DNA from: Oscillospiraceae bacterium
Lineage (GTDB): Bacteria; Bacillota; Clostridia; Oscillospirales; Oscillospiraceae
NCBI GenBank assembly: GCA_017461585.1
Contig: JAFTYM010000037.1
Span: forward strand, 62,001-126,000
Direction of reading: 5' to 3'
Length of the DNA stretch: 64,000 bases
Positions 1 to 64,000 of the stretch are shown here, one piece after another; the first letter of the stretch is position 1, and each line of letters begins with the position of its first letter. The translations under genes were made by a program, and so were the position numbers. Under the pieces are notes generated by a model. The model searched no databases and was not told the DNA's origin. It was given only the letters and a program-made list of their open reading frames with translations.

Positions 1-780
1 AAAATCGTAACCAATGCAGTTATCGGCAGAGCTATGAGCATTGATGAGCTGTTTGAAGAGGGCTTTGAAGCTGTTTTCGTAGGCTCGGGCGCAGGTCTTC
101 CCAAGTTTATGAACATCCCCGGCGAGAACCTTCTGGGCGTATACTCCGCTAACGAGTATCTTACACGCATAAACCTTATGAAGGCATATCTCGACGAGTA
201 CGATACACCCATAAAGCACGCAAAGAAGGTTGCTGTTGTCGGCGGCGGTAACGTTGCCATGGACGCAGCCAGATGCGCAAAGCGTATGGGCGCGGAAGTA
301 TGTGTTATCTACAGAAGATCCATGGAAGAGCTTCCCGCAAGAGCAGAGGAAGTCCACCATGCAATCGAGGAGGAGATCGACTTTAAGCTGCTCAACAATC
401 CTGTTGAGATCATCGGCGATGAAAACGGCAAGGTTTGCGGCATAAAGTGCATCAAAATGGAGCTGGGCGAGCCTGATGAGAGCGGCAGACGCAGACCCGT
501 TGAAGTTGAGGGCAGCGAATTTGTTATCGATGTAGACGCAGTTATCATGTCTATCGGTACGAGTCCCAACCCTCTTATCGCATCCACCACAGAAGGTCTG
601 GATACAAACAAGTGGGGCTGCATCATGGCTAACGATGAGCTTGCCACAAGCCGCGAAGGCGTTTTCGCAGGCGGCGATGCCGTTACAGGCGCTGCAACAG
701 TTATCCTCGCCATGGGCGCAGGACGCAAGGCAGCAGGCAGCATCGACGCATATATCACCGCTAAACACGCAAACGACTAA
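1..780 (+). CDS. gltA: GltA-like NAD(P)-dependent FAD oxidoreductase (glutamate synthase small subunit family), 3' part
   Basis: The reading frame is open from base 1, so the gene starts upstream of the window; about 259 C-terminal residues are present. The second dinucleotide-binding fold is visible as VAVVGGGNVAMDAARCAKRMG, followed by VCVIYRRSMEELPAR, and the C-terminal FAD motif reads GVFAGGDAVTGAATVILAMGAGRKAA. These are typical of the glutamate synthase small subunit/NfnB/GltA family, which passes electrons between NAD(P)H and a partner through FAD. The iron-sulfur N-terminus, if present, lies outside. Whether it works with a GltB-type subunit or as part of an Nfn transhydrogenase cannot be told from this fragment. 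An intrinsic terminator follows directly. Confidence 0.85.
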   Translation, partial: KIVTNAVIGRAMSIDELFEEGFEAVFVGSGAGLPKFMNIPGENLLGVYSANEYLTRINLMKAYLDEYDTPIKHAKKVAVVGGGNVAMDAARCAKRMGAEVCVIYRRSMEELPARAEEVHHAIEEEIDFKLLNNPVEIIGDENGKVCGIKCIKMELGEPDESGRRRPVEVEGSEFVIDVDAVIMSIGTSPNPLIASTTEGLDTNKWGCIMANDELATSREGVFAGGDAVTGAATVILAMGAGRKAAGSIDAYITAKHAND

Positions 781-789
781 AATATTTAA

Positions 790-818
790 GGACGAGGTGC
801 TGTACCTCGTCCTTTTTT
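790..818 (+). terminator. Intrinsic terminator of the gltA-like gene
   Basis: A perfect 9-bp stem (GGACGAGGT / ACCTCGTCC) with a 5-base loop is followed by six T, 10 bases after the stop codon. Confidence 0.85.
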
Positions 819-1088
819 GTGTTGTAGGGAACGGCGCCTCGCTGGTTCGTTTTTGTATCGCGCTATCGGCGTGTCCGTAGGGGCGGATTCTATATCCGCC
901 TGTGTATCGGTTTACACAAGCCTTCCCCTTGAGGGGAAGGGGGACCGCTTTAGCGGTGGATGAGGTGTTGTCGCACTTGTAACGTCAGTATAATAACGCT
1001 TCCTACGGAAGCTACACCTCATCAGTCACCTAACGGTGACAGCTTCCCGCTCCTTGGGAAGCCTTAGTGGGAGATGTAACATTTTAAC
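819..1088. repeat. Intergenic repeat block: REP palindrome plus long inverted CCCTCAGTC-type repeat
   Basis: The gap holds no gene. It starts with a truncated GTAGGGAACGG unit (about 824-836), then a REP palindrome at 876-902 (GTAGGGGCGGAT..ATCCGCC). From 917 to 1064 is a longer element whose ends (CTTCCCCTTGAGGGGAAGG and its relatives) and inner hairpins (CACCTAACGGTG) match the repeat type also found at 7168, 34765 and 38360. Confidence 0.7.
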
Positions 1089-4000
1089 CTATTCCTTCGT
1101 CTGCAGAAGCTCCAATACCTTTTTGCGTGTTACCGCAACGGACGCGGCAAGAGAGGAGAGAACAACAGCGGCGAAATAGAGAATAATAACAAGGGTCATG
1201 TTGCTTATGGTGTGCTCAGATATACCGCGCATTGACAGCATGACAATTACAGACAGCACCGTGCTTACAAGATACAGAACAATGCGTTCTGTTACAATAA
1301 TCACTCTTGTTCTGCGTTTTGATGTGCCCAGAACACGCATTATGGCGATGTCCTTTGAGGTCTGAACGATGATGAGACATGTCATAAAGGCGCCGATTAT
1401 GAGCATGGCGATAATGGCAATGGGTGCTACAAGCTGCAAAAGTAATATTACACTCTTGAGATAATCTGCAACAGCTGTGTCCATGATAAATGCGACCTCG
1501 TAGGTGAGGTTTGCATCAGCCAAAGCTCTGCCGTATTCGCGGTACTCGTCGGCCTGCCAGTTGTCAATAAGTGTCGCCTCGGTCATTTCCATGATTACAA
1601 GCTTGCCATAGGCTGTATTTATGTCCGTGGTTCCGGGCAAATATGCAAATTTTGCATCTTCTTCGGTAAGCGTTGAATCTTCAGTAAACTCTGGCATTGG
1701 ACCTGTATCGATGCAGCCTACAATTATAAATTCGCCTGCTCTTTTCATGTACCAATCCACAACATCATCATAAAGCAGTTCCGTGACTTCATCATCGGAA
1801 AGTGCATATCCGTTGTTACTGTGGTAATTTTGAATGGAATTACGTAATTTATCGTTGAACTGACCGCCGTTTGTGACATATACGGTATCTCCTAAATTAT
1901 AACCGTGCTTTTCCATCAGGATTTTGTCCAGAATAATGATATTATCGTGAGTGTTCATTACGCTCTCGTCGTAGCCGTCCAGCCATGTTATATTGGGAGA
2001 TTTACCGAGAAGTCTGGATATATTGTTTGTTACATGGACGGATGTCTGCACCATATTTATGTCGATTGATCTTTTTGCGCGGTAGAACACATCCCTTACA
2101 TATCCCGACTCCTGCAGCTGTGAGACATAGTTTAAGTTAAGGCTGCCTGCATATTTTGAGACGATTTCTGTTGTGGTAAATGTGTCTATATACGAATCAA
2201 GCATAATATTCAGCTGTCCTGCGGTGTTTAAAAGCAGAGCAGATACGAGAATGTACATTATGGCTTTCGCCTTTGCGCGTTTTATGCTTCTGAAAACAAA
2301 GCGGAGAATAAATTTAAGCTTTCTCTTTTTACCGTCATGCTGTACCCGCGGGAGGGAAACCCACTCGCCAAGCTGTACAGCTTCGGGCTCGGGAACAGCT
2401 TCGGCCTTTTTGCGCTTTGTGCGCTTTTGGCTGCCGTCCTGCATAAGGGCGAGTGGTGATTTTCTTCCGATGAGGCCGAGGATGAGAAAAGCGATACCCA
2501 AAGCCAAAAGCAAAACAACTATAATGCAGGAGGCAATAAGCCATGCGGGGATGCTTATGGTGGCTTTATACTCTGCCATCTGGGATATTTTGAAATCAAC
2601 CTCTGCGTTGTTAAGAGTGTATATCCATGCTGTAAGGGTGCCGATGACAACAGAGGATGCGGAAAGGACGGAAAGGGGCAGGAGAAGTGTGTTTCTCGAT
2701 GCCTTTTTCGTTGTGCCCAAAAGGCGCATAATGGCGTAATCACGCTTTCTGCCCAGTATGTAAAGCAGTACCGTAAACCACACGGCGACAAAGACAGCGG
2801 CGGAGAGAATTGCAATTTTGATGAGAGACATGACCTTGTTCTCTTCAAAATGCTGCTCTATCTCTTTCCAGTTGCCATCGTCAAGTGCAAGACGCAGATT
2901 AAGTCTGTATATTTCGTACTTGTCAAAATTTTCAACATCATACACGTTCTCGATTACAAAGCTGAATTCGCCCATGGCAAAGCTGTGGTTTTCCATTTCC
3001 TCTTCATCCGCATTTAAAAGGTGCGTGGGGACAAAAACGGTGTTGATGTTATATGACCAACAGGGGTCGGGATTGTTGTTTTTAAATATTCTGTGGCGTG
3101 TGTCTTTCCATATACCGACGATTTCAAGAGTGACGTTTGTATACTCCGCTGAAAGTCTTTGGGGAACAGCGGCGATAGCGCCGATGCCCTCGTACTGCTC
3201 GAAGAGCTTGCTGCCGAGGTCAAGGGTAATGGTATCGCCGACCTCAAGTCCGTAAACACGGGCGACCTCATGGTTTATAACGCAGACGTTTGAATTATTT
3301 AAATAGTCTTCTCTTGTAAGTCTGCGACCGTCGGTAATGGCAAGAGTTCCGTCTGCAAAATAGCGTATGGCGCCCATATTCTGCGTGTACACAACGTCAA
3401 AGGTGTGAAGGTCTGTTTCGATGAGATCTATATACTCACGCAGAGGTGCAAACTTTTCTGTTTCAAGATAATTTTTGCCTTCACCCTCAAGACTCCATAC
3501 GCCATCGCACCAGCCGTAGGCAAAGTGGTCTGTAAGCTGAAGTGTCTGATATTCAGAGCTTCCGATTGCAGGTGTCATTCTGCCAATGAAAATATAGCGT
3601 TCGCCGGGCTTAAGTGATGCACAAAACTCTTCGGTGTATATGCTTTTTTCTGTCATAATGCAAGAGCCTCTAAAGGTGAGATACGGCTCTCCACCTGTGT
3701 CAAAAACGGGCTGCGGAGCAATCCACAGTTTGTCATAATCGAAATTGACTAATTTCTCACCGCCGATGAACTTGAAATCACGTACAAGCAGCTTGCCTTG
3801 GTATTCATACCATTGTTCAACTGTTGCCTCTACAACAAAGCAGTTGGTAAAGTCGTAGTAATATGGCGCTTCCATGTCAAGGCGCATATACTCTTCAGAC
3901 ACGCCCGAGGTCATATAGCGCTTGTCAACATAGGTGACGTACTCAAGAGACTCTATACGCTCAATCATATAGTCGTACAGCCTGTCGTAGGAGTATTTGC

Positions 4001-4289
4001 TGCGGTACATGGATGTGTCTTTTTCGGGGTAGAAATCCATGGGCACGCGGGGGTCTGAAAAAATATATTCACCGTATCTCATATCCTCGGCATAGATAGA
4101 GAGATCATCTCCTTCCATTGTGCCGATGCCGTCAAATGCTTCTATGGCGTTTTTCGTCTCCCTGCGGTTTATGTAGTATTCCATGATATTGGAAAACAGC
4201 AGACAGGTTGTGGAAGCCAACAGAATAAAGATAAAAACGGAGCGTGCGATACTTCGTATTATGTTTTTCAGTGCCAGCTTTGGTGTCAT
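1089..4289 (-). CDS. Large FtsX-type ABC transporter permease, orphan
   Basis: About 1066 residues. One membrane segment follows the start (residues about 13-33), then a long extracytoplasmic region of about 450 residues. An FtsX/MacB membrane block (about 500-620) carries YAIMRLLGTTKKA, a charged cytoplasmic linker has KRTKRKKAEAVPEPE, and a second half repeats the plan, ending with IAIMRVLGTSKRRTR and three closing helices. The paired 'xAIMRxLGT' signatures show a duplicated FtsX unit. The start was set at 4289, where GGGAGG sits 7 bases before ATG; an upstream in-frame ATG lacks such a site. Known relatives export lipoproteins or peptides, or transmit signals to peptidoglycan hydrolases. 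No ATPase gene lies on either side, so the partner must be elsewhere. Confidence 0.8.
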   Translation of the reverse strand: MTPKLALKNIIRSIARSVFIFILLASTTCLLFSNIMEYYINRRETKNAIEAFDGIGTMEGDDLSIYAEDMRYGEYIFSDPRVPMDFYPEKDTSMYRSKYSYDRLYDYMIERIESLEYVTYVDKRYMTSGVSEEYMRLDMEAPYYYDFTNCFVVEATVEQWYEYQGKLLVRDFKFIGGEKLVNFDYDKLWIAPQPVFDTGGEPYLTFRGSCIMTEKSIYTEEFCASLKPGERYIFIGRMTPAIGSSEYQTLQLTDHFAYGWCDGVWSLEGEGKNYLETEKFAPLREYIDLIETDLHTFDVVYTQNMGAIRYFADGTLAITDGRRLTREDYLNNSNVCVINHEVARVYGLEVGDTITLDLGSKLFEQYEGIGAIAAVPQRLSAEYTNVTLEIVGIWKDTRHRIFKNNNPDPCWSYNINTVFVPTHLLNADEEEMENHSFAMGEFSFVIENVYDVENFDKYEIYRLNLRLALDDGNWKEIEQHFEENKVMSLIKIAILSAAVFVAVWFTVLLYILGRKRDYAIMRLLGTTKKASRNTLLLPLSVLSASSVVIGTLTAWIYTLNNAEVDFKISQMAEYKATISIPAWLIASCIIVVLLLALGIAFLILGLIGRKSPLALMQDGSQKRTKRKKAEAVPEPEAVQLGEWVSLPRVQHDGKKRKLKFILRFVFRSIKRAKAKAIMYILVSALLLNTAGQLNIMLDSYIDTFTTTEIVSKYAGSLNLNYVSQLQESGYVRDVFYRAKRSIDINMVQTSVHVTNNISRLLGKSPNITWLDGYDESVMNTHDNIIILDKILMEKHGYNLGDTVYVTNGGQFNDKLRNSIQNYHSNNGYALSDDEVTELLYDDVVDWYMKRAGEFIIVGCIDTGPMPEFTEDSTLTEEDAKFAYLPGTTDINTAYGKLVIMEMTEATLIDNWQADEYREYGRALADANLTYEVAFIMDTAVADYLKSVILLLQLVAPIAIIAMLIIGAFMTCLIIVQTSKDIAIMRVLGTSKRRTRVIIVTERIVLYLVSTVLSVIVMLSMRGISEHTISNMTLVIILYFAAVVLSSLAASVAVTRKKVLELLQTKE

Positions 4290-4599
4290 TGTGTTGCCCT
4301 CCCTTTGATTGCTTAATGCCATTTTGCCCCATTATACACCATATATGACACGAAGCGGCAAATTTGTGACACCGTTTTGCGGAAAATTTTAAGTTTGTGG
4401 AAGATGCATAGATTGTTGTGCCCGTGTTTAGTAATTGTGACGGAAGGAGTTAAACTCCCTCAGTCTGCTGCGCAGACAGCTCCCTCGAAGAGGAAGCCTG
4501 TTTTGAACCCGCAACAAAACCATTTGACTAAATACTGCCTTGCATTTATAATTATTCTGTTATGCTATGCGAAAAAATTTGAAAGCGGAGGTAATCATT
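4290..4599. repeat. Divergent intergenic region with CCCTCAGTC repeat remnant
   Basis: On the minus strand a TATAAT box (4331-4336) could serve the permease gene; no convincing -35 was found. A short repeat at 4445-4500 (CTCCCTCAGTCTGCTGCGCA and the following GACAGCTCCCTCGAAGAGG) belongs to the same family as 34765-34832. No terminator or gene was seen. Confidence 0.55.
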
Positions 4600-5877
4600 T
4601 TGAATATCCTTATCCGTGATATTTTGGCTGTTCTCCCCGAGGGACCCAAGGTATCGACAATATATGTAGTCGGCGACACAATCGCCGCAATCGACAAAGC
4701 TCCTGAAGGATTTGTTGCTGACAAGACTATTAACGGCTGCGGTAAGCTCCTTATCCCCGGACTTGTCAACGCTCATTCCCATGCTTACATGACCTGTTTC
4801 AGAAACTGCGCAGACGACCTTTTGTTTAACGATTGGCTCTTTGGACGCATTATGCCCATGGAAGATCGCTTAACAGGTGAGGACTGCTACTGGACAAGCA
4901 TGCTGGGCTGCATTGAGATGCTGATGACAGGTACAACTGCTTACTATGACATGGGCATGTTCATGGATGACGCAGCGCGTGCCTGCATCGACACAGGTAT
5001 CCGTGGTGTTCTTTCCCGCGGCCTTTCCGGCGCTCCCGACGGAGTTGACGGACCCAACCCCCGTCTTGACCAGGCAAGAGGCTACCTCAAGACATGGGCA
5101 GGCTATGACAATCTGTCCTTTGTCATCGGACCTCACGCACCCTACACCTGCACAGAGGATTACATGAAGCAGGCCGCAGAGGTAGCAAAGGAGCTTGACC
5201 TGCCTATACACATCCATCTGTCCGAGTCCTTAAGCGAAATGGAGACTATCAGAAGCCAGTACGGCTGCACACCCATTGAGCTTGCAGACCGCTGCGGACT
5301 TCTGACAAACAAGACAACTGCTGCTCATTGCGTTTACGCAACAGACGAGGATATTGCCCTGTTAGCTTCCCGCGGCGTTTCCGTTGCAACCAACCCCATT
5401 TCAAACCTTAAGCTTGCAAACGGCTTTGCGCCTGTTACAAAGTTCATGGATGCAGGCATCAACGTCTGCATGGGTACTGACGGCGCATCTTCAAACAACG
5501 CCCTCAACATGTTCCGCGATCTGTCCGTTCTCACACTTGTTCACAAGGGCAATCAGAATGACGCTCTTGCAGTTACAGCTGAGCAGGGCTTTAAAATCGC
5601 AACGATCAACGGCGCTCGCGCAATGTGCCTTGAGAAAACAGGCGAGATCCGTGAAGGCTGGAAGGCTGACCTCGTTATCATGGACCTTGACAGACCCTCC
5701 ATGCGTCCTGTTAATAATCCCGTTGCCGCTCTGTGCTACTCCGCATCAGGCTATGAGACAGAGACTGTCATCGTCGGCGGAAGAGTTTGCGTTGAGGACG
5801 GCAAGATGGTAAATGTTGATGTAAACGAAGTCTACGCTAAGGTAGAAGAGATTTGTGAAAGGCTGGGTACAAGATGA
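4600..5877 (+). CDS. mtaD: 5'-methylthioadenosine / S-adenosylhomocysteine deaminase
   Basis: A 425-residue amidohydrolase of the SAH/MTA deaminase family. Metal and catalytic motifs are in order: HSH near residue 60 after IPGLVNA, GPHAPYTC, IHIHLSES, AAHCVY and GTDGASSNN. The family deaminates the adenine ring of SAH or MTA to the inosine analogue. I chose a TTG start at 4600 because GGAGGT lies 7 bases upstream and the conserved N-terminus (LNILIRDILAVLPEG) begins there; an ATG 11 codons earlier lies before the ribosome site. The stop overlaps the start of ahcY by four bases (ATGA), so the two are translationally coupled and probably act in sequence on S-adenosylhomocysteine. Confidence 0.88.
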   Translation: MNILIRDILAVLPEGPKVSTIYVVGDTIAAIDKAPEGFVADKTINGCGKLLIPGLVNAHSHAYMTCFRNCADDLLFNDWLFGRIMPMEDRLTGEDCYWTSMLGCIEMLMTGTTAYYDMGMFMDDAARACIDTGIRGVLSRGLSGAPDGVDGPNPRLDQARGYLKTWAGYDNLSFVIGPHAPYTCTEDYMKQAAEVAKELDLPIHIHLSESLSEMETIRSQYGCTPIELADRCGLLTNKTTAAHCVYATDEDIALLASRGVSVATNPISNLKLANGFAPVTKFMDAGINVCMGTDGASSNNALNMFRDLSVLTLVHKGNQNDALAVTAEQGFKIATINGARAMCLEKTGEIREGWKADLVIMDLDRPSMRPVNNPVAALCYSASGYETETVIVGGRVCVEDGKMVNVDVNEVYAKVEEICERLGTR

Positions 5878-7118
5878 GTCAGATTAGAGATATTAACCTC
5901 GCACCTTCCGGTGAGAGAAAAATACAGTGGGTAGAGCGCAATATGCCCCTTCTGCGCCAGATCAAGGCAGATTTTGAGAAGACAAAGCCCTTTGCAGGTC
6001 TTAAGGTCGCTCTCTCTGTCCACATGGAAGCCAAGACAGCTTACCTCTGCCGCGTAATGGAAGCAGGCGGCGCTGAAATGCACGTTACAGGCTGTAATCC
6101 CCTGTCCACACAGGACGATGTAGCTGCAGCTCTTGCTGCAGGCGGCATGGATGTTAACGCATGGCACGCTGCAACTCCCGAGGAGTACACATCCCACCTT
6201 ACAGCAGTACTTGAGGCAGGTCCCAATATCATCATCGACGACGGCGGCGACCTTGTAAACCTCATCCACACAAAGCTTACACACCTTATTCCCAACATCA
6301 TCGGCGGCTGCGAGGAGACAACAACAGGCGTTATCCGCTTAAACTCCATGGCAGCTGAAGGAAAGCTCGCTTTCCCCATGATCACGGTCAACAACGCAAG
6401 ATGCAAATATCTGTTTGACAACCGCTACGGCACAGGTCAGTCCGTATGGGACGGCATCAACCGCACAACAAACCTTATCGTCGCCGGCAAGAACGTTGTT
6501 GTTGCAGGCTACGGCTGGTGCGGTAAGGGCATCGCAATGCGCGCCAAGGGCTTCGGTGCACACGTTATCGTAACTGAAATCGACCCCGTAAAGGCGCTTG
6601 AGGCTATGATGGACGGCTTTAAGGTTATGACAATGGAAGACGCTGCAAAGGTTGGCGACCTGTTCGTAACCTCCACAGGATGCCGCGATGTTATTACCGA
6701 AAAGCACTTTACGCTTATGAAGGACGGCGCTATTATGTGCAACGCAGGTCACTTCAACGTTGAAGTTGACGTTGACTGGTTGGACAAGAACGCAAAGGAC
6801 AGATACGTACAGCGTCAGAACATCATGGGTTACACTCTGGAAAACGGAAAGAATGTATTCGTTTTGGCGGAAGGACGACTCGTTAACCTTGCTTCCGGCG
6901 ACGGTCACCCTGCAGAAATTATGGACATGAGCTTTGCAATTCAGGCTCTGTCAGCAAGATACTTAGCTGAGCACAGAGATGAGCTTCGCGCAGGAGTTAT
7001 CGCCGTTCCCGAGGAGATAGACGACGAGGTAGCAAGAAGAAAGCTTACCGCATGCGGCTTGTCTATTGATTCTCTTACAGATGCACAGAAAGAGTACCTT
7101 GCAAGCTGGGAACTGTAA
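5874..7118 (+). CDS. ahcY: Adenosylhomocysteinase-family enzyme (short, archaeal/Thermotoga-like form)
   Basis: A 414-residue SAHH-family protein with the NAD fold VVVAGYGWCGKGIAMRAKGFGA, EETTTGVIRL, and CKYLFDNRYG containing the catalytic Lys and Asp-Asn. It ends at EYLASWEL and lacks the C-terminal KPxHYRY tail of the long bacterial/eukaryotic enzymes. In the purine pocket the usual HMTxETA reads HMEAKTA, and the usual GDLT reads GDLV. Known: long enzymes cleave SAH to adenosine and homocysteine, while a methanogen homologue of the short type prefers S-inosylhomocysteine. Inferred: coupling to mtaD and the changed pocket suggest the inosyl substrate here. The start ATG overlaps the mtaD stop; the product closes the SAM methyl cycle. 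Confidence 0.88.
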   Translation: MSQIRDINLAPSGERKIQWVERNMPLLRQIKADFEKTKPFAGLKVALSVHMEAKTAYLCRVMEAGGAEMHVTGCNPLSTQDDVAAALAAGGMDVNAWHAATPEEYTSHLTAVLEAGPNIIIDDGGDLVNLIHTKLTHLIPNIIGGCEETTTGVIRLNSMAAEGKLAFPMITVNNARCKYLFDNRYGTGQSVWDGINRTTNLIVAGKNVVVAGYGWCGKGIAMRAKGFGAHVIVTEIDPVKALEAMMDGFKVMTMEDAAKVGDLFVTSTGCRDVITEKHFTLMKDGAIMCNAGHFNVEVDVDWLDKNAKDRYVQRQNIMGYTLENGKNVFVLAEGRLVNLASGDGHPAEIMDMSFAIQALSARYLAEHRDELRAGVIAVPEEIDDEVARRKLTACGLSIDSLTDAQKEYLASWEL

Positions 7119-7330
7119 GCTTACGCTTCGCTAAAATGCAAGCATTTGACTAACGGTTAAGCACTGCTACCCGTGCCTCCCTCTGGCGAGGGAGGTTGCA
7201 AAACCACAGGTTTTGACGGAGGGAGAGAAAACTACCCCTCAGTCAGCCGTTTCGGCTGACAGCTGCCCTGACAAGGGGAGCCTTTGACGCTGTTAGCGCC
7301 GGTAATACAAATCCCGATATATCAAATAGT
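7119..7330. repeat. Repeat block after ahcY (hairpin element and CCCTCAGTC-type repeat)
   Basis: A partial AAATGC-AA-GCATTT hairpin lies at 7134-7147, related to the 26-base hairpins described elsewhere in this list. At 7168-7288 is a full copy of the longer repeat: GCCTCCCTC..GAGGGAGG, then GCAAAACCACAGGTTTTGAC, then CCCCTCAGTC with an inner CAGCCGTTTCGGCTG hairpin, then ACAAGGGGAGCC. No gene was seen. Confidence 0.7.
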
Positions 7331-7332
7331 TT

Positions 7333-7369
7333 ACCGCAGTATCCGTTGAGGGTACTGCGGTGTTTTTGT
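7333..7369 (+). terminator. Intrinsic terminator
   Basis: ACCGCAGTA / TACTGCGGT stem with an 11-base loop, followed by GTTTTTG. It ends transcription from mtaD-ahcY after the repeat block. Confidence 0.75.
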
Positions 7370-7491
7370 GCCATATTCGCCCGTTCACAAAATGTTTTTG
7401 AAAAAATGCTACCATTTGAAACTGTTTTATGATAGAATACATAAGTTAAATTGGGATTACTGTGTGTCGGTGAAAAGTGAGGTGGCGCAGA

Positions 7492-8835
7492 GTGAAAAAT
7501 TTCATAAAAAAACTGCTGTTTATCTGCGTCGGAGCCGTATTTTTCGCAGTTTTGACAGGCTGTATGACGACTTCTGCCGATGAGCTTTACTCTCTTCCCG
7601 AGTCGTCTGAGAGATATGTTCAGATACAGAGCAAGGTAGACCAGCTTCTAAGCAGCGGTCTTGAGTATGCAGCGCCCACAGCGGGAACCAACCGGCAGGC
7701 AATACAGCTCCAGGATATTGACGGAGACGGAATCGAAGAGGCGTTGGTTTTCTTCCGCACGGAAGAGGATGACAAAAAGCCTCTGAGCATACACATCCTC
7801 AAAGACAGCGGTGAGACCTTTGAGGTCGCAGCGGCTATCGAAGGAGACGGTACAAGCATCGACAGCGTCACATACATTGACATGAACGGTGACGGTGTGT
7901 TGGAGATAGTGGTCGGCTGGCAGATGACGGCGTCGGTAAAGAATCTTGCGGTATACTCCGTAAAAGACTATCAGCCCGTACAGCTTGTTTTCAGCAGCTA
8001 TTCAAACTACACCATAGCCGACATGGACAGCGACGGAGATACAGAGGTGCTTCTCCTGCACACGGGAACCTCCGAGACAGCAGGTGACGTAACCATGTAT
8101 ATGGTCATGGACGACGGTGAGGTAATCTCATCCACAGCCTACCTCTCAGCTATGGCAGAGCGCACGTCAAGAGTTCAGACGGGACTTCTCGCCGATAAGA
8201 AAAAAGCCGTGTTTGTGGACAGCGCAAGCGATGAAGGCGTTTTGACCGACATTATTGCGTTCCTTGATGGAAGTCTTGTAAACATAACCATAGACGGTGA
8301 GACCATGAACAGCGACACATTCAGAGGCTACAGCGTTTACTGCAGCGATATAAACTTTGACGGTATTATCGAAGTGCCTGAGCCTGTACAGTTTATGCCC
8401 CAGTCGGAAACGCTTTACTACGCAATAAACTGGAAAGCCTGTTCCGGAAGCGGAGACAGCGAAGTTGCTGTGACGACATACCACAACTACTCAGACGGAT
8501 GGTATCTCATCCTGCCTGAGCAGTCGATCGAGAATATCACCATAAGACGTGAAGACCGCGTTTCAGGTGAGAGAGCAGTTGTGTTCTCCATCATAACAGG
8601 TGAGACAGACGCAGACGGAAATCCTGTGCTCCATGACTTTATGGAGATATACGCTTTGAGCGGAGACAACAAGGAAGACAGAGCAAAGCTTTCGGGCAGG
8701 TTTACCGTTGCGCGTAATGACGAGCAGATATTTGCCGTTTGGATAATGAGCGGCGGAGAGCAATATATGACCCGGGACTATGTGAATGAGAACTTTAAGC
8801 TTATCCACACCACATGGCTCACGGGAACAGTTTAA
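7492..8835 (+). CDS. FG-GAP/VCBS-repeat lipoprotein
   Basis: A 447-residue predicted lipoprotein. A lysine start, a hydrophobic stretch (LLFICVGAVFFAVL) and the lipobox LTGC give a lipidated Cys near residue 24. Calcium-loop repeats of FG-GAP/VCBS type recur: DIDGDGIEE, DMNGDGVLE, DMDSDGDTE and DINFDGIIE, suggesting a beta-propeller on the outer face of the membrane. The start is GTG at 7492, six bases after GAGGTGG. The gene is followed 21 bases later by a response regulator and then a histidine kinase, so it may act as a sensor accessory of that system or be co-regulated with it. The specific ligand is unknown. Confidence 0.72.
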   Translation: MKNFIKKLLFICVGAVFFAVLTGCMTTSADELYSLPESSERYVQIQSKVDQLLSSGLEYAAPTAGTNRQAIQLQDIDGDGIEEALVFFRTEEDDKKPLSIHILKDSGETFEVAAAIEGDGTSIDSVTYIDMNGDGVLEIVVGWQMTASVKNLAVYSVKDYQPVQLVFSSYSNYTIADMDSDGDTEVLLLHTGTSETAGDVTMYMVMDDGEVISSTAYLSAMAERTSRVQTGLLADKKKAVFVDSASDEGVLTDIIAFLDGSLVNITIDGETMNSDTFRGYSVYCSDINFDGIIEVPEPVQFMPQSETLYYAINWKACSGSGDSEVAVTTYHNYSDGWYLILPEQSIENITIRREDRVSGERAVVFSIITGETDADGNPVLHDFMEIYALSGDNKEDRAKLSGRFTVARNDEQIFAVWIMSGGEQYMTRDYVNENFKLIHTTWLTGTV

Positions 8836-8856
8836 ATTAAGAATGGAGGATCATTT

Positions 8857-9543
8857 GTGAAAAAGATTCTTGTCCTTGAAGACGAAACCAGCATCAGAAG
8901 TTTTGTTGTTATAAATCTTAAGAGAGCGGGCTATGACCCCATTGAGGCGGGCACAGGTGCCGAAGCATTTGAGCGCATCAAGGAAAACCCTGACATCAAG
9001 GTTGCACTTCTCGATATCATGCTGCCCGACACAGACGGTTTTGAAGTGTGCCGCATCCTGCGCGCTGCCGACCCTCACATGGGTATCATTATGCTCACAG
9101 CCAGAACACAGGAGATGGACAAGGTAACAGGTCTTATGACAGGTGCTGACGACTATGTTACAAAGCCCTTTTCTCCCGCTGAGCTCACAGCCCGTGTAGA
9201 CGCGCTGTACAGACGTATCGGCGGAGTTGAACAGGTGGACACAGGCGAGATAGCACAGGGCCCCTTCAAGCTCAACACACGCAACAGAACTCTCGAAAAG
9301 AACGGTCAGCGCATCAAGCTTACTCAGGTGGAATACTCCATCATGAAGATGTTTATGGACAACCCCGGAAAGGCGCTGTCCCGTGAGGATATCCTCAACA
9401 TGGTTTGGGGCAGAGATTACTTCGGAGAGCTGAAGATAGTAGACGTTAACATCAGACGTCTTAGAATAAAGATAGAGGACGACTCCACAAATCCCACATA
9501 CATCACGACAGTATGGGGATACGGATATAAGTGGGGATTCTAA
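8857..9543 (+). CDS. OmpR/PhoB-family response regulator
   Basis: 228 residues. Receiver domain in residues 1-115: acidic pair EDE, phospho-acceptor Asp in LLDIMLPDTDG, conserved Thr (MLTA) and Lys (VTKPF). A winged-helix DNA-binding domain (about 130-228) has LTQVEYSIMKMFMDNPGK and the recognition-helix part IVDVNIRRLRIKI ending TVWGYGYKW. The start is GTG with GGAGGA seven bases upstream. It lies between the FG-GAP lipoprotein and a cognate kinase; the three read as one operon. Target genes cannot be read from here. Confidence 0.9.
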   Translation: MKKILVLEDETSIRSFVVINLKRAGYDPIEAGTGAEAFERIKENPDIKVALLDIMLPDTDGFEVCRILRAADPHMGIIMLTARTQEMDKVTGLMTGADDYVTKPFSPAELTARVDALYRRIGGVEQVDTGEIAQGPFKLNTRNRTLEKNGQRIKLTQVEYSIMKMFMDNPGKALSREDILNMVWGRDYFGELKIVDVNIRRLRIKIEDDSTNPTYITTVWGYGYKWGF

Positions 9544-9579
9544 ATTAAAGCTAAGCAGAAAGGCAGGTGGCAGCGGGAT

Positions 9580-11007
9580 ATGAAAAAGAGAAGTGTCAGC
9601 GGTATGCGCTATAAATGGATGCGTACCAGTATTATCATCGTATCTGCGCTGCTGCTTTTGGTTCTCATGCTCTTTGCCGTTTTCTGCACCAGCTATTACT
9701 ACAACACCGTAAGATCAGGCCTTGAGTCCAAGGCCAAGACAGCCGCAGGCTTCTTTGAAAACTACGTTACAAGCTCATATAACGAGTACTATATCAGCGT
9801 TATAAGATATGCCGAGACATTTGAGGACGGAGACAGTCTGGAGCTTCAGTTCATTGGAACTGACGGCAGAGTTTTCAAGTCCACGAACAGTATCACATCA
9901 GGCGGCAAACCTGAGACATCCGATATTACCCGCGCTCTGGAGACTGGTACGCTGCAGCCCTACATCGGAAAGTCCAAGTCGGGTGAGCGCATTATATCTG
10001 TTTCCGCGCCGATCCTGCACTCCAACGGTCAGGTTCTGGGACTTATGCGCTATATCACCAGCACAAAGCTTATTGACAGACAGATACTTTACTCTGTCAT
10101 GTTTGCAACTCTGATTGCTGCGTTTGTTATCCTTATCGTTGTGATACTGAATATTGTTTTCGTGCGCTCCTTTATCGAGCCGGTCAACGAGATCACCCGT
10201 ATGTCAAAGCGCATTTCCGCGGGAAGCTACGGTATACAGATCGAAAAAAGCTATGATGACGAAATAGGTGAGATGGTCTCGTCCATCAACGAAATGTCCA
10301 TAAAGATAGCTCAGTCTGAAAAGATGCAGACGGAATTTATTTCCTCTGTTTCCCACGAGCTGAGAACACCTCTTACAGCCATAACAGGCTGGAGTGAAAC
10401 CCTGCTTTACGATGAGCAGATGGACGCAGAGGCTCGCCGCGGTATAACCATCATCCTCCGCGAGGCGAGAAGACTTACAAAGATGGTTGAAGAGCTGCTG
10501 GAATTTACAAGAATGGAAGACGGCAGATTCACACTTAATATTGAGCAGATTGATATCATGGCGGAGCTGGAGGACTCTATCTTCACCTACAGCGAGCTAC
10601 TCAAGCAGGAGGAGCTGGAGATGAGCTATGAGCCATGTGACGATGAGATACCTCTCATCCCTGGCGACCCTGCAAGACTCCGTCAGGTATTTTTAAATAT
10701 TTTCGACAACGCATCCAAGTATGCAAGAGACGGAAAACGCATAGATGTGTCCATTAAAGCGGACAGCGACTATGTTATCATCAAGACAAGAGATTACGGT
10801 GACGGTATACCCGAAGATGAGCTGGAACGTGTCAAGATGAAGTTTTATAAGGGTGCTAATGCAAAAAACCGAGGCAGCGGCATCGGCCTTGCAGTTTGCG
10901 ATGAAATTATCAGATATCACGGCGGCAAGCTGATACTCGATAACGCAGAGGGCGGCGGACTTGTGGTAACGGTGATGCTGCCTATAAGCAGTTCAGTAAA
11001 CGCTTAG
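9580..11007 (+). CDS. Sensor histidine kinase (HAMP, HisKA, HATPase)
   Basis: 475 residues. A first membrane helix (about 15-40), an extracytoplasmic sensing region of about 125 residues (dCache-like in length), a second helix (about 168-190), a HAMP linker (EPVNEITRMSKRISAGSYG), the phospho-acceptor H box FISSVSHELRTPLTAI, and an ATPase with N box NIFDNASKYA, G1 DYGDGIPEDE and G2 GSGIGLAVCDE. It lies 36 bases after the response regulator and is its evident partner. The arrangement resembles PhoR/WalK-type envelope sensors. Confidence 0.9.
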   Translation: MKKRSVSGMRYKWMRTSIIIVSALLLLVLMLFAVFCTSYYYNTVRSGLESKAKTAAGFFENYVTSSYNEYYISVIRYAETFEDGDSLELQFIGTDGRVFKSTNSITSGGKPETSDITRALETGTLQPYIGKSKSGERIISVSAPILHSNGQVLGLMRYITSTKLIDRQILYSVMFATLIAAFVILIVVILNIVFVRSFIEPVNEITRMSKRISAGSYGIQIEKSYDDEIGEMVSSINEMSIKIAQSEKMQTEFISSVSHELRTPLTAITGWSETLLYDEQMDAEARRGITIILREARRLTKMVEELLEFTRMEDGRFTLNIEQIDIMAELEDSIFTYSELLKQEELEMSYEPCDDEIPLIPGDPARLRQVFLNIFDNASKYARDGKRIDVSIKADSDYVIIKTRDYGDGIPEDELERVKMKFYKGANAKNRGSGIGLAVCDEIIRYHGGKLILDNAEGGGLVVTVMLPISSSVNA

Positions 11008-11027
11008 ATCAGACTAAAGGAGACACA

Positions 11028-11966
11028 ATGAGCGAACAGCAGAAATTCAAAACCTCTATCGGAGGTCAGGCTCTGCTTGAGGGTATACTCATGCGAGGAC
11101 CCGAAAAGCAGGCGATAGTAGTAAACACACCTGACGGATATGTCATAAAAGAAGAGCCTGTAAAGCTGCCGAAGGACAAATATCCTATCCTCGGCTGGCC
11201 TATAATCCGCGGTGTTGCAAACTTTATTTCAAGCATGGTAACAGGCGTTCGTGCAACGACATTTTCGGCAGAGTGCCTGCCTGAGGAGATGAGCGAGGAG
11301 CCGTCCAGGTTTGAAAAGTGGGTAAATGAGCATATCGGCGGTGAGAAGGCGGAAAAGCTTTTGGTGGGCGTATCTGTGTTTTTGGGTATCGTCCTTGCAA
11401 TTGTGCTGTTTATGCTGCTGCCTACCGTCATCACGGGCTTTTTGGGCAAATTCATCGACAGCCGCATACTGCTTAACCTCCTTGAGGGGGCTGTGAGAAT
11501 CTGCATCTTTTTGGCTTATCTGTGGCTTGCCACAAAGCTTGAGGATATCAAGCGCGTGTGGATGTACCATGGAGCCGAGCATAAGACCATTTACTGCTAC
11601 GAGGCAGGTCTTGAGCTGACGGTTGAAAACTGCAGAGGACAGTCACGCATGCATCCCAGATGCGGTACAAGCTTCATGTTTATCGTAATGATTGTCTCTA
11701 TTCTTGTTTTCTCCGTTGTTTCATGGAGCAATGTGTGGATAAGAATGGGTCTTCGCATCCTGCTGCTGCCTGTTGTTGTGGGCATAAGCTATGAGCTTAT
11801 CAAGCTTGCGGGCAGATATGACAATGCGTTTACAAAGATCATCTCCGCTCCCGGCAAGGCGCTGCAGCACCTTACAACACGTGAGCCTGACGATGAGATG
11901 ATAAAGGTTGCTATTGAGGCACTTAAGCGTGTTCTCCCCGAAGAAGAGGGAAGCGACCGCTGGTAA
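11028..11966 (+). CDS. yqhQ: DUF1385 (YqhQ-like) membrane protein
   Basis: 312 residues matching DUF1385: N-terminal IGGQALLEGILMRGP, three or four membrane helices between about 110 and 250, and the family signature YHGAEHKTIYCYE followed by HPRCGTSFMFIV. The family is common in Firmicutes and typically sits near prmC/prfA, as here; its biochemical role is not established. The His/Cys-rich signature suggests metal or substrate binding at the membrane. The preceding histidine kinase ends 20 bases upstream, so it could be read through from that operon. Confidence 0.82.
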   Translation: MSEQQKFKTSIGGQALLEGILMRGPEKQAIVVNTPDGYVIKEEPVKLPKDKYPILGWPIIRGVANFISSMVTGVRATTFSAECLPEEMSEEPSRFEKWVNEHIGGEKAEKLLVGVSVFLGIVLAIVLFMLLPTVITGFLGKFIDSRILLNLLEGAVRICIFLAYLWLATKLEDIKRVWMYHGAEHKTIYCYEAGLELTVENCRGQSRMHPRCGTSFMFIVMIVSILVFSVVSWSNVWIRMGLRILLLPVVVGISYELIKLAGRYDNAFTKIISAPGKALQHLTTREPDDEMIKVAIEALKRVLPEEEGSDRW

Positions 11967-12124
11967 AAAAGCCGAGCTTTAAAATAGTGAGTTTTTATCC
12001 GCTTCGCAGAATTTCAAGCCGTCGGCTTGAAACAGAATGATATCAATTTTTGCACGGGCGTGTACCGGGCAAAAATTAACAGGAACTTTCTCAAAAATAC
12101 GCTTGCGTATTTTTGAAACCGGAG
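11967..12124 (+). repeat. Leader with stacked hairpins ahead of prmC
   Basis: Three palindromes lie in 150 bases: TCAAGCCGTCGGCTTGA (about 12014-12030), a TTTTTGC..GCAAAAA pair (about 12047-12075), and at 12091-12116 a perfect 12-bp stem with a 2-base TT centre (TCAAAAATACGC / GCGTATTTTTGA). The last ends 4 bases before the prmC ribosome binding site. The 26-base hairpin recurs with other sequence at 42271 and 57457. Confidence 0.65.
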
Positions 12125-13003
12125 GTGATTGGGATTAAGACATACAGCGAAGTTTATCTTGCTGTCAGAAAGACACTGCGTGAGGCAGGGATAGAGTCAT
12201 CAGACTTGGATTCACGTCTTATGGCGGCAAAGGCAACGGGAAAGTCTGTGTCTGAGTTTTTGAGGGACGCAAGGCTTTACGTCGGAGACGACACCTTTGA
12301 AAATCAGATGAACGACATGATGAGGCGCCGCCTTGAAGGTGAGCCTGTTGCATACATTACGGGGCAATGGGAGTTTTACGGCCTGCCGCTTATAATAACC
12401 GAGGATGTCCTTATCCCCAGAGATGACACCGAGGTTTTGGTAAATGAGGCAATAGAGCTTTTAAAGGCAAAGGGTGCAAATACGAGAGTGCTGGACCTGT
12501 GCTGCGGCTCGGGCTGTATCGGTCTTTCCATAGCGCACACCATAAGAAGTGCGAAAATAGTCATGGCGGATATTTCTGCCAAAGCGCTGTCGGTAGCGCG
12601 GCAGAACGCCATGCTGAACAACCTTACAAAGAATACGACCTGCCTTGAGGCAGACGCGATGGAATCTCCGCCCATGCTCTTCGGCAGATTCGACCTTATA
12701 GTCTGCAATCCACCTTACATACCCACAAAGGACGTGGAGGAACTGGATATCTCCGTAAAGGATTATGAGCCCCATGTGGCGCTTGACGGAGGAGAGGACG
12801 GACTTGACTTTTATCAGGCGATAACGAAAAACTGGAAGGAAGTTCTCAAAAGCGGCGGAACGCTGATGTTTGAATGCGGAATAGACCAGGCGTCAAGTAT
12901 TGCGGATATTCTCAGATCAAACGGATTCTCCGATATAAAAAAGTACAAAGATACTCTCGGAATTGAGAGGGTAGTCACAGGCAAATATATCACTTCTATT
13001 TAA
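12125..13003 (+). CDS. prmC: Peptide chain release factor N5-glutamine methyltransferase
   Basis: About 290 residues. The N-terminal helical PrmC domain is followed by an SAM-binding fold with [16 protein letters not shown] and the catalytic NPPY in [13 protein letters not shown], which methylates the Gln of the GGQ motif in RF1/RF2. The start is unclear. GTG at 12125 is the nearest ordinary start codon but lies inside the GGAGGTGA ribosome site (12121-12128). The best-spaced codon is ATT at 12134, five bases after that site, giving IKTYSEVY, which fits the usual PrmC N-terminus. The gene is preceded by a hairpin leader and followed 17 bases later by recA. Confidence 0.9.
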
Positions 13004-13020
13004 CTGAAAGGATGTTAACC

Positions 13021-14118
13021 ATGGCTGAAAAGAAAAAGACTCAGGGCGCGGCTATCCCTGCTGATGATAAGAAGAAGGCGCTGGAAACTGCCATTGCCCA
13101 GATTGAAAAGTCCTACGGTAAAGGCTCTATCATGCGCCTTGGCGACGGTATGCAGGTAAACGTAGAGTCCATCCCCACAGGCTCACTTTCCCTTGACCTT
13201 GCTCTCGGTATCGGCGGCGTTCCCAAGGGAAGAATCATTGAGATCTACGGTCCTGAATCCTCAGGTAAGACAACTCTTGCTCTGCACATCGTAGCTTCTG
13301 CTCAGAAACTGGGCGGTGAGGTCGCATATATCGACGCAGAGCACGCACTCGAGCCCGCTTACGCAAGAGCTCTGGGTGTTGACATTGAGAGCATGCTCAT
13401 CTCCCAGCCTGACACAGGTGAAGATGCGCTCTCCATTACAGAGACACTTGTAAGATCCGGCGCTATCGACGTAGTTGTTGTTGACTCCGTTGCTGCTCTC
13501 GTTCCCAGAAGTGAGATCGAAGGCGAAATGGGCGACAGCAGCGTCGGCGTTGTTGCACGTCTTATGTCTCAGGCTCTGAGAAAGCTTGCAGGCTCCATTT
13601 CCAAGACAAACTGCATCGTTATCTTTATCAACCAGCTTCGTGAGAAGATCGGCGTTATGTACGGCAACCCCGAGACAACCCCCGGCGGCCGTGCGCTGAA
13701 GTATTTCTCCAGCGTCCGCATTGATGTTCGACGTATTGAAACTCTCAAGAATGCAGGCGAGATGATTGGTAACCGCACAAGAGCAAAAATCGTTAAGAAT
13801 AAGGTGGCACCTCCCTTCAAAGAGGCTGAGTTCGACATCATGTACGGCGAGGGTATCTCCAAGATCGGCGAGATCATCGACCTTGCTGTAAAGCTTGACC
13901 TTATCGAAAAGGGCGGCGCATGGTTTACTGTGGGCGAGACAAGAATTCAGGGACGCGACAATGTTAAGGTATATCTCCAGCAGAATCCCGAAATTGCAGA
14001 CGAGCTTGAGCAGAAGATCCGCGACAACGCTGTAAAGCTCATGTCTCCCCAGGCAAGAGCAGCAGCGAAGGCAGCGGGCAGAGCAGTAGACGTCTCCGCT
14101 GACGATTTTGAGGGCTGA
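13021..14118 (+). CDS. recA: Recombinase A
   Basis: 365 residues with the complete RecA core: Walker [14 protein letters not shown], Walker [14 protein letters not shown]1 [11 protein letters not shown]2 around [20 protein letters not shown], and [13 protein letters not shown]. It catalyses homologous strand exchange and induces the SOS response. I use ATG 13021, nine bases after GAAAGGA; an in-frame ATG three codons earlier abuts that site. The C-terminal tail ([19 protein letters not shown]) is acidic as usual. It overlaps recX. No LexA box was identified upstream. Confidence 0.98.
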
Positions 14119-14744
14119 TGGAACGTACAGTTGCTAAGCTGACGCCCTCGGGCAAAATTAAGGACAGATATTACCTTGATTTTGACAGCGGCGAAAGCCT
14201 TACGGTGACCATAAATCAGATTGCCGACTACAGCATTTTTACAGGCAGAGTTTTAAGCGATGACGAGTTTGAGGCTCTGAAGGGAGACGCTGAGAAAGTG
14301 TCTGCCCGAGCACGTGCTCTTCGTATGCTGGGACACCGACCCATGTCCCGCAAGGAGGTCACAGACCGCCTGCAGGATAAGGGAACTGAAGAAGAAACGG
14401 CAAATGAGACTGTGGACTGGCTTGAGAGTATCGGCGCGCTCAATGATGAGGAGTATGCTCGTCAGATAGTACGCCACTACTCAGCCAAAGGCTACGGCGC
14501 AGGGCGCATAAAGGACGAACTCTATAAAAGAGGTGTCCCCAGAGATATGTGGGACGAGGCAATGAGTGAGCGTCCTGACAGCGACGAGACAGTTTATAAG
14601 CTTTTAAAGGCAAAGTTAAAAAGCGAAAATCCCGACAGGGCAGAGATGACCAAGGCGGCAAATGCCCTGTACAGACGCGGGTTTTCGTGGGATGAGATAA
14701 AAAGAGCCGTCAATAAATTTGAAACCGAGGAAAACTCATGGTAA
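14118..14744 (+). CDS. recX: Regulatory protein RecX
   Basis: 208 residues. The three-helix RecX repeats are recognisable: RALRMLGHRPMSRKEVTDRL, NDEEYARQIVRHYSAKGYGAGRIKDELYKRGV and KAANALYRRGFSWDEIKRAVN. RecX binds inside the RecA filament groove and limits its activity. The start overlaps the recA stop codon by one base (TGATG), and the end overlaps rimO by seven bases, so recA-recX-rimO are co-translated. Confidence 0.92.
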   Translation: MERTVAKLTPSGKIKDRYYLDFDSGESLTVTINQIADYSIFTGRVLSDDEFEALKGDAEKVSARARALRMLGHRPMSRKEVTDRLQDKGTEEETANETVDWLESIGALNDEEYARQIVRHYSAKGYGAGRIKDELYKRGVPRDMWDEAMSERPDSDETVYKLLKAKLKSENPDRAEMTKAANALYRRGFSWDEIKRAVNKFETEENSW

Positions 14745-16051
14745 AACGAATTGGTTTTGTGTCCTTGGGCTGTGCGAAGAATCTTGTTAACAGCGAGCAG
14801 ATGATGCATCTGTGCGACGAGGCGGGATATGATGTTTCGGGTGAGACCGAAAATGTTGATGCCGTTATCGTCAACACCTGCGGCTTTATTGATTCTGCAA
14901 AGTCCGAGGCTATAGAGATAATTTTAGACCTCGCTCAGGCTAAGGAAGCGGGCAGCATCGGTAAAATTATCGTCACAGGCTGCATGGCGCAGAGATATCC
15001 CCAGGATATTCTGGATGAAATGCCTGAGGTAGATGCAATCATCGGAACAGGCAGCTATAACTCTATCGTTGATGTTATTGAGCGCACCCTTGCAGGTGAA
15101 ACTGTTGTGGAGATGGGCGATATCAACGCACCCGAAAAGGAGACAGGCAGAGTTCTTACTACTTCTCCTCTTTGGGAGTATATCAAGATAGCCGAGGGCT
15201 GCGACAACCGCTGTGCTTACTGCATTATTCCTTATCTGAGAGGTAAGTACCGCTCAAGAGACTTTGAGGATGTTGTTGCAGAGGCGAAGAGTTTGGCAGA
15301 GGCAGGCATCAAGGAGCTTATTGTCGTAGCACAGGATATTACCCGTTACGGCAAGGACCTCTACGGAAAGCGCCGCTTAGCTGAGCTTCTCCGTGAGTTC
15401 TGCAAGATAGACGGCATCGAGTGGATAAGACTTCACTACCTTTATCCCGACGAAATCGACGATGATCTCATCGAGGTTATTGCAACGGAAGACAAGATCC
15501 TCAAATATCTGGATATTCCCATTCAGCATATTTCCGCAAACATTCTCAAAACTATGTGCCGCCGCGGCACGGGCGATGAGATACGCGAACTGTTTAAAAA
15601 GCTGCGCGAAAGAATACCCGGACTTGTCCTTCGCACAAGCCTTATTGCAGGTCTTCCCGGAGAGGGAGAGGAGCAGTTTGAAGAACTGTGCGAGTTCCTG
15701 TTGGAGGCTAAAATCGAGCGCGCAGGCGTTTTCCCCTTCTCACCGGAGGAGGGCACACCTGCAGAGAAAATGGAGCGTCCCGACACAGAGATTGCTCAAA
15801 AAAGAGCAGAACTGGTTATGGAAGTGCAGAGCCGCATTATGGACGAGTATAACGAAAGCCGCGTAGGTAAGGAATTTACCGTGCTGGTTGAAGACTTTGA
15901 CGGAACTTATTATTCGGGCAGATCCTATGCAGAATCTCCCGACATTGACGGAAGAATCGTTTTCGTATCCGATGAGCTTATTACCGATGATTTTGCAAAG
16001 GTATTGATTACCGACATTATCGACGGAGAACCCTTCGGAAAGGCTGTATGA
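14738..16051 (+). CDS. rimO: Ribosomal protein S12 methylthiotransferase
   Basis: 437 residues. An N-terminal UPF0004 domain starts IGFVSLGCAKNLVNSEQ; its other cluster Cys are in NTCGFID and TGCMAQRYP. The radical SAM motif CDNRCAYCIIP lies in the middle and a TRAM domain (EFTVLVEDFDGTYYSGRS) is at the C-terminus. The 'SLGCAKNLVNSEQ' form identifies RimO rather than MiaB. It adds a methylthio group to an Asp of S12. Its location next to recX and pgsA follows a common clostridial order. Confidence 0.95.
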   Translation: MVKRIGFVSLGCAKNLVNSEQMMHLCDEAGYDVSGETENVDAVIVNTCGFIDSAKSEAIEIILDLAQAKEAGSIGKIIVTGCMAQRYPQDILDEMPEVDAIIGTGSYNSIVDVIERTLAGETVVEMGDINAPEKETGRVLTTSPLWEYIKIAEGCDNRCAYCIIPYLRGKYRSRDFEDVVAEAKSLAEAGIKELIVVAQDITRYGKDLYGKRRLAELLREFCKIDGIEWIRLHYLYPDEIDDDLIEVIATEDKILKYLDIPIQHISANILKTMCRRGTGDEIRELFKKLRERIPGLVLRTSLIAGLPGEGEEQFEELCEFLLEAKIERAGVFPFSPEEGTPAEKMERPDTEIAQKRAELVMEVQSRIMDEYNESRVGKEFTVLVEDFDGTYYSGRSYAESPDIDGRIVFVSDELITDDFAKVLITDIIDGEPFGKAV

Positions 16052-16067
16052 TTGCGGAGGTCAAACA

Positions 16068-16586
16068 ATGAATTTAGCAAATAAACTTACAATTTTAAGA
16101 GTGATACTTATCCCCGTATTTCTCATTCTTTTATATGTTGGACTTACATATATCGCATTGGCTGTATTTATTATCGCCAGCGTGACAGACTATATTGACG
16201 GAAAAATAGCAAGAGGACGCAACCTTGTGACAGATTTCGGAAAGTTTATGGATCCTTTGGCTGACAAGATGCTTGTTTTCGCAGCACTTATCTGGTTTAC
16301 CGAGTCGGGAGTTTTCCCCGCGTGGGCGCTGGTCATCGTCGCAGCGCGAGAGTTTGCCGTGTCCGGTCTTCGCATGCTGGCAGCTTCCTCAGGAAAAGTT
16401 ATCGCTGCTGCATGGTCGGGCAAGATAAAGACAGCCACTACAATGGTCTGCATCATTATCATGTTCCTGCCCGTATGGAGCTGGGTTTACTGGGTTTGCA
16501 CAGCCTGCATCGTAATAACCACCGTATATTCAGGTGTTGAATACTTTGTTAAGAACATCGGAGTACTCTCGCTTGAAAACCTGTAA
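16068..16586 (+). CDS. pgsA: CDP-diacylglycerol--glycerol-3-phosphate 3-phosphatidyltransferase
   Basis: 172 residues. The CDP-alcohol phosphotransferase signature appears as DYIDGKIAR followed by G and two spaced Asp in GRNLVTDFGKFMDPLADK (D-x2-DG-x2-AR-x8-G-x3-D-x3-D). There are about five membrane helices. It makes phosphatidylglycerol phosphate for phosphatidylglycerol and cardiolipin. It lies 16 bases after rimO. Confidence 0.93.
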   Translation: MNLANKLTILRVILIPVFLILLYVGLTYIALAVFIIASVTDYIDGKIARGRNLVTDFGKFMDPLADKMLVFAALIWFTESGVFPAWALVIVAAREFAVSGLRMLAASSGKVIAAAWSGKIKTATTMVCIIIMFLPVWSWVYWVCTACIVITTVYSGVEYFVKNIGVLSLENL

Positions 16587-16603
16587 GAAAGGTAGTAATT
16601 CTG

Positions 16604-17479
16604 TTGAAATTTCATTTACTGGAGCTGCAGCATATTGATTTGCTGCGCCCTTACCTGCAATTGTGTGAGAGCAGAATATGCGACTGCACCGTTGGCTGTA
16701 CCTTCATGTGGCGTGATCTTGTAGAAACATATTTCGCAATAGAAGACGATACCCTTTATATAAGAGCTGACGATTTTGAGGGGGAGACGGCATTCGGCTG
16801 TCCCCTGGGCGGCAGTTTAAAAAAGGGCATTGATAACATTCTTGAATACTGCAAGGAAAACGGGATCCGTCCGCGCATCTGCATGGTGCCTGAGCACATC
16901 CTTGAAGAGGTGAAGGAGTACACAGGAGGCGTCGCCACAACCGACAGAGCATGGTATGATTACCTCTACAATGCTGATGATATCAAGAATCTTGCAGGCA
17001 GAAAGTTTTCGGGACAGAGAAACCATATCAATAAGTTTATGAAAGAACACGAGAGCTTCACCTTTGAGGAGTTATCAAGCGAAAATCTCGGTGAGGCAAA
17101 GGAATTTCTGCAGATTTTCATAGACGCTGACAGCGGTGAATTCATAAATCTTACAGAGGGCAATATGAGAGCCATGGAAGTTCTGGAAAATTACAAGGCG
17201 TACGGTCTTGTGGGCGGACTTCTGAAAACAGACGGGAAGATAATCGGCCTTTCCATCGGCGAGGTATTGGGGGATACGCTTTTTGTCCACGTTGAAAAAT
17301 CCCTCCGTGATGTACAGGGAGCATATCCTCTTCTGGTTCGCGAGTTTGCCCGTAAGTTTGCAATTGACGGGATAAGCTTTATAAACAGGGAAGAGGACGA
17401 CGGAAATGAGGGACTTCGTACATCCAAGCTGTCTTATCACCCTGTAAAGCTTTTGGAAAAATATCTGGTAACAGGTTAA
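16604..17479 (+). CDS. DUF2156 / lysylphosphatidylglycerol-synthase-like acyltransferase domain protein
   Basis: 291 residues, soluble. The tandem GNAT-like fold of the DUF2156 family shows in LCESRICDCTVGCTFMWRD, FSGQRNHINKFMKEH, and the terminal FINREEDDGNEGLRTSKLSYHP. Related domains transfer aminoacyl groups to lipids (MprF) or act in peptidoglycan cross-bridge synthesis. This stand-alone form has no membrane part, so its substrate is open. Placement after pgsA is suggestive of phosphatidylglycerol modification but not proof. The start is TTG at 16604, with AAAGG about 11 bases upstream. Confidence 0.78.
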   Translation: MKFHLLELQHIDLLRPYLQLCESRICDCTVGCTFMWRDLVETYFAIEDDTLYIRADDFEGETAFGCPLGGSLKKGIDNILEYCKENGIRPRICMVPEHILEEVKEYTGGVATTDRAWYDYLYNADDIKNLAGRKFSGQRNHINKFMKEHESFTFEELSSENLGEAKEFLQIFIDADSGEFINLTEGNMRAMEVLENYKAYGLVGGLLKTDGKIIGLSIGEVLGDTLFVHVEKSLRDVQGAYPLLVREFARKFAIDGISFINREEDDGNEGLRTSKLSYHPVKLLEKYLVTG

Positions 17480-17490
17480 ATTAAATATTA

Positions 17491-17526
17491 AACGGCTTCG
17501 GATACATCGAAGCCGTTATTTTTTGC
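17491..17526 (+). terminator. Intrinsic terminator after the DUF2156 gene
   Basis: AACGGCTTCG / CGAAGCCGTT stem with a short loop, then a T run. It closes the yqhQ-prmC-recA-recX-rimO-pgsA-DUF2156 run. Confidence 0.85.
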
Positions 17527-17817
17527 CAAAAAACGCTTTAGCTTCCTACAATGGTAAAAAATATGTAGATATTAGGTAGACCTAACATTATATAATTTTT
17601 GCAATATGCACAAAAAGGGGGCATTGTAAATGTCAAATGTTGTAATTTCATGTTGTGATTTATTTTGAAATTTTGTATTTTAAATTGAACTTGTATTATA
17701 AATTCAAAGTGTAATTGACTTTAATTAAAAAGGTATTTATAATTTTTCATAGTGACAATATTAGAATTGCATGAATTATGTGAAGATCACGAAATATTAC
17801 AAGGAGGGCACAAATAA
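17527..17817 (+). promoter_or_regulatory. AT-rich control region of the hydrogenase operon
   Basis: About 290 gene-free AT-rich bases. The promoter proper is listed separately. Upstream at 17572-17585 is a dyad TTAGGT-AG-ACCTAA, next to a TATAAT at 17591, a plausible operator or second promoter. No Rex-like TTGTTAA dyad was seen. Confidence 0.5.
17715..17743 (+). promoter_or_regulatory. Sigma-A promoter of hydCBA
   Basis: TTGACT, 17 bases, TATAAT. Transcription would start near 17750, giving a leader of about 65 bases with AAGGAGG before hydC. Confidence 0.75.
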
Positions 17818-18321
17818 ATGATTCGTTTAAGCGAAACATCTGTTGCAAAAATTGAAGAGATTTGTGACAGATACATAGGCGAAAAGACACCGCTTATGAT
17901 GATCCTCAGTGCGATTCAGGAGGAGTACGGCTACATTCCTCTTGAAGTACAGGAGATCGTCTCCGCAAAGACCGGCATCTCTGTTGCAGAGATCTACGGC
18001 GTTGTAACATTCTATTCCTTCTTCTCTCTGAAGCCCAAGGGAAAGTATGTTATCGGCTGCTGCCTCGGTACTGCTTGCTACGTTAAGGGTGCAGGTCAGG
18101 TTATCGACAAGTTCTCTGAAGTTCTGAAGATCAAGCCCGGTGAGACAACAGAAGACGGCCTCTTCACAATCGACGCACTCCGCTGCATCGGTGCTTGCGG
18201 TATCGCTCCTGCTGTTTCCATTAACGGCAAGGTTTACCCCAAGGTTCAGATCAAGGATATCCCCGGCATCGTAGGCGAACTTGTTGCTGAAGCTGCTGCA
18301 GCTGAAGGAGGAATTGCATAA
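17818..18321 (+). CDS. hydC: [FeFe] hydrogenase subunit HydC (NuoE-like, [2Fe-2S])
   Basis: 167 residues of the NuoE/thioredoxin-like ferredoxin family. The four cluster cysteines are in CCLGTAC and CIGAC. It is the gamma subunit of trimeric electron-bifurcating hydrogenases, linking the flavin subunit to the other clusters. A strong AAGGAGG site precedes it. The stop overlaps the hydB start (TAATG). Codon use is highly biased towards a few codons, as expected for an abundant protein. Confidence 0.92.
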   Translation: MIRLSETSVAKIEEICDRYIGEKTPLMMILSAIQEEYGYIPLEVQEIVSAKTGISVAEIYGVVTFYSFFSLKPKGKYVIGCCLGTACYVKGAGQVIDKFSEVLKIKPGETTEDGLFTIDALRCIGACGIAPAVSINGKVYPKVQIKDIPGIVGELVAEAAAAEGGIA

Positions 18322-20183
18322 TGATCAAGACTTTTGAACAGTTTGAAGTTAAATGCAGAGAATGTTCCGATAAGCTGGCTGCTAAGTTTAACGGTTCCAA
18401 CGGCATGCGCGCTGTTGTTCTCTGCGGTGGTACAGGATGTCTCTCTTCCAACTCTGCTGAGATCAGAGAGAAAATTGAGAGCCTTATCGTTGAAAAGGGT
18501 CTTACAGATAAAGTTACAGTTAACATGGTTGGCTGCTTTGGTTACTGCTCTCAGGGTCCCTTCGTAAAGATATACCCCGAAGATACACTCTACAGACTCG
18601 TAACACTTGATGACGTTGATGAAATCGTAGAGAAGGATCTCATGAACGGTGAAGTTGTTGAAAGACTGCTCTTCGTTGATGAAAACGGCAACAAGGTCAA
18701 GACACAGGACGACCTTAACTTCTACAAGAAGCAGATGCGTATCGCTCTCCACGGCTGCGGCTCCATTGACCCCGAGAACATCGAGGAAGCACTTGGTGCA
18801 GGCGGCTTCCAGGGTCTTGCCCGCGCTCTTAAGATGGAGAGAGCAGACGTTATTAAGGAGATGCTTGACTCCGGTCTCAGAGGCCGCGGCGGTGCAGGCT
18901 TCCCCACAGGCCGTAAGTGGCAGTTTGCTTTCGCACAGCCCGACGGCGACAAGTATGTTGTATGTAACGGTGACGAGGGTGACCCCGGCGCATTCATGGA
19001 TCGCTCTATTCTCGAAGGCAACCCCCTTGCAGTTATCGAGGGTATGATGATCGCAGGTTACGCAATCGGCGCTCAGACAGGCTGCTTCTACGTTCGTGCT
19101 GAGTATCCCACAGCTATCAAGAGACTGAGAATCGCTATCAAGCAGGCTGAAGAGCTTGGCCTCCTCGGCGACAACATCCTCGGCACAGGCTTTAACTTCC
19201 GCGTACAGATCCGTCTCGGCGCAGGCGCATTCGTTTGCGGTGAGGAAACAGCTCTCCTCAACTCAATCGAGGGTAAGCGCGGTATGCCCAGACCCAGACC
19301 TCCCTTCCCTGCAGTTAAGGGTCTTTGGGACAGCCCCACAATCGTTAACAACGTTGAGACACTTGCTACTGTTCCTTACATTCTCCGTGAAGGCGCTGCA
19401 AAGTTTGCATCCGTCGGTACTGAGAAGTCCACAGGTACAAAGGTATTCGCTCTCGGCGGTAAGGTAAATAACGTTGGTCTTGTTGAAGTTCCCATGGGTA
19501 CAACACTCCGCGAGCTGATCTACGACATCGGCGGCGGCATCCAGGGCGGCAAGAAGTTCAAGGCTATCCAGACAGGTGGTCCCTCCGGCGGCTGCCTTAC
19601 AGAGGCTGACCTTGATGCTGAGATCGACTTTGACAACCTGGTAGCACGCGGCTCCATGATGGGCTCCGGCGGTGCTATCGTTATGGACGAAGACAACTGC
19701 ATGGTAGACGTTGCCAAGTTCTACATGGAGTTTATCTGCGACGAGTCCTGCGGTAAGTGTTCTCCCTGCCGTATCGGTACAAAGCGCATGCTCGAGATCC
19801 TCGAGAGAATCACAGAGGGTAAGGGCACAATGAAGGATCTGGCTGACCTTGAGCACCTTGCACAGGACATCAAGGCTGGAGCTCTGTGCGCTCTCGGCCA
19901 GACAGCAGCAAACCCCGTTCTCTCCACAATGAAGTCCTTCCGTGATGAGTACCTTGCTCACGTTATTGACAAGAAGTGCCCCTCCGGTGTATGCAAGAAC
20001 CTGATGCAGTACGTCATCAATCCCGACCTCTGTAAGAAGTGCTCTCTGTGTGCTCGCAACTGCCCTGTTGAAGCTATCACAGGTGAAGTTAAGGTTACAC
20101 CTTTCGAGATCGACCAGACAAAGTGCATCAAGTGCGGTATGTGCGCATCCGCATGTAAGTTCAAGGCAATCGAGAAGAAATAA
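18321..20183 (+). CDS. hydB: [FeFe] hydrogenase subunit HydB (NuoF-like flavoprotein)
   Basis: 620 residues. Domains in order: thioredoxin-like [2Fe-2S] with CGGTGC and CFGYC; NADH/FMN-binding NuoF core with RGRGGAGFPTGRKW, CNGDEGDPGAFMDRS and CGEETALLNSIEG; an SLBB region; the NuoF [4Fe-4S] motif CGKCSPCRIGTKRM; and a C-terminal 2[4Fe-4S] ferredoxin domain (CKKCSLCARNCP, CIKCGMCASACK). This architecture matches the bifurcating HydB of Thermotoga and clostridia, where FMN links NADH, ferredoxin and the H-cluster. Fourteen bases separate it from hydA. Confidence 0.93.
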   Translation: MIKTFEQFEVKCRECSDKLAAKFNGSNGMRAVVLCGGTGCLSSNSAEIREKIESLIVEKGLTDKVTVNMVGCFGYCSQGPFVKIYPEDTLYRLVTLDDVDEIVEKDLMNGEVVERLLFVDENGNKVKTQDDLNFYKKQMRIALHGCGSIDPENIEEALGAGGFQGLARALKMERADVIKEMLDSGLRGRGGAGFPTGRKWQFAFAQPDGDKYVVCNGDEGDPGAFMDRSILEGNPLAVIEGMMIAGYAIGAQTGCFYVRAEYPTAIKRLRIAIKQAEELGLLGDNILGTGFNFRVQIRLGAGAFVCGEETALLNSIEGKRGMPRPRPPFPAVKGLWDSPTIVNNVETLATVPYILREGAAKFASVGTEKSTGTKVFALGGKVNNVGLVEVPMGTTLRELIYDIGGGIQGGKKFKAIQTGGPSGGCLTEADLDAEIDFDNLVARGSMMGSGGAIVMDEDNCMVDVAKFYMEFICDESCGKCSPCRIGTKRMLEILERITEGKGTMKDLADLEHLAQDIKAGALCALGQTAANPVLSTMKSFRDEYLAHVIDKKCPSGVCKNLMQYVINPDLCKKCSLCARNCPVEAITGEVKVTPFEIDQTKCIKCGMCASACKFKAIEKK

Positions 20184-20197
20184 GGAGGACTTCAAAA

Positions 20198-21964
20198 ATG
20201 GCATTGATTAACATTAAAATTGAAGGAGTCCCTTACCAGGTAGAGGACGGTATCACCATTCTCGAGGCTGCAAGACAGTGCGGCTATGAGATTCCTTCTC
20301 TCTGTAATTTTAACCATGGCGAATGCAACAGAGGTTCCTGCCGTGTATGCCTTGTAGAGGCTACAGGCGCAAGAGGTCTGGTTGCTTCCTGTGTATACCC
20401 TGTAAACGAAGGTATGGAGGTAACAATCTCCTCCAGCAAGGCTGTTTTTGCGCGCCGTGCAGCTGTTGAGCTCCTGCTCTCCAACCACGCCGTAAACTGC
20501 CAGGCTTGCCACAAGAACGACAAGTGTGAGCTTCTGCACATCGCAAAGATCACAAACGTTCGTGAAGACATGTTCAAGGGCGAGAAGACACCTACAACAG
20601 TAGACGTGCTCAACCCCGCTATCACAAGAGACACATCCAAGTGCGTACTCTGCGGCAGATGTATCGAGAGATGTAAGAATGCTCACGGTCTCTCCGTTCT
20701 CGGTTACCAGAACCGTGGCTTCGCTACAATCGTAGGCCCCGCAGAGAACAGAAACTTCAATGATTCTCCCTGCATCATGTGCGGTCAGTGCGTATCCGTT
20801 TGTCCTACAGGCGCTCTTATGGAGCACAGCGAAGTTACAAGAGTTGACAAGGCATTTGAGGCCGGTAAGTACGTTGTTGTACAGACAGCTCCTGCTGTTC
20901 GTGCAGCTCTCGGTGAAGAGTTCGGCATGAAGATCGGCACACCTGTAACAGGTAAGATGGTTGCTGCTCTCCGTCGTCTCGGCTTCAAGAAGGTATTTGA
21001 TACCAACTTTGCTGCCGACCTTACAATCATGGAAGAGGCTACTGAGCTTGTTGAAAGAATCAAGAACGGTGGCCAGCTGCCCATGATCACATCCTGCTCT
21101 CCCGGTTGGGTCAACTACGCTGAGTACTACTACGGAGACCTTCTCGGTCACGTTTCTTCCTGCAAGTCTCCTCACGAGATGATGGGTGCTATCTTAAAGC
21201 ACTACTATGCAAAGAAGATCGGCGTAAAGCCTGAGGATATGTTCGTTGTCTCCATCATGCCCTGTACAGCCAAGAAGTATGAGAAGACTCGTGAACAGCT
21301 GGTAACAGAAGGCCTTGCAGACGTTGATGCAGTTCTCACAACACGTGAGCTCGCTCGTCTTATCAAGAGAAGCGGTATCAACTTCAACAAGCTGGCTGAC
21401 GAAGAGTTTGACAACGACATCGTTGGTGAGTACACAGGCGCAGGTGTTATCTTCGGCGTAACAGGCGGCGTTATGGAAGCTGCTCTCAGAAGCGCAGGCT
21501 ACATCATCACAGGTAAGGAATTCGAGACAATCGAGTACACTGCTGTTCGTGGTTTCGAGGGCATCAAGGAAGCTTCTGTTGACATCGACGGTCTCACAGT
21601 TAACGTTGCTGTTGCACACGGCATGAAGAATGCTAAGGTCCTCCTTGACCAGATCAAGGCAGGCGAGAGCAAGTATCACTTCATCGAGATCATGGGTTGT
21701 CCCGGCGGCTGCGTAAACGGCGGCGGTCAGCCTTATGTTCGTGAGTGCTTCCTCCCCAACGAGGATCTTGACATCATGGATACATACGTACAGAAGCGCG
21801 CAGGCGCTCTCTACTCTGAGGACGAGAGACAGACACTCAGATTCTCTCACAGAAATCCCCAGGTTCAGGCTCTGTACAAGGATCTCCTTGATCATCCCGG
21901 TTCTCACGTTTCCCACGAGCTGCTTCACACATCTTACGAAGCACGTGAGAGATTCAACGACTAA
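20198..21964 (+). CDS. hydA: [FeFe] hydrogenase catalytic subunit HydA
   Basis: 588 residues. Domains: [2Fe-2S] (CNFNHGECNRGSCRVC), the His-Cys [4Fe-4S] (HAVNCQACHKNDKC), two [4Fe-4S] (CVLCGRCIERC, CIMCGQCVSVCP), then the H-cluster domain with TSCSPGW, MPCTAKKYE and EIMGCPGGCVNGGGQP. It reduces protons or oxidises H2 within HydABC, confurcating NADH and reduced ferredoxin. It lacks the extra C-terminal [2Fe-2S] domain seen in some homologues. The L1 motif has Ser where the commonest form has a second Cys (TSCCPxW). Maturases HydEFG are not in the window. A terminator follows. Confidence 0.94.
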   Translation: MALINIKIEGVPYQVEDGITILEAARQCGYEIPSLCNFNHGECNRGSCRVCLVEATGARGLVASCVYPVNEGMEVTISSSKAVFARRAAVELLLSNHAVNCQACHKNDKCELLHIAKITNVREDMFKGEKTPTTVDVLNPAITRDTSKCVLCGRCIERCKNAHGLSVLGYQNRGFATIVGPAENRNFNDSPCIMCGQCVSVCPTGALMEHSEVTRVDKAFEAGKYVVVQTAPAVRAALGEEFGMKIGTPVTGKMVAALRRLGFKKVFDTNFAADLTIMEEATELVERIKNGGQLPMITSCSPGWVNYAEYYYGDLLGHVSSCKSPHEMMGAILKHYYAKKIGVKPEDMFVVSIMPCTAKKYEKTREQLVTEGLADVDAVLTTRELARLIKRSGINFNKLADEEFDNDIVGEYTGAGVIFGVTGGVMEAALRSAGYIITGKEFETIEYTAVRGFEGIKEASVDIDGLTVNVAVAHGMKNAKVLLDQIKAGESKYHFIEIMGCPGGCVNGGGQPYVRECFLPNEDLDIMDTYVQKRAGALYSEDERQTLRFSHRNPQVQALYKDLLDHPGSHVSHELLHTSYEARERFND

Positions 21965-21975
21965 TCTAAGCACAA

Positions 21976-22012
21976 TAAAAATCCCGTTCGAGAAATCGAA
22001 CGGGATTTTTTG
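21976..22012 (+). terminator. Intrinsic terminator of hydCBA
   Basis: AAAAATCCCGTTCG / CGAACGGGATTTTT, 14-bp perfect stem with a six-base loop and T run. Confidence 0.9.
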
Positions 22013-22086
22013 CATAAATCAGTAATATAAAATTTGTGCAATATACAGATATTGAGCTTTGCTGCAGAAAACATAAATGCTGTTTC

Positions 22087-22115
22087 TTGTGTGTGGCGTG
22101 AATTTATGAGATAAT
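22087..22115 (+). promoter_or_regulatory. Promoter of the short-chain dehydrogenase gene
   Basis: TTGTGT, 17 bases, GATAAT; about 30 bases upstream of the start codon. Confidence 0.45.
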
Positions 22116-22144
22116 TTGACAAAATACTGCACAGGAGGAGAAAT

Positions 22145-22960
22145 ATGGGCGTTTATGTTGTTACAGGCGGTACAAAAGGTATCGGCGAGAAAACCGTTGA
22201 ACTGCTGAAAAATGCAGGTGAAGAAGTTGTAAATGTTGACATTGCCGGCGGCGATATCAATGCCGATATTGGCTCAAAAGAGGGCAGAAGAAAGGTGATC
22301 GATGAGCTCCATGCCCGCTATCCCGACGGTATAGACGGACTTGTGGCAAATGCAGGTATTGCTTCACACAAAAAGTTTTCCAGAGTTCTCGCGGTAAATT
22401 ACTTCGGTCCCATTGAGATAATCACAGGGCTTTATGATCTGCTTTTGAAAAAGGGCGGCAACTGCGTCATAACGGTTTCGGGCTCTGTTGCTTATCTTCC
22501 CAACAACAAATACAGAGTGGATGAGCTTCTTGTAAACTGCGGAGACGAGGAGCGCATCGGAGAGCTTGTGGATACTTTTGACCCCGTCGCAGTTGACAAT
22601 ACCATCTACGGCTCAACAAAGTCTGCCCTTATAAGATGGATGAAAAGGACTGCGCCTGCATGGGCGGTGAACGGTGTGAATTTAAATGCTGTAGCACCCG
22701 GCGGTGTAAGAACCTCTATCATGGAGGGGCAGAAGTTTATGGCGCCCGATCCTGAGTTTATTTTAGCTCTGCCCACGCCTACGACATATAAAGAGCACCG
22801 CATGATGGAACCCATTGAGATAGCACGCACTCTTGTGTTTATGGTAAGTCCAAATTCCAAGGGAATATGCGGTGAGGTCATTTACTGCGACACAGGTACG
22901 GCAAGTATACTGACGGGCGATAAGCCGTTTTTATTTAATGAAGCTCCCTTTGTGAGATAA
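22145..22960 (+). CDS. Short-chain dehydrogenase/reductase (3-alpha-hydroxysteroid dehydrogenase/carbonyl reductase-like)
   Basis: 271 residues, classical SDR fold: cofactor loop TGGTKGIG, NAG in LVANAGIAS, catalytic Ser in VSGSVAYLP, and the catalytic pair in YGSTK. The N-terminus followed by short acidic 'VDIAGGDINADI' and the insert between the Ser and Tyr recall the 3-alpha-HSD/carbonyl reductase subgroup, but the substrate cannot be assigned. The Asp after beta-2 (NVDI) favours NAD(H). It is a single-gene unit with its own promoter and a shared bidirectional terminator. Confidence 0.8.
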   Translation: MGVYVVTGGTKGIGEKTVELLKNAGEEVVNVDIAGGDINADIGSKEGRRKVIDELHARYPDGIDGLVANAGIASHKKFSRVLAVNYFGPIEIITGLYDLLLKKGGNCVITVSGSVAYLPNNKYRVDELLVNCGDEERIGELVDTFDPVAVDNTIYGSTKSALIRWMKRTAPAWAVNGVNLNAVAPGGVRTSIMEGQKFMAPDPEFILALPTPTTYKEHRMMEPIEIARTLVFMVSPNSKGICGEVIYCDTGTASILTGDKPFLFNEAPFVR

Positions 22961-22964
22961 AAAG

Positions 22965-23010
22965 AAACTCCGATGCATTAGGGTACACCCTTTATTGCAT
23001 CGGAGTTTTT
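22965..23010. terminator. Bidirectional terminator between convergent genes
   Basis: AAACTCCGATGCA / TGCATCGGAGTTT with A-rich and T-rich flanks serves both the SDR gene (plus) and the membrane protein gene (minus). Confidence 0.8.
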
Positions 23011-23011
23011 A

Positions 23012-23818
23012 TTATTCTTCAACCGTTTTTCTTTTCTTCTTCTTTTTCTTCTCACGCTTAATGAGGTTTTTGATAAACACGGGAAGAGTGGGGAGAAGTA
23101 TCAGTATTATCGCGATGTAGAGCAGCATGCGGCTAACTGTGAGCTGAGGTCCTGCCAGAGATGCGGGAGCGCAGATAAGAGCCAAAAGTGAAGTGAAGAT
23201 TACGTTGAACACCTGATCTTTACCGGATGCGCTGCCTGCCATGGCTATAAGGTACAGGGCGCAGGCGCCAAGGGCCAGACACTCATAAGAGTATTCAGGC
23301 AAAATGGGATTTGCCATGTTTGCATAGAATATCTCGCCCAACTGGAGACAGAAATATAAGGGGGAGAAAATACCGACAATACCTGTTATATTTCTTGTCT
23401 TGCCCTTGTAGATAAGCACAGATACGATCACATGGGAAACTGCGAAAAGAATCGCCAGCGGAAGGGCGATTGCGTTATGGTTTTTGATTATCTCAGGGTA
23501 TGTGGGGTAAGAGAGAACAGCATGGACAAGGATGAGCACGGCTGCGATTATCTGCATCAGCAGACTAATTCCGCTGTGTTTTGAGGACATGCTCTTAAAA
23601 ACGTCTTTTTCAGAGTCTTTTTTTCTGCCGATGAGATATGCTGCTATAAATGACACCGCGATAGCTGCGATGGCAGCTGCGGATAAAAGCGTTGACAGAG
23701 CACCACCGGAGGGGAGTCCGTCCGCACCGTAGTTTCCTGCGTTTAAAAAGCGCAGCACGGCTATAATAACACCTGCACCTATGGCAGATGCAGTCAAAAT
23801 AGTTCCTTTTCTTTGCAT
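23012..23818 (-). CDS. Polytopic membrane protein of unknown function
   Basis: 268 residues with about eight hydrophobic segments (first at about 8-28, last at about 232-252) and a very basic, low-complexity C-terminal tail (KREKKKKKKRKTVEE) that should face the cytoplasm. I do not recognise a family. It is divergent from the SpoIID-like gene, sharing a 90-base gap, and convergent with the SDR gene. Confidence 0.65.
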   Translation of the reverse strand: MQRKGTILTASAIGAGVIIAVLRFLNAGNYGADGLPSGGALSTLLSAAAIAAIAVSFIAAYLIGRKKDSEKDVFKSMSSKHSGISLLMQIIAAVLILVHAVLSYPTYPEIIKNHNAIALPLAILFAVSHVIVSVLIYKGKTRNITGIVGIFSPLYFCLQLGEIFYANMANPILPEYSYECLALGACALYLIAMAGSASGKDQVFNVIFTSLLALICAPASLAGPQLTVSRMLLYIAIILILLPTLPVFIKNLIKREKKKKKKRKTVEE

Positions 23819-23908
23819 ATAGAAGATCCTGCCAGAATAAATTTATTGATAGATATTCATTGTACATCAGATGGGACAAACCGTCAATCTGGTTTATTGG
23901 AGGTGCAA

Positions 23909-24898
23909 ATGAAAAATAAGATAATTATTGCGACGCTGGCTGTTCTGTTTGCTGTGTTTGCACCTGTGATTTTTACAGACAGAAATGAGAAAGCGCCTGT
24001 GGAAAATCACACGGACGAAGCTTCTGACAGAACGGAAGAGACAGAGGATATTCTTGAGATAAGCGTTCTCATGGGAGATAAAAGCGTAAAAATGGACATC
24101 GAGGAGTACCTGGTGGGAGTAGTGGCAGGGGAGATGCCCGTGAGCTTTGAGGATGAGGCCATAAAGGCGCAGGCTGTCGCTGCGCGAACGTACACGCTCT
24201 ATAAGCTTTGGGTGGAGCAGTCGGCAAATCATGATGAAACTGTCTGCACCGATGCTGCCTGCTGCAAAGCCTATGCAGACGAGGCTTCGCTGAGAGAAAA
24301 ATGGGGCGATGATTATGACGGCAATATTACAAAGATACGCGCCCTTGTGTGGAGTACTCAGGGAGTGTACATGGTGTATGAAAACGAGCCTGTGCTGGCT
24401 GTTTTTCACTCGTCTTCGTCGGGAAAAACGGAAAACAGCGGCAACGTGTGGAATAAGGATGTGCCCTATCTTGCGTCTGTAGAGTCTCCCGAGAGCAGCG
24501 AAAATGTTAAAAACTACATCTCTGTAAAAGAGATCGAGTATGACGATTTTAAAATGCGCTTTCTGAAAGAGTACCCCGAAGCCGAGTTTTCTGAAAACAG
24601 GGAGGAGTGGATAACAGATATAGTATACTCAGACAGCGGCAGGATAAACTCTGTACGCATCGGCGGAGTTACCGTAAGGGGTACAAAGCTGAGAGCGCTG
24701 TATGAGCTGCGCTCAACGGCAGTTACTGTTGAGGCAGGAGAGAAGAGCATAAAATTCACCGTCACAGGCTACGGACACGGTGTCGGCATGAGCCAGTACG
24801 GCGCAAACACAATGGCGCAGGAGGGAAGTACTTGGCAGGAAATTTTGAAGTGGTATTACACGGGGATAGATTTTGCCACACTTTTGGGAACAATATAG
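23909..24898 (+). CDS. spoIID: SpoIID-like lytic transglycosylase
   Basis: 329 residues. A single N-terminal membrane anchor (IIIATLAVLFAVFAPVIF), then the SpoIID domain: EEYLVGVVAGEMP, containing the catalytic Glu of the family, AIKAQAVAARTYTLYKL, and the C-terminal GYGHGVGMSQYGANTMA. SpoIID cleaves glycan strands during spore engulfment. The start at 23909 has GGAGG six bases upstream. Paralogues (LytB/SpoIID-like) also occur outside sporulation, so this is a hint of an endospore-forming ancestry rather than proof. Confidence 0.85.
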   Translation: MKNKIIIATLAVLFAVFAPVIFTDRNEKAPVENHTDEASDRTEETEDILEISVLMGDKSVKMDIEEYLVGVVAGEMPVSFEDEAIKAQAVAARTYTLYKLWVEQSANHDETVCTDAACCKAYADEASLREKWGDDYDGNITKIRALVWSTQGVYMVYENEPVLAVFHSSSSGKTENSGNVWNKDVPYLASVESPESSENVKNYISVKEIEYDDFKMRFLKEYPEAEFSENREEWITDIVYSDSGRINSVRIGGVTVRGTKLRALYELRSTAVTVEAGEKSIKFTVTGYGHGVGMSQYGANTMAQEGSTWQEILKWYYTGIDFATLLGTI

Positions 24899-24919
24899 GC
24901 TGAATCTGTTTATTCGGTG

Positions 24920-24947
24920 TTGTGTTTTTTCTGCATTGATGTACAAT
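24920..24947 (+). promoter_or_regulatory. Promoter of the malic enzyme gene
   Basis: TTGTGT, 16 bases, TACAAT, 37 bases before the GTG start. Confidence 0.45.
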
Positions 24948-24983
24948 AGATAAGTAATTTTTTGTGAAAGAGATGAAGAGAGA

Positions 24984-26156
24984 GTGGATTATTCAAAAGA
25001 GGCATTAAGGCTTCACAAATTATGGGGCGGAAAGATAGATTACCGCCCGAAAATGGAGATAAATAATAAGGATGACCTGTCCGTTTGCTACACTCCCGGT
25101 GTGGCTGCGCCCTGCCTTGAAATCCATAAAGACAGGGAAAAGGTGTGGGAGCTGACAGGAAGAAAGAACCTTGTCGCCGTTGTGACGGACGGAACGGCGG
25201 TTTTGGGTCTTGGAAATATCGGCCCTGAGGCAGGACTTCCCGTTATGGAGGGCAAGTGTGTTCTTTTCAAGGCTTTCGGTGATGTGGATGCTGTGCCTCT
25301 GTGCATAAATTCCACGGATGTGGATGAGATAGTAAACACGGTTGCGCTGCTCTCAAAGAGCTTCGGCGGTATAAATCTTGAGGATATTGCCGCTCCCCGA
25401 TGCTTTGAGATTGAGCGGAAGCTGAAAGAGAGATGCGATATTCCCGTGTTCCACGATGACCAGCACGGCACGGCTATAGTCGTTCTGGCTGCGCTTTTAA
25501 ATGCCCTTAAAGTCACAAACCGCAAAATTGAGGATGCGAAGGTCGTTGTCTGCGGAGCTGGCTCTGCAGGAATTGCCATCGTGCGCCTTCTTCTAAAGCG
25601 CGGACTTCACCATGTTATCATGTACGACAAAAATGGCGCAGTATGCGAGGGCGCACCATGGATGAACGAGGCGCAGCGCGAAATGGCGCTTATAACAAAC
25701 AGGGAGAAAAAGCAGGGAACACTCTCTGAAATTATGCAGGGAGCGGATGTGTTCATCGGCGTTTCGGGACCCAACCTTGTAAGCGCTGATATGGTGCGCG
25801 GCATGGCGAAGGATCCCATTCTGTTTCCCATGGCAAACCCTGTGCCTGAGATAAGCTACGAAGATGCAAAGAGCGCAGGTGCTGCCGTTGTTGGTACAGG
25901 CAGAAGCGACTATCCTAACCAGATAAACAATGTTCTCGCGTTCCCCGGAGTTTTCCGCGGTGCGCTTGATGTGAGAGCGATGGACATTAACGACGAAATG
26001 AAGATCGCCGCGGCTGATGCGCTGGCAGAGCTTGCATCTGAGGATTTAAGCGCAGATTATATAATTCCCGCAGCATTTGATGTTCGTGTGGGTAAGGCTG
26101 TTGCGAAAGCTGTAGCCGAGGCTGCACAATCAAGCGGCTGCGCAAGAATTTTATAA
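24984..26156 (+). CDS. NAD-type malic enzyme (malate dehydrogenase, decarboxylating)
   Basis: 390 residues: YTPGVAAPC, GTAVLGLGNIGP, metal-binding region with DIAAPRCFEIE and HDDQHGTAIVVLAALLNAL, then a Rossmann fold with VVCGAGSAGIAIV and FPMANPVPEIS. It converts malate to pyruvate and CO2 with reduction of NAD(P). The short bacterial form without a phosphotransacetylase tail is seen. The start is GTG at 24984. It is a single gene between spoIID and metF. Confidence 0.93.
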   Translation: MDYSKEALRLHKLWGGKIDYRPKMEINNKDDLSVCYTPGVAAPCLEIHKDREKVWELTGRKNLVAVVTDGTAVLGLGNIGPEAGLPVMEGKCVLFKAFGDVDAVPLCINSTDVDEIVNTVALLSKSFGGINLEDIAAPRCFEIERKLKERCDIPVFHDDQHGTAIVVLAALLNALKVTNRKIEDAKVVVCGAGSAGIAIVRLLLKRGLHHVIMYDKNGAVCEGAPWMNEAQREMALITNREKKQGTLSEIMQGADVFIGVSGPNLVSADMVRGMAKDPILFPMANPVPEISYEDAKSAGAAVVGTGRSDYPNQINNVLAFPGVFRGALDVRAMDINDEMKIAAADALAELASEDLSADYIIPAAFDVRVGKAVAKAVAEAAQSSGCARIL

Positions 26157-26240
26157 TAAACGTTCTTTATTTTGTTTTGCGTTTCTGCTACAATACAAAT
26201 AAGATTTCTAAAACATTTACAATAAAGGAGAACAAAAGCT

Positions 26241-27170
26241 ATGAAGATGTCTGAAATTATGAAAAAGAGAATGGCATTTTCCTTTGAGGTATTTCCTCCC
26301 AAGACAGATGTGGGTATGGAAAAGCTGGTTGGCGAAAACGGAGTTTTGGATAAGCTCTACGGTTTAAATCCCGACTATATCTCCTGTACATACGGTGCAT
26401 GCGACACAAACGTAGGTAAGAACCTTGAGGTTTTAAAGGCTGTTAAGGATGCCGGAAAATGCACTCCCGTAACACACTTTACCTGCATCGGCAACACAAA
26501 AGAGGGAATAAAAGAGCAGCTTCAGACATATCTCGATAACGGCATTGACCATATGCTTGCACTTCGCGGTGACCTGCCCTACGGCTGGACAGGTACAGGC
26601 GGAGACCTCCGCTATGCAACTGAGCTTGTTAAGTTTGTAAGAGATGAGTTCGGTGACAAGTTCTGCATTGCCGTTGCAGGCTCTCCCGAAGGTCACATCG
26701 CATGCCGCAGTTTAGAGGCTGACATCTCCTTCTTAAAGCAGAAGCAGGATGAGGGCGCAGACTTCATCATGACACAGCTCTGCTGGGATATGGATCAGTT
26801 CAGAAGATGGATGGATGCTATCAGAAAAGCAGGAATCACTCTTCCTGTTGACGTCGGCATCATGCCTGTTCTGTCCATTGACTCCACGATCAACATGGCT
26901 CTGTCAAGAAACGGATGCGTAATGCCCAGAGCCCTGTCCGAGATTATCTCCAAGCATTGGATATTCCCAAATCCCTTCGCTCCCAATGAGTCTGAAGAGT
27001 CCATTGCTCAGAAGAAGGAAGACTTCATGAAGGCAGGTCTTGAGTACACAGTAAAGCTTATCGACGAGTACCGCGTATGCGGCATTTCAGGCATCCATCT
27101 TTACGCTCTCAACAAGTACGAAAATGTTGCAAAGCTTGTTGAAATGTCGGGAATTAAGGACATTATTTAG
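26241..27170 (+). CDS. metF: Methylenetetrahydrofolate reductase
   Basis: 309 residues: FSFEVFPPKTDVG with the catalytic Glu, CIGNTKEGIKEQL, MLALRGDLPYG, and AGSPEGHIACRS, DFIMTQLCWD. It is an FAD-dependent TIM barrel reducing methylene-THF to methyl-THF. GGAG lies 12 bases before ATG. In acetogens MetF works with MetV or RnfC2; neither is adjacent, so a role in methionine synthesis is as likely. It sits just upstream of fhs-fchA-folD but is separated by its own gap and the riboswitch promoter. Confidence 0.92.
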   Translation: MKMSEIMKKRMAFSFEVFPPKTDVGMEKLVGENGVLDKLYGLNPDYISCTYGACDTNVGKNLEVLKAVKDAGKCTPVTHFTCIGNTKEGIKEQLQTYLDNGIDHMLALRGDLPYGWTGTGGDLRYATELVKFVRDEFGDKFCIAVAGSPEGHIACRSLEADISFLKQKQDEGADFIMTQLCWDMDQFRRWMDAIRKAGITLPVDVGIMPVLSIDSTINMALSRNGCVMPRALSEIISKHWIFPNPFAPNESEESIAQKKEDFMKAGLEYTVKLIDEYRVCGISGIHLYALNKYENVAKLVEMSGIKDII

Positions 27171-27206
27171 CTTTTTATAAATATCTTTTTGATTAGATTT
27201 TAACAA

Positions 27207-27235
27207 TTGACATAGTTTTTGCGTTAAGCTATAAT
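27207..27235 (+). promoter_or_regulatory. Consensus promoter of the fhs transcript
   Basis: TTGACA, 17 bases, TATAAT: a perfect sigma-A promoter directly upstream of the riboswitch; start near 27242. Confidence 0.85.
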
Positions 27236-27240
27236 TTAAG

Positions 27241-27353
27241 AGACTTCTGTATGACTGACGGATTTCGCGGAGCACCGCGGGGGAATACAGATGTAATTTT
27301 AAGCCGACCGTCTGGGCAATTCAGTTCTAATAGGAGCTGAATTGCCCTTTTTT
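27241..27353 (+). ncRNA. ZTP (pfl) riboswitch with intrinsic terminator
   Basis: The leader contains GACTGACGG, a CGCGGAGCACCGCGGGGGAA block and, after a variable linker, CCGACCGTCTGGGCA (27304-27318), close to the pfl consensus CCGCCTGGGCA. The last conserved GGGC also begins an 11-bp terminator stem (27314-27324 with 27337-27347) followed by T6, so ligand-bound aptamer and terminator are mutually exclusive. Known: this class senses ZTP/ZMP, which accumulates when 10-formyl-THF is short, and switches on one-carbon genes. Location 54 bases before fhs matches that role. Confidence 0.9.
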
Positions 27354-27406
27354 CTTTCTCGGAAAAAGGGCAAGCAACTAAGAATTTTTATGGAGGTATT
27401 TGAATC

Positions 27407-29083
27407 ATGGGTTACAAATCAGACATTCAGATCGCACAGGAAACCGAGCTTGAACACATTTCCAAGATCGCAGAAAAAGCAGGTATTGATGACAAATATG
27501 TAGAGCAGTACGGCAAAGTCAAGGCTAAGATTGATCTTTCTCTTCTGAAGGATATGAAGAACGTGCCTGACGGAAAGCTGATCCTCGTTACTGCTATCAA
27601 CCCCACCGCAGCAGGTGAGGGTAAGACAACCACAACTATCGGTCTGGCTGACGGACTTCGTCACATCGGCAAGAACTCCATCGTTGCAATGCGTGAGCCC
27701 TCCCTCGGTCCTGTTTTCGGCGTTAAAGGCGGCGCAACAGGCGGCGGTTATGCACAGGTAGCTCCCATGGAGGATATCAACCTCCACTTCACAGGAGACT
27801 TCCACGCAATCGGCGCTGCAAACAACCTCCTTGCCGCTATGGTAGACAACCACATTTACCATGGCAACTCCCTGGGCATCGACCCCAAGCGCGTTACATG
27901 GAAGCGCTGCGTTGATATGAACGACAGACAGCTCCGCTTCGTTATCGACGGTCTTGGCGGCAGATTTAACGGCAACCCCAGAGAAGACGGCTACGACATC
28001 ACGGTCGCTTCTGAGATCATGGCTGTACTCTGCCTTGCTTCCGACATTGAAGACCTTAAAAAGCGTCTTGCACATATCATCATCGGCTACACATTCAACG
28101 GCGAGCCTGTAACAGCAGGTCAGCTGAAGGCACAGGGCGCTATGGCAGCACTTCTGAAGGACGCATTAAAGCCCAACCTTGTTCAGACACTTGAACACAC
28201 TCCTGCGCTTGTTCACGGCGGTCCTTTCGCAAATATTGCCCACGGCTGCAACAGCGTTGTTGCAACACGCATGGCAATGAAGCTTGGTGACTACTGCATC
28301 ACAGAGGCAGGCTTTGGCGCTGACCTTGGTGCTGAAAAGTTCCTTGACATCAAGTGCCGCATCGCAGGTCTTACTCCCGATGCTGTTGTTATCGTTGCAA
28401 CTGTCCGTGCTCTTAAGCTCCACGGCGGCGTTTCCAAGGATGATCTTGGTACAGAGAATCTTGAGGCTTTGGAGCTTGGTCTTCCCAACCTTCTGCAGCA
28501 CGTAGAGAATATCACACAGGTTTACAAGCTGCCCGCAGTTGTTGCAATCAACCGCTTCCCCACAGACACAGAGGCAGAGCTTGAGCTCGTCCGCAAAAAG
28601 TGTCAGGAGCTTGGCGTAAATGTTGCTCTCAGCGAAGTTTGGGGCAAGGGCGGCGAAGGCGGTATCGAGCTGGCTGAAGAAGTTATCCGCATCTGTGAAG
28701 AACCCAACCACTTCACAATGTGCTATCCCGACGCTGTTTCCATCGTTGAGAAGATCAAGTCCGTTGCAAAGAAGATCTACCACGCAGATTCTGTCGAGTT
28801 TGTCGGCAACGCAAAGGCAGAGGCTGACAACCTTGAAAAGCTCGGCTTCGGCAGACTTCCCGTTTGCCTTGCAAAGACACAGTACAGCTTCTCTGACGAT
28901 CCCAAGAAGCTCGGTGCACCCAAGGGCTTCAAGATTACTGTTCGCCACATCAAGGTTTCCGCAGGCGCAGGCTTTATCGTTGCACTTACAGGTGACGTTA
29001 TGACAATGCCCGGTCTGCCCAAGAGACCTGCTGCAGAGCGCATCGACGTTGACGCAAGCGGCAAGATATCCGGACTGTTTTAA
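27407..29083 (+). CDS. fhs: Formate--tetrahydrofolate ligase
   Basis: 558 residues. ATP site [56 protein letters not shown] and [25 protein letters not shown] are all family signatures. It makes 10-formyl-THF from formate, ATP and THF. GGAGG lies 10 bases before ATG 27407. Expression should rise when ZTP builds up, through the upstream riboswitch. Codon use is strongly biased. First gene of the folate cluster fhs-fchA-folD. Confidence 0.97.
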
Positions 29084-29084
29084 G

Positions 29085-29115
29085 CTTCAAAAATGCACAA
29101 GTGCATTTTTTGAAG
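29085..29115 (+). repeat. CTTCAAAAATGCAC hairpin after fhs
   Basis: CTTCAAAAATGCAC / GTGCATTTTTTGAAG with a 2-base AA centre and one bulged T. Same geometry as the 26-base hairpins at 12091, 42271 and 57457; it may act as a weak terminator or mRNA 3' end. Confidence 0.6.
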
Positions 29116-29141
29116 GGGACTGCATAAATTCTCACTCTTTC

Positions 29142-29182
29142 CAACAACCCATTGCTTTGTTAGCAATGGGTTGTTGTTTTTT
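29142..29182 (+). terminator. Intrinsic terminator between fhs and fchA
   Basis: CAACAACCCATTGCT / AGCAATGGGTTGTTG, 15-bp perfect stem, five-base loop, T-rich tail. It suggests fhs and fchA-folD are largely separate transcripts. Confidence 0.85.
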
Positions 29183-29240
29183 ATATTCTGATATGCTAAT
29201 ATCAAAGCGACGATTTTGATATGGAAAAGGAGCGGAAGAT

Positions 29241-29855
29241 ATGTCCTTTTTAGATATGACAACCAATGAATTTATAGCAGAGCTTGCCTCAAAAAACTCC
29301 GTGCCCGGTGGCGGCGGAGCGGCTGCTGTTGCAGGCGCAATGGGTGCAGCGCTGGCTGCAATGGTGTGCAACCTTACCGTAGGCAAACAGAAATACGCCC
29401 ATGTTGAAGAGGATGTACAGAAGATACTCTCCCGTGTTGACGTTTTAAAAAATGAGCTTCTGCAGATGGCTGATGAGGATGCAAAGTGCTTCGAGCCACT
29501 TGCAAATGCATATAAGATACCCAAGGATGATCCTAAACGCGACGAGATCATGGAGCAGGCTCTCAGAACTGCGTGCACAGCTCCGTTAAAAATCATTCAC
29601 GCAGGTGAGGAGACTCTGGAGCTTTTGGGTGAGCTTGTGGAAAAGGGCAGTGTTCTTGCGCTCAGCGATGTTGGCTGCGGTGCCTCCATGTGCCGCTCTG
29701 CCGTTATGAGTGCGTGGATAAGTGTTAAGATAAACACACGCGACATGAAGGACAGGGAATACGCCCTGAAACTTGAGGATGAGGTCGATGATATTATCGA
29801 ACACTCACGCATGGTGGGCGATAAGATCTACGACAAGGTTCTGCGTAAACTGTAA
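29241..29855 (+). CDS. fchA: Methenyltetrahydrofolate cyclohydrolase (FchA, cyclodeaminase/cyclohydrolase family)
   Basis: 204 residues of the FTCD_C/FchA all-helical family: N-terminal FIAELASKNSVPGGGGAAAV, then AALAAMVCNLTVGK, and LSDVGCGASMCRSAV. Stand-alone members hydrolyse 5,10-methenyl-THF to 10-formyl-THF in clostridia and acetogens. It lies 11 bases upstream of a FolD homologue that lacks the cyclohydrolase Lys, so it probably supplies this step. Confidence 0.88.
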   Translation: MSFLDMTTNEFIAELASKNSVPGGGGAAAVAGAMGAALAAMVCNLTVGKQKYAHVEEDVQKILSRVDVLKNELLQMADEDAKCFEPLANAYKIPKDDPKRDEIMEQALRTACTAPLKIIHAGEETLELLGELVEKGSVLALSDVGCGASMCRSAVMSAWISVKINTRDMKDREYALKLEDEVDDIIEHSRMVGDKIYDKVLRKL

Positions 29856-29866
29856 GGAGGGGCAAA

Positions 29867-30709
29867 ATGGCTGAAATTTTGAAAGGCGCACCTGTTGCGG
29901 CTGCTATAAATGAAAAAACATCTGCGAAGATTGCTGAGCTTGCGGAAAAAGGCATTAGACCCTGTCTTGCTGTGTTAAGAGTCGGTCTTAACGAAGCGGA
30001 CGAATCCTACATCCGCGGCATAATGAAAAGAGCGGAAGCTCTGGGCGTTGAAGCTCAGGTGCGTGCTCTGCCCGAGGATGCGGCGGAAGATGAAGTCCTC
30101 TCGCTTATGGAAGAACTGAACGAGGACAAAAATGTCCACGGCGTACTTATGATGCGCCCTCTGCCAAAGCATATTGACGAGGATAAGGTGCGCAGAGCAT
30201 TAAAGCCCGAAAAGGACATGGACGGCATCACAGATGTTGCTCTCGGCGGTGTTTTCTCGGGAAACAATATCGGATATGCACCATGTACAGCCCAGAGCTG
30301 CATTGAGATCCTTGACCACTACGGAGTTGACTTAAAGGGCAAGAAGGTCTGTGTTATCGGACGCAGCCTTGTTATCGGAAAGCCTGTTTCCATGATGGCT
30401 TTGGGCAAAAACGCAACAGTTACCATCTGCCACAGCAGAACGGAAAACCTTGCGGAGACTGTTAAAAATGCTGATGTTGTCATTGCAGCGGTGGGCAAGG
30501 CGGGCTTTGTAACTGCGGATATGCTGCGGGAAGGACAGAAGGTTATCGATGTCGGCATCAATGTTAACGCGAAAGGAAAACTCTGCGGCGACGTTGATTT
30601 TGCGGCGGCTGAAAATATCGTTTCTGCGGTAACACCCGTACCGGGCGGAGTTGGCGCTGTTACGACGGCGGTACTTATGTGCCATCTTGTAGATGCGGCA
30701 GGAAAGTAG
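29867..30709 (+). CDS. folD: FolD-family methylenetetrahydrofolate dehydrogenase, probably without cyclohydrolase activity
   Basis: 280 residues with the FolD plan: N-terminal catalytic domain, EKDMDGITD with the conserved folate-binding Asp, NADP loop CVIGRSLVIGKPVS, and the terminal ITPVPGGVG-like TPVPGGVGAVTTAVL. The catalytic Y-x3-K motif reads SYIRGIMKRAE: aligned without gaps to normal FolD (YVxxKxK), the Lys is Ile. The normal GILVQLPLP reads GVLMMRPLP, so the Gln is Met. Both residues are known to be needed for cyclohydrolase chemistry. The upstream fchA would complement this. AAGGAGG precedes ATG. Confidence 0.92.
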   Translation: MAEILKGAPVAAAINEKTSAKIAELAEKGIRPCLAVLRVGLNEADESYIRGIMKRAEALGVEAQVRALPEDAAEDEVLSLMEELNEDKNVHGVLMMRPLPKHIDEDKVRRALKPEKDMDGITDVALGGVFSGNNIGYAPCTAQSCIEILDHYGVDLKGKKVCVIGRSLVIGKPVSMMALGKNATVTICHSRTENLAETVKNADVVIAAVGKAGFVTADMLREGQKVIDVGINVNAKGKLCGDVDFAAAENIVSAVTPVPGGVGAVTTAVLMCHLVDAAGK

Positions 30710-30721
30710 ATTAAATCTTAA

Positions 30722-30749
30722 AGCAGGAGAGTTCCCTCTCCTGCTTTTT
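30722..30749 (+). terminator. Intrinsic terminator of fchA-folD
   Basis: AGCAGGAGAG / CTCTCCTGCT with TTCC loop and T5. Confidence 0.88.
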
Positions 30750-30765
30750 GTGCATTATAATTAAA

Positions 30766-30790
30766 GCCTCTCTCCTTACGAGGGAGCCAT
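30766..30790 (+). repeat. Short CCTCTCTCC..GAGGGAGCC repeat remnant
   Basis: Partial copy of the terminal part of the CCCTCAGTC-type repeat family found elsewhere in this window. Confidence 0.45.
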
Positions 30791-30836
30791 ATTTGACAAT
30801 ACTCTTACCCACCCTGTTTTGTTTACATTATGTGCA

Positions 30837-30925
30837 TTGATATAGAAACACGGCGGTGCTATACTTACTTTAAGAAATTCTTAAGGAATTAATTGATTTG
30901 TTCTTAAAAATACTTGCAGTACAAT
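30837..30925 (+). promoter_or_regulatory. Promoters and possible regulator sites of the second two-component operon
   Basis: Promoter 1: TTGATA (30837), 17 bases, TATACT (30860). Promoter 2: TTGTTC (30898), 16 bases, TACAAT (30920). Between them is a TAAGAAATTCTTA palindrome (30871-30883) and a direct repeat TTCTTAA at 30878 and 30901, 23 bases apart (about two helix turns), as expected for an OmpR-family dimer. Autoregulation is inferred. Confidence 0.5.
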
Positions 30926-30947
30926 ATAAGTCGGAGGGGGAGATTTT

Positions 30948-31643
30948 ATGTATAATATTCTGATTTGTGACGACGAGCGTGATATCGTTTCCGCGTTAAA
31001 AATATATCTGGAGTCTGACGGCTACACTACATTGACGGCTTACAACGGAAGAGAAGCTGTTAAGTGTCTGGAGGAAAACGAGGTTCACCTTGTACTGATG
31101 GACATAATGATGCCCGAGATGGACGGCATCTCCGCAATGGTCAAGATCCGCGAAAAATCCAACGTGCCCGTAATTTTGCTGACGGCAAAAAGTGAGGACA
31201 CGGACAAGGTCCTCGGCCTTAACGTGGGCGCGGACGACTACATAACAAAGCCCTTCAGCCCTGTTGAGGTTTTAGCCCGCGTCAGATCTCAGGTGAGAAG
31301 ATATATGAGCCTCGGCGGCGGTGAGAAAAAAGTTTCAAATCTCACCTGCGGCGGCATTGAAATGGACGACAAGGCAAAGTCTGTTACATTGGACGGCGAG
31401 ATAGTCAACCTCACACCTACGGAATATGACATCTTAAAGCTGTTCCTGCAGCACCCGGGAGAGGTAATTTCTCCCAAGGACATTTACCGCAAGGTGTGGA
31501 ACGATGCGCCTTACGGTGCTGAGAGCACAGTTGCGGTACATATCCGTCACCTGCGTGAGAAACTGGAGATAAACCCTGCTGAGCCCAGATACTTAAAGGT
31601 CGTCTGGGGACAGGGATATAAGCTTGAAAAGGGGAACAGATAA
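30948..31643 (+). CDS. OmpR-family response regulator
   Basis: 231 residues. Receiver domain with CDDE, phospho-acceptor Asp in VLMDIMMPEMDG, Thr in LLTAKS and Lys in YITKPFSP; C-terminal winged helix with LTPTEYDILKLFLQHPGEV and VAVHIRHLREKLEI ending VVWGQGYKLEK. GGAGGGGG lies ahead of ATG. The stop overlaps the kinase start by one base. Targets may include its own promoter and the amidase downstream. Confidence 0.92.
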   Translation: MYNILICDDERDIVSALKIYLESDGYTTLTAYNGREAVKCLEENEVHLVLMDIMMPEMDGISAMVKIREKSNVPVILLTAKSEDTDKVLGLNVGADDYITKPFSPVEVLARVRSQVRRYMSLGGGEKKVSNLTCGGIEMDDKAKSVTLDGEIVNLTPTEYDILKLFLQHPGEVISPKDIYRKVWNDAPYGAESTVAVHIRHLREKLEINPAEPRYLKVVWGQGYKLEKGNR

Positions 31644-33625
31644 TGAACAAGTTTTACAGCATGCCCTTTAAAACCCTTGCTGTACTGCTGTCCTTCGCGC
31701 TGGCTGTGCTTATGATCGTCGGCTGTATCGGCGTGTTCGTCTTTTATGAAATGGGTGTTTACACAAACTCTGCAACTGAGGTCTACAACGACCTTGCAGG
31801 TAATCTCATAAGAAACGACGCCTATAATATTCTGACGGATATGTATTACACACATTCTCAACCTGACTACTACCGCTACGGCATACGGTTTGAGATAAAG
31901 GACTTAAACGGTCAGCTGATTTACAGCGACTTAAACTACCACGACTACGACCTTTCATACATGGTGGAAATAGGTGCATACCATTGGTCTACCTATGATG
32001 AATATTCCGAGTCAGAGGTAGAGAGTAATCCCGAGCTTTATTTGTACATCAACAGCGCAGAACATGTTGAATTTGTAGAGGGCGGCACCTATGATGACGG
32101 CTACTACAGAGAGGGCTATTATCAGGTGCAGTCGGGTTATCCTGCAAATAATGTACTTGTTACGGCTTATCTTCTCACGGGGGAAAACTGGGGCGAATAC
32201 AATCTCCTCTGCCGCGGCATTCCTTTTGCCTTTGCCATGAGATTCTGGATAGTGCCCATAATCATACTGGCAGTTATCGGCTTTGTTGTACTTATTGTGT
32301 ATCTCATGTGTGCTGCAGGCAGACGAAAGAACGAGGAGGGCGTGCATAAGCGCTCTATCGACCGCGTGCCCTTTGACATTTACACAGCCGTAATGGTCGG
32401 CATCGGAGCGCTGTTTTTCCTGATGCTGGACAGTTTTGGCTTCGGCACGGGAGGAATGATAATTTTAGCGGCAGCCATCGGCTCTCTGAGCTACTTCCTG
32501 CTGCTTGGCTATTTTATGAGCCTGGCGGTAAGACTTAAGTGCGGAGATATAATCCAAAAGACATTGATTTACATCGTACTGGCATTTATTTTCCGTCAGT
32601 TTGGAAAGTTCTTTAAGTTTATGGGTTACATTTTAAGACGCCTGCCCCTTATATGGAAGGCAGCCCTCATAATTCTCGCTCTTGCGGTGTATAACCTTAT
32701 TGCAGCCTGTGTTTACGACCCCGGCTACGGCCTTGTTCTGTGGCTTATCGAGGCGGTAATTCTAATTCCTATGGCGATTATGGCTGTCATAGCCCTTCGG
32801 AAAATCCAAAAGGGCGGACGCGAGATAAGCCGCGGAAATCTGGACTATCAGATAGACACAAAATACATGACGGGAAGTCTTAAAAGCTTTTCCGAGGATT
32901 TAAACAGCATAGGTGAGGGACTTTCAAAAGCTGTTGACGAGCGCATGAAGAGCGAACGCTTTAAGACAGAGCTTATCACAAATGTATCTCACGATATAAA
33001 AACTCCTCTAACGTCCATTATCAACTATGTTGACCTTATAAAAAAGGAACAGCCTGAGAGCGAGACTATGCGTCAGTATGTGGACGTTTTGGACAGACAG
33101 TCCTCACGCCTTAAGAAGCTTATAGAAGATCTTGTGGAGGCTTCCAAGGCGTCTACGGGCAATGTAGCGGTCTCGCTTGAAAAGTGCGATGCTGCTGTCA
33201 TCCTCGCCCAGACGGCCGGCGAGTTTGATGAGAAGCTGAAGATAAATCAGCTTGAGCTTCTTATGAACATCCCCGCAGAGCCCTGCTATATTCTGGCAGA
33301 CGGACGCCACCTGTGGCGCGTTATGGACAACCTGATGAACAATATTTGCAAGTATGCCCAGCCGGGTACACGCGTATATATTAATTTAGAGAAGAAAAAC
33401 GGCAAGGTTGACATAGTATTCCGCAATATTTCGAAATACGCCCTTAACCTTACCAGCGATGAATTTCTGGAGAGATTTACAAGAGGTGACTCCTCCCGCT
33501 CAACGGAGGGCAGCGGACTAGGTCTTTCCATTGCAAACAGCCTGACCGAACTTCAGGGAGGCGTGCTATCCCTTACGGTAGACGGTGACCTTTTCAAGGT
33601 CTCCCTTACCTTTGACGCCATATAA
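31643..33625 (+). CDS. Multi-pass sensor histidine kinase
   Basis: 660 residues. One N-terminal helix (about 10-33), a roughly 150-residue acidic, Tyr-rich outer domain, then some six further membrane helices (about 195-385), a short HAMP-like linker, the H box LITNVSHDIKTPLTSIINYV, and ATPase boxes DNLMNNICKYAQPG, FRNISKYALN and GSGLGLSIANSL. The many helices and Tyr/Asp-rich ectodomain resemble clostridial envelope-stress kinases. It pairs with the overlapping response regulator; the N-acetylmuramoyl-alanine amidase gene follows 11 bases later, supporting a cell-envelope role. Confidence 0.9.
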   Translation: MNKFYSMPFKTLAVLLSFALAVLMIVGCIGVFVFYEMGVYTNSATEVYNDLAGNLIRNDAYNILTDMYYTHSQPDYYRYGIRFEIKDLNGQLIYSDLNYHDYDLSYMVEIGAYHWSTYDEYSESEVESNPELYLYINSAEHVEFVEGGTYDDGYYREGYYQVQSGYPANNVLVTAYLLTGENWGEYNLLCRGIPFAFAMRFWIVPIIILAVIGFVVLIVYLMCAAGRRKNEEGVHKRSIDRVPFDIYTAVMVGIGALFFLMLDSFGFGTGGMIILAAAIGSLSYFLLLGYFMSLAVRLKCGDIIQKTLIYIVLAFIFRQFGKFFKFMGYILRRLPLIWKAALIILALAVYNLIAACVYDPGYGLVLWLIEAVILIPMAIMAVIALRKIQKGGREISRGNLDYQIDTKYMTGSLKSFSEDLNSIGEGLSKAVDERMKSERFKTELITNVSHDIKTPLTSIINYVDLIKKEQPESETMRQYVDVLDRQSSRLKKLIEDLVEASKASTGNVAVSLEKCDAAVILAQTAGEFDEKLKINQLELLMNIPAEPCYILADGRHLWRVMDNLMNNICKYAQPGTRVYINLEKKNGKVDIVFRNISKYALNLTSDEFLERFTRGDSSRSTEGSGLGLSIANSLTELQGGVLSLTVDGDLFKVSLTFDAI

Positions 33626-33636
33626 GGATTTTTGAA

Positions 33637-34314
33637 ATGCCCGATAAAAACTACTACTACGACAGACGAAGTGAAATAGCAGAACTTAAAAAACAACGCA
33701 GAAGAAAGAGTCGCATAGCAAAAACCGTAACGGTCTTGATCGTTCTGGTGCTTGCTGCGGTATTTGCCCTGATACTCTTCGGAGACAGGCTGCCGTCAAG
33801 AAAGGTCGCTGCTTTGTCTGACGTGGAGATTCCTTTGTGGATAGATCAGCAGATAATGCCTTCCCGCGGAACCAGCCGTAGGGCTGTAAGGCTGGAGGAT
33901 ATCAACGCCATAGTTGTCCACTATGTGGGAAACCCGGGCACAACAGCGCAGAATAACCGCGACTACTATGACAACGAGGGTGTGACGGTAAACTCCCACT
34001 TCATCGTCGGACTTGACGGCGAGATAATCCAATGCATCCCTCTGGATGAAAAATCCTCTGCCTCAAATGACCGAAACCGCGATACAATCTCCATTGAGGT
34101 GTGCCATCCCGATGAGACAGGAAAGTTTTCGGAGGAGACATATAATGCGCTCGTTAAGCTTGCGGCGTGGCTCTGTGAGATTTGCGAATTTGACGAGGAT
34201 AATATTATCAGACACTATGACGTGACGGGTAAGATATGTCCTCTGTACTACGTTGAAAACGAGGATGCATGGGTGCAGTTTAAGAAGGATGTTATGGAAC
34301 TTGTAAAGGAGTGA
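33637..34314 (+). CDS. N-acetylmuramoyl-L-alanine amidase, membrane-anchored (Amidase_2)
   Basis: 225 residues. Basic N-terminus (LKKQRRRKSR) and one membrane helix (about 30-50), then an Amidase_2/PGRP fold: zinc His in AIVVHYVGNP, VNSHFIVGLDGEIIQCIP, and the second zinc His and Cys/active-site region in IIRHYDVTGKICPLYY. It cleaves the amide bond between MurNAc and the stem peptide, outside the membrane. It is in the operon of the second two-component system, which probably controls it. Confidence 0.87.
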   Translation: MPDKNYYYDRRSEIAELKKQRRRKSRIAKTVTVLIVLVLAAVFALILFGDRLPSRKVAALSDVEIPLWIDQQIMPSRGTSRRAVRLEDINAIVVHYVGNPGTTAQNNRDYYDNEGVTVNSHFIVGLDGEIIQCIPLDEKSSASNDRNRDTISIEVCHPDETGKFSEETYNALVKLAAWLCEICEFDEDNIIRHYDVTGKICPLYYVENEDAWVQFKKDVMELVKE

Positions 34315-34318
34315 TATT

Positions 34319-34714
34319 GTGAAAAAGAATACAATTTTATCAGTATCATTTCTGGTGAGCCTTCTGCCTATGCTTTTAAATCAGTACGGCGGTATGAAGG
34401 GCGTTCAGGAGATCACGGGGCTTGTAAATCTTATAAACCCCATAGGCCTGATCTCCGTTGTCACATTCTTTGCCGGTGTTTTCATGAGGTTTGAAGAACG
34501 AAATGTCAATAAAATTATGTGTACAGCGGGGACGGTCGGCATCGTTTTATCTGAAGTATATAAGTTTTTCACATGGCATGTAATGAACATAACAGGTAAG
34601 GTCAGCCTGCAAAACAGCATAAGGTTTGCATTTCCCGAGTTTTATTTTGGACTTGCGGTGTCTGTTATGATGATTATTGTGTATTTTGTGATAGAGAGAA
34701 ATGTAAGAGAATGA
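34319..34714 (+). CDS. Small four-helix membrane protein of unknown function
   Basis: 131 residues with about four hydrophobic segments (5-20, 40-60, 70-85, 108-125). GTG start four bases after the amidase stop, with AAAGGAG upstream, so it is the last gene of the operon. No family recognised. Confidence 0.65.
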   Translation: MKKNTILSVSFLVSLLPMLLNQYGGMKGVQEITGLVNLINPIGLISVVTFFAGVFMRFEERNVNKIMCTAGTVGIVLSEVYKFFTWHVMNITGKVSLQNSIRFAFPEFYFGLAVSVMMIIVYFVIERNVRE

Positions 34715-34764
34715 TGTGCAGCAGGCGTTTTGCAGGACGCATAGCTGCTCCTGCCGCAAATGCC

Positions 34765-34832
34765 GAAAGGAGTAGACTCCCTCAGTCTGCTTAACGCAGA
34801 CAGCTCCCACGAGGAGGGAGCCTTTGGTAGCC
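34765..34832 (+). repeat. CCCTCAGTC-type repeat
   Basis: GGAGTAGACTCCCTCAGTC, inner TGCTTAACGCA hairpin, then GACAGCTCCCACGAGGAGGGAGCC. Nearly the same core as 4445-4500. Confidence 0.65.
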
Positions 34833-34851
34833 CTAATGATAAAGCATAAAA

Positions 34852-34884
34852 TAAAAGCTCCCACAAAAAGTGGGAGCTTTAAAT
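34852..34884. terminator. Bidirectional terminator
   Basis: AAAGCTCCCAC / GTGGGAGCTTT with a five-A loop, between the plus-strand membrane protein operon and the minus-strand esterase. Confidence 0.85.
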
Positions 34885-34886
34885 AT

Positions 34887-35822
34887 TTACAGAACTTCGT
34901 CTAAAAATCCGAATACGCGGTCATAGTTGGCTTGTCTGAACCAATCGGGAGTGAGAATGTGATTCAATGCGCAATGATCCCAGCCGTCATTAAGCTCAAA
35001 AAGGACCTGAACACCGCAGCTTTTAAGCTTTTCGGCAAGGTTCTCGGACTCTGTACAGGGCACGATGCTGTCGTTTCTGCCCACCTGAACAAGTGTGGGC
35101 GGAAAATCTTCCGTAATGTAGGTTAAGGGGTTTAACAAAACTGCCACATCGGGGATCTTATGCAGATTTACACCTACAAAGATAGTCATGAGATTTGGCG
35201 GAATTACGGGCGGCTCGGGAGAGTTTAAAAGCGCCTCTTCCACATCGGGCGGCGGTGTGAGACACAAAAGGTCATAACAGCCGCATTGTGCAACAACTGC
35301 CTGCACATCGCCCGATACCTCGGAAAGGACAGGGGAAGGACCGTCAAAGGCTTTGATTTTGCTTGTTGCCGCCGCGAAAACTGCGTAATATGCACCTGCG
35401 CTGTCTCCGCCGAGAGCAAACTTTTCGGGGTCGAGATTATATTTTGCCGCATTTTTCCGCAGAAAGCGGATGGCGGATTTTACGTCATACAGGGCGTTTG
35501 GGGCTTTGCTCTCAAATGCCTTGCGGTATTCGATGGAAACGACGGCATATCCGCGGTTTACGCCCTCAACGGCAAGGAGAAACTGCACATCCTGCTTGTC
35601 GCCTGCAAAGAAGGCGCCGCCGTGGATGAAGATATAGGTGGGGAAGGGACCTTCACCCTCTTCGGGGAGATAGATGTCCAGCACCTGGGAGGGGGAAACA
35701 TCGGAATAGGGAACATCAAGCCACTTACGGGTGATCTTGCTTATGTCCACCATATCGCTGCCCATTACGGGGTCATCGGGTTCTATAAGTACCCATGAAG
35801 TGTCCAGCTTGCAGTCTGCCAT
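34887..35822 (-). CDS. Alpha/beta hydrolase (HSL-type esterase/carboxylesterase)
   Basis: 311 residues. Oxyanion motif HGGAFFAG, nucleophile GGDSAGAYYA, acid in VGRNDSIVP, and His in GWDHCALNH, i.e. the complete catalytic triad of the hormone-sensitive-lipase family. No signal peptide, so it is cytoplasmic. GGAGG precedes ATG at 35822. Substrate is unknown. Confidence 0.85.
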   Translation of the reverse strand: MADCKLDTSWVLIEPDDPVMGSDMVDISKITRKWLDVPYSDVSPSQVLDIYLPEEGEGPFPTYIFIHGGAFFAGDKQDVQFLLAVEGVNRGYAVVSIEYRKAFESKAPNALYDVKSAIRFLRKNAAKYNLDPEKFALGGDSAGAYYAVFAAATSKIKAFDGPSPVLSEVSGDVQAVVAQCGCYDLLCLTPPPDVEEALLNSPEPPVIPPNLMTIFVGVNLHKIPDVAVLLNPLTYITEDFPPTLVQVGRNDSIVPCTESENLAEKLKSCGVQVLFELNDGWDHCALNHILTPDWFRQANYDRVFGFLDEVL

Positions 35823-36075
35823 GATTTTAGCCTCCTTTATTATGTCTGTTAATATTAAATCATAAATTTACCGTTATATAAAGACAAAAATTATAAGAAC
35901 GGTATTTTGCAAACCTGCTGTGTACAATTTTTACATAATTAATACTCAAATTCCGTTGATTTTTACAAGATTTAGGATTGAATATTGTACAACCGTAATG
36001 TTATAATGAAGCGGATAATGAATTAGTGTACATATCAATCAAAACGTAAACAAAATTGAAAGGAAGATATATACA
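35823..36075 (+). promoter_or_regulatory. Control region of the OYE-type reductase gene
   Basis: Likely promoter TTGAAT (35978), 18 bases, TATAAT (36002). Two 8-base sequences, TGTACAAT (35921) and ATTGTACA (35984), form a widely spaced inverted repeat, and a third TGTACA lies at 36029. This could be an operator array. Confidence 0.5.
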
Positions 36076-38091
36076 ATGGGTTCTAAATTTGAACATGTCT
36101 TCGCCCCCATTACAATCAGAGGCGTTGACTTCAAAAACCGTATCGCACTTGCTCCCCCTTCTCCCAACCTCGCAAGCACAGATGGTCTTGTAACACCTGA
36201 GTTTGTTGATTGGTTCCGTATGTTTGCCCGCGGCGGTGTTGATACACTTTTCGTTGGTAACTGCTCCATCGACATCACAGAATGTAAGGACGAGGCTTTC
36301 CAGCTTGACCTCAGCAACGACAACGGAATTCTTCCCATGTCCAGATATGCTGACATGTGCAAGCAGTATGGCTGCCACGCTTCTTTCGAAATCAACCATA
36401 ACGGTGAGAACACAGCTTTCGAGACTGTTGGACACGCTCCTTTCAGCTCTTCCCCCAACATTTCCTCCACAGAGCTTACACGTGCTAAGAGACTTGGCCG
36501 TGATCCCATCCCCGCTATCGAGATGACACACGAGAAGATCAAGGAAACTGTTGACAAGTATGCTATGGCTGCATGGCGTATGCAGAGAGCAGGTATGGAC
36601 ATCGTTCTTGTTCACGGCGGTCACGGCAACCTGATCTCCCAGTTCACAAGCCCCCTCTACAACCACAGAACAGACGAGTACGGCGGCTCCACAGAGAACC
36701 GTGCACGTTTTGCTGTTGAAGTATGTAAGGCTATCCGTGAGAAGTGCGGCGAGAACTTCGTTATCGAGTTCCGTATCTCCGCAGACGAGATCGCTGAAGA
36801 AGGCATGCACTTCGACGAGACACTTGAGCTCATGGGCTACCTGAAGGATCACGTTGACATCATGCACGTATCCGCCGGTCTCCACAGCGACTTCAACATG
36901 AAGTACTACCGCAACTGGTGCCAGAACTACATGATGGAGCGTGGCTTCAACGTTCATTATGCACGTAAGGTCAAGGAAAGATACCCTGACATGCTGGTTC
37001 GTACAGTTGGTTCTATCACAAGCATCGAGATGGCTGAAGAGATCATCGCAAACGGCTGGGCAGACTTTGTTGCTATGTGCCGTCCCCTTATGGCAGACCC
37101 CGACATGCCCAGAAAGTATGCTGAGGATCGTCCCCTTGACAGACGTCCCTGCTTAAGATGTGACTCCTGCGCAAAGCACCTCATGGTTCCCAAGCCCATC
37201 TTCTGCGCTGTTAACCCCATCTCCGCTCTTACATCCGACCTTAAGGACGGTCTTGTTCCCGTTGCTCCCGTTAAGAAGAAAGTTGCTGTTATCGGCGGCG
37301 GCCCTGCAGGTATCACAGCTATGCAGACACTTCTTGACCGCGGTCACGATGTAACACTTTACGAGAAGACAGACCGCCTCGGCGGTAACGTAATCGGCGC
37401 TGCTGTTGCTCCCTTCAAAATCGACTGTCAGGACTACCTCGCATGGCTCCGCCGTGAGGCAGCAAAGTGTGTTAAGAGAGGCGCAAAGATCATCTTCAAC
37501 ACAGATCCTTCCAAGGAAATGATCGAGGCTGAGGGCTTTGATGGCATCATTATTGCTTGCGGCAGCCGTCCTCTGGTTCCCGGCAAGATCCCCGGAATCC
37601 ACATGCCCCACGTACATTGGGCTCCCGATGCAGAAGCTGACCACTCCAAGGTTGGCGAGAAGATCGTTATCATCGGCGCCGGCGCTGTTGGTCTTGAAGC
37701 TGCTATCGAGTTTAAGGATGAGGGCAAAGAAGTTGCTGTTGTTGAGATGGCTGATCCTCAGACAGCTATCGGCAAGCTCTTCGCAAGCTCCGGTACAAGT
37801 GCTAACGAGTTCCTCAAGATCATCGAGGAGAAGCCCCTCCAGGTTGACTACAATACAAAGCTTGTTGAGATCCGTGAAGACCGCGTAATCTGCGAGAGAA
37901 ACGGCGAGACAGTTGAGTATCCCTGTGATACAGTCCTCCTTGCTATGGGTATGGTTCGCAACTCTGAAAAGGTTGACGAGCTCCGCCGCACAGTTCCCGA
38001 GACAAGCGCACGCATCGTTGGTGACGTTCGCAACGTCGGTACAATCTGCACAGCTGTTAACGAAGCTTTCCAGGCAGCTCTCCACATGTAA
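36076..38091 (+). CDS. NADH:flavin oxidoreductase / 2,4-dienoyl-CoA or 2-enoate reductase family
   Basis: 671 residues. Residues about 1-360 form an Old Yellow Enzyme TIM barrel (APITIRGVDFKNRIALAPP, HGGHGNLISQFTSP, NHRTDEYGGSTENRAR), then a [4Fe-4S] site (CLRCDSCAKHL with a fourth Cys 11 residues on), then a pyridine nucleotide/FAD domain (VAVIGGGPAGITAM, VIIGAGAVGLEAAIEF). Such FMN-FAD-FeS enzymes reduce enoate or dienoyl C=C bonds (FadH, FldZ, BaiCD-like). The substrate is not readable. The spacing C-x2-C-x2-C is one residue shorter than the common C-x2-C-x3-C. Codon bias as strong as in hydCBA indicates high expression; it is monocistronic. Confidence 0.87.
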   Translation: MGSKFEHVFAPITIRGVDFKNRIALAPPSPNLASTDGLVTPEFVDWFRMFARGGVDTLFVGNCSIDITECKDEAFQLDLSNDNGILPMSRYADMCKQYGCHASFEINHNGENTAFETVGHAPFSSSPNISSTELTRAKRLGRDPIPAIEMTHEKIKETVDKYAMAAWRMQRAGMDIVLVHGGHGNLISQFTSPLYNHRTDEYGGSTENRARFAVEVCKAIREKCGENFVIEFRISADEIAEEGMHFDETLELMGYLKDHVDIMHVSAGLHSDFNMKYYRNWCQNYMMERGFNVHYARKVKERYPDMLVRTVGSITSIEMAEEIIANGWADFVAMCRPLMADPDMPRKYAEDRPLDRRPCLRCDSCAKHLMVPKPIFCAVNPISALTSDLKDGLVPVAPVKKKVAVIGGGPAGITAMQTLLDRGHDVTLYEKTDRLGGNVIGAAVAPFKIDCQDYLAWLRREAAKCVKRGAKIIFNTDPSKEMIEAEGFDGIIIACGSRPLVPGKIPGIHMPHVHWAPDAEADHSKVGEKIVIIGAGAVGLEAAIEFKDEGKEVAVVEMADPQTAIGKLFASSGTSANEFLKIIEEKPLQVDYNTKLVEIREDRVICERNGETVEYPCDTVLLAMGMVRNSEKVDELRRTVPETSARIVGDVRNVGTICTAVNEAFQAALHM

Positions 38092-38097
38092 AATATT

Positions 38098-38135
38098 CAA
38101 ATCCCCGAAGAGTAAAATCTCTTCGGGGATTTTTT
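38098..38135 (+). terminator. Intrinsic terminator of the OYE-type gene
   Basis: AAATCCCCGAAGAG / CTCTTCGGGGATTT, six-base loop, T run. Confidence 0.9.
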
Positions 38136-38209
38136 ACAATTATGGCGCTTCACTTCTGTACATATTTCACAATAAATTTGTTTAACATGACAAAAACGCA
38201 TGAATGTGC

Positions 38210-38347
38210 TTGACGACACCTAAAATGTACCTTAAACTGTACTTGTCGGTGATTTTGTCGAGTACTGTTTTAAATAATTAAAGAGTATCCGATTCTTGGA
38301 TTGAGTTTCTGCGAAAAGGCGAGGTTGGTGTGAACCTCGCCTTTTTG
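38210..38347 (+). ncRNA. Candidate small RNA (promoter plus orphan terminator)
   Basis: TTGACG (38210), 17 bases, TAAACT (38233) could start a transcript near 38245, and an intrinsic terminator (AAAGGCGAGGTT / AACCTCGCCTTT, T5) ends at 38347 with no coding frame between. This would give an RNA of about 100 bases. The -10 box is only moderate. Confidence 0.35.
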
Positions 38348-38567
38348 TGCGTTGGTGAGGCACTTGTAGGTGGCGCTTGCCTCTCCCTGCGGGAGCGGTG
38401 GCAAAACCGAAGGTTTTGACAGAGAGGGTGAATGCGCATGCCCTCTCAGTCGTCTTTGACGACAGCTCCCCCAAAGGGGGAGCCAAGTACATAGGCGATT
38501 TGTGAATCGCCCATACAGCACGAACAAGCTATATTACACACTTTTTTCGAAAAAATAAAAAAGTTTT
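38348..38567. repeat. Repeat block left of the phage-like module
   Basis: A full CCCTCAGTC-type repeat (about 38360-38486: CTCTCCCTGCGGGAG, GGCAAAACCGAAGGTTTTGA, CCCTCTCAGTCGTC with GACGACAGC, CCCCCAAAGGGGGAGCC) is followed by a REP palindrome at 38491-38520 (AGGCGATTTGTGAATCGCCC). No att-like core, tRNA or integrase was seen here. Confidence 0.65.
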
Positions 38568-38605
38568 TAAAAAGTTGCACGTTTTCGTGCAACTTTTTCT
38601 TTTTT
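38568..38605 (+). terminator. Terminator-like hairpin in the leader of the phage-like module
   Basis: AAAAAGTTGCAC / GTGCAACTTTTT with six-base loop, followed by CTTTTTT. Only 27 bases separate it from the first gene, with no room for a promoter, so it may work as an attenuator of the module. Confidence 0.6.
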
Positions 38606-38632
38606 GCCGCCATATATGCAAGGAGGTATGAG

Positions 38633-38938
38633 ATGCAAAGAATTTTCAGAAAGAAGGACGTTATCAAACGTCTGGGCGAAATTGCTCTTGGCAGAGCCAA
38701 CGACTCGGTAAAGCTCGCCTTTACAAATCCCGAAAGGCTGGATATAGACAGCCTTGATCTCACCATGCTGTCAGAACTCAGACGCGCGGCAAACGGCAGC
38801 GTTGAGATAAAGCTTATAAACCGTCTTGATGCGCTGAAGATTATGATGGAAGCTCTGCGTGATGAGCCAGGCGGAGAAGCGCTGGAGTTTCTCCAGACGC
38901 TGTGCTCAGCGGAGGCAGGGGACTCAAGTTGCGGATAA
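38633..38938 (+). CDS. Putative phage terminase small subunit
   Basis: 101 residues, mostly helical and charged. The pattern LTMLSELRRAANGSVEIKLINRLDALKIMMEAL resembles the C-terminal part of clostridial TerS proteins, which recognise phage DNA for packaging. Assignment rests mainly on position: it overlaps the terminase large subunit. AAGGAGG precedes ATG by seven bases. A longer DNA-binding N-terminus is absent, so it is short for the family. Confidence 0.55.
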   Translation: MQRIFRKKDVIKRLGEIALGRANDSVKLAFTNPERLDIDSLDLTMLSELRRAANGSVEIKLINRLDALKIMMEALRDEPGGEALEFLQTLCSAEAGDSSCG

Positions 38939-40182
38939 AGAAGATATCCCCGAAGCAGTACAGCGTTCTCACATGGTGGAACGACACTTCAAAGTACAAA
39001 GACTGCAGCGCCATTATATGCGACGGCGCAGTTCGAAGCGGCAAGACCCTTTTTATGGGAATGTCCTTTATCTTCTGGGCGATGACCCGATACACTGGCA
39101 TGCAGTTCGGGCTTTGCGGCAAAACCGTAAATTCCTTGCGGCGAAATGTCGTCTCCGTAATACTGCCGGTTTTAAGGCAGTTCGGTTTTGTCTGCGAGGA
39201 AAGGATCAGCCGCGGAACTTTGACGATAAACTTTGGCGGCAGAGAGAACACGTTTTACTACTTCGGCGGCAGAGATGAGAGCAGCGCGTCCCTTATTCAG
39301 GGAGTCACATTTGCCGGGGCGATGCTGGATGAGGTGGCGCTTATGCCGAGAAGCTTTGTTGAGCAGACCTGCGCGCGATGCTCTGTTGAAGGCAGCAAGC
39401 TCTGGTTTAACTGCAACCCAGAAAGTCCCGAGCATTGGTTTTATAAGGAGTGGATTTTAAAAGCGGAGGAGAAGGGGGCGTATCATCTTCACTTCACCAT
39501 GGCAGATAACCCTGCGTTGTCCAAAAAAATAAGAGCGCGGTATGAGAGCATGTACAGCGGAATTTTCTACAGGCGCTTTGTTTTGGGGCAATGGGTCGTG
39601 GCGGAAGGCAGAGTGTATGACTTTTTTGACCAAAGCTTTGTAAAACCCGTTCCTAATGGCGAATTTGAAAAGTGGTATATCTCCTGCGACTACGGCACCG
39701 TGAACCCTGCATCCTTCGGTTTGTGGGGATTTCTGGACGGTGTGTGGTACAGAACAGACGAGTTTTACTTTGACTCCCGAAAAGAGGGCTACCAGATGAC
39801 TGACGAGGAGTATGCAGATGAGCTGCAGCGCTTAGCTGAGGGAAAAGACATTACTGCTGTGATAATCGACCCGTCGGCTGCCAGCTTTATTGAGGTGCTG
39901 TCGAGGCGAAGGTTTCGTGTAGTCAGAGCGAGAAATGATGTTCTGGGCGGAATAAGAGTGACATCCGACCTTTTAAAATCGGGTGAGCTGGTGATCTGCG
40001 ACACATGCGTAAGCGCATTGCGTGAATTTGATCTCTATATCTGGGATGAAAAGGCTGCGGGCGATACCGTAGTCAAGCGGAATGACCATGCCATGGACGA
40101 CATTCGCTACTTTGCCTACACCGCTGTGAGACGGGAAAACGATGATTTCGCGGTGTTTTCCGTTGAGAGAAGTTTTGCATAA
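38929..40182 (+). CDS. Phage terminase large subunit (PBSX-type)
   Basis: About 417 residues. Walker A GAVRSGKT, Walker B GAMLDEVALM, coupling motif FNCNPESPEHWFY, and the RNase H-like nuclease Asp residues in SCDYGTVNPA, VIIDPSAASF and DDIRYFAYTA are all present, so the motor looks intact. It packages DNA into the procapsid. TTG at 38929 is chosen: GGAGG lies upstream and the family N-terminus (ISPKQYSVL) follows; GTG 38902 is an alternative. It overlaps the small subunit by ten bases. Confidence 0.92.
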   Translation: MRIKKISPKQYSVLTWWNDTSKYKDCSAIICDGAVRSGKTLFMGMSFIFWAMTRYTGMQFGLCGKTVNSLRRNVVSVILPVLRQFGFVCEERISRGTLTINFGGRENTFYYFGGRDESSASLIQGVTFAGAMLDEVALMPRSFVEQTCARCSVEGSKLWFNCNPESPEHWFYKEWILKAEEKGAYHLHFTMADNPALSKKIRARYESMYSGIFYRRFVLGQWVVAEGRVYDFFDQSFVKPVPNGEFEKWYISCDYGTVNPASFGLWGFLDGVWYRTDEFYFDSRKEGYQMTDEEYADELQRLAEGKDITAVIIDPSAASFIEVLSRRRFRVVRARNDVLGGIRVTSDLLKSGELVICDTCVSALREFDLYIWDEKAAGDTVVKRNDHAMDDIRYFAYTAVRRENDDFAVFSVERSFA

Positions 40183-40187
40183 AAGGA

Positions 40188-41327
40188 GTGAGAAAAATCA
40201 GAAAAGAAAAAAGAGAAACCAAGATTCAGGTGCAGATGCGAAACAGGGAAAAGCATCCCTTTGGTGCGCTTTCAGGTTATATTCCCTTAAATAACGGGGA
40301 GATAAGCCTTTACAGGGAAATACGTGAGGCTGTGCCCATTATCGACGCGGCGATTATAAAGATAATCCGCTTAACGGGCGGATTTACAGTTAACTGTCGT
40401 GACAAAAGTGCGGAAAAGGAGCTTTCGGAGTTTCTGCGCACGGTAAACACAGGCAGAGCGCAGAGGGGTATCGACTCGTTTTTAAACGGGTACCTTGACT
40501 CCATGATAACCTGCGGTCGGGGCATCGGTGAGATCGTGCTGAAAAACAGACGTGAGATTGCCGCCGTATTAAACGGCAACCCTGCGGACATTGAGGTAAA
40601 AGAGGGCGCATCGCCCCTTGATTTCAAGATCTGCATTTACAACGGTCTTGAGCTTAAGGAGCTGCCTTATCAGCAGTTTCTGCTGTTTACACCCTATAAC
40701 CCTGAGGCGGACAGCCCTTACGGTGTTTCACTCATGCGCTCAATGCCGTTTTTAACCGACATTCTGATGAAGATTTATAACTCAATCGGAGTCAACTGGG
40801 AGAGGGCGGGAAATGTGCGCTATGCCGTTGTGTATAAGCCCACAGGAGATATCCTTGACAAGGCGTATGCCAAAGAGCGCAGCACGCAGATAGCAGCCGA
40901 GTGGTCAAATGCAATGCAGAGTACCAAAAGCGGCAAGGTCCGTGACTTTGTGGCTGTCGGCGATGTGGATATCCGCGTTATCGGTGCTGACAATCAGGTT
41001 TTGGACAGCGAAGTGCCTGTTCGTCAGATTCTGGAGCAGCTTGTTGCAAGAACGGGAATTCCGCCCTTTATGCTGGGTCTGCATTGGTCTTCAACCGAGC
41101 GCATGTCGGGTCAGCAGGCGGATATACTCACCTCGGAGATTACCGCCATAAGACGAAGTCTTAATCCCGTAATAGAGCGGATCTGTGATATGTGGTTTAA
41201 GCTGCGCTGTGAAAAGCCGGATTACAAGGTGGTCTGGGATGAGATAAACCTGCAGGATGCGGTGGAAGAGGCGAGAGCCGGACTTTACCGCGCGCAGGCA
41301 GAGAAATTAAAAGAAGGTGAAAAATGA
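40188..41327 (+). CDS. Phage portal protein (DUF935/Mu gp29-like)
   Basis: About 379 residues. Features of the DUF935 portal family: YREIREAVPIIDAAIIKIIRL, FLNGYLDSMITCGRGIGEIVLK, GTGIPPFMLGLHWSSTERMSGQQADILTSEI and a C-terminal stretch of long helices. It forms the dodecameric vertex for DNA entry. GTG 40188 overlaps the AAAGGAG ribosome site; ATC at 40197 is better placed, eight bases after it, so the true start is uncertain. The end overlaps the next gene by four bases. Confidence 0.87.
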   Translation: MRKIRKEKRETKIQVQMRNREKHPFGALSGYIPLNNGEISLYREIREAVPIIDAAIIKIIRLTGGFTVNCRDKSAEKELSEFLRTVNTGRAQRGIDSFLNGYLDSMITCGRGIGEIVLKNRREIAAVLNGNPADIEVKEGASPLDFKICIYNGLELKELPYQQFLLFTPYNPEADSPYGVSLMRSMPFLTDILMKIYNSIGVNWERAGNVRYAVVYKPTGDILDKAYAKERSTQIAAEWSNAMQSTKSGKVRDFVAVGDVDIRVIGADNQVLDSEVPVRQILEQLVARTGIPPFMLGLHWSSTERMSGQQADILTSEITAIRRSLNPVIERICDMWFKLRCEKPDYKVVWDEINLQDAVEEARAGLYRAQAEKLKEGEK

Positions 41328-42259
41328 GGATAAGTAAAGAGGCTGTTGCCATGACAGGCGCAGAAGTTACCGAAAAGGAGCTTGCGAAGATTAATGCCTT
41401 TACAGGAAGGGAACTTAGTGCGGACGATGTATTTGTCTTTTCCGTAAAGCTCTGCGACAACGAAATCGACCGTGACGGCGAGTGCTTTTCAGCAGAATGT
41501 CTGAAAACTCTGGCGGAGCTTTTTATGGGCAAGACAGGCATTTCCGACCACTCATGGTCGTCAAGCCGTCAGGTGGCGAGAATTTTCGATACAGAGGTAA
41601 TTGAGGACTACGCAAAGTCCACCTCCTACGGCGATGTCTATACATACATCAAGGCGAGAGCGTACACACTTAAAACTCCTGCCAATGAGGAGTTTATCGC
41701 CCGAATCGAGGGCGGCATCAACAAAGAGGTCAGCGTTGGCTGCGCTGTTTCCCAGTGTTATTGCAGTATCTGCGGAAATCCTTTGGGAGATGAGAGCTGC
41801 GGTCATATCCGCGGACTTACCTACGCAGGCCGCAAGTGCTACGGCATACTTGACGGCGCCACAGACGCTTATGAGTGGTCCTTTGTTGCCGTTCCCGCAC
41901 AGCGTGATGCAGGAGTTATCAAGGGTTTTTATAACGCTGATGCCGCAACTTTGTCGGAATTTGTCGAAAAATGCGGTAAGGCAGAATTTACCCGCGAGTT
42001 TGAGCTTCTTACCAAGCAGGCAGAGGCGGGCAGAAGATATCTTTCTGCCCTGAAAGCCGATGTTGTGCGCCTTGGAGCGCTGACCGAGCTCTGGGATGCT
42101 GAAAGCCTTACGGAGACTGTAAAGCACATGGATGAAAGTGCGCTTTTGTCCCTTAAAAAGTCGCTGGATAAGAAGGCGGACGAAATTTTGCCGCCTGTTA
42201 CACAGCTTGGTGCGTATAAGAAGAATAAAGTTAAGCCGGACGACGACTATATGATCTAA
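41324..42259 (+). CDS. Putative capsid maturation protease with zinc-ribbon insert
   Basis: 311 residues. The N-terminal half has a prohead-protease look: DNEIDRDGECFSAECLKTL, a His in GISDHSW, and a Ser-containing KEVSVGCAV. An insert CYCSICGNPLGDESCGH looks like a zinc ribbon. The C-terminal half (about 220-311) is helical and could be a scaffold. Position between portal and major capsid fits a protease-scaffold fusion. AGGTGAAAA precedes the start. Confidence 0.7.
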   Translation: MRISKEAVAMTGAEVTEKELAKINAFTGRELSADDVFVFSVKLCDNEIDRDGECFSAECLKTLAELFMGKTGISDHSWSSSRQVARIFDTEVIEDYAKSTSYGDVYTYIKARAYTLKTPANEEFIARIEGGINKEVSVGCAVSQCYCSICGNPLGDESCGHIRGLTYAGRKCYGILDGATDAYEWSFVAVPAQRDAGVIKGFYNADAATLSEFVEKCGKAEFTREFELLTKQAEAGRRYLSALKADVVRLGALTELWDAESLTETVKHMDESALLSLKKSLDKKADEILPPVTQLGAYKKNKVKPDDDYMI

Positions 42260-42460
42260 GCGCTTCGCGTTCGAAAAAATACGAGTATTTTTTCGAGAAG
42301 GATTGCAGCCTGCTGCAGCGCACAGCAAGCTGCACGTTTGCAGGCAGAAAAGTGTAAAAACCGCCGCACATGTCGCCGGTTTTTACTAATTTAAATTTAT
42401 TCCGCTATCTGCGGATAGCGGAACTCTATGAGATAACACTATTTTTGGAGGTAATTATAA
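42260..42460 (+). promoter_or_regulatory. Hairpin array in front of the major capsid gene
   Basis: In 200 bases: a 26-base hairpin at 42271-42296 (TCGAAAAAATAC-GA-GTATTTTTTCGA), a GC-rich GCAGCCTGC..GCAGGC fold, a terminator-like TAAAAACCG..CGGTTTTTA (about 42354-42386), and a perfect TTCCGCTATC / GATAGCGGAA stem (42400-42423), then TTGGAGGTAATT before ATG. No clear promoter. The array probably sets capsid expression separately from the packaging genes. Confidence 0.55.
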
Positions 42461-43489
42461 ATGAGCTACAATTTTGAAAATATCCGCCTTGAAAAGGGCA
42501 TGTACAGAGAGACAGGAAAGTCATTCACACAGGTACTGGAAGAGCTTGACCCTTCCGAAAAGTACAAGAACACACCCATGGAGGGCATGGACGCATATCA
42601 GCGCCAGCTCAAGCGCTTCGGCATCCGCGCAAAAGGCGCAAACTCCGACAAGGTTGAGAAGTTTTTCTCCACATCCGAGTCCTCCGTTCTCTTCCCCGAG
42701 TACGTTTCCAGAAGCGTAAAGACAGGCATGGAGGAGGGCAACATCCTGCCCGCCATCACAGCATCTGTAACACGCTTTGACGGCATGGACTACCGCTCTG
42801 TCTATTCTGCCGCAACCGATGACGACAAGAGCCTTAAGGCTGTTGAAGAGGGCGCAGAGATCCCCCAGACAGAGATCCGCGTCTCAGACCACCTTGTAAA
42901 TCTGCACAAGCGCGGCAGAATGCTGGTTGCATCTTACGAAGCTATCCGCTTCCAGCGCCTTGACCTGTTTTCCGTTATGCTCCGTCAGATCGGCAATCAG
43001 ATCATGCGCATGCACCTTGACGACGCCATCGGCGTTATCGTAAACGGTGACGGCAACGACAACGCAGCCGAGAGCTTTAAGATCGGTACAGATATTACAG
43101 GTACTGCGGGTACACTTACATACTCTGCGCTCCTTGAGTTCTGGGCAAAGTTTGACCCCTACAACATGAACACAATCCTCGTCTCACCCGATATTATGCT
43201 CAAAATGCTCTCTCTGCCCGAGTTTCAGAATCCTCTGACAGGTCTCAACTTCCAGGGCACGGGCGAGCTGACAAATCCCCTCGGCGCAAAGCTCATCAAG
43301 ACAACTGCCGCACCCGAGGGCAAGCTTATCGGTCTTGACCGAGGCTACGCTCTTGAGATGATTCAGGGCTCCGATGTTGAGGTTGAGTACGACCGCCTCA
43401 TTGACAGACAGCTTGAGCGCGCAGCCATCACAAGCATATCCGGCTTTGCAAAGCTCTACGACGGCGCTGCAAAGGTTCTGGAGGTTTAA
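42461..43489 (+). CDS. Major capsid protein (HK97 fold)
   Basis: 342 residues. An N-terminal helical delta-like segment (residues 1-75), then the HK97-type shell: SSVLFPEYVSRSVKTGMEEG, DYRSVYSAATDDDKSLKAVEEGAEIPQTEI, a P-domain/E-loop region, and DRGYALEMIQGSDVEVEYDRLIDRQLERAAITSISGFAKLY at the end. It forms the icosahedral head. Codon use is host-like and strongly biased (for example CGC, CTC, GAG), more than in the neighbouring genes, suggesting high expression and long residence in this genome. Confidence 0.88.
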   Translation: MSYNFENIRLEKGMYRETGKSFTQVLEELDPSEKYKNTPMEGMDAYQRQLKRFGIRAKGANSDKVEKFFSTSESSVLFPEYVSRSVKTGMEEGNILPAITASVTRFDGMDYRSVYSAATDDDKSLKAVEEGAEIPQTEIRVSDHLVNLHKRGRMLVASYEAIRFQRLDLFSVMLRQIGNQIMRMHLDDAIGVIVNGDGNDNAAESFKIGTDITGTAGTLTYSALLEFWAKFDPYNMNTILVSPDIMLKMLSLPEFQNPLTGLNFQGTGELTNPLGAKLIKTTAAPEGKLIGLDRGYALEMIQGSDVEVEYDRLIDRQLERAAITSISGFAKLYDGAAKVLEV

Positions 43490-43492
43490 GCC

Positions 43493-43828
43493 ATGTTTGC
43501 GGAAGAGATTTATTCCGCGGCTTCTGAGATATGCAAAGAGGAGTCCGACATTCTCGGACTCCTCTGCAAGGCTGCGGAGGATGAGCTTATGCGTCGCCTT
43601 AAAGAGGATGTGGATGTAAACAGCATCAAGGCCATATTTATAACTGCCGCTGCAATGATAGCCTGCAGTATGTACGAGACTTACGGCGGAGTTAAGTCAT
43701 GGAGTGCGGGACAGGTGTCCGTTACCGAGGTGAGTGCGATTTCCGACCTTCGGGCACGGGCGGAGATCCTTATGGCAGGTTATATCGACGCAGGCTCTGG
43801 ATTTGACTTTGTGGGGGTGGAAGGATGA
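43493..43828 (+). CDS. Putative head-tail connector (gp6/YqbG-like)
   Basis: 111 residues, largely helical. Position immediately after the major capsid gene and size fit the head-completion adaptor class. Three bases separate it from the capsid gene; it overlaps the next gene by four. Confidence 0.55.
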   Translation: MFAEEIYSAASEICKEESDILGLLCKAAEDELMRRLKEDVDVNSIKAIFITAAAMIACSMYETYGGVKSWSAGQVSVTEVSAISDLRARAEILMAGYIDAGSGFDFVGVEG

Positions 43829-44139
43829 ACACCTTTTGTCGGATTTTGTCGAAATACGGCGAAAACACAAAGATTTCCTACGCAGGCTATGAGACTTGTG
43901 CAAAGACCTTTATCCAGCCGAAGGTGAGCAGCGAAAACATCCGCCATACGAGACTTGGCAAGGTTAATGACGGGGATTATTACTGGTTTGCCCCGGGAAA
44001 TGTGCTTCTGGACTTTGAGCAGAACATCACCGTCGCAACTTCTGACGGTGTGTATGACCTTATAACTGCGGAAAAATACCGCGTTTACGGAGTGGACTCC
44101 CATTGGGAGGGCATCCTCAAAAGGAGGTACCCGGCTTGA
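43825..44139 (+). CDS. Putative head-closure protein
   Basis: 104 residues, beta-rich (NDGDYYWFAPGNVLLDFEQNITV). Its position between the connector-like and tail-terminator-like genes suggests a head-tail joining protein (gp16-like). No clear motif. The ATG overlaps the previous stop codon. Confidence 0.5.
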   Translation: MNTFCRILSKYGENTKISYAGYETCAKTFIQPKVSSENIRHTRLGKVNDGDYYWFAPGNVLLDFEQNITVATSDGVYDLITAEKYRVYGVDSHWEGILKRRYPA

Positions 44140-44639
44140 GCATTGAATATGACAGCATTGTCGCCGCCGTTGCGGGATTTTTGGGAAATTACACGGACAT
44201 TACCGTAAAAGCCTACCCCTTCGGCAAGATGCAGGAATTTAAAACCCCTGTTGTGGCTGTGACCATTGAAGAGGCTGAGAGCACATCCTCGGGCGCGGCA
44301 AACTATCTCGGGATTTTCAGCGATGCGGAGACAGGGGACAGGGAGCTGTACGGCAGATATCTGGAGGTCACTTTGGGACTGCATATATACTCTCCAGACT
44401 CCTCTGAGTTTGGCGCGGATGCCTGCCAGAAGGTTTTCAGCAGGATAGTTTCCGCATTTTTCGAGAGCACACTTCCCATAAAGGTGAAGAGCATCGGCTG
44501 CGGAAAAACAGAATTTGACGATGTCACGCGAACATACCGCTGTGAGGTCACGGCAAAGTGCCGCTGCTTTATGACGGCTGAGATACGCGAGGACGGAGAG
44601 TTTACAGACTATATTCTTAAGGGAGTGATGATAAAATGA
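44136..44639 (+). CDS. Putative tail-terminator/neck protein
   Basis: 167 residues; mixed alpha/beta with YLEVTLGLHIYSPDSSEFGADACQKVFSRI, reminiscent of tail terminator proteins. TTG start at 44136 lies seven bases after AAGGAGGT and overlaps the preceding stop. It overlaps the sheath gene by four bases. Confidence 0.55.
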   Translation: MSIEYDSIVAAVAGFLGNYTDITVKAYPFGKMQEFKTPVVAVTIEEAESTSSGAANYLGIFSDAETGDRELYGRYLEVTLGLHIYSPDSSEFGADACQKVFSRIVSAFFESTLPIKVKSIGCGKTEFDDVTRTYRCEVTAKCRCFMTAEIREDGEFTDYILKGVMIK

Positions 44640-45628
44640 CAAGCACACTTATACCCGGTATTTACACATCCTATGAGCTTTCAGGTGTGCGATACACGGG
44701 AAAAAAGGCAGGTACTGCAGGTTTTGTCTGGAAGGGCACGGAAACTGAGACACAGGTGTCACGTTTTACGGGTGCAAATCAGATAGCTGCAGTTTACGGT
44801 ACAGACAGCTCTGTGTATAAAACGTCATCGGTACTCTTTGCAAACGGCGCATCCTGCGTTAAGACTGTGCAGGTGATTGATGACTATTCAAACGGCTTTG
44901 AACTTCTGATGAAAGAGGAGGACGTTGCCGTCATGCTTTGCGACAGTGAGGACAGCGCCGATTTTGAGAGCATGCGTGATCACATTTTAAACGGCGGGGA
45001 AAATTTTAAATACCGCATCGGCGTCTGCGGAGCAGGGGGAGAAGTGGCGGATATGTGTGACGCGGCAAAGACTTTAAACTGTGAGAGAATGGTGCTTCTG
45101 CCCGATTTGAATGCGGCTTTTGCTCTTGCAGGCGTGATACTGGGTACGTCTGACCCCTCCCTTCCTTATAACGGAGCGGAGCTTTCGGGCGTTGAGGCAG
45201 ATTTTACATATACAGACGAGGAGGTAAATCTGCTCCTTGAGAGCGGTGTGACACCTCTTCGCACCGTCGGCGGTATATGCGAGGTTATAAGATGCGTCAC
45301 CACAAAGACAGAGACAGATGATATGTACGACACCACATGGCGCGATGTGAATACTGTCCTTGTGACGGACTATGTTATTTTGCAGATAAGATCTGTTTTA
45401 AAATCCATGTTCACAAGGGCGAAGAACACAGAGCGCACGAGAGGTGCCGTCAGAACACAGGTGGTAATTTCTCTGGAGCGCATGGCGGAGATGGGGATTA
45501 TTGAATCCTACGGCAATGTCACAGCCGAAAAGAGCGGCAATGACCCTTCCGTCTGTCAGGTGAATTTTGAGTTTACTCCCGCAGGCGGCATGCACAGCAT
45601 TGTCATCGCAGCGGGAATTACTGTTTAA
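44636..45628 (+). CDS. Contractile tail sheath protein (XkdK-like)
   Basis: 330 residues. N-terminal PGIYTSYELS, a central region with NGGENFKYRIGVCGA, and a C-terminal sheath fold with IETDDM-type linker followed by TDYVILQIRSVLKSMFTRAKNTERTRGAVRTQVVISLERMAEMGIIESYGNV. This is the clostridial/PBSX tail sheath family, so the tail is of the contractile (myovirus) type. Confidence 0.85.
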   Translation: MTSTLIPGIYTSYELSGVRYTGKKAGTAGFVWKGTETETQVSRFTGANQIAAVYGTDSSVYKTSSVLFANGASCVKTVQVIDDYSNGFELLMKEEDVAVMLCDSEDSADFESMRDHILNGGENFKYRIGVCGAGGEVADMCDAAKTLNCERMVLLPDLNAAFALAGVILGTSDPSLPYNGAELSGVEADFTYTDEEVNLLLESGVTPLRTVGGICEVIRCVTTKTETDDMYDTTWRDVNTVLVTDYVILQIRSVLKSMFTRAKNTERTRGAVRTQVVISLERMAEMGIIESYGNVTAEKSGNDPSVCQVNFEFTPAGGMHSIVIAAGITV

Positions 45629-45640
45629 GGAGGGGTAAAA

Positions 45641-46027
45641 ATGGCAATTACGGGATTTCCCACAAGCAGCGATATTTATCTTGAGGCTGAGGGCAGGAAA
45701 ATAGCCGTAGTCCAGAGCTACGCAGCGAGAGCAAAGCGTACGGCACAGACGGTTGAGGCGTTCGGAGAGAGCGAGCCTGTGGCAGCTTACGAGGGCGCAA
45801 AGAGCTATGAGATAGTTCTGACACGCCTTTACGCAACGGACACAGCCATAGCCGACGGAATCGACTTTTATGCCTTATCCGATTTCTCTCTCGTCATCGT
45901 AAAGCCCGACAGACGCATCGTCTACACAGGTTGCTGCTGGTCTGAGATTGAGGAGAGCGGTGATATCGGTGAGATGGTGGCTGAGAAGATAACCCTCACC
46001 GCCAAGAAGAGAATGGTGACAGACTGA
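45641..46027 (+). CDS. Tail tube protein (XkdM-like)
   Basis: 128 residues, beta-rich, with SYEIVLTRLYATDTAIADGIDFYALSDFSLVIVKPDRRIVYTGC. Size and place directly after the sheath match the tube protein of contractile tails. AAGGAGGGG precedes ATG. Overlaps the next gene by one base. Confidence 0.75.
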   Translation: MAITGFPTSSDIYLEAEGRKIAVVQSYAARAKRTAQTVEAFGESEPVAAYEGAKSYEIVLTRLYATDTAIADGIDFYALSDFSLVIVKPDRRIVYTGCCWSEIEESGDIGEMVAEKITLTAKKRMVTD

Positions 46028-46413
46028 TGAGAGAATTTGAAGTGGAGATCGACGGCGCGGTATTTACCGTTAAGCAGATACTGCCCGAAGATGACACATA
46101 CGAATACACAGAGAAGGTGGCAGAGCTCATAGCGCGAGCCTGCCTTCTTGCAGATGATGAGGCAGAGAAGAAGGCGAACGCACCGAGAAAGTACGATAAT
46201 CAGCCGTCTTACGACAGGGAGCATGAGAAGGTAACGGAGGTTTTTCGTGAAAAGGTCACGGAAAAGTATGTTGAAGGTCAGCTGGAAGATATCCGCAAGA
46301 CTTACACGGAGCCTATAGCGCCTTCTGTTAACTACCGCCGTCAGATAGAGGAGCTGTCCCGCTATTTAAGCCGCGACAGCCGCCGCTACGACGGCTATTT
46401 TGAAATGTATTGA
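46027..46413 (+). CDS. Putative tail assembly chaperone-like protein
   Basis: 128 residues, acidic and helical, with KVAELIARACLLADDEAEKKA and a C-terminal IEELSRYLSRDSRRYDGYFEMY. In related tails the chaperone (XkdN) and then the tape measure gene follow the tube. Here the chaperone-position gene is followed 11 bases later by the LysM protein, with no tape measure gene between. The function is inferred from position only. Confidence 0.45.
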   Translation: MREFEVEIDGAVFTVKQILPEDDTYEYTEKVAELIARACLLADDEAEKKANAPRKYDNQPSYDREHEKVTEVFREKVTEKYVEGQLEDIRKTYTEPIAPSVNYRRQIEELSRYLSRDSRRYDGYFEMY

Positions 46414-46424
46414 GGTGAGATGAT

Positions 46425-47000
46425 ATGAATTTATCACCTATGAGATATAAGTCATACGTCTGGGAGTTTAATCCCAAAGTATACGAGGTCACATATAAGC
46501 GGCACATCGTATCTCTTAAGCTTCCCCGCGGTGGCGGCGTTATGCAGGACATGGGCAAGAGCTTTAAGGTCTTTTCGGGGGAAGGTGAGTTTACAGGTGA
46601 GGGCGCTTACGATAAATTCCGTGAGCTCTCCAAGGTCTTTGAAGAGGGCGGCTCGGGAACGCTTGTTCACCCTGTGTGGCAGCTTACAAAGGCATATTTT
46701 GTGAGCCTTACCCTTCGTCAGGAGCCGAGGGAGAACTATGTGGCATATTCCTTTGAATTCTGGGAGGACTTTTCTGAAAGTACAGCCTTTGAGAAGGTCA
46801 GCGCAAACATCGTGCCCGGCGGTGTGGCAAGCGGAAGCATCATCGGCGGCGGTGACAGCAGCACATACACCGTGGTAAAGGGCGATACCCTTTGGGGCAT
46901 TGCAAGTAAATACGGCACCACGGCAGCAGAGCTCGTTTCCAAGAATCCGCAGATAAAAAATCCCAATCTCATCTACCCCGGAGATGTGATCAGGCTTTAA
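46425..47000 (+). CDS. Baseplate-proximal protein with C-terminal LysM domain (XkdP-like)
   Basis: 191 residues. Residues about 1-125 are beta-rich (YEVTYKRHIVSLKLPRGGGVM), then a Gly/Ser linker (PGGVASGSIIGGGDS), then a LysM domain TYTVVKGDTLWGIASKYGTTAAELVSKNPQIKNPNLIYPGDVIRL. XkdP-type proteins have this build and sit between tape measure and hub; the LysM may bind peptidoglycan during tail attachment. Confidence 0.8.
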   Translation: MNLSPMRYKSYVWEFNPKVYEVTYKRHIVSLKLPRGGGVMQDMGKSFKVFSGEGEFTGEGAYDKFRELSKVFEEGGSGTLVHPVWQLTKAYFVSLTLRQEPRENYVAYSFEFWEDFSESTAFEKVSANIVPGGVASGSIIGGGDSSTYTVVKGDTLWGIASKYGTTAAELVSKNPQIKNPNLIYPGDVIRL

Positions 47001-47010
47001 GGAGGAAGGT

Positions 47011-47946
47011 ATGACAGGTTATTTGACAGATTACAAAGGGCAGCGATTCAAGCTGCCCTCATTTATAAGCTGGGAGATAAACCACACAGACGGAGAGGAC
47101 GGTACAGACAGCTTTGAGATAAAGCTGCCTTACGATAAGAGCATGAGACAGACTTTGGAGGATGCTGTGAAGTTTCGCCTTGAATATGAGGGCGAGACCG
47201 TTTTTTGCGGTGTTGTGGACGAATATGAAGTGAAAATCAATCAAAACGGCATGACGGCAGCAGTCTCGGGAAGGGGCATGGGAGCTTATCTTCTGGATAA
47301 CCGCTGTGTTGGCAGGGAGTTTGTCTCCTGCACTCTTTCAGATATGCTGAGAAACTATGTTACGCCTTACGGAGTGAAAGTGGGCGAATGTGACAGCATG
47401 CCGCCCATGTACGGCTACAGCGTCTCCGTAAATGAAAGCTGCCTTTCCGCCCTTGCAGGCTACACCATGTTTGCAGGTGGGGTAACTCCGCGGTTTTCAA
47501 AGGAGGGGAAGCTGGTGCTCTCAGGGAAAAAGGGCAGTAAATACAAAGCGGATATGTCGAAAGTTACGGATATTACCCTCAGGTCACGCAGATACGGAGT
47601 TTTGTCGAGCGTGAAGGTGGTGACGACCAAAGGCGTTGTGCAGACGGCGGAAAATGAAAGCTTTGCCGCAAAAGGCGGCAGCGCCTCTGCCGTTGTGTCT
47701 GTTCCGAGAAAGACGTCATGGGATATGATCCGCTACACGGGAAATTATCAGCTTGAAAAGTCGCAAAAGGGCAGATACAGCCTTGAACTGACGGTAAACG
47801 AGCTGTTTCCCTGCTTTCCCATGGACGTGTGTATAATTGACTCGGACTTTTGCGAAAAGGGCGGGTATGTGGTATCTGAGACCTGCTGTTTCGGTGATGA
47901 AAACGGCTTCGGCACCACCGTAAAGCTTTATAAGGAGGATGCGTGA
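47011..47946 (+). CDS. Baseplate hub protein (XkdQ/gpD-like)
   Basis: 311 residues; beta-rich hub folds with SFEIKLPYDKSMRQTLEDAVKFRLEYEGETVFCGVVDEYEVKI, then YGYSVSVNESCLSALAGYT. It matches the late-control gpD/XkdQ class that forms the tail tip hub. AAGGAGGAAGG precedes ATG. Confidence 0.75.
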   Translation: MTGYLTDYKGQRFKLPSFISWEINHTDGEDGTDSFEIKLPYDKSMRQTLEDAVKFRLEYEGETVFCGVVDEYEVKINQNGMTAAVSGRGMGAYLLDNRCVGREFVSCTLSDMLRNYVTPYGVKVGECDSMPPMYGYSVSVNESCLSALAGYTMFAGGVTPRFSKEGKLVLSGKKGSKYKADMSKVTDITLRSRRYGVLSSVKVVTTKGVVQTAENESFAAKGGSASAVVSVPRKTSWDMIRYTGNYQLEKSQKGRYSLELTVNELFPCFPMDVCIIDSDFCEKGGYVVSETCCFGDENGFGTTVKLYKEDA

Positions 47947-48266
47947 TGTGGCTTACTGAGAGAAGAAAGGTTAAAAACAAAGAAAACATGACGGGTACGG
48001 TTACATTAAGCGGTGAAAAGTGCGCTGTTATGGATTTTTCGGAGCACCGGAATATTGCTGTGTACACTCCGGGCGGATATTGCTGGATGCCCTGCGTCGG
48101 CGATGAGGTGCTGGTTTTGAAAGACGGCGGCATCGTGGGAATGGAAAGCGAAGCTGCAGGGCTTTTGCCCGGCGAGGTGTGCATACGGTCAAACGGCGGT
48201 GCGGAGATACGCCTTTTAAACGACGGAACCGTGCACATCAAAGGAAAAATAATAGAGGAGGATTAG
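47946..48266 (+). CDS. Baseplate spike/gpV-like OB-fold protein
   Basis: 106 residues with an OB-fold pattern (NIAVYTPGGYCWMPCVGDEVLVL) and a repeated beta tail (SNGGAEIRLLNDGTVHIKG), as in gpV/XkdR spike proteins. It is short; no extended needle is present. ATG overlaps the preceding stop (TGATG), with AAGGAGG upstream. Confidence 0.65.
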   Translation: MWLTERRKVKNKENMTGTVTLSGEKCAVMDFSEHRNIAVYTPGGYCWMPCVGDEVLVLKDGGIVGMESEAAGLLPGEVCIRSNGGAEIRLLNDGTVHIKGKIIEED

Positions 48267-48269
48267 GCT

Positions 48270-48617
48270 TTGGAGCTTAAAATAGTGAACGGCGACTATG
48301 TGCCTCATGTTTCGGGAGGTTTTGAAACTGTGGCGGATCACGATGAAAAGCTTGCCCGCGTGCTGTACAAGCTCTCCTGCAGAAAGGGCGGCTTTGCTCC
48401 GTTTCCTGATCTAGGCAGCAGGCTTTATAAGCTCCTGCGTGAGAAAAGGGAGAGCCGCGAAACTCTGGCGAGAAAGTATATCCTTGAGGCGCTGGAGGAT
48501 GAGAGTGATATTATCCTCACATCGGTCGAGGTTTCCGACAGGGAGGGCGGACTTTTGGTGCAGGCAGAGTTTGAATACAGCGGCGGCAGCAAGTCGCTGG
48601 CGGTCTACTTGAGTTAG
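48270..48617 (+). CDS. Baseplate wedge protein (gp25/gpW/XkdS-like)
   Basis: 115 residues: KLARVLYKLSCRKGGFAPFPDLGSRLYKLLREKRE and a C-terminal VEVSDREGGLLVQAEFEYS resemble gp25-type wedge proteins. TTG start at 48270, eight bases after AGGAGG. Confidence 0.65.
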   Translation: MELKIVNGDYVPHVSGGFETVADHDEKLARVLYKLSCRKGGFAPFPDLGSRLYKLLREKRESRETLARKYILEALEDESDIILTSVEVSDREGGLLVQAEFEYSGGSKSLAVYLS

Positions 48618-48627
48618 GAGATGAATA

Positions 48628-49683
48628 ATGAAAACAGCAAATGAGATTTTTGAAGAGATGAAGGCTGTGTTTGAAGAAAAGTCGGGCTATGCAGTATCAG
48701 ACGGATGCGACATGGCGGTGAGAATGTATGCCGCCGCTGCACAGACCGAGGCTCTTTACATATACGCCGACTGGACTTTGAGACAGAGCTTTCCCCAGAG
48801 CGCCGAAGGGCAGTATCTTGACAGCCACGCTCTTGCCCGCGGCATCGTGAGAAAAGAGGGAAGCAAAGCAGCAGGTGAACTGGTGTTTTTCGTAAACAGC
48901 GCAGCGGTAAATGATATTCTCATCCCTGCGGGAACTGTCTGCATGACGGCAGACGGAGTGAGCTTTGTGACACTTGACAGCAGCATTATCCCCGAAGGTG
49001 AGAAAATCTGCACCGTGAAGGCTCAGGCACTTAGCGTGGGAACACAGGGAAATGCTGCAAAGAGAACCGTAAATTACATGACGGATGCACCCGGCGGAGT
49101 TGAGGGCTGTACAAACACCTATGCCTTCACAGGCGGTGAGGATGAAGAGAGCGACGATGAGCTGAGAGCGAGGATAATGGACTCTTACCGCGGTCTTTCC
49201 AACGGGGCAAATGCTGCGTGGTATAAGAAAAAGGCGCTGGAGGTGGATGGCGTTGCCGCAGCGACCGTTGTCCCTTGCGCAAGAGGTGTGGGTACGGTGG
49301 ATGTCATCATAACAGCAGAGGACGGAGTGCCTTCGGCAGAGCTTATTGCAAATGTGCAGAGCGCATTGGAAGCCGAACGCGAGATTTGCGTGGATGTATC
49401 CGTCTACGCACCCGAAACCGTATCATTAAGCATTGCAGCCGAAGTCAAGGTCAAAGCAGGCTACGAGCCGTCTGCGGTTTTGCAGAATGTAAAAACATCT
49501 CTTGAGGAGATGTTCGGCGGCGGTATTCTGGGCAGAAAGGTGTACTGCGCCGAGATATGCGACAGAATTTACCACACCGAGGGCGTTGAGAGCTACCGCC
49601 TTACAGCGCCTGACTTTGACTATGCGGCACCTGAAAATGTGCTGCTCTGTGCGGGAACGATCAGCGTTGGCAGGTGGGAATAA
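48628..49683 (+). CDS. Baseplate J-like protein (XkdT)
   Basis: 351 residues. Baseplate_J signatures: QYLDSHALARGIVRKEGSKAAGELVFF, IPAGTVCMTADGVSFVTL, GGEDEESDDELRARIMDSYRGLSNGANAAWYKKKALEVDGVAAATVVPCARGVGTVDVII. It forms the wedge ring that anchors fibres in contractile tails. It is immediately followed (zero spacing) by the next gene. Confidence 0.88.
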   Translation: MKTANEIFEEMKAVFEEKSGYAVSDGCDMAVRMYAAAAQTEALYIYADWTLRQSFPQSAEGQYLDSHALARGIVRKEGSKAAGELVFFVNSAAVNDILIPAGTVCMTADGVSFVTLDSSIIPEGEKICTVKAQALSVGTQGNAAKRTVNYMTDAPGGVEGCTNTYAFTGGEDEESDDELRARIMDSYRGLSNGANAAWYKKKALEVDGVAAATVVPCARGVGTVDVIITAEDGVPSAELIANVQSALEAEREICVDVSVYAPETVSLSIAAEVKVKAGYEPSAVLQNVKTSLEEMFGGGILGRKVYCAEICDRIYHTEGVESYRLTAPDFDYAAPENVLLCAGTISVGRWE

Positions 49684-50223
49684 ATGGGATATGCGGATTA
49701 TTTGAAGCAGATGCTAAGACCCATGGGTGTTTATCGGCTTGATGGTGGATATTCCTCGTCTGAGCTTGATGCCGTGGGAGACGCGCTGGATAAGGTTTGC
49801 GCGGAGCTTGATTTGCTCCTTGAGAGAAACGCTGATTATATAAAGCGGCTTGAGGCGCTGTTTCCTATTGTGGATTTCGCCTCAGGTGAAGCTGAGCGCG
49901 AAAGCAATGTGCTGACACTTATGTCTGTGAACGACGAATGGTCGGACAAGGCATCTCTTGAGGCGATTCTGAGCGCCTGCGGTCTTGCGGCGGATATTTC
50001 GGAGACGGACGATAAGTTTGTGCTTGAAGTGCGTTTTAAAGATATCCGTGGGGAGCTTACATCCCGTGAAAAGCAGGTGTGCAGGGATATAATGCCTGCG
50101 CACATTGCGCTGAGACTGATTTGCGACGGCCTTACGTGGGACAGAGCAGAGGAGCTGTTTCCCACGTGGGATGATTTTGACAACGCAGGTTTAACGGCAA
50201 GCGAGCTTGTAAAGCTTGCGTAA
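49684..50223 (+). CDS. YmfQ/gpI-like tail protein (DUF2313)
   Basis: 179 residues: YADYLKQMLRPMGVYRL, LDLLLERNADYIKRLEALFP, and the C-terminal WDRAEELFPTWDDFDNA fit DUF2313. In intact phages tail fibre, holin and endolysin genes follow; here a terminator follows at once, so this is the last gene of the module. Confidence 0.78.
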   Translation: MGYADYLKQMLRPMGVYRLDGGYSSSELDAVGDALDKVCAELDLLLERNADYIKRLEALFPIVDFASGEAERESNVLTLMSVNDEWSDKASLEAILSACGLAADISETDDKFVLEVRFKDIRGELTSREKQVCRDIMPAHIALRLICDGLTWDRAEELFPTWDDFDNAGLTASELVKLA

Positions 50224-50224
50224 G

Positions 50225-50258
50225 AATAAGCGGTAAGGTTTTGCCTTACCGCTTATTT
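50225..50258 (+). terminator. Terminator of the phage-like module
   Basis: AATAAGCGGTAAGG / CCTTACCGCTTATT, five-base loop, two bases after the last stop codon. Confidence 0.88.
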
Positions 50259-50370
50259 GTGTGGTGTGTGATTTGACGGGCGATTCGTGAATCGCCCCTA
50301 CAACATAATTTCCACATGTACGCGTTGTAGGGAACGGATTTATCCGTTCCGCTTTTTGGATCGTCGAGGA
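50253..50370 (+). repeat. 118-base direct repeat, copy 1 (with two REP palindromes)
   Basis: Matches 52196-52313 without gaps at about six differing bases. It contains GGGCGATTCGTGAATCGCCC (50278-50297) and GTAGGGAACGGAT / ATCCGTTCC (50327-50350). The two copies flank the HTH-AAA-CYTH gene in the same orientation. Confidence 0.8.
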
Positions 50371-50764
50371 CGCCGGTCCCTACAAGGTGCGCGCAACATC
50401 GTGCAAGCTTTCAAATAACAATTTTGCTGTCACCGCTGCACCTGTCTGAGCGCGGCGGCGAGCCCGGCAACCGGTGCTGCGATTGTTTGAGCCGCGGGGT
50501 CGAGGGGCTTGCCCTCGTGTCATTCTTTGCATACTTTCTTGGACAAGCAAGAAAGTATGGCGCCTCAGGCAGGACAAGCTAAAAATTTATGCCATGGTAA
50601 ATATCCCTCCACCATGCTAACGCATGGTCCCCCTCCCTTTAGGCAAGGGAGGCTAACGGGCGGATATGGAATCCGCCCCTACGAAATAGCATAAACATCG
50701 TGCGATATTACACACGGGACGGGAAACCCGTCCCCTACGAAACACAACAGCCCACTACTATACA
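50371..50764. repeat. Repeat block right of the phage-like module (structured element, minus strand, plus REPs)
   Basis: Reversed copy of the larger structured element at about 50385-50590, with hairpin CATACTTTCTTG / CAAGAAAGTATG (50530-50559). Then an ACCATGC / GCATGGT hairpin (50611-50628), CCTCCCTTTAGGCAAGGGAGG (50632-50652), a REP (50658-50683) and GGGACGGGAAACCCGTCCC (50716-50734). No gene. Confidence 0.7.
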
Positions 50765-50797
50765 CAAAAATCCCCCGACTTAATGTCGGGGGATTTA
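50765..50797 (-). terminator. Terminator of the HTH-AAA-CYTH gene
   Basis: On the minus strand AAATCCCCCGA / TCGGGGGATTTTT directly after the stop codon. Confidence 0.85.
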
Positions 50798-50798
50798 C

Positions 50799-52103
50799 TT
50801 ATATCTTCGCAAGCTCTGCGTTTTTATATGACGGGTCGTCGGTGACTTCGCGAATGACCTTGATCTTGTCAGGAAAGCTTATATTTGCGTCCTCTCGGCT
50901 GAGCTCTATCTCGATTATTGCCTTGTCCTGCCAGAAGGGGTAGACATCTATCTCAAAATACTGGTTTTCATAGGTGAGGCAGTATCTTGTTTTGCGAATC
51001 TGACGCTTTGAAGTGTCTGCATCCATGAGGAGCTTCAGATACTCCTCCTTTGAGAGACGGCGCTCTATCTCAACGCGCTTAAATCCCGATACGGTGCGTT
51101 TTACGGTCTGGAAGTATATGTAGTTTCCGCCGCAGCCGCGCTGACGGACTCTTACCTCATCGCTGCCATCAGATCTGAGATATGTCTGTATTATCTCGAT
51201 ACGGCTGCAGGCAGGGCACTCTTCCAGCCACTTTATGTCGGGATATTCGATGAGATATTTTCTCTCTATTTCGTAGGGTTCGGGCTCGCCCAGAAATGAT
51301 GAGATCTCGGTAATAAGACGCTTCATCTTGCCCTCGAAATCTTCTGAGTTGTCGATAACGCGAAGGTGGGGATGACCTGTCCATGCGGAGATGAGCTTGT
51401 CGTCCAGTACTGCCGCCTCTTCGGGAGTCTCCGTGCGTGCAGAGTTGTTTGCCGTGGTGTAAAACTCCACAGCGCCTTTTGCAGCTGTCACAAGGTGGAA
51501 AACGGCGTCATAGCTGTCGCGCATTTCAACTTCGCTGGTGCCGATAAACTGCAGAGCCTCGGCAAATTCTGCGTCGTTCATATATGCCTTGTTGTCAAGA
51601 CAGCCGCGGTCGCATACGATGAGGACTTTATCTGTGTTCATGGTGCGGGCAGCCTGCTCAAAAATCTTTTCCTTTTCTATCTGCAGCTTGAGCTGACATT
51701 TCTGATATTCAGCGTTGGAGCCGCATGTCCAGGGGGCAACACCGCCTGTTATAAGCTCGGTTGCGGTCTCGGGTATGAATAAAACTGTGTAGCCAAGGTC
51801 AGTAAAGGCGTTCTGTACCCAGCTCATGGCTGTGGATTTTCCCGCGCAGGGTCCGCCTGTGATGACGATTTTTGTTATATCCATGGTTTTATGTCCGTCC
51901 TTTAAAGTCATCAGCCCGTCCACACTTATGCCGAAAACCGCAGCCAGCTTTCTTATCATATTTGTGGTTGGCTTAGATTTGCCCGTCTCCCATTTTGAGA
52001 CGGCTTTGTTGGTGATGCCCAGCATGTCTGCCAGTTCTGCCTGCGACAGCCTGCGCTCCGTGCGAAGTTCTGTGATCTTATTTCCGAAAGTGTAGTCGTT
52101 CAA
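50799..52103 (-). CDS. XRE helix-turn-helix / P-loop (AAA_28) / CYTH triphosphate tunnel fusion protein
   Basis: 434 residues with three domains. HTH_3 in residues 1-65: ITELRTERRLSQAELADMLGITNKAVSKWETGKSKP. A P-loop NTPase in about 75-260: VITGGPCAGKST, with VCDRGCLDN and IGTSEVEMRDSYDAVFHL. A CYTH domain in about 270-434: the EIERKYLI (ExExK) signature followed by VRVRQRG and YFEIDVYPF. AAA_28-CYTH pairs occur in TTD14-like proteins; joining an XRE repressor to them suggests a nucleotide- or polyphosphate-sensing regulator, but no substrate is known. TTG 52103 lies five bases after AGGTGG; GTG 52112 overlaps that site. Flanked by 118-base direct repeats. Confidence 0.82.
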   Translation of the reverse strand: MNDYTFGNKITELRTERRLSQAELADMLGITNKAVSKWETGKSKPTTNMIRKLAAVFGISVDGLMTLKDGHKTMDITKIVITGGPCAGKSTAMSWVQNAFTDLGYTVLFIPETATELITGGVAPWTCGSNAEYQKCQLKLQIEKEKIFEQAARTMNTDKVLIVCDRGCLDNKAYMNDAEFAEALQFIGTSEVEMRDSYDAVFHLVTAAKGAVEFYTTANNSARTETPEEAAVLDDKLISAWTGHPHLRVIDNSEDFEGKMKRLITEISSFLGEPEPYEIERKYLIEYPDIKWLEECPACSRIEIIQTYLRSDGSDEVRVRQRGCGGNYIYFQTVKRTVSGFKRVEIERRLSKEEYLKLLMDADTSKRQIRKTRYCLTYENQYFEIDVYPFWQDKAIIEIELSREDANISFPDKIKVIREVTDDPSYKNAELAKI

Positions 52104-52195
52104 GCTTTCCACCTCTCTTTGTCTGTATTATACCTGCAAAAAATTCTTTGGACAAGTGGCGGAAAGTCGAATATCGGTAGAAAGTTGATTTGCCA

Positions 52196-52313
52196 TTATT
52201 TGCGTGGTGTGTGATTTGACTGGCGATTCATGAATCGCACCTACAACATAATTTCCACATGTACGCGTTGTAGGGAACGGATTTATCCGTTCTGCTTTTT
52301 GGAGCGTCGAGGA
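52196..52313 (+). repeat. 118-base direct repeat, copy 2
   Basis: About 95 per cent identical to 50253-50370 by eye, same orientation, no gaps; includes a GGCGATTCATGAATCGC palindrome and a GTAGGGAACGGAT palindrome. Confidence 0.8.
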
Positions 52314-52590
52314 CGGGTGTCCGTATTTCAGGCGGATATGGTATCCGCCCCTACGGACACGCCAACAGCTCAATGCGTAGTTTATACAAACGTGACGTCG
52401 CCCACGACGTCACGTTTTTTGTATTTGTGGTAATAATATTACCTTGTTATGCCTGCGGCGCCATACTTTTATTGGGCAAGCAAGAAAAGGCAGGTCGTCG
52501 GCAGACATGACAAAGCTGTCGCATATACAAATACAACAATTATTGCCCTTGCATATGATTTATGTTATTCTTTTATCGGAGGCGATTTTT
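52314..52590. repeat. REP, orphan terminator and fragment of the structured element
   Basis: REP at 52331-52356 (GGCGGATATGGTATCCGCCCC). A 13-bp stem AAACGTGACGTCG / CGACGTCACGTTT with T6 (52388-52420) is a plus-strand terminator with no plus-strand gene upstream. At 52445-52525 lies a degenerate piece of the larger element (GCGGCGCCATACTTTTATTG, GGCAGACATGACAAAG). Confidence 0.6.
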
Positions 52591-53490
52591 GTGAAATATT
52601 ACGCACCCGATTACTACGGAAGATTTAAATGCATAGCCGATAAATGTAAGCACAGCTGCTGTATCGGCTGGGAGATAGATGTGGATGAGGACACTCTCGC
52701 CCTTTACGACACCATTGGCGGTGAGATAGGCGAGAGATTACAGAAAAACATCTGCCGCGACGGTGATTGCGCCCATTTTGTGCTGGGAGGTGAGGAGCGC
52801 TGTCCTTTTCTGAATGATAGAAACCTCTGCGATATAATCCTTGAACTTGGCGACGGCGCGCTGTGCGATATATGTGCAGACCATCCCAGATACCGCAGCT
52901 TTTATAAAGACCGCACGGAAGAGGGATTGGGCATGTCCTGCGAGGAAGCGGCGAGAATCATCCTCACAAACCCCTTTAAGGTGAAGATTGTTCTGACGGA
53001 GGACGACGGCGAAAGAGCGGAAGCCGACCCCAAAGAGGAGTGGTTTTTAAATCTGCGCGATAAGATAATCGCCATGCTGCAAAAGCGCGAGCTGCCCGTT
53101 GATATGCGCCTTATGGGCGTTGTCTCGGCGCTGGGTATCGATCTCCCTTCTCTGAGCCCCGATGCGCTCTACGGGCTTTATATTAGCCTTGAGCGCCTGG
53201 ACGAGGAGTGGACAGCGTATCTTGACAGGCTGCGTGAAACAGAGCTTACAAAGGATCCTGACCTTGAGGTTCCCTATGAGCAGCTTCTGGTATATCTTGT
53301 CTACCGCAACTTAAAGGCTGAGGACATAGTGGGCACCATGAAGTTCTGCCTTATAAGCTATCTGGTTATCTGCCATATAAGTGAGGTTATGGGCGGCAGT
53401 ATGGAGGCTCTGCAGGATGTCTGCAGGCGCTACTCTGCGGAGATAGAATACTCCGACGAAAACATCGGCAGAATAATAAACGTGCTGTAA
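52591..53490 (+). CDS. FliB-like flagellin lysine-N-methylase family protein (CxxxCC zinc/FeS motif)
   Basis: 299 residues. The family's cysteine cluster is clear: CIADKCKHSCCIGW at the N-terminus, then CRDGDC, CPFLNDRNLC and CDICADHPRYR. Members resemble FliB, which methylates flagellin lysines, but many occur without flagella and function is unproved. No flagellar gene is near. GTG start at 52591, eight bases after CGGAGG. An open frame continuing 49 codons upstream is repeat-derived and not used. Confidence 0.8.
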   Translation: MKYYAPDYYGRFKCIADKCKHSCCIGWEIDVDEDTLALYDTIGGEIGERLQKNICRDGDCAHFVLGGEERCPFLNDRNLCDIILELGDGALCDICADHPRYRSFYKDRTEEGLGMSCEEAARIILTNPFKVKIVLTEDDGERAEADPKEEWFLNLRDKIIAMLQKRELPVDMRLMGVVSALGIDLPSLSPDALYGLYISLERLDEEWTAYLDRLRETELTKDPDLEVPYEQLLVYLVYRNLKAEDIVGTMKFCLISYLVICHISEVMGGSMEALQDVCRRYSAEIEYSDENIGRIINVL

Positions 53491-53497
53491 AAAACAA

Positions 53498-53526
53498 AAA
53501 ACGGAAGAAATTTTTCTTCCGTTTAT
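53498..53526 (+). terminator. Intrinsic terminator of the FliB-like gene
   Basis: ACGGAAGAAA / TTTCTTCCGT with flanking A and T tracts. Confidence 0.8.
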
Positions 53527-53611
53527 GTGGCTATATTACCACAAAACCGGCAAAATTTCAAGTCTTGTAATTTGCACGGATTTGGTGTAATAGGTATTAT
53601 GGGTGATGTGT

Positions 53612-54352
53612 ATGATGAAACAGAAGCTGAGAGATGCGTACGCAAGATGCTACTATCAGCAGAGCGGATTTCCGCGCAAGGTATTATCTGACGATGCGGC
53701 GGCAGTAATGCTGACGAAAGAGGAGATAGCAGACTACCGATACGGTCTTGCGCCCTACTCACAGGCGCAGATCAAAAAGCATGTCCGCGACTTTAACGTG
53801 GCGCAGGTCATCGTGACCGATGCCTACGTCTCCGGTGCTGCCATGGTTGAGGCTATCCACGGAGCGGACAGAATGGTGTCCGTCGGCGGTGGATACAGCA
53901 CCCTTTGCTCCCGTCTTGCCGCTGCGAAAATATCCCGCTATGAGATATTTGATATCGAGGATGCCGATATTCTGGAGGACAAATACGCAAGACTTGAGCG
54001 GGTGGGCGCTGCAACTGAGGGCATAACAAAAATTCCCCTTGAAGAGGGATTTTTGGAAAAGCTGCGGTTTAACAAGAAGATGTTCTGGGATTTGACAGGC
54101 TGCAGCGACTTAAAGCTCGTGCAGGAGCTGGGAAGCAGGCTCACTTACGACAGCGCTGTGGTTTTTGTTTACAGAGGTGAGTATCTTGAGCTTGAGAAAA
54201 TGCTGTCCGACTGGGGATTTCGCATTTATGAGTACTCAAGCGGCGAGGAACTGGAGACGCGCTTTTTCGATAAGGCAAACTTTGGACCTGTTCAGTATCA
54301 GCTGAAGGTGGAACGTGAAATGAATATGGTACTTGCGGTAAAGAAACCGTGA
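53612..54352 (+). CDS. Class I SAM-dependent methyltransferase (leucine carboxyl methyltransferase-like)
   Basis: About 246 residues. The leucine carboxyl methyltransferase (LCM/PpmP) fold is suggested by RYGLAPYSQAQIKKHVRDF, SAM-binding VSVGGGYSTLCSRL, and the acidic FDIEDADILEDKYARL. Substrate is unknown; bacterial members often act on polyketides or small acids. Several ATG codons cluster at 53606-53617; I take 53612. It is a single gene with a REP-like terminator. Confidence 0.7.
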   Translation: MMKQKLRDAYARCYYQQSGFPRKVLSDDAAAVMLTKEEIADYRYGLAPYSQAQIKKHVRDFNVAQVIVTDAYVSGAAMVEAIHGADRMVSVGGGYSTLCSRLAAAKISRYEIFDIEDADILEDKYARLERVGAATEGITKIPLEEGFLEKLRFNKKMFWDLTGCSDLKLVQELGSRLTYDSAVVFVYRGEYLELEKMLSDWGFRIYEYSSGEELETRFFDKANFGPVQYQLKVEREMNMVLAVKKP

Positions 54353-54356
54353 GATT

Positions 54357-54390
54357 TAAAGGGCGGATGAAAATCCGTCCTTTTGTTTTT
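54357..54390 (+). terminator. REP-like terminator of the methyltransferase gene
   Basis: AAAGGGCGGAT / ATCCGTCCTTT with GAAA loop and a T-rich tail; the stem is the same GGGCGGAT sequence that makes the REP palindromes. Confidence 0.7.
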
Positions 54391-54751
54391 ACGCACAACC
54401 TTACGTCGTGTCCGCAGGAATCGGCGTTCCCAACGGTCCGTTGTGTAAAATCTGCACGATGTTGATGGTATTTCATAGGGGAGGGACTCTGTGCCCTCCC
54501 GTTACATCATGGCAAAAAGTTGTACTTTGTCATGTCTCCAACGGCATACTTTCTTGCTTGTCCAAGAAAGTATGCAAAGAAAGACACGAGGGCAAGCCCC
54601 TCGACCCATGCGGCTCAGACACAGCGCGGTGGGCTGTTCCCACCGCTGGGCTTCCGCATGCCTAACGTTTGTTATGCGTTTGTGACCGCGATGTTGTAAT
54701 TACGCACAACCTTGCGGAGTGTCCGTAGGGACCGGCGTCCCCGACGACCCG
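54391..54751 (+). repeat. Larger structured element, copy A, with flanking REP pieces
   Basis: Main element at about 54440-54715. Hairpin 1 CATACTTTCTTG / CAAGAAAGTATG (54545-54574), hairpin 2 CGAGGG..CCCTCG, a conserved TGCGGCTCA linker, hairpin 3 GCGGTGGG / CCCACCGC, then GCATGCCTAACG..GTGACCGCGATGTTG. The stems differ in sequence from the copies at 57930 and 62665 but still pair. No coding gene. Confidence 0.7.
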
Positions 54752-54787
54752 AAAAAACAGGCGTTCCGATCAGGAACGCCTGTTTTG
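54752..54787 (-). terminator. Terminator of the NUDIX gene
   Basis: Minus strand: AAACAGGCGTTCC / GGAACGCCTGTTT followed by TTTT, just after the stop. Confidence 0.85.
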
Positions 54788-54788
54788 T

Positions 54789-55292
54789 TTATTCCATTAC
54801 ATCGTGCTTATCTTTCATGAAAAACAGCAGCTTTAAATATTCGGGGGCGAAGGGGGTGAACTCGCCCATTTCACGAAGGGACAAAATCTCGGGAAGGGTT
54901 GCCCATTTTACATCACAGACCTCTTCACTCTGCAAGCTGAGAGAGGAAATATCCACATCCTGCTCGATGAGGAAGACCTCGTCAAAGCCTGTGGCGAAGG
55001 AAACGCAAAGGTCAGGGCGAATGCCTGTCAAATCAAGCTCAAGTCCCAGTTCCTCGTAAAGCTCGCGCATGGCGGCGTCGCGTCCTTTTTCACCTGCAAT
55101 TGCGCAGCCTGACAGGGTCAGATCCCAAAGACCTGCCCATTTCTGACATGCTTCGCTGCGCTTTTGGATGAGCATTTTGTCATCCTTAAATATGCAGAGA
55201 TGTATTACAAGACGGTATTCGCCGTTTTTGGGGTGAGTGTCAACGCGCCCTGTGGGGTTTTTGTCAATGTCGTAAAGGTCAATTTTGTCCAT
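54789..55292 (-). CDS. NUDIX hydrolase
   Basis: 167 residues with a canonical Nudix box from Gly to the final Leu: G-x5-E-x7-REL-x-EE-x-GL, read as GCAIAGEKGRDAAMRELYEE with LGL following. The N-terminus (LYDIDKNPTG) is like the isopentenyl-diphosphate isomerase-related YfcD group, which often acts on nucleotide pyrophosphates. Start at 55292, with AAGGGG upstream; its ATG lies one base after the rsmI stop codon. Last gene of trmN6-RAYT-rsmI-nudix. Confidence 0.88.
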   Translation of the reverse strand: MDKIDLYDIDKNPTGRVDTHPKNGEYRLVIHLCIFKDDKMLIQKRSEACQKWAGLWDLTLSGCAIAGEKGRDAAMRELYEELGLELDLTGIRPDLCVSFATGFDEVFLIEQDVDISSLSLQSEEVCDVKWATLPEILSLREMGEFTPFAPEYLKLLFFMKDKHDVME

Positions 55293-55293
55293 A

Positions 55294-56124
55294 TCATAAC
55301 CCCTTGACGGCGGCGTCATAGAGCATTTTTTTGGAAAAGCCTGTCTCCTCGGAAGCGCGCTTTGCTGCGTCTTTCAGGGATAAACCGGAATCGCGGTATG
55401 CCTGAACGCGCTGCAGCGCTGTATCCATGTCAACCTCGGGCTCTTCGCTCTTTTCCGCGCCCTGTACACATATGACGAACTCGCCACGAGGGTCGTGCCC
55501 GTTAAAATACTCCACAGCCTCGGAGAGGGTAAAGCGTAAAGTCTCCTCGTGGAGCTTTGTGATCTCGCGGGAGAGGGTGATGTTGCGGTCGCCCCATGTT
55601 TTCAGCATATCGGCGAGGGTATTTTTCAGCTTGTGGGGTGCCTCTAAAAATACCATGGTGCGGCGCTCGTCTGTAAGCTCGTTTAAGTGGTCGGCGCGGC
55701 TTTTCTTGGCGGTGGAGAGAAATCCCTCAAAGGTGAATCTTCCCGTGGGCAGACCCGACAGAGCCAGCGCGCACACGGCAGAGCAGGGACCGGGGACAAT
55801 GCGTATTTCAACACCTGCGGCAGCGCAGATTTTTACTAAATCCTCGCCGGGGTCGGAGATGGCAGGCATACCCGCGTCCGTTACCAGCGCGCAGCTTTCG
55901 CCCTCCAGTAAACGGGCAAGGATACGCTCACCTGATGACGCGCGGTTGTGCTCATAATAGCTGACCAGCGGCTTTTTTATATCAAAATGGTTGAGAAGCT
56001 TCAAAGTGACGCGAGTGTCCTCGGCGGCGATGAAGTCCACACTCTGCAGAGTTTCGACAGCTCTTGGGGACATATCGCCCAGGTTTCCTATGGGTGTTGC
56101 CACAAGGTGAAGTATTCCTGACAT
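55294..56124 (-). CDS. rsmI: 16S rRNA (cytidine1402-2'-O)-methyltransferase
   Basis: 276 residues: LHLVATPIGNLGDMSPRA, EDTRVTLKLLNHF, ALVTDAGMPAISDPGEDLV, PGPCSAVCALALSGLPTGRFTFEGFL and LEAPHKL are RsmI signatures of the tetrapyrrole-methylase fold. It modifies the ribosomal P site. GGAGAAA precedes ATG at 56124. It is separated from trmN6 by a RAYT gene in the place where a GIY-YIG gene lies in Bacillus (yabB-yazA-rsmI). Confidence 0.96.
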   Translation of the reverse strand: MSGILHLVATPIGNLGDMSPRAVETLQSVDFIAAEDTRVTLKLLNHFDIKKPLVSYYEHNRASSGERILARLLEGESCALVTDAGMPAISDPGEDLVKICAAAGVEIRIVPGPCSAVCALALSGLPTGRFTFEGFLSTAKKSRADHLNELTDERRTMVFLEAPHKLKNTLADMLKTWGDRNITLSREITKLHEETLRFTLSEAVEYFNGHDPRGEFVICVQGAEKSEEPEVDMDTALQRVQAYRDSGLSLKDAAKRASEETGFSKKMLYDAAVKGL

Positions 56125-56144
56125 GGTTGTTTCTCCTTTTGTGA

Positions 56145-56627
56145 TTAGTTGTAAAACTCATCCGTCTCCCATTTTACGGGATTTTCGTCTATGTATTGCC
56201 ACGCGGCATCGTAATCGTGTTTATTTCGTATGATGTGGTCGTAGAATGACTTTTGCCATATGCTTATACCAATAAGTTTTGATATTTGTCGTTTCATTTG
56301 CCCAACTACAGTTGATATTGTAGGGGCGGATATTATCCGCCCGTCAGTTTCGTGTATTGAAAGCAGTAAATGTATATGGTTGGGCATGATTGCGTATTTA
56401 TCCACAGTAATGCTTGGATAATGGACGGGAATATCCTTAATGACGCGGTCTGCTATGTAGCCGTAATCTGACAAAATGTATTCATTTTGCGGGCGGATAA
56501 TATCCGCCCCTACATTTTTTGCCCAAAATATGTGCTGTTTACCCTTTACACACACCGTAATAAAATATGCGCCGACGGTGCTGTAATCAAATTCCGCAAG
56601 GCGGTTATTCTTTCTCTTGTCCGTCAT
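56145..56627 (-). CDS. REP-associated tyrosine transposase (RAYT, Y1_Tnp family) containing two REP palindromes
   Basis: 160 residues. Signatures: YFITVCVKGKQHIF, the HUH-like pair in YAIMPNHIHLLL (residues 78-89), and the helix with the catalytic Tyr in IWQKSFYDHIIRNKHDYDAAWQYIDENPVKW. RAYTs cut and mobilise REP hairpins. Two GGGCGGATAATATCCGCCC-type palindromes lie in the frame: at 56490-56514 (encoding NVGADIIRP, residues 38-46) and 56319-56343 (encoding DGRIISAPT, residues 95-103), in opposite orientation. The frame stays intact through both. The start overlaps the trmN6 stop by four bases, so it is translated with that operon. Confidence 0.88.
   Translation of the reverse strand: MTDKRKNNRLAEFDYSTVGAYFITVCVKGKQHIFWAKNVGADIIRPQNEYILSDYGYIADRVIKDIPVHYPSITVDKYAIMPNHIHLLLSIHETDGRIISAPTISTVVGQMKRQISKLIGISIWQKSFYDHIIRNKHDYDAAWQYIDENPVKWETDEFYN
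56319..56343. repeat. REP palindrome inside the RAYT gene, copy 1
   Basis: TGTAGGGGCGGATATTATCC continuing GCCCG; in frame with the transposase. Confidence 0.85.
56490..56514. repeat. REP palindrome inside the RAYT gene, copy 2 (inverted)
   Basis: CGGGCGGATAATATCCGCCC followed by CTACA; opposite orientation to copy 1, about 150 bases away. Confidence 0.85.
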
Positions 56628-57334
56628 CTGTGATAAATCTCTTTGACCTCGCCGGTATCGGTGCCGTCGGGGGTTGTGAGTATCAGCGGCTTTTGAATAT
56701 TCAGTCCCGGTTTGCCGCCCCGAAGAGCTTCCACCAGAATGAGGTTGGGGGAGGAATCCTGCCTGTGCTGAACGAAGCGGAGAGACTTGGGCTCAAGACC
56801 TTTGTTGGACATGGTTGTCATGACCTCTGAAAGGCGCTCAGGTCTGTGCACCATGCAGAATCTGCCGCCCCATTTGGTGAGGTAAGCGGCTGCCGTGCAG
56901 GCGTCTTCGAGAGTGCAAAAGCGCTCGTCACGGGCGATTGCGGTTGCGTCGTCGCTGACAGATTTACCGCTGCCCGATACAAAATAGGGAGGGTTCATGA
57001 CCACTAGGTCAAAGCTGCCCGACTCCAAAGGTAGCTTTTTATACTCACGCAGGTCGCCGCAGATGACCTCAAAGCGGTTTGTGAGGCCGTTGAGCTTTGC
57101 ATTTTCCAGCGCTGCATCGGCGGAGGCTTTCTGGATTTCAACACCTGTTACGCATATATTCTCATTTGAAAAGGCAAGAAGCTGACCGATAACGCCGCTT
57201 CCGCAGCCGAGATCACATACTCTTTTTGCGCGCATCTTTCTGCAGAAGGCATAGAGCATAACAGCGTCTGTGCCGATATTGAAGGCGCGGTCTGCCAAAA
57301 ACTTAGGACCGCCAAGCCAGAATTCGTTGTACAT
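56624..57334 (-). CDS. trmN6: tRNA1(Val) (adenine37-N6)-methyltransferase-like protein
   Basis: 236 residues: RVCDLGCGSGVIGQLLA for SAM and the catalytic NPPY in FDLVVMNPPYFVSG, as in YfiC/YabB. It methylates an adenine amino group, in E. coli A37 of tRNA-Val; the substrate in Firmicutes is less certain. It heads the minus-strand operon with RAYT, rsmI and the NUDIX gene. GAGGTAAAC precedes ATG. Confidence 0.88.
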   Translation of the reverse strand: MYNEFWLGGPKFLADRAFNIGTDAVMLYAFCRKMRAKRVCDLGCGSGVIGQLLAFSNENICVTGVEIQKASADAALENAKLNGLTNRFEVICGDLREYKKLPLESGSFDLVVMNPPYFVSGSGKSVSDDATAIARDERFCTLEDACTAAAYLTKWGGRFCMVHRPERLSEVMTTMSNKGLEPKSLRFVQHRQDSSPNLILVEALRGGKPGLNIQKPLILTTPDGTDTGEVKEIYHR

Positions 57335-57456
57335 AAGTTTACCTCGTAGAGTTCCGTTTTCCGCAGAAAACGGAATAAAGTCTGATACGAAAAATCCGGT
57401 GACATGCGCGGCGGATTTTTCTCTTCTCAGCCTGCGTTATGCAGGCTGCAGCCTTT

Positions 57457-57482
57457 TCAAACAAATGCTTGCATTTGTTTGA
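57457..57482. repeat. 26-base hairpin between ferredoxin and trmN6
   Basis: TCAAACAAATGC-TT-GCATTTGTTTGA, a perfect 12-bp stem with a two-base centre. Preceded by AGCCTGCGTTATGCAGGCT (57429-57447). Confidence 0.75.
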
Positions 57483-57488
57483 GTAAAC

Positions 57489-57529
57489 AAAAACCGCTGC
57501 TTACGATAATGCGAAGCAGCGGCTTTTTT
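57489..57529 (-). terminator. Terminator of the ferredoxin gene
   Basis: Minus strand: GCCGCTGCTT / AAGCAGCGGT with TTTTT following. Confidence 0.85.
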
Positions 57530-57544
57530 GAGCTTATATGTAGA

Positions 57545-57715
57545 TTATTCCTCTACGATAGCGTCCATGGGGCAAGCACCAGCGCAAGCACCGCAGGATA
57601 CGCATGTGTCAGCGTCGATAACGTACATGCCTTCGCCTTCTGTGATAGCATCCATGGGGCAACCGGAAGCGCAGGAACCGCAGGATACGCAAGCATCAGT
57701 AATTTTGTATGCCAT
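57545..57715 (-). CDS. Clostridial 2[4Fe-4S] ferredoxin
   Basis: 56 residues with two complete motifs, [12 protein letters not shown] and [12 protein letters not shown], in the classic internally duplicated fold. It is the low-potential electron carrier of anaerobes and the likely partner of HydABC. ATG 57715 has GGAGGTAAATATC upstream. The leader contains a CCCGAT-G-ATCGGG dyad at 57738-57750 that could be an operator or 5' hairpin. Confidence 0.95.
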
Positions 57716-57929
57716 GATATTTACCTCCAAAGTAATTCCCGATGATCGGGTATGATAATATATGCAACTACAATTTTAACACGAAAGGATAAAAAATCAA
57801 TAGTTTTTTTCAATTGCCTGAAAAAGTAAATGTTTTTACCAAAAAGTGTGATTTTTGTCATATTTTGTGTGAAGCAGATACAACGGTGTTGAACTGCGCG
57901 CGATATTGTTCGGATATTATCCGCCTGTC
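57716..57929. other. Ferredoxin upstream region
   Basis: AT-rich; it must hold the minus-strand ferredoxin promoter (a CATATATTAT segment near 57760 is the only -10-like part seen). At 57910-57926 is a half REP (CGGATATTATCCGCC). No gene. Confidence 0.4.
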
Positions 57930-58230
57930 TGTGAAATTACGCACGATGTTTATGGTGTGTTCGTAGCCCTCCCGTTTTACCACGGCAGAAACATTCAACC
58001 TTGTCATGTCTGCCGACGGCGACACTTTTCTTACTTGTCTAAGAAAAGTGATCAAAAGAATGACACGGGGGCAAGCCCCTCGACCCCTGCGGCTCAAACA
58101 GGTTGCGATCGGGTGTTCCGATTGCTTAACTCACCGCATGCCTAACATTTGTAATGCTGTGGTGACAGCGATGTTAGGGGACGACGTCTGTGAAAATTAT
58201 GCACGACGTTGATGGTGTGTCGTGGGGGAC
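57930..58230 (+). repeat. Larger structured element, copy B
   Basis: Hairpin 1 CACTTTTCTTA / TAAGAAAAGTG (58023-58050), hairpin 2 CGGGGGCAAGCCCCTCG, linker TGCGGCTCAAACA, hairpin 3 GCGATCGG / CCGATTGC, then CGCATGCCTAACATTTG and GGTGACAGCGATGTTA. Bounded on both sides by a GTGAAAATTAYGCACGATGTT unit. Compared with copy A, both members of several base pairs have changed together. Confidence 0.7.
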
Positions 58231-58298
58231 GGGATATAGTGAATATTGAAGAAGCAATTACATGGTGCAGCTGCACAAAAAATGAACGATTTGTTAAT

Positions 58299-58377
58299 AG
58301 TCAGGAAAAGTCAAAAAACCTATTGACAATTTGACCTTTCTTGACTATTATATAGACAAGGTCAAAGAAAGTCAAAG
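58299..58377 (+). promoter_or_regulatory. ctsR promoter with CtsR operators
   Basis: Promoter TTGACA (58323), 17 bases, TATTAT (58346). CtsR heptads: TTGACCTTTCTTGAC (58331-58345) fills the spacer, GGTCAAAGAAAGTCAAAG (58360-58377) lies downstream of -10, and a weaker AGTCAGGAAAAGTCAAA is at 58299. The arrangement gives tight repression by CtsR and release on heat or protein stress. Confidence 0.92.
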
Positions 58378-58396
58378 TCGGAAAGGATGGACAAAC

Positions 58397-58852
58397 ATGG
58401 CAGCAGGAATGAGTGATATCATTGCGAGCTTCATAAATGAGGTTTTAAACGAGATGAACGGTACGGCAGAGCTTCAGAGATCTCAGCTGGCGTCCCGTTT
58501 CAACTGTGTTCCCAGCCAGATCAACTACGTTATTTCGACGAGATTTTCACCGGAACACGGTTATATTGTAGAGAGCAGACGAGGCGGCGGGGGATACATC
58601 AGAATTACCCGAGTACGCACAGATCCGAAAATGCTGGTGATGCACACGGTAAACAGCGTTGGAAATGCAATTGACCTTAATGCTGCTGCAGCGTTGGTGT
58701 CTAACCTTTTGAACAGTAATGTGATGGATGAGAAAACAGCGCGCATCATAATGGCGGCGATCGGCAATAACGCTTTACGGGGCGCGCCCATAGAATACAG
58801 AGATGCCCTTCGTGCATCCATATTTAAGCAGATATTAATAAATCTAATTTAG
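58397..58852 (+). CDS. ctsR: Transcriptional repressor CtsR
   Basis: 151 residues: MSDIIASFINEVL, the winged-helix region RSQLASRFNCVPSQINYVISTRF, and the glycine-rich wing SRRGGGGYIRI, which contacts DNA and senses heat. C-terminal helical domain to residue 151. ATG 58397 follows GAAAGGATGG. It represses its own operon through the boxes upstream. Confidence 0.96.
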   Translation: MAAGMSDIIASFINEVLNEMNGTAELQRSQLASRFNCVPSQINYVISTRFSPEHGYIVESRRGGGGYIRITRVRTDPKMLVMHTVNSVGNAIDLNAAAALVSNLLNSNVMDEKTARIIMAAIGNNALRGAPIEYRDALRASIFKQILINLI

Positions 58853-58865
58853 GAGGTTTCATGTT

Positions 58866-59273
58866 ATGAAATGTACAAGATGCGGCAAGAATGAAGTGAA
58901 CTTCTTTTATAAATCAAACATTAACGGCGAAATTACAGAGCACAACCTCTGTACAGAGTGTGCCGAAGAGATGGGACTTATGCGCGATGTATTTGCCGAG
59001 AGCCGCCAGATGATGCGCGGATTTTTCGAGGATTCCTTTGAGAGACTCGTTTCTCCCTTCACATTCGGAGCCCGTGATTTCCTGCGCCTCGGTGAGAAAA
59101 GAGCGGCGGAGCACAAGTGCCCTGAGTGCGAGACTAAACCTGAGGTGGATCCTGAGATCGCAAAGCGCCGTGAAATCAACATCCTTCGCCATCAGATGAA
59201 AATGGCAGCGCGAGCTGAGGATTTTGAAAAAGCAGCGGAGATCAGAGACAAGATCAGAAGCCTCGAGGGGTAA
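58866..59273 (+). CDS. mcsA: McsA-like zinc protein with UVR domain
   Basis: 135 residues. Zinc pairs MKCTRCGKNEV and LCTECAEEMG, then CPECETKP with only one CxxC in the second half, and a C-terminal UVR motif LRHQMKMAARAEDFEKAAEIRDKIRSLE. In Bacillus McsA activates the arginine kinase McsB and binds ClpC. Here no mcsB follows; a REP pair occupies the 135 bases before clpC. It lies 13 bases after ctsR. Confidence 0.92.
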   Translation: MKCTRCGKNEVNFFYKSNINGEITEHNLCTECAEEMGLMRDVFAESRQMMRGFFEDSFERLVSPFTFGARDFLRLGEKRAAEHKCPECETKPEVDPEIAKRREINILRHQMKMAARAEDFEKAAEIRDKIRSLEG

Positions 59274-59408
59274 GAGAACCTTGACTACAATGGATATTTA
59301 AAACGGTTCATTGTAGGGAACGGATTTATCCGTTCCGTGAGCGGCGTGGATAAATCCACGCCCTACGAAGCGATATAATTACATTCCCACGTACAGGAGG
59401 AATATACA
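59274..59408. repeat. Pair of REP palindromes between mcsA and clpC
   Basis: TGTAGGGAACGGATTTATCC.. (59312-59336) and GGCGTGGATAAATCCACGCC (59343-59362) ending CCTACG, back to back. They lie exactly where mcsB would be expected. AGGAGG at 59396 belongs to clpC. Confidence 0.75.
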
Positions 59409-61868
59409 TTGAGATTTGAAGACAGATTTACAGAGAACGCCAAGGGCGTACTGAATAAAGCACATGAGGCTGCGACCGCTTTGGGCCACGGTTATGTGGG
59501 TACAGAGCATATGCTGCTGGGGCTTTTAAGCATTGAGGCATGTGCCGCAACTAAAGTTTTGAACGAAAACGGAATTGATGCAGAGCTTGTATCAGACCTG
59601 ATAAATAAAAACTACGAGCGCGGTCAGGCAGGAGAAATGCCTGTGCAGGGGCTTACGCCGAGAGCCAAGCGGGTAATAGAGGTTGCCGTTGCGGAAGCAA
59701 ATCGCTTAGGTCACAACTACATCGGCACGGAGCACCTTCTTATGGGTCTTCTGCGGGAGCATGACAGCGCCGCTGCCCACCTTATCCTCAGCACAGGAGC
59801 TGATCTCAACAAGATCTATACTGACGTGCTGAATATTTTTGGCGTACCTGAGAGCAGAAAACGCCATGCAACAACAGCAAAACAGGGTAAACGTGCTGAT
59901 ACAAAAACTCTCGACCAGTTTTCACGGGATCTGACAGAGCAGGCGAGAATGGGAAAGCTTGATCCTGTCGTTGGCCGCGAGAGCGAAATTCAGAGAGTTA
60001 TACAGATACTTTCCCGCAGGTCTAAGAACAACCCTGTGCTCATCGGCGAGCCGGGCGTTGGCAAGACAGCCGTTGCGGAAGGTCTGGCACAGCTTATAGC
60101 ACAGGGCGGAGTGCCCGAGGAGCTTAAGAATAAGCGCGTGGTGTCCCTTGACCTCACCGGCATGGTGGCAGGTACAAAATACCGCGGCGACTTTGAAGAG
60201 CGCATAAAGGCAGCACTTGATGAGGTGCAGAAGGCAGGAGACGTCATCCTCTTCATCGACGAGCTGCACACCATAATCGGCGCAGGCGCGGCTGAGGGTG
60301 CAATAGACGCTGCCAACATCGTAAAGCCCATGCTGGGCAGAGGCGAGATTCAGGTGGTTGGAGCCACAACTTTAAACGAGTACCGCAAGCACATCGAAAA
60401 GGACGCAGCTTTAGAGCGAAGATTCCAGCCTGTCACAATAAATGAGCCTACACAGGAGCAGTCCGTTGAAATCTTAAAGGGTGTACGCGACAAATATGAG
60501 GCTCACCACAAGCTTAAGATAACAGACGAGGCAATTGAGGCGGCAGTTAAAATGTCCGCACGGTATATAAATGACCGATATCTCCCCGACAAGGCGATCG
60601 ACCTTATGGACGAGGCGTCTTCCCGTGTTCGCATGGAGGTACGCAAAACCCCAGACGATGTGGTGGAGCTTGAGCAGAAAAAGGCGGCAATTTCCCGCGA
60701 GAAAGAGGCGGCGGTAAAGGCGCAGGACTTTGAAAAGGCGGCTTCTCTTCGCGATGAGGAAAAGCAGCTTGAGGAGACACTTGCAAATGCACGAAGATGC
60801 TGGGAGATGGCAGGGCAGGCTAAAAGCCGAACTGTCACAGCCGATGACATTGCCGACGTTGTTGCAGGCTGGACAGGCATCCCCGTTTCCTCCATAACCG
60901 AGGATGAGGGCGAGAGACTTCTCAAGATGGAGGATATTCTCCACAAACGCGTTATCGGTCAGAACGAGGCGGTTTCTGCTGTTTCGAAGGCGATAAGACG
61001 CGGCAGAGTGGGTCTTAAAGACCCCAAGAGACCTATCGGCTCATTCCTGTTTTTAGGTCCTACGGGCGTTGGCAAGACGGAGCTTTGCAAGGCGCTGGCT
61101 GAGGCCATGTTCGGAGACGAGGGCGCAATGATACGCGTCGATATGTCCGAGTACATGGAAAAGCATACGGTGTCCAAGCTCATCGGCTCACCCCCGGGCT
61201 ATGTGGGCTTTGACGAGGGCGGTCAGCTTACGGAAAAGGTGCGCAGAAAGCCCTACAGCGTGGTGCTGTTCGATGAGATTGAAAAGGCACACGAGGATGT
61301 TTTCAACATCATGCTGCAGATTATGGACGACGGAATTCTGACAGACTCTCAGGGCAGACGTGTGGACTTTAAAAACACCGTCATCGTCATGACATCAAAT
61401 GTAGGCGCGAGAAACCTGACGGAAAAGAAAAAGACCCTCGGTTTTAGTGCTGTGGGTGACGATACAGACCTTGACAGCAAAGAGTATAGTGAGCTTAAAA
61501 ACATGGTCATGGGAGATCTGAAAAAGACCTTCAAGCCTGAGTTTTTGAACAGAATAGATGAAATCGTAGTTTTCCACAGACTTACCCGTGAGAATATCCG
61601 ACGCATCAGCGAGAACATGCTCTCAACTGTTAAAGAGCGCATGAAGGCTATGGATATTGACTTAAGCTGCACCGATGAGGCGCTGGATATGCTGTCCGAC
61701 GCAGGCTTTGACCCCGTCTACGGTGCAAGACCGCTGCGACGCGCAATTCAGAGCGCAGTTGAGGACCTGGCGGCTGAGCGGATTTTAGACGGCACCATTA
61801 AAGCTGGTGATACCGTGACAGTAACAGTTAAAGATGGCAAAGTGGACATTGAAAGGAGCACAAAATGA
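59409..61868 (+). CDS. clpC: ATP-dependent Clp protease ATPase subunit ClpC
   Basis: 819 residues. Two N-terminal Clp_N repeats ([28 protein letters not shown]), AAA1 with GEPGVGKT and FIDELH, a UVR-type middle domain ([26 protein letters not shown]), and AAA2 with [16 protein letters not shown] and LFDEIEKAH, ClpP-binding loop, and the C-terminal D2-small domain [12 protein letters not shown]. It unfolds substrates for ClpP. TTG start, seven bases after AGGAGG. It overlaps clpP by four bases. Confidence 0.97.
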
Positions 61869-62446
61869 GTTTAGTACCCTATGTAGTAGAGCAGACAAGC
61901 CGTGGTGAGCGTTCTTATGACATTTTCTCACGACTTTTAAATGACCGCATCATCTTCCTTGGTGAAGAGGTCAATGATACGTCGGCAAATATTATTGTTG
62001 CCCAGCTTCTGTACCTTGAGGCCCAGGACCCCGACAAGGATATCCAGTTTTATATCAACTCTCCCGGCGGCTCTGTCACAGCAGGTATGGCGATTTACGA
62101 CACCATGCAGTATATAAAGCCCGATGTTTCAACGATTTGTATCGGAATGGCGGCAAGTATGGGCGCATTCCTCCTGTCAGCGGGTGCCAAGGGCAAGCGA
62201 TTTGCTCTGCCCAAGGCGGAGATTATGATCCACCAGCCCTCCGGCGGATTCCGCGGTCAGGCGACGGATATCAGCATCCATGCAAATAATATTCTGCGCA
62301 TCAAGGATAACTTAAACCGCATCATGGCGGAGAACACAGGCAAGCCCTTTGAAGAAGTTGCAGCCGCAACGGAGCGCGATAATTTCATGAGCGCCGAGGA
62401 AGCTCTGAACTTCGGTCTTATTGATAAAGTTATTAACAAAAGATAA
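61865..62446 (+). CDS. clpP: ATP-dependent Clp protease proteolytic subunit
   Basis: 193 residues: N-terminal [29 protein letters not shown], catalytic Ser in [11 protein letters not shown], His in [11 protein letters not shown] and Asp in [12 protein letters not shown]. It forms the tetradecameric peptidase. The ATG overlaps the clpC stop codon, giving a directly coupled clpC-clpP unit under CtsR control; clpP is more often elsewhere. Confidence 0.97.
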
Positions 62447-62486
62447 GTTTCTTTCCAAAAAATCCCTTTCTCCTTATTTCTCCCTT

Positions 62487-62526
62487 TTGAAAAACCACCG
62501 ACGGAAATCCGTCGGTGGTTTTTTGT
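62487..62526 (+). terminator. Terminator of the ctsR operon
   Basis: AACCACCGACGGA / TCCGTCGGTGGTT, short loop, six T. Confidence 0.9.
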
Positions 62527-62664
62527 GTATTGTAGGGACCGACATCCCCGACGGTCCGAAAAAAGCGGAACGGATAAATCCGTTCCCTACAACGCGTATA
62601 TGTGAAAATTACACGCGATGTTGCGGTCATAGTTGTAGGGGACGACGTCCTCGACGTCCCGTCG
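62527..62664. repeat. REP cluster
   Basis: Three palindromes in a row: TGTAGGGACCGACATCCCCG.. (62530-62557), GCGGAACGGATAAATCCGTT.. (62565-62592) and GGGGACGACGTCCTCGACGT.. (62638-62660), joined by a TGTGAAAATTACACGCGATG unit. Confidence 0.75.
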
Positions 62665-62965
62665 TGTAAATTTGCACAATGTATATATGGTGCGTCCGTA
62701 GGGGAGGGGCTCCGTGCCCTCCCGATTTTATCTTGGTGTATATTTTTATCTTGTCAAAGCCTTACGGCGCCATACTTTCTTACTTGTCTAAGAAAGTATG
62801 CAAAGAATGACACCAAGGGACACCCTTGGAACCCTGCGGCTCAAACAGGTTGCGATCGGGTGTTCCCGTCGCTTAACTCGCCGCATGACTATCGTTTGTA
62901 ATGCGGTGGTGACAGCGAGGTTAGGGGACGACGACTGTGAAAATTATGCACAATGTTTATGATGT
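62665..62965 (+). repeat. Larger structured element, copy C
   Basis: Hairpin 1 CATACTTTCTTA / TAAGAAAGTATG (62771-62800), hairpin 2 CCAAGGG-ACA-CCCTTGG, linker TGCGGCTCAAACA, hairpin 3 GCGATCGGG / CCCGTCGC, then CCGCATGACTATCGTTTG and GGTGACAGCGAGGTTA. Stem 2 differs from copies A and B at most positions and still pairs. Confidence 0.72.
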
Positions 62966-63217
62966 GCCGCAGGGGACGATGTCCTTGACGTCCCGTTGTG
63001 TATAAGTATTCGTAGCATTTATCGTGTGGTTGTAGGGAACGGATTTATCCGTTCCGAAAAGCCTCCCTCGAAGAGGGAACATTTGGTGCAATCATGCGGC
63101 TCGGTCGTAGAGGCAGGAATAAAGTGAAGAGTGAATAGGTAATTGCAGGGGACGGGGTTCCCGATGTCCCGTGTGTGAATATTTGCGCAATCACAAAAGG
63201 GCGGATATTATCCGCCC
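62966..63217. repeat. REP cluster ending in the stop codon of the phosphodiesterase gene
   Basis: Palindromes at 62972-62996, 63031-63055, CCTCCCTCGAAGAGGGA at 63062-63078, and 63146-63172, then GGGCGGATATTATCCGCCCC (63200-63219). The last runs into the minus-strand gene, whose TAG stop is the TAG of the REP's TGTAGGGG end. Confidence 0.75.
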
Positions 63218-63676
63218 CTACAAACTCTTTATCTCATAACTTACCTTACCGCTGTCAAGCTCCAGCACACAATAGGTGGCACGGCTTGCTCCCACAGAGC
63301 CGGGGTTAATTATATACATACCTTCAAATTCCTGCGTGTGAGCCACATGGGTGTGCCCGTAGAGCAGGATATCGACCTCGTTATACATGGCGTTTGTCAC
63401 AAGGGAATCGAGGCTGTATTTGACGTTGAACCTGTGTCCGTGAACCATCATAATGCGAAGATACTCGCATATAAATTCTTCTGTTTCAAGCTCTCCGGCT
63501 CTGTCACAGTTGCCCTTGACAGCGCGAAGGGGGATTTCGGGAAATCTTTGGCGAAGCTCGCGGCAATCTGTGTGGTGATCGCCCAAATGCAGTATCATAT
63601 CGGGCGTTTCAGAAACTACGGCTGTGAGCATATTTTGGATATTTCCGTGTGAATCGGACATTACGAGAATTTTCAT
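63218..63676 (-). CDS. YfcE/MJ0936-type metallophosphodiesterase
   Basis: 152 residues: metal ligands in MSDSHGN, LHLGDHHTD, VKGNCDR, MMVHGHRF and YGHTHVA give the full di-metal phosphoesterase site. Family members hydrolyse phosphodiesters; the natural substrate is unknown. ATG 63676 has GGAGGTTCCT upstream; an open frame 26 codons further out is not used. The stop codon lies inside a REP palindrome. Confidence 0.9.
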   Translation of the reverse strand: MKILVMSDSHGNIQNMLTAVVSETPDMILHLGDHHTDCRELRQRFPEIPLRAVKGNCDRAGELETEEFICEYLRIMMVHGHRFNVKYSLDSLVTNAMYNEVDILLYGHTHVAHTQEFEGMYIINPGSVGASRATYCVLELDSGKVSYEIKSL

Positions 63677-63723
63677 AGGAACCTCCGAGGGCTTTGGTGA
63701 ATATACTGTGATGAAAGGTTGTG

Positions 63724-63963
63724 ATGGTCTTGGATATTTCAAAGTTTGCATCAAGCGATAAGATACGGGGCAAGGAGCGGGAGCTTACCAAGCTTGCAAA
63801 CTCCCATGACGGGGAGAAGATAAAGCAGATGGTGGATGGGGACGCCCTGCAGAAGGCGCTGGATACAGGTGATACCGCGGCGCTGCAGAGTACCATTTCG
63901 CAGGTTTTAAAAACCGACGAGGGCGCGCGGCTGCTGTCACAATTGGAACAGCTTTTTAAGTAA
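63724..63963 (+). CDS. Small helical protein of unknown function
   Basis: 79 residues, charged and helical (KERELTKLANSHDGEKIKQMV, LSQLEQLFK), no Cys and no membrane segment. GAAAGG lies five bases before ATG. It is 17 bases upstream of another start codon, so probably an operon. Not recognised. Confidence 0.6.
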   Translation: MVLDISKFASSDKIRGKERELTKLANSHDGEKIKQMVDGDALQKALDTGDTAALQSTISQVLKTDEGARLLSQLEQLFK

Positions 63964-63980
63964 AGGGAAGGTGAGACCGT

Positions 63981-64000
63981 TTGAGCGAATTTGAGGAAAA
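63981..64000 (+). CDS. Start of a gene cut by the window edge
   Basis: TTG codon with AAGGTGAG five bases upstream begins MSEFEE, then the window ends. Function cannot be read. Confidence 0.45.

Follow-up and report, generated by a model that had tools for sequence, protein, structure and literature searches.

A dispersed repeat of Oscillospiraceae genomes that keeps its fold while its sequence changes: a candidate short mobile element

Descriptions of short dispersed repeats in bacteria usually present them as plain palindromes. In the 64,000-nucleotide stretch that was analysed (the window, C22:62001-126000) of the genome of a gut-type bacterium, the host, an earlier note described a 200-300-base element whose linkers are shared while its paired stems change in sequence, and the locus raises the question of what kind of element keeps its fold but not its letters. 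Linkers and stem pairs quoted in that note do occur in the sequence, and all five places named for copies were confirmed in a blastn search of the host genome with the 57.9-kb copy as query (C22:119900-120250, window 57900-58250). This search matched C22:124776-124978 (window 62776-62978), C22:116493-116695 (window 54493-54695), C22:112484-112601 in reverse (window 50484-50601) and a reversed fragment at C22:114465-114513 (window 52465-52513). A sixth copy is located at C22:126613-126819, 613 bases past the window end. The count of four to five copies was far too low for the genome as a whole: blastn gave 28 matches at E<=1e-3, including the query and one match of 41 bases of flank alone, and a covariance-model search gave 30 matches at E<=1e-3, some of them partial, and 5 weaker ones. 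The copies are also not a single element, as the note had taken them to be. By eye, at least four different 3' parts follow a shared 5' module.

Nearly all copies carry this module in the order P0-P1-linker-P2, where P0 is a tiny hairpin, P1 a hairpin of 10-15 bp and P2 a second hairpin. In the 57.9-kb copy, all parts are on the plus strand. P0, read from the sequence, is the mini-hairpin GTC-tgcc-GAC (58008..58017), with arms GCC/GGC, TGC/GCA or CAC/GTG in other copies and genomes. P1, supported by the sequence and by covariation (helix 1), is CACTTTTCTTA cttgtc TAAGAAAAGTG (58023..58050), and P2, again read from the sequence, is CGGGGGC aag CCCCTCG (58066..58082). A further P3 domain (58088..58138) consists of an outer stem TGCGGC/ACCGCA and an inner stem GCGATCGG/CCGATTGC, which correspond to covariation helices 3 and 4. 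The P0-P1-linker-P2 core, with the pseudoknot described below, had been overlooked before.

Complete copies of one type (type A) lie on the plus strand at 57966..58175 (the blastn query; covariance-model match L047, E 5e-29), 62725..62925 (P1 at 62771-62800; blastn and model match L041) and 54493..54695 (P1 at 54545-54574; blastn and model match L043). The first is flanked by a ferredoxin-type gene (57545-57715, minus strand; Fer4) and ctsR (CtsR), and the second by clpP (CLP_protease) and a phosphoesterase gene (Metallophos_2). A type B copy with another 3' part occupies 50395..50602 on the minus strand (P1 at 50530-50559; blastn at 50484-50601 and model match L056, the far end placed by eye). 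The segment at 52445..52525, to which no strand is assigned, is a remnant delimited by blastn (52465-52513), the aligned copy L025_3514m and reading by eye; arms of P0 and P1 from two oppositely directed copies are seemingly joined there with nothing between them.

The copies are non-coding, as judged by eye from their indels, and their secondary structure appears to be under selection. Among 17 aligned full host copies, standard pairs fill 93.1% of 540 cells versus 86.5% after shuffling, with none of 500 shuffles reaching the observed value, and pairing falls to 31-48% once the partners are slid out of register. Twelve pairs are changed on both sides (shuffled mean 5.9), and cells changed on both sides number 35 (shuffled mean 9.3), while further pair types do not exceed the shuffles in the same alignment (24 versus 22.5). 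The same module plan is found in other genomes despite different letters; in this comparison P1 was set by hand at eight loci, L091 was added by hand and no P1 was found in L093. Together with the co-changing strands of the pseudoknot, the both-side changes and the maintained plan support selected structure more strongly than had been claimed.

In most copies the P1 loop is complementary to the 4-5 nucleotides immediately 5' of P2, so that the loop and this adjoining strand pair as in an H-type pseudoknot, an assignment made from covariation. In the 57.9-kb copy the strands are TGTC in the P1 loop (58036..58039, plus strand) and GACA immediately before P2 (58062..58065, plus strand), which form covariation helix 2. 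Across genomes, at least 4 complementary nucleotides occur in 60 of 96 distinct modules, against a mean of 19.3 and a maximum of 31 in 2000 redeals; the other 36 do not reach this length, and chance alone would bring about 19 modules to it. When one module per loop is counted, 47 of 72 are complementary (redealt mean 14.6, maximum 24). In a fixed register, which was picked on the same modules, all four positions pair in 14 of 25 (redealt mean 2.6, maximum 9). Both strands change together across genomes.

The linker, which in the 57.9-kb copy contains AAAAGAA (58051..58060, plus strand), mirrors the polypurine arm of P1 and is the proposed third strand of a triple helix on the basis of a mirror test. 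The mean match of the mirrored linker is 5.82, compared with 4.88 for redealt linkers (maximum 5.18 of 1000) and 5.04 for unmirrored ones. On the strand opposite to that of the earlier note, here called R, the sequence pattern suggests that the module would fold as an H-type pseudoknot with a triple helix in the major groove. The order on R would be 5'-P2-PK-UUCUUU-P1-(PK in loop)-P1-P0-3', and the pyrimidine linker might lie in the deep groove of P1 to form U.A-U and C+.G-C triples. A purine-motif triplex on the other strand was considered and rejected, since about 7 nucleotides are too few to fill the triplex above and still reach across the 5 bp below it. Telomerase RNA is a known H-type pseudoknot with a triple helix. 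The R-strand arrangement also resembles the guanidine-III riboswitch, as described in PMC5696562, in that the linker crosses the deep groove and its pyrimidines match the purine arm in parallel. Unlike both of these pseudoknots, the module belongs to a dispersed repeat, with a stem 1 of 4-5 bp and a stem 2 of 10-15 bp.

Is the active form of the fold RNA or single-stranded DNA? Mismatches in P1 are mostly A.C or C.A on the first strand, which become G.U on R: after collapsing by genome by hand there are 17 such cases versus 3 of G.T, and the p value of 0.003 is generous because the A.C cases partly share ancestry. P2 mismatches across genomes, 5 A.C versus 3 G.T or T.G, favour neither strand clearly. 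In 4 of 5 sets R has the lower alifold energy, the exception being genome G104, which folds better on the plus strand. Contrary to the R reading, P3 of the host copies (helix 4) has its G.U pairs on the strand of the earlier note. Sorting the G104 copies by strand and genome position revealed nothing evident, and the origin was not located there. Overall, the strand comparison leans, not cleanly, towards RNA of the R strand. The suggestion that the element is RNA or a mobile single-stranded DNA hairpin is thus only partly borne out: the lean is to RNA, on the opposite strand, and mobility is indicated indirectly, by a patchy spread, by numerous similar copies within some genomes and by the lack of any match at E<=0.001 in four genus mates.

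At E<=0.001 covariance-model searches found related modules in 29 of the 199 further genomes of the family that were covered and in none of the four genus mates, which are 81-95% complete. Weaker R2 matches in three of these mates were rejected, none having a module: the match in G002 (E 0.0057) is just an AT-rich hairpin, that in G001 (E 0.2) lies in an open reading frame and that in G003 (E 0.44) is a hairpin resembling a terminator. A blastn search of 59 relatives gave no match, since the letters of related modules have diverged; these modules came to light with the model. The belief that similar repeats occur in distant phyla is mostly unsupported for this module. A pattern scan of 84,980 species matched 19 assemblies, 18 of them metagenome-assembled genomes of Clostridia or other Bacillota and one of Latescibacterota, and a phylum-wide model search at E<=1e-4, in which the filters were strict and the model was tuned to modules of the Oscillospiraceae family, gave no match in 297 of 299 genomes, the other two being the host genome and another from its family. 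The window and eight loci of other genomes had no match to the element in Rfam release 15, where gathering and relaxed scores gave no more than sub-threshold hits near the element, and none of the titles and abstract openings listed in searches of open-licence papers described this repeat family.

Neighbouring modules mostly face in opposite directions: they are tail-to-tail in 56 cases, head-to-head in 13 and in the same direction in 5 (loci partly redundant), and close opposed modules form units, mostly of 290-690 bp. Among modules 700-5000 bases apart there is no such excess (tail-to-tail in 2 of 12; 58 of the 153 loci were of at least 6 kb). The two such pairs, L029 and L201, have open reading frames between them and were considered as autonomous longer units, a candidate dropped for want of any excess over other arrangements. 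By eye, the ends are sharp in 13 aligned copies of G099, and in G092 the outer ends are near-identical in some copies and different in others; copies of G099 and G104 are one-ended. Comparison with the genus mates, where gene order round clpP differs, revealed no empty site, no target-site duplication was visible by eye in the G099 and G104 copies, and no transposition event was seen.

We consider it slightly favoured, with a probability of roughly 0.55, that the copies are short non-autonomous mobile elements with a REPIN-like layout, in which the single-stranded fold is the recognised part. A putative trans-acting enzyme would bind the fold at each end of a unit and copy or move it, the fold being recognised more probably as RNA than as DNA. 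New copies would settle directly beside other hairpin repeats, and single-module copies might be fragments or one-ended insertions. Host copies do lie directly 3' of other hairpin repeats: a hairpin of at least 7 bp ends no more than 12 nucleotides upstream of 16 of 24 host copies, versus 3.25% of random stretches. REPINs and BIMEs are likewise non-coding, intergenic, multi-copy and often paired in opposition, and PMC3116915 describes REPINs as opposed doublets with compensatory changes. However, the module is about 80 nucleotides long with a pseudoknot and a proposed triplex instead of a palindrome of 20-40 bp, and, opposed as the modules commonly are, the module is not itself a REP palindrome. 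MITEs are also short, non-coding, present in many copies, mobile-looking and, as here in part, two-ended, but the module ends are conserved by fold rather than by letters, and no target duplication was seen. That the fold is kept while letters change between species points to little-studied small jumping elements recognised by their single-strand shape. Pseudoknot ends over varied stem and loop sequences would offer a natural experiment on whether it is shape, and not sequence, that a mobilising enzyme reads, and the family would make action as RNA or single-stranded DNA directly testable. It also adds a structured family without a match in Rfam 15, whose models R1 and R2 could find members in further genomes.

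It is an unlikely, though serious, alternative that the copies are UTR RNA elements useful to the host (for stability, termination or protein binding) and spread by recombination. They are intergenic, their fold energy favours one strand as noted, and of 20 host copies with a mechanically called open reading frame on both sides, 8 have convergent neighbours and none has divergent ones (2 of 22 were not judged); the 57.9-kb copy is truly between divergent genes, its ferredoxin neighbour of 56 aa being under the 80-aa limit. However, orientation relative to neighbouring genes is unbiased (6 same, 6 opposite, 8 convergent), the spread is patchy, the four genus mates have no match at E<=0.001, and opposed pairs are hard to fit as parts of 3' UTRs. 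A bolder form of the mobile-element reading is somewhat less plausible and decidedly speculative: a new class moving through RNA, in which outward-reading triplex pseudoknot ends on R would be used by a putative reverse transcriptase or RNA-guided enzyme and copies set beside DNA hairpins.

Rather improbable is that the copies are single-stranded DNA elements moved by a RAYT (Y1) transposase with the adjoining GTAG palindromes, that is, oversized BIMEs or REPINs. Whether the ends coincide with RAYT targets, a check proposed in the earlier note, has a divided answer. GTAG occurs in the 38-48 nucleotides before 17 of 24 host copies (one of the 17, L022_4627m, has no GTAG palindrome by eye). Within the window such palindromes lie on the plus strand directly 5' of the 54.5-kb copy (54475..54502, here CATAG) and of the 62.7-kb copy (62698..62724). 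GTAG-tagged REPs are the subject of PMC3733652; in the present case the palindromes adjoin most host copies, while the element itself is not a palindrome of this kind. A search of that paper for the terms Firmicutes, Clostridi, Faecalibacterium and Ruminococc gave no occurrence, so the GTAG repeats of the host would add another phylum. The window also holds a RAYT-like gene (REP-associated tyrosine transposase; 56145..56627, minus strand; NF047646 at E 3.8e-16, below the cut-off, and PDB 4er8 at E 2.1e-6; no Pfam match at 0.001), and the host genome has four RAYT matches. However, RAYT was found at E<=0.001 in 19 of 31 carriers versus 11 of 31 non-carriers (p 0.07), an association too weak to identify it as the mover. 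Of the 12 carriers without it, six are at least 96% complete, including G070 with at least 16 copies, and six are 68-82% complete, where absence means little. Moreover, copies in G104 and G099 often have a different repeat as their 5' neighbour.

HEARO and omega-RNA are multi-copy structured RNAs of a mobile element, and the copies might be guide-type RNA ends of IS200/IS605-like elements that have lost their nuclease. The module is likewise multi-copy, non-coding and structured, with a terminal pseudoknot reading outwards on R, but we regard this as very unlikely: Rfam, which we take to include HEARO, gave no match, IS200/IS605 ends do not fit opposed ends, and opposed units of up to about 690 bp are too short for a nuclease gene, the longer ones showing no excess. 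Decay of an old DNA palindrome or an assembly artefact, with an unselected fold, is hardly credible, since copies near several contig ends are outweighed by the statistics of the pseudoknot and the mirrored linker, which span different sequences, by the host-copy covariation and by 66 matches across most of the length of one single-contig 4.3-Mb genome. Finally, blastn against phages and plasmids gave no match, and 5 viral contigs contain the module, in 6 stretches altogether.

The element belongs to a family of dispersed repeats that is real, structured, multi-copy and patchily spread, and, we infer, mobile. Blastn of the source genome (2.07 Mb, 54 contigs, 79% complete) with the 57.9-kb copy (window 57966-58175, + strand) gave 28 matches, the query counted and one match covering flank only. 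These matches covered every place in the window at which the earlier note had located the element, and a further copy was found 613 bases beyond the window end. A covariance model built from 11 own copies (R1) gave 30 matches at E<=1e-3 in the same genome, partial copies among them, and five weaker ones besides. On the 127-kb contig C22, which contains the window, R1 finds five copies that pass E<=1e-3, all confined to 14.2 kb at one end (G000:C22:112450-126782); uniform placing gives this clustering a P of 0.0007 in a post hoc test. The 52.4-kb fragment in the window resembles two opposed ends fused.

On the strand of the earlier note (+), the shared module starts with P0, a 3-bp mini-hairpin (GTC-TCC-GAC, GCC-TCC-GGC, TGC-TCC-GCA or CAC-TCC-GTG), and continues with P1, a hairpin of 10-15 bp whose 5' arm includes a C/T run. 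After P1 come a purine linker (CAAAGAA or a variant of it), a stretch of 4-5 nt pairing with the P1 loop in most modules, P2 and a type-dependent domain (P3). Twenty-eight own copies were cut out, and pairing was counted in 17 full ones, leaving out six of type B and five with other 3' parts or truncations; P2 was excluded because MAFFT had put its alleles out of register. In P1, the loop-linker pseudoknot and P3, 93.1% of 540 cells were paired, which none of 500 shuffles equalled. Co-variation of the stems, as claimed in the earlier note, was borne out by 12 pairs altered on both sides (35 such cells); the count of further pair types in these 17 copies was not above that of shuffles. By eye, loop and linker alleles change together in the own copies (TGTC/GACA, CGCC/GGCG, TGCC/GGCA, GTTTG/CAAAC), and this helix is also part of the 17-copy count. 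A few own copies are misfits; one of the helix's four pairs is unpaired in up to 3 of the 17.

The pseudoknot was also assessed across genomes in 105 distinct modules gathered by P0 and P1 alone, blind to loop and linker, a few of which are chance hairpins. An A-rich linker was present in 100, and the other five were dropped. At least 4 complementary nt were found in 60 of 96 unique loop/downstream pairs, against a mean of 19.3 and a maximum of 31 in 2000 redeals. With one module per loop, 47 of 72 were complementary (redeals 14.6, maximum 24; letter shuffles 16.8, maximum 27). The modules displayed 36 different complementary strings, several nested in others and some certainly due to chance. 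When the register was fixed, having been picked on the same 25 hand-set modules, all four pairs formed in 14 and at least three in 19 (redeals 2.6 and 7.5), some misses being due to our placement of the P2 border.

Our verdict is that the fold is read as a single strand, likely as RNA. Action as RNA on the opposite (R) strand is placed ahead, as likely rather than proven. Among internal P1 mismatches, A.C or C.A accounted for 17 and G.T for 3 (two-sided p 0.003, collapsed by genome by hand, some of the 17 sharing ancestry), and the A.C and C.A mismatches would become G.U on R. The consensus fold was stabler on R than on + for own type A (-41.8 vs -34.1), own type B (-47.3 vs -44.0) and two other genomes, G099 (-60.5 vs -59.2) and G070 (-70.6 vs -64.9). 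That of G104 was stabler on + (-54.9 vs -49.4), G.U on + in own P3 counts against the R reading, and P2 mismatches over genomes were near even (5 vs 3).

The linker mirrors the P1 3' arm. Its mean match to the reversed arm was 5.82, against 4.88 for redealt linkers (maximum 5.18 in 1000), and the reversed arm was the better match than the unreversed one in 50 of 74 modules, equal in 20 and worse in 4. When each of the 29 purine tracts was represented by a single module, the mirror match was 5.90 vs 4.82, and none of 2000 was as high. On the R strand, a pyrimidine linker lies parallel to a purine arm and matches it, the same register as in the pyrimidine-motif triplex of H-type pseudoknots, of which telomerase RNA is an example. 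The linker may form such a triplex in the P1 groove. A triple helix is reported for the guanidine-III riboswitch in the available part of PMC5696562.

Blastn gave no match in 59 related genomes. Among 199 further genomes of the family, 29 had an R1 match at E<=0.001, and about 0.2 genome is expected by chance; the stricter filters used lose weak matches, and the weakest carriers, G140 (9.8e-4) and G168 (6e-4), are to be taken cautiously. The modules mostly had the same plan in other letters, judged from one locus per carrier. Four genus mates gave no match at E<=0.001, and three weak matches there were rejected as modules: one is an AT-rich hairpin standing alone, one is coding sequence and one is a hairpin resembling a terminator. 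In a set of 299 genomes of the phylum, a covariance model of P0-P1-P2 (R2) matched two at E<=1e-4, the own genome and G092 of the same family; at E<=0.01, G104 gave 66 matches (one contig, 4.3 Mb), G092 41 and G151 34. A nucleotide pattern spanning P0, P1 and the linker picked out 53 stretches in genome contigs of 19 assemblies (18 Clostridia or other Bacillota MAGs, one Latescibacterota) and six stretches on five viral contigs. Locus L200 (JABIFK, a Latescibacterota MAG) holds a single module far from Clostridia, with the pseudoknot ACGG/CCGT, which might stem from transfer or contamination.

Modules often occur as opposed pairs. The 276 aligned R2 matches included 249 that were 55 nt or longer, drawn from 153 loci, some places being fetched twice. 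Neighbours at most 700 bases apart lay tail-to-tail in 56 cases, head-to-head in 13 and in the same direction in 5, with outer spans mostly of 400-550 bases. At 700-5000 bases the tail-to-tail excess was absent (2 of 12), so nothing points to a longer unit that carries genes, in a set in which only 58 of the 153 loci reach 6 kb. Tail-to-tail modules 3.4 kb apart at L201 3088-6678 (ORFs up to 459 aa between) and 4.5 kb apart at L029 1767-6437 (up to 308 aa) are possibly chance neighbours. An opposed second module was present in 12 of 14 G092 loci, with a variable middle. In G092 copies L224-L250 this middle, of about 350 nt, is highly variable but has kept blocks, and its sequence is possibly that of a further structured domain. 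By eye, G099 and G104 copies have one module each and sharp ends. On viral contig IMGVR_UViG_2667527889_000003 (L221 6530-7220), two opposed modules make up an inverted repeat some 690 bases long; the unit is flanked on both sides by GGCCCCCGC..GCGGGGCC hairpins.

A hairpin of at least 7 bp ended at most 12 nt upstream of 16 of 24 scored own copies vs 3.25% of random stretches (4 of 28 copies, with no recognisable start, were dropped), and, by eye, copies in G099 and G104 often had another repeat next to them on the upstream side. Many copies therefore lie directly 3' of hairpins. Target choice would account for this, and so would a unit shared by the two. GTAG lay within 38-48 nt upstream of 17 of 24 own copies, in one (L022_4627m) by chance letters. 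In 20 G104 copies (L252-L271) inspected by eye, an element of about 380 nt often has a TCATTGCGAGG..GGCAATCC repeat on one side and a GTAG palindrome on the other, and entire hairpins are present in some copies and missing from others. Window 50240-63230 of this Clostridia-type genome contains, by eye, many palindromes tagged with GTAG, GTAGGGGCGGAT..ATCCGCCC among them, for example at 50656-50683, 52265-52300, 62538-62590 and 63190-63222. None of four Firmicutes terms looked up occurs in the available part of a 2013 GTAG survey (PMC3733652).

REP-associated tyrosine transposase (RAYT) seems not to be needed as the mover in every carrier: 12 carriers are without it, six of them at least 96% complete (G069, G070, G130, G161, G182, G194). 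A weak association remains: of 31 carriers, 19 had a RAYT match at E<=0.001, against 11 of 31 non-carriers (p 0.07). A search covering RAYT in these 31+31 genomes and Y1 transposase in the own genome gave no other mover candidate. The element had no match in Rfam 15, and none of the titles and abstract openings listed by searches of open-licence papers described such a family; the nearest known system in layout is REPINs, as far as the available part of PMC3116915 describes them. The window carries a RAYT-like transposase gene (56145-56627, - strand), whose frame holds GTAG-type palindromes at 56320-56344 and 56490-56514, by eye. It also contains a ZMP/ZTP riboswitch (RF01750; 27241-27324, + strand, 65.3 bits) and an ORF joining HTH, AAA_28 and CYTH domains (50799-52112, - strand), the CYTH match lying just below the cut-off.
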